Of a stretch of 8,446 nucleotides of DNA, positions 1 through 8,446 are shown in pieces (the stretch's first letter is position 1; every line of letters begins with the position of its first letter). The notes under the pieces are model-generated. The model did no database searches. It saw nothing but the letters and a program-made list of their open reading frames with translations, and was not told the origin of the DNA. Source of the stretch: Clostridia bacterium (GTDB lineage Bacteria > Bacillota_A > Clostridia > Christensenellales > Aristaeellaceae); NCBI GenBank assembly GCA_017530275.1, contig JAFXMP010000075.1, forward strand, positions 1 to 8,446. The letters run 5' to 3'. Position numbers and translations under genes: made by a program.

Positions 1-8
1 ACCTCCAC
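1..8 (-). promoter_or_regulatory. Shine-Dalgarno for the next gene, which starts outside the window
   Basis: The minus strand at the window edge reads GTGGAGGT, a good match to the anti-Shine-Dalgarno of 16S rRNA. No start codon follows within the window, so the gene it would serve starts beyond base 1. The same strand and the promoter candidate just upstream support a continuing minus-strand transcription unit. Confidence 0.5.
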
Positions 9-32
9 TTGTCCAGATATTTTTAAGCGCCG

Positions 33-75
33 TAATTGATTGAAATATTCTATATAGTTTTCAATCAATTATCAA
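33..75 (-). promoter_or_regulatory. sigma70/sigmaA-like promoter overlapped by a 13-bp inverted repeat (putative operator)
   Basis: On the minus strand, TTGATA (75-70) is followed after exactly 17 nt by TAGAAT (52-47); each hexamer differs from consensus at one base. Transcription would start near base 40 and run into the ribosome-binding site at 8-1. A perfect 13-bp inverted repeat (arms 59-71 and 33-45, 13-nt loop) encloses the -10 box, one arm lying between -35 and -10 and the other over the start point, as expected for an operator. Read as RNA, the same repeat forms an A/U-rich hairpin over the stop codon of the SPFH gene. No U-tract follows it on either strand, so it is not a classical intrinsic terminator. 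Confidence 0.5.
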
Positions 76-1189
76 TACCTAAAAACTGCTTATAAATTTC
101 AGTAAAATCGGCAATGGTAAAGGTAGAAGAACCGCCAAAGGAAGGAATCAGCTTACCATCCCATTTTTCAACAAACTGCCGCTGAATAACAAGATCGTTC
201 AACCCTGCGGCCTGGGCTTCCAATTCCGCTTTGGTGGCTTCGGCAGCTGCAAGACGAGCTTTCTTTTCAGCCTCGGCGCGGGTGGTGGTTACATAGGCTT
301 CATTATCAACGGCAATTTTGGCAGCTTCCGCTTTGGCATTTGCCTGAATGAGTTGCGTTTGCTTATCTTGTTCTGCTTTTACCAGGGCGACTTCCTTATC
401 CTGTTCAGCTTTAACCATAGCAACTTCTTTGGCGTTATCTGCGGCGATGCGGGCGGTTTCGGCTTCCTGTTCTGCTTTCTTGACCGCCACATCGTATGCT
501 GTCTGCGCGGCGACACGCTCCTGGTTTTGGCGAAGCTCTTCATTAACAACACGGGCTTTCAGAGCAGCGCGTTCTTCCAGAATGGCGTTATATTCGGCGG
601 TAAAGTCATAAGACACAAAATTCACACGCAGGATACTAATACCGAAGGTTTCTGTGTAGGCGGCTAATTCCGTCTTGACAAACTGGGCGATAGAATCTTT
701 ATTTACAGTGATTTCCTCAGAATTATAACGCGCAAACGCCTGCTTGATAATAGGCAGGACATTAGAAATGATAAGAAGTTTTTCGTAATTCTTGCCGTAA
801 TTCTTATAAATCACAAAAGACTGGTTGGGATTCAACTGATATTGAATCTCAAATTGATAAGACATAATCAACTGCTGATCCTTGGTTTCAGCGGTTTCAG
901 ACGTAGTGGCATTCTTATCCGTTTGAGAGGCGAGGATGGTGGAAGTTTGCACCAGATTGGAGATTGTTTCAATTTGGTCTACAAAGGGGATCTTCAGATG
1001 GACACCTTCGGGCACAGACTGTTCTTGGACAACGCCCAGGCGCTTCCAAACACCCGTGTGATTGACGGGAACCGTGCCGATAGAATTTGAGGCAAGAATA
1101 ATCAGGACAAGAACGATAACACCGATTGTTACCCATTTCTTTATTGACTTTACTTTCATTTCGTATTCCTCCCAAGTTTCGTGTTTCAT
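65..1189 (-). CDS. membrane-anchored SPFH / band-7 (prohibitin-like) protein
   Basis: This 374-residue protein looks like a prohibitin/stomatin (SPFH) family member. A short charged N-terminus precedes one hydrophobic segment at about residues 19-36. An SPFH core follows (about 37-215), with the family pattern of a buried entry (GTVPVNHTGV) and PEGVHLKIPFVDQIE. A long Ala/Glu/Lys coiled coil spans about 205-330 and contains an 11-residue tandem repeat (254-275). The C-terminus (KWDGKLIPSFGG, 342-353) resembles the end of prohibitin-like proteins. Such proteins assemble into large membrane rings or cages; in bacteria HflK/HflC cage FtsH. Its role here is unknown: membrane docking of replication, remodelling of the host membrane or modulation of a protease are inferences. 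It starts 12 nt after the polymerase stop with AAAGGA upstream. A second ATG (1159, residue 11) has a stronger GGGAGG eight bases upstream and could be the real start. Confidence 0.88.
   Translation of the reverse strand: MKHETWEEYEMKVKSIKKWVTIGVIVLVLIILASNSIGTVPVNHTGVWKRLGVVQEQSVPEGVHLKIPFVDQIETISNLVQTSTILASQTDKNATTSETAETKDQQLIMSYQFEIQYQLNPNQSFVIYKNYGKNYEKLLIISNVLPIIKQAFARYNSEEITVNKDSIAQFVKTELAAYTETFGISILRVNFVSYDFTAEYNAILEERAALKARVVNEELRQNQERVAAQTAYDVAVKKAEQEAETARIAADNAKEVAMVKAEQDKEVALVKAEQDKQTQLIQANAKAEAAKIAVDNEAYVTTTRAEAEKKARLAAAEATKAELEAQAAGLNDLVIQRQFVEKWDGKLIPSFGGSSTFTIADFTEIYKQFLGIDN
365..430 (-). repeat. two tandem 33-bp units encoding an 11-residue coiled-coil repeat
   Basis: Bases 398-430 and 365-397 encode consecutive copies of an 11-residue unit, KEVA(M/L)VKAEQD, in the SPFH coiled coil. 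The copies differ at several third positions and one Met/Leu codon, so they look like an old duplication kept at protein level. The next 11 residues (332-364) are a degenerate third copy beginning KQTQL. Confidence 0.85.
1166..1173 (-). promoter_or_regulatory. strong internal Shine-Dalgarno offering an alternative SPFH start at 1159
   Basis: The minus strand reads GGGAGGAA, with eight bases between GGGAGG and the in-frame ATG at 1159-1157. That start would give a 364-residue protein lacking only the first ten charged residues; the membrane segment is kept either way. The bases also encode Trp-Glu-Glu, so the match could be a coincidence of coding. Confidence 0.45.
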
Positions 1190-1201
1190 TTTTCTTTTCC
1201 T

Positions 1202-4200
1202 TTAATTAACCATTACTTCATAATCATCAAGATACCAATAGCCAGTTTTGTTTTTAAACACATGCTTCGCGTATACAATATCATTCTTTTGTACAGGTTC
1301 ATATTCATAATCCCGCGCACGAAGCGTCATGCGGGATGATTTTCCAGAACCAATCGAACGGGTGAACAAAGCATACCCCCAAACGCCGCTCCCATCTTTG
1401 CTTCGCATGGGACGCATATCCGTGATGAGCAATTTCCGGCGATCTTCTTCTTTATTGGTCGTTAGATCAACATAGCCAAGGTTTTCCATTTGCCAACTGC
1501 ATTTCGTGCGGAAATCATAATCAGCGATATGCAGAGAGCGGGTAAACAACTCACAGGCCACCAAAAGCCCATGAATATCATGAATCACCCATGATTTTCT
1601 GATATGGTTATCTTTACCAATATCTGTTCCATAGTCCTGGATCATATTTTTGATTGGCAGGTTTTCAATTTTGTCTTTCGCAACCTGTTTCGCGTTTCCT
1701 TGTTTTAGGAAATCAAAATAATCCTTGACTATACTCAGATAATTAGCGTTTCCATAATCCGCAAAGAAATCCAGTTTAATTAAAATATCAAGCTGGCGTG
1801 CGTCTATGGATGTTTTTGCTAAATCCATCAGAACATCGACAAAGTATTCGCGCTTTGCGTTATGGGACACCGTATACACTTCTTCAGCCATTTGGGTGTT
1901 CATATACTTGATAGATGCAATGCCTTTATAGATTACATTTTGCTCTGTATCAATCGTATAGGTTGACCGGGAATAGCCATAGCGCGGCGGAAGGAGCTTA
2001 ATATTCCGCTTTTGCGCATATTCGACGATACGGCCTGTTTTCTCTTGATTTTCCGCAAACACATTCAGTGCAGACGCGATAAACTGCAAGGGATAATAAG
2101 TGCGCAGATAGCCGCAAATATAACCGATACAGGAATATGCGTCTGAATGATTCCATGAAAAAGCATAAGAAGAAGCGTCCATAATTGTTTGAATGAACGG
2201 TTTAATAACTTCTTTCGCTTGTTCAATAGAAATATTATAGTGTTTAGGCGCGTATTTAATAAACTCTTTTTCGATTTCCGGCAGCAGTTTATCCGTGCCT
2301 TTTTTCTTGGCAATGGCACGGCGCACCGTATCGGACTCAGCCTGCGAATAACCGCAGAACTGAACCAACCATTTCATGATTGTTTCCTGCATACAGACAT
2401 GGCCTGCTTCCTGAGCAAGAAAATCATTCAATTCAGGTAAACCATTATCATATGTATTTCCTTCCGCCACATCATCACGGTAAGACGCGCAGGCAGGACG
2501 CAAAAGCCCATTGCCAAATGACATCCATTTGATCATGGAGAAATTTGGATTTCTTGCCTTTGCTTTTTTTATGACCTCATCCGACATAAAACGGCGAAGG
2601 AAGTTAGCCGCCTGCCCGGATTCCCATTGGAAAATGCAGGTGGTATCATTTCTGATTTCTTCCCAGGCTTTTTGGTCGCTCAAATCCACATTGTCAGGGG
2701 TAAGACGCTCAATGCCTGCCATTTCACACGTTTGGTTAATCAAGGCAACATTATCCAAGCCAAGCAAATCCCACTTAACAAAGTTGATTGCATCAAGCTC
2801 GGACATATAAAGACAGGAAATAGGATATTTACTTTCTTTGGTGGTGCATAATCCAACCTCCGCAGCCAAATCATGATCCGAAATCAACACACCGCAGGGA
2901 TGGGAACCGATGGATACGATAGTGCCTGTGACAATATCCACATACTCAAATAGCTCCTTATTCTTTTCGCGGATACGTTCATCCACATTACCATCTTTAT
3001 CCACCGCGTCGCACAAAGCCCGTACTTCCATTTCTGAATAATGGATGGAACCACGGCCTTCATTATAATTTGTGTTAAAAGCCCTCGCAATATCACGAAT
3101 CGAACCCTTTGTGGCAATCGTGTTGAAAGTAATAATTTCTGCTGTTTGAATATTTGGGAGATTCAAATGATCATCCAACATAAAGGATTTTACTTTGTCA
3201 CGATCTTCCGCGCCATAATCTGTATCAATGTCAGCCAGACTTACGCGAGAAGGATTGAGGAAACGGAAAAAGTTCAAATCAAACCGCATAGAGTCCATTT
3301 CTGTGATATGCAGCAAATAAGCGATCATGCTGCCGGAAACGCTGCCACGCCCTGGGCCTGAAAAAATGCCGTGGTCACGCTCCCAGGAAGTGAGATAGTT
3401 TTTCAGCAACATGTAGGGGGTAGCCCCCACCTTATCATAGACAGCCAATTCTTCTTCAATACGCGCAAACAGCTTTTCCCGGCCATGGCGCTTGAGCGCG
3501 TAAGGATGGGCTTCTGCCGCAGCGTAGACCGTCTGACGAAACGCTTCAGATGGATTTTCATAGATATTTGGGTATTTATTGCTCAAATCAATTTCAAACG
3601 GCTGTACCATATCAGCCATTACATTGGTATTCGCAATCGCTTCAAGCCAGACTTCTTCCGGCAGAGAATCTTGACGCTTATAGGCTTCGCACAATTCCTC
3701 GTAGGATTTAAATGTTAAATCCCAGCGTTCTTCTCCGCTGAAACGAACATTTTTACTGACCTGAAGCATAGAACGGCCTTTTACATGGCGAGAGTTCAGA
3801 GCATGGGTGTCTGTACCGGCGATCAAAGGAATACCATATTGCTTAGACAGCTTATACAGCGATTGATTATGCTCGACCTGCGTAAAATCCTGATGATGCT
3901 GAACTTCCAGGAAACAGCGATGCTTATTGCGAAGGATGAACTGAAAAAAACGCTCACGATCTTCCGCTGCTGCGCGGGGAGACATTGCACCGCCAACACA
4001 GGCGGAAGTGATGAGAATATTATCTGAAGTGGATTCCAATTCACTCATGTACACTCTCGGCGCATAATAGAAATGATTGTCATTTCGATTAAACGCCTGC
4101 GAGGAAAGACGGTTCAGTTCAAGAAAACCATCATAATTTCTGGCAATCGCAATACAATGGTAGTTATCACGGACTTTATCTTCCTCATGCATCGTGACGT

Positions 4201-4420
4201 AAAGCTCAATAGCATGGATATACTTCATGCCCGCTTCTTCGATGGCTTTCTTTTTGAAATACCATTCAAAGATATTGCCGTGTTCCGAAAAGCCCATGGC
4301 TTTCATTCCATATTGCTTTGCCAATTCAATATAGGAAGGGAACTTTGTGACACTATCCACATTGGTAACGCCATTGCTTAAATCAGAATGGAGATGATAA
4401 ACAACATAGTTTTCACTCAC
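1202..4420 (-). CDS. dnaE: DnaE-type DNA polymerase III alpha subunit (family C) with PHP domain
   Basis: This 1072-residue protein is a complete family C replicative DNA polymerase. The N-terminal PHP domain (about 1-210) shows the metal ligands of active PHP phosphoesterases: H9/H11, H47 (SEHGN), E72, H88, C141, H175/H176, D204 and H206. The palm holds GPGRGS (355-360), the acidic motif ADIDTD (396-401) and KWDLLGL with D551, matching the three catalytic Asp of E. coli alpha. Further family signatures are TFNTIATKGSIRD (431-443), GSHPCGVLI (505-513), MQETIMK (677-683) and a FSWNHSDAYS block near 754-763. An HhH-like region (about 830-890) and an OB-like fold (about 975-1072) end it. It is slightly shorter than E. 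coli DnaE (1160). The GTG start overlaps the helicase stop as GTGA, and a full GGAGGTGA lies ten bases upstream. I see no separate epsilon-type exonuclease here, so the PHP domain may proofread; that is inference. Confidence 0.95.
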   Translation of the reverse strand: MSENYVVYHLHSDLSNGVTNVDSVTKFPSYIELAKQYGMKAMGFSEHGNIFEWYFKKKAIEEAGMKYIHAIELYVTMHEEDKVRDNYHCIAIARNYDGFLELNRLSSQAFNRNDNHFYYAPRVYMSELESTSDNILITSACVGGAMSPRAAAEDRERFFQFILRNKHRCFLEVQHHQDFTQVEHNQSLYKLSKQYGIPLIAGTDTHALNSRHVKGRSMLQVSKNVRFSGEERWDLTFKSYEELCEAYKRQDSLPEEVWLEAIANTNVMADMVQPFEIDLSNKYPNIYENPSEAFRQTVYAAAEAHPYALKRHGREKLFARIEEELAVYDKVGATPYMLLKNYLTSWERDHGIFSGPGRGSVSGSMIAYLLHITEMDSMRFDLNFFRFLNPSRVSLADIDTDYGAEDRDKVKSFMLDDHLNLPNIQTAEIITFNTIATKGSIRDIARAFNTNYNEGRGSIHYSEMEVRALCDAVDKDGNVDERIREKNKELFEYVDIVTGTIVSIGSHPCGVLISDHDLAAEVGLCTTKESKYPISCLYMSELDAINFVKWDLLGLDNVALINQTCEMAGIERLTPDNVDLSDQKAWEEIRNDTTCIFQWESGQAANFLRRFMSDEVIKKAKARNPNFSMIKWMSFGNGLLRPACASYRDDVAEGNTYDNGLPELNDFLAQEAGHVCMQETIMKWLVQFCGYSQAESDTVRRAIAKKKGTDKLLPEIEKEFIKYAPKHYNISIEQAKEVIKPFIQTIMDASSYAFSWNHSDAYSCIGYICGYLRTYYPLQFIASALNVFAENQEKTGRIVEYAQKRNIKLLPPRYGYSRSTYTIDTEQNVIYKGIASIKYMNTQMAEEVYTVSHNAKREYFVDVLMDLAKTSIDARQLDILIKLDFFADYGNANYLSIVKDYFDFLKQGNAKQVAKDKIENLPIKNMIQDYGTDIGKDNHIRKSWVIHDIHGLLVACELFTRSLHIADYDFRTKCSWQMENLGYVDLTTNKEEDRRKLLITDMRPMRSKDGSGVWGYALFTRSIGSGKSSRMTLRARDYEYEPVQKNDIVYAKHVFKNKTGYWYLDDYEVMVN

Positions 4421-7329
4421 GCTTTATTCTTCACCTCCCCAAATACTTCTTTGGTATCATCTTCATGAGGATAAGGCAGCGCGTCTTTATATTTATTTTT
4501 ATCCCAAGAATATTGAATATCGTATTCTTCTGGATTGGTATAAAAACGGCGGGAAGCCTTATCATAAAACAAACCAATCGACAGGTTTTCTCTACCGCGC
4601 AGACGATCTTTCAAAACGTCCAACAGCACATCATACTGAATCGGCTCCTTATAGTAACCCGTGCCATTCTTCTTTTTGATTCCTTCTTTATCCTGGGGTG
4701 TGACGCGATAGAGGGAAAACGTTCGATGGGCGAGATCGACGATTGACCCAAGACCGGCTACATCAAACTTGGTAAGCCTACGCATGGTTTCAATCTTTTT
4801 GGGATGAATGACCAGTATGACAACTACGTTATACTTCTGAGCAAAGTCAATTAGATAATTAATAAAGTCCACTTGCTTTTCCCATTTGCTATCATCACTG
4901 GCATGGAGATTAATTGCCGTTAGGTTATCTATGATAAAAAGGCGACTGCCAAACTTTCTGGCGCTGTCCTCCATAGATTGCTCTATATCCTCAATCGTGT
5001 TAGGCCAGCCATCCTTGTAAATATATAAACGGCCTTTATAAAAGGCATCTATTCTCTGCTTTGCTTCATTTTTTACTTTATAATATACAGCACCGCGTTC
5101 TGAAACAAAAGCATTTACGTTCCTTGCCCCCGCAAGGATATAATTGATCCAGTTTTTTGCCATGTAGTTAGGCAGCTCTTTTGAATACATCCAAGCGTCG
5201 CGGCCTTGCTCCAAACACTGGCAAACAAGCTGGGAAAGAAATGAGCTTTTACCACTGTTTCCAGTGATATTGATGCGCCCGTTTCTTCGCAAAACAAGCA
5301 TACCGCTTGGCACAGTAAAACAATACTTATATCCATCCTTTGCTTTTACTAAAGGAATATTTATTTTTTCTTTTGTATTTACAAGCGACGGGTGTATAGA
5401 AGTAGTTTTTGAAACTGTGTATTCAATAGATTTATAAGCGTATCTTTCATTACTGTGGCGTTTTCCTATACGATTATTGGAAGAAACAACAGAACGAAAA
5501 CCGCAAGCGGAAAAAACAAACTGAACAAAATCGGCATTTTCTTTTTCGCAAGTAGAAAATGAAGACCGTTTTTCAGAAATATGTCCATCCCAATGCAGAA
5601 TTTCATCTGATATGATCGCCAATTGCTGTTTAGAACACTGATACCAGTCTGCACCAAACACTTTTGTTCTGATTGGAGCATCAAATATGAATGTTTCAAA
5701 CGCCAAGTCATTTTGATTGTAATGGTGTACCGTATACGCAACACCGGCCTTTTCAAGAAGTGTACGCAACCGCAATTGTTTTTGACGTTTTTTAATGTTG
5801 ATTCTGCATCTGTTGTTATCTCTTGGAAAATGACCATCACAGATTACAGCGCACATTAATCGAATTTCGTCATCAGTTAAGCCAATACCGTTTCCAGAGT
5901 AGTTAAACGTAGTAATAAATTTACCGGAAAAGCCATGTGCCGTATTTTCATGCACGGCAATCCATTCTTGAACATTTTTCTTTTGCAGATGACCTTTACT
6001 GGTTAGGTAAACAAGATTATGTTCTGGCGAAACGCATTGTTCCACTCCATAATCTGAATGAAGATGATAAAACCAATCCGCTGGATATTTATGATACACT
6101 TCAGGGATGACCAGTTTTGCCGTACCATCATGGTTATACTGAAGCACTTTTTCTCCTGATGAATAATCAGAAATCTTTTTCCATTGTTCACCATTAAAAT
6201 ATTCAGTATCACAATCAACACAGCCATTCACACCCGTCAGGATATTGAACGTTCCATAAAACAAACGAAGCATTTCAACGTCAAATTGTTTGATTCCTGT
6301 ATAGATACCATCAATTTCATCCAGGTCAATATCTTTTATATCTGCAAAATCTATAACAGATTCGACGGGTGAATCCTTTGCGTGAACCAGAATATCCAAT
6401 ACCTTTTCTTTCCCATAATAGTACAATACTTCGTTCAAATCTTTTACAGCTACCGTAGAACCGTCCAGCTTTGTAAAAGTTTCAGGAACATCAGCAATTT
6501 TCGTGCGCCAGGAACCCAAACGATAAGATACATCCTTTATCATTTGTCGCCCAGGCTCATCATTATCACCGCAAAGAATGATTGTGGAAAACTGCTGAAG
6601 CCAATCCCAATTATGCTGAATCCATTGTGTGTTTTTCGCGCCAAGCGGAACAGAAACAGCGTTTGTCCATCCTGCCTCAATAGCAGACAGACAATCAATT
6701 TCCCCTTCACAAATCATGAGGGGGGAGTCCGTGTTGACACGGTTCATATTAAACAAGAGCGGCGCTGTATCCGCGTTCTTTTGGCACCACATCTTGTTTT
6801 CACCATGCTCTACTTTACGGGCAGGACGATATTTGACCATTGTTAATACATCGTTTGTATCAAAAAAGCGAAAAACGATATTTCCATGTTCATCCTGACG
6901 AATACCGGCATAATCAACAGTGGCAGGAGAGATTTTTCGTTTCTTTAAGTATTCATAAACCTTTGATTTATCATCATCCTCCTCGTCATGCGGATAACGG
7001 TATTCCTGCTGTGTTTTTACCCCAAGCTGACCAAACGCATATTTGATTTTTGCGTGTTCAAACAATTTTTGAACAGCGCCTATGTATGTGAAGCCGGATT
7101 TTACATAAGCGTCAATCAGATCAGCGTTTATACCGCATCCGAAGCAATGGAATGAATAGGTTTTTGGGTTATAGATAAACGACGGAGTATCCTCGGCATG
7201 AAATGGGCATAAACCCCGCTGTTTATCTGCATCATATTGTTCTATGTGCAGCAATTCGGCAATCAATTCTGCATTCTTATCACCGATTTTCTCTTTTGCT
7301 TTGGAAATCAGGTTGTGATCAATAAGCAT
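4417..7329 (-). CDS. primase-helicase (zinc finger, TOPRIM, DnaB/Twinkle-like) interrupted by an intein
   Basis: The 970-residue precursor should splice to 648 residues. A CHC2-type zinc finger opens it (CPFH and FHCFGC; C41, H44, C62, C65), followed by a TOPRIM primase core with EGEID (208-212) and DNDEPG (255-260). A RecA/DnaB-type helicase domain follows. Its Walker A appears only after joining GVNG (366-369) to SGKSS (692-696), giving GVNGSGKSS. Walker B is LFIIDN (797-802), a HPKK motif lies near 842, and KDRLRGR (907-913) holds arginine-finger-type residues. The order matches T7 gp4 and Twinkle, which unwind and prime at the fork. I place the start at ATG 7329, not at the upstream in-frame ATG (7443): GGAGG and AAGGTG lie just before it, and the extra 38 residues would lie entirely over the nuclease gene and precede the zinc finger. 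One base separates it from the nuclease stop. Confidence 0.93.
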   Translation of the reverse strand: MLIDHNLISKAKEKIGDKNAELIAELLHIEQYDADKQRGLCPFHAEDTPSFIYNPKTYSFHCFGCGINADLIDAYVKSGFTYIGAVQKLFEHAKIKYAFGQLGVKTQQEYRYPHDEEDDDKSKVYEYLKKRKISPATVDYAGIRQDEHGNIVFRFFDTNDVLTMVKYRPARKVEHGENKMWCQKNADTAPLLFNMNRVNTDSPLMICEGEIDCLSAIEAGWTNAVSVPLGAKNTQWIQHNWDWLQQFSTIILCGDNDEPGRQMIKDVSYRLGSWRTKIADVPETFTKLDGSTVAVKDLNEVLYYYGKEKVLDILVHAKDSPVESVIDFADIKDIDLDEIDGIYTGIKQFDVEMLRLFYGTFNILTGVNGCVDCDTEYFNGEQWKKISDYSSGEKVLQYNHDGTAKLVIPEVYHKYPADWFYHLHSDYGVEQCVSPEHNLVYLTSKGHLQKKNVQEWIAVHENTAHGFSGKFITTFNYSGNGIGLTDDEIRLMCAVICDGHFPRDNNRCRINIKKRQKQLRLRTLLEKAGVAYTVHHYNQNDLAFETFIFDAPIRTKVFGADWYQCSKQQLAIISDEILHWDGHISEKRSSFSTCEKENADFVQFVFSACGFRSVVSSNNRIGKRHSNERYAYKSIEYTVSKTTSIHPSLVNTKEKINIPLVKAKDGYKYCFTVPSGMLVLRRNGRINITGNSGKSSFLSQLVCQCLEQGRDAWMYSKELPNYMAKNWINYILAGARNVNAFVSERGAVYYKVKNEAKQRIDAFYKGRLYIYKDGWPNTIEDIEQSMEDSARKFGSRLFIIDNLTAINLHASDDSKWEKQVDFINYLIDFAQKYNVVVILVIHPKKIETMRRLTKFDVAGLGSIVDLAHRTFSLYRVTPQDKEGIKKKNGTGYYKEPIQYDVLLDVLKDRLRGRENLSIGLFYDKASRRFYTNPEEYDIQYSWDKNKYKDALPYPHEDDTKEVFGEVKNKA
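4431..4438 (-). promoter_or_regulatory. near-perfect Shine-Dalgarno of the polymerase gene
   Basis: The minus strand reads GGAGGTGA, the full complement of the 16S rRNA 3' end, ten bases before the GTG start at 4420-4418. It lies inside the last codons of the helicase gene, whose TGA overlaps the GTG. The strong site decides the GTG start and suggests independent plus coupled initiation. Confidence 0.8.
5257..6222 (-). mobile_element. intein in the Walker A loop of the primase-helicase
   Basis: A 322-residue in-frame insertion splits GVNG from SGKSS. It begins with Cys1 (CVDCDTEYFNG, block A) and has a block B-like SPEH, with His68 and Ser where Thr is usual. Its C-terminal block reads YCFTVPSGMLVLRRNG, and it ends ITGN, with Ser as the +1 extein residue. 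Cys1, terminal Asn322 and Ser+1 are the nucleophiles of a class 1 intein, so splicing is expected. Unusual points are Gly321 in place of the penultimate His and Cys301 at the usual Asp position of block F. Because the P-loop exists only after splicing, the precursor should be helicase-dead. The exact ends follow from restoring a GxxGxGKS motif and are well fixed. Confidence 0.95.
5404..5883 (-). mobile_element. LAGLIDADG (DOD) homing endonuclease domain inside the intein
   Basis: Intein residues about 114-273 contain two LAGLIDADG-like helices. The first is IRLMCAVICDGHF with acidic Asp129; the second is ISDEILHWDGHI with Asp212. Basic stretches (KKRQKQLRLR) and an aromatic-rich linker lie between. 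Both catalytic-position aspartates are present and the reading frame is intact, so the enzyme may still cut the intein-free allele of the same helicase gene and drive homing. Activity is inferred only from these residues. Confidence 0.82.
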
Positions 7330-7330
7330 A

Positions 7331-8188
7331 TTACACCTTCCTCCCGCAGCGGCAGCAATCATTACCAACAGAACAAAGATAATTACAAAAAAAGTCGTCT
7401 TCTTTATAGGTGTCAATGTCTTTTTTCTTTTCGGAATATTCAATTGCTATCTTATCCCGAAAAAATATTTCCTGATAAATTGATTCGATAGTGGAAATAA
7501 ACCAACGCACAGCTTCATGAAATTCTTTTTCATCAAATGTGTTCCAAACAAAACTGTTTGCCCGAAACATATTGAAAACCAGTTCTTTCGGATATTCGTG
7601 ATAAATCTCATATATATACTGAGAATACAGATACAATTGCAAAAGATAATGACTTAGTTCCTCATTGTTTTTAAAGCCGGATTTTGATTTATGATCAACA
7701 ATAATATAACGCCCGTCTTTTTTATCTTTCAAAATTAAATCTATATAACCAACAAAATGGTATTTCCCAAACATGAGATGTATTTCCTGCTCTACACCGA
7801 TTACTTCATAATTGGACGGCAGACCTTCAAACGAAGAAAAATAGTCTATACCCGCTTGATAATAGCTTTCATTTAAATCTTTATACTTATTTGGCGGAAA
7901 ATCATGCTGCATATATTCAGCGTACTTTTCTTTATACGCTTTACATATTTCAAGCAATGACAATTCACCGCGAAAATAGCTTTCCAATATCCCATGGCAG
8001 AGCGTACCCCATTCAGCGAACGCATTCTGCCTTTTGTCTTTATCCTCCATATATTGCAGATAAAACATCCTTGGACACTGGACATAGGCGTTTACCCGCG
8101 AGAAAGACCATTCAAATGAATCCAGCAGAAATTCATTCGTAGATAGGGCGGCTTTTACGCCGCCCTTTGAAAATGTATTTTCAATCAT
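7331..8188 (-). CDS. PD-(D/E)XK nuclease, Cas4/RecB/AddB-like, probable Fe-S protein
   Basis: This 285-residue protein carries the RecB-family nuclease motifs in order: GTLCHGILE with His65, GYIDLIL with Asp150, IIVDHKSKS with Asp165 and Lys167, and QLYLY with Gln184 and Tyr188. Cys38 (YVQCPRMFYLQY) and C-terminal Cys268, Cys272 and Cys278 are spaced like the four ligands of the 4Fe-4S staple in AddB and Cas4. Cys279 and Cys281 are extra. Such enzymes are single-strand or end-directed exonucleases, and phage copies usually sit in replication or recombination modules, as here between SSB and primase. There is no cas1 or cas2, so a CRISPR adaptation role is not supported. No clear Shine-Dalgarno precedes the ATG at 8188, so translation may be coupled to the upstream gene. 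The last codons hold the ribosome-binding site of the next gene. Confidence 0.88.
   Translation of the reverse strand: MIENTFSKGGVKAALSTNEFLLDSFEWSFSRVNAYVQCPRMFYLQYMEDKDKRQNAFAEWGTLCHGILESYFRGELSLLEICKAYKEKYAEYMQHDFPPNKYKDLNESYYQAGIDYFSSFEGLPSNYEVIGVEQEIHLMFGKYHFVGYIDLILKDKKDGRYIIVDHKSKSGFKNNEELSHYLLQLYLYSQYIYEIYHEYPKELVFNMFRANSFVWNTFDEKEFHEAVRWFISTIESIYQEIFFRDKIAIEYSEKKKDIDTYKEDDFFCNYLCSVGNDCCRCGRKV
7334..7344 (-). promoter_or_regulatory. Shine-Dalgarno that sets the primase-helicase start
   Basis: The minus strand reads GGAGGAAGGTG and is followed by TAA (nuclease stop), one base, and the ATG at 7329. Either GGAGG (ten bases away) or AAGGTG (four bases away) can pair with 16S rRNA. The site lies in the last nuclease codons and argues against the longer in-frame reading from 7443. 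Confidence 0.75.
8145..8166. other. 8-bp GC-rich hairpin in the 5' coding part of the nuclease gene
   Basis: AGGGCGGC (8145-8152) and GCCGCCCT (8159-8166) form a perfect inverted repeat with a 6-nt loop. In the minus-strand RNA it lies 23-44 bases into the nuclease gene (codons 8-15, GGVKAA region). It is terminator-like, but no U-tract follows in the sense direction, so attenuation or a translation-modulating structure is only a possibility. Confidence 0.5.
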
Positions 8189-8205
8189 TTATGGGATAGC
8201 CCCAT
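8185..8205 (-). other. possible six-codon relay ORF bridging SSB and nuclease
   Basis: An ATG at 8205-8203 overlaps the SSB stop as TAATG. It encodes Met-Gly-Leu-Ser-His-Lys, and its TGA (8187-8185) overlaps the nuclease start as ATGA. The same bases fold as a 5-bp hairpin (8191-8195 with 8201-8205). The nuclease has no evident Shine-Dalgarno, so termination-reinitiation through this mini-ORF would explain its translation. A chance ORF this short cannot be excluded. Confidence 0.3.
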
Positions 8206-8446
8206 TAGAAAGGCATTTCTTCTTCATCTTCTTCAGAGGCGACAGGAGCTTTCTTCGATGCAGACTTCTTCTTCTGCTGGCTGGAAGATTGCTGCTCATT
8301 ATTCATGATCTCAAATTCAAAGATAATCACGCGAAGCTGATTGCGCTTCTGCCCCTCCTGATTCTCATACAGTTCATTTGTGAACTTTAGCTTTGTAATT
8401 TTGATATTATCCCGTTCACTCAATTCGCTGGCTTTATTATGAGCGT
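8205..8446 (-). CDS. ssb: single-stranded DNA-binding protein (SSB), C-terminal part
   Basis: The reading frame is open to the window edge, so the N-terminus lies outside; 79 residues are visible. The first half fits the last strands of an SSB OB-fold: SERDNIKITKLKF, a turn at YENQEGQKR, then the strand LRVIIFEFEIM. A Gln/Ser/Lys-rich linker with a basic patch (KKKSASKK) leads to an acidic tip, EEDEEEMPF. This tip is like the DDDIPF of cellular SSBs, which recruits replication and repair partners. The TTG at 8423 could be read as a start, but the frame continues upstream (ASE before LSERD) with SSB-like sequence, so I treat it as internal. The SSB heads the replication cluster in view and lies 16 nt from the nuclease. 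Confidence 0.82.
   Translation of the reverse strand, partial: AHNKASELSERDNIKITKLKFTNELYENQEGQKRNQLRVIIFEFEIMNNEQQSSSQQKKKSASKKAPVASEEDEEEMPF

Follow-up and report, generated by a model that had tools for sequence, protein, structure and literature searches.

A very probable mobile class 1 intein in the Walker A motif of a phage primase-helicase, and related inteins at the same step of other ATPases

The closest described counterparts of the intein analysed here, MCM-a, VMA-b, mycobacteriophage TerL1-a and mycobacterial DnaB-b, likewise lie in the Walker A motif of ATPases, several of them with endonucleases. According to the available parts of the source papers, MCM-a, VMA-b and TerL1-a insert after the Walker A lysine, and TerL1-b lies one residue from a (PMC10643990, PMC5050341); compared with these, the present intein breaks the motif three residues earlier, at GxxG/[STC]GK (slash, insertion point), and ends in Gly-Asn rather than His-Asn. 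The accessible text on mycobacteriophage inteins also describes one phage lineage in different genes, the RecB and TerL1-d inteins being 48.0% identical (PMC5050341). The Pseudomonas phage KIL1-group primase/helicase (KU130126) has a P-loop intein of the same family at GSASG/TGKST; this intein is 35.6% identical to the intein studied here, and its extein is distant. Among literature titles and abstract openings, a scope with most subscription journals outside it, we found no intein at this Walker A step in a phage primase-helicase, and Enterocloster, phage and intein never appeared together.

The window, meaning the whole 8,446-nucleotide stretch of DNA that was analysed, contains the following features.

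4417..7329, minus strand: primase-helicase precursor gene, 970 aa
7327-7329, minus strand: ATG start of the primase-helicase, preceded by GGGAGGAAGG
6223..7329, minus strand: N-extein, 369 aa; zinc ribbon, Toprim primase, linker and start of the RecA-type helicase through GVNG
6700..6708, minus strand: Toprim EGE codons, insert-free in the window; 18 related proteins have a second intein here
6223..6234, minus strand: first half of Walker A, GVNG
5257..6222, minus strand: intein, 322 aa, Cys1 to Asn322
5908..6222, minus strand: N-terminal splicing domain, intein residues 1-105, with block B Ser65 and His68; from conservation, boundary approximate
5413..5895, minus strand: LAGLIDADG homing endonuclease domain, intein residues ~110-270; boundary approximate
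5836-5838 and 5587-5589, minus strand: endonuclease acidic residues Asp129 and Asp212
5257..5370, minus strand: C-terminal splicing domain, intein residues 285-322; boundary approximate
5320-5322, minus strand: block F Cys301 of that domain, which also holds Thr320, Gly321 and Asn322; from conservation
5245..5256, minus strand: second half of Walker A, SGKS; the +1 residue is Ser, codon AGT at 5254-5256
4417..5256, minus strand: C-extein, 279 aa plus stop, opening SGKSS; remaining helicase domain
1202..4420, minus strand: DNA polymerase III alpha gene, its GTG start overlapping the primase-helicase stop

A TTG-started open reading frame of the primase-helicase reaches 7443, beyond the ATG. Two Pfam families scored above cut-off in the precursor, Zn_ribbon_DnaG (PF01807, 49.8 bits) and Toprim_2 (PF13155, 38.5 bits), and the helicase domain of the C-extein matched DnaB, Twinkle and T7 gp4 in fold. 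With a zinc ribbon and Toprim domain followed by a C-terminal RecA-type hexameric helicase domain, the protein is of the T7 gp4/Twinkle type. At GTGA (4417-4420) the stop codon of the primase-helicase shares bases with the GTG start of polymerase III alpha, which suggests that translation of the two genes may be coupled. Beside the replication genes lies a Band 7/SPFH protein (window 65-1189; PF01145, 49.1 bits), 93% identical to its copy in the viral locus L003. Thirteen of the 18 loci on bacterial-genome contigs were titled Clostridia, Clostridiales, Clostridiaceae or Oscillospiraceae, and a gut Clostridia host for the phage is therefore likely. No near-identical DNA of the window was found in phage records, and a first viral scan with a single protein as query found no relative.

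The original prediction, that an intein splits the Walker A loop and that GVNGSGKS becomes contiguous only after splicing, was borne out: GVNG and SGKSS stand on either side of the insert, and the exact junctions, intein blocks, fold and intein-free alleles all agree. The sequences also show the catalytic residues, intact endonuclease motifs, a sporadic distribution and use of the same insertion step in other ATPase families. Cys1, the N-terminal nucleophile, is present in 152/152 relatives; block B (Ser65 and His68 in the window) has His in 157/157 and Ser or Thr three residues before it in 153/157. The intein ends in Asn322 and is followed by Ser at +1, as in class 1. The penultimate residue, where His is usual, is Gly321 (Gly in 147/152 relatives); penultimate His is common but not required, as several inteins that lack it still splice, according to the part of one paper available (PMC7664689). 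The endonuclease motifs LMCAVICDG and EILHWDG each end in an acidic residue and are both intact in the window copy, and Pfam LAGLIDADG_3 (PF14528) scores 17.0 bits on the intein against a cut-off of 22.5. A phmmer search of PDB sequences gave six weak matches, no solved intein among them; the best intein fold match was TliVMA, named as a VMA-b intein in the excerpted source (PMC8966425). We regard the window insert as very probably a mobile intein of class 1 that carries a homing endonuclease of the LAGLIDADG type. Weighing against this reading are Gly321 in place of His, the Pfam score below cut-off and the lack of a solved intein among the phmmer matches.

Relatives were drawn from the best 120 of 2,259 and the best 120 of 1,299 proteins, and from 80 of 175 viral loci. 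The alignment proposed with the original prediction confirmed that intein-free alleles join at GVNG-SGKS. P0002, the closest insert-free relative, a protein of 649 aa identical to the joined window exteins at 620/648 residues, reads a continuous GVNGSGKSS; its longest contig has 149,904 bases, and no DNA sequence for it was found. The IMG/VR loci L002 and L003 also carry insert-free primase-helicases with matching neighbour genes (L003 identity to the window: polymerase 87%, nuclease 67%, Band 7 protein 93%). By aligned counts, the +1 residue in 120 insert-free primase-helicases (24 proteins, 96 loci) was Ser in 73, Ala in 41, Gly in five and Glu in one, against Ser in 100 and Cys in four of 104 intein-bearing ones. 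Thus 47/120 insert-free genes, for example L038 and P0049, have at Walker A position 5 (+1) Ala, Gly or Glu, which could not act as splicing nucleophile, and their intein-bearing close relatives have Ser or Cys there (P0017 compared with L038). An enrichment of Ala beside gains was not shown, at 4/17 hand-picked pairs versus 41/120 insert-free genes.

The two Ser codons just past the window site are AGY in the window versus TCN in L002 and L003, a sign spotted post hoc; L002 and L003 agree in codon class at all 24 Ser codons that they share. DNA identity to these two loci shows no clear local dip around the insertion point in the window, the first 30 bases past the site matching at 22/30 (L002) and 21/30 (L003) with an overall identity of 79%; this too weighs against a mobile intein, as does the post hoc nature of the Ser codon sign.

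Intein presence required 33 changes by parsimony on the extein tree, at least 26 of them forced by starred branches, compared with 51 for shuffled labels; the tree held 155/224 sequences (69 dropped as <500 aa or near copies) and came from a short search with non-random sampling. The nearest relatives of the window on this tree lack an intein. Over pairs of 89 bearing genes, intein and extein identity correlated weakly (Spearman 0.35), the nearest partner by intein was the nearest by extein in 36/89, and P0027 and P0046 have inteins 99% identical at 80% extein identity. Seven pairs with exteins at least 95% identical have clearly different inteins: P0007/P0076, P0008/P0092, P0019/P0114, P0040/P0106, P0051/P0108, P0057/P0067 and P0069/P0077. 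At extein identities of at least 92% there were 16 bearing-gene pairs, several sharing a member, with inteins at least 70% identical in five and <65% in 11. Because the protein database was clustered at 90%, which merges pairs agreeing in both parts and favours seeing swaps, we did not use the ratio of swapped to unswapped pairs and count only the existence of swaps; chimeric assembly is possible behind single cases. Judged from these sequences, intein turnover at the Walker A site of primase-helicases is fast. In P0051/P0108 (621/632) the +1 residue differs together with the intein, Ser versus Cys; with the window Ser codons, this gives signs that a short flank may travel with the intein. Twelve of 171 P-loop inteins are mini-inteins with the endonuclease domain largely missing; we rejected a fresh deletion of the full intein for P0019/P0114, in which the exteins match at 628/632 and the inteins at 95/149 aligned residues.

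In 18 proteins (P0003, P0007, P0010, P0024, P0040 and 13 more) the Toprim metal motif is interrupted after EG[EMN] (EGE in 15/18) by a second intein of this family, with Cys at +1 in 18/18 versus 5/206 genes lacking it; 16/18 also bear the P-loop intein. In P0050 an insert of ~300 residues (~54-360), opening CFAKETRV, interrupts the CHC2 zinc ribbon at what looks like a third intein site of the primase-helicase family.

Several other explanations of the window insert were weighed. That it is an in-frame intron or an assembly artefact has nothing in its favour beyond the insertion itself, and the open frame, intein blocks and fold, the lack of any Rfam match within the window, and the same intein arrangement in 104 primase-helicase sequences from other sources (the window's own included) make it negligibly probable. 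A class 3 mechanism, with Cys301 of block F rather than Cys1 as first nucleophile, was raised by Cys301 and Thr320: Cys at F:4 is present in 152/152 relatives and Thr at G:5 in 149/152, residues shared with class 3 inteins (mycobacteriophage Bethlehem DnaB, MsmDnaBi1). Those inteins, however, lack the N-terminal nucleophile and have a block B Trp, exemplified in the accessible text by Trp67 after His65 of MchDnaB1 (PMC7664689), whereas in the window family Cys1 is invariant and the residue two past the block B His (Leu70 in the window) is L, V, I, M or F in 155/157. Class 1 inteins, too, can have Cys at F:4, as the available part of a further source states (PMC4031507). Cys1 and block B thus rule against class 3, which we consider highly improbable. 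Rather unlikely, with odds that overlap those of a mobile class 1 intein because the splicing half is common to both, is a decaying element that splices, has a dead endonuclease and is merely inherited. The endonuclease-free mini-inteins at the same site show that loss is tolerated; in the window copy, however, both acidic residues and their motif context are intact, and the nearest extein-tree relatives lack the intein, which favours recent gain.

A conditional switch, in which slow or redox-sensitive splicing withholds helicase ATPase and times phage replication, had also been proposed. Before splicing, the insert interrupts the active-site loop, and the precursor would by analogy lack helicase ATPase: in the Pyrococcus horikoshii RadA protein a P-loop intein disrupts ATPase. 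Oxidation inhibits Mycobacterium smegmatis DnaBi1 through its catalytic cysteine, whose partner is a cysteine that is not conserved; both statements are given in the excerpted text of one paper (PMC6195587). Cys1 and Cys301 are invariant, and a redox effect through either is possible. Against the switch, the near-identical P0002 has no intein, intein presence flips 33 times on the extein tree and near-identical genes hold different inteins, so the proposed gate on replication found no support. Nor did a response through Cys1 and other cysteines: eight of the ten window cysteines vary among 91 relatives (C4 kept in 31, C63 in 28, C128 in 45, C225 in six, C240 in 21), three of them, in the endonuclease part, only mildly (C124 79, C139 69, C196 72). 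Cysteine conservation thus leaves the redox reading unsupported, though not disproved, and we hold the switch to be very unlikely.

The mobile class 1 intein is best seen as a low-cost parasite, not a switch. After translation, Cys1 would start the reaction, the P-loop Ser at +1 would receive the N-extein and Asn322 would cyclise, the joined GVNGSGKS loop restoring the helicase. The endonuclease would cut the intein-free P-loop DNA of co-infecting phages, and during repair the intein would be copied together with a short stretch of its flank, +1 codon included. Because Walker A position 5 varies in mature enzymes (Ser, Ala, Gly, Cys, Thr), it can accept the nucleophile that the intein needs, which in our reading is why the exact step GVNG/SGKS is used.

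The same step is occupied in unrelated ATPases. Of 197 inteins of the family, 171 lie at the P-loop, at GxxG/[STC]GK or near it, in hosts grouped by a script rule: 105 primase-helicases, 51 DnaB-like proteins, seven RecD-like proteins and eight single cases, which include the KIL1 primase/helicase, CB473P1 DnaB, PhoH, TerL, a Pif1-like helicase annotated PhoH-like, an AAA_28 protein and two proteins of no firm family. The L004 mini-intein lies outside the 197. The intein tree (147/197 inteins, 50 dropped as <280 aa or near copies; short search, 39/144 branches starred) placed the Toprim inteins in one group and the DnaB-like set in another (support 86) with CB473P1 DnaB left apart; the RecD inteins need at least three changes. 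From its hosts the family looks like a P-loop specialist. Hosts away from the P-loop are RtcB at GVDIG/CGM (L102, L106, L107), where the DNA resembles a P-loop, nicotinamide phosphoribosyltransferase (L111, by related records), two ribonucleotide reductase sites (P0121, P0123) and Toprim EG[EMN]/C of related primases.

Six Enterocloster bolteae phages (GenBank OP172753-OP172757, OQ326496; loci L099, L100, L112, L114-L122) carry the intein in DnaB or RecD2, never in both (6/6 records). DnaB, a name taken from the PMBT24 annotation and Pfam scores under cut-off, is occupied and RecD2 empty in CB473P1, CB473P3 and CB457P1; RecD2 is occupied and DnaB empty in CB457P2, CB473P2 and PMBT24. As the six represent about four independent lineages, for which coin flips would give the pattern once in 16, it is suggestive only. 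The inteins of CB473P1 DnaB and CB457P2 RecD2 are identical at 248/322 residues, closer than the RecB/TerL1-d pair as far as the available account of the latter goes, and occupy the same P-loop step in both genes, while their exteins showed no significant BLAST similarity (best E 0.17). Intein DNA of the two sites is 82-86% identical, below the backbone genes; two intein lineages therefore predate the split of these phages.

The sequence at occupied Enterocloster sites is GGT/TCTGGTAAAACA or GGT/TGTGGTAAAACA. At empty sites it is GGA/GGTGGAAAAACA, GGA/GGGGGCAAAACA or GGG/CGCGGCAAAAGT; the +1 residue there is Gly or Arg, which should not be compatible with splicing. RecD2 DNA of CB473P3 and CB457P2 matched at 349/350 (-400 to -50), 39/50 and 44/50 flanking the site, then 50/50, 98/100 and 187/200. 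In other pairs the patch was wider or less clear, as for DnaB of CB473P1 and CB457P2 (198/200, 97/100, 40/50 and 44/50 on one side of the site; 43/50, 46/50, 88/100 and 190/200 on the other). Such a patch is consistent with co-conversion of flanks from the donor, with resistant alleles that have been recoded, or with both.

We offer tentatively, as a possibility on the doubtful side, that one intein lineage parasitises the step between Walker A positions 4 and 5 itself. Because its endonuclease would recognise P-loop DNA, this lineage would move from one ATPase to another, unrelated one, and a phage with the intein in one helicase would have to keep its other P-loop genes uncuttable; empty alleles would thus have recoded sites and +1 residues unfit for splicing. 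On this view occupancy in the six Enterocloster phages would see-saw between DnaB and RecD2, and the swaps among near-identical primase-helicases would mark a revolving-door site.

The window intein is an ordinary type of element in a good new place, and the interesting, testable part is the pattern of its family. Related inteins share one Walker A step across many unrelated ATPases, and among relatives the site can be empty, full-length, mini or swapped, which makes testable why inteins occupy active sites. Sequenced Enterocloster phages that differ in the occupied helicase would allow direct tests of target reading, flanking-codon conversion and resistance by synonymous recoding.
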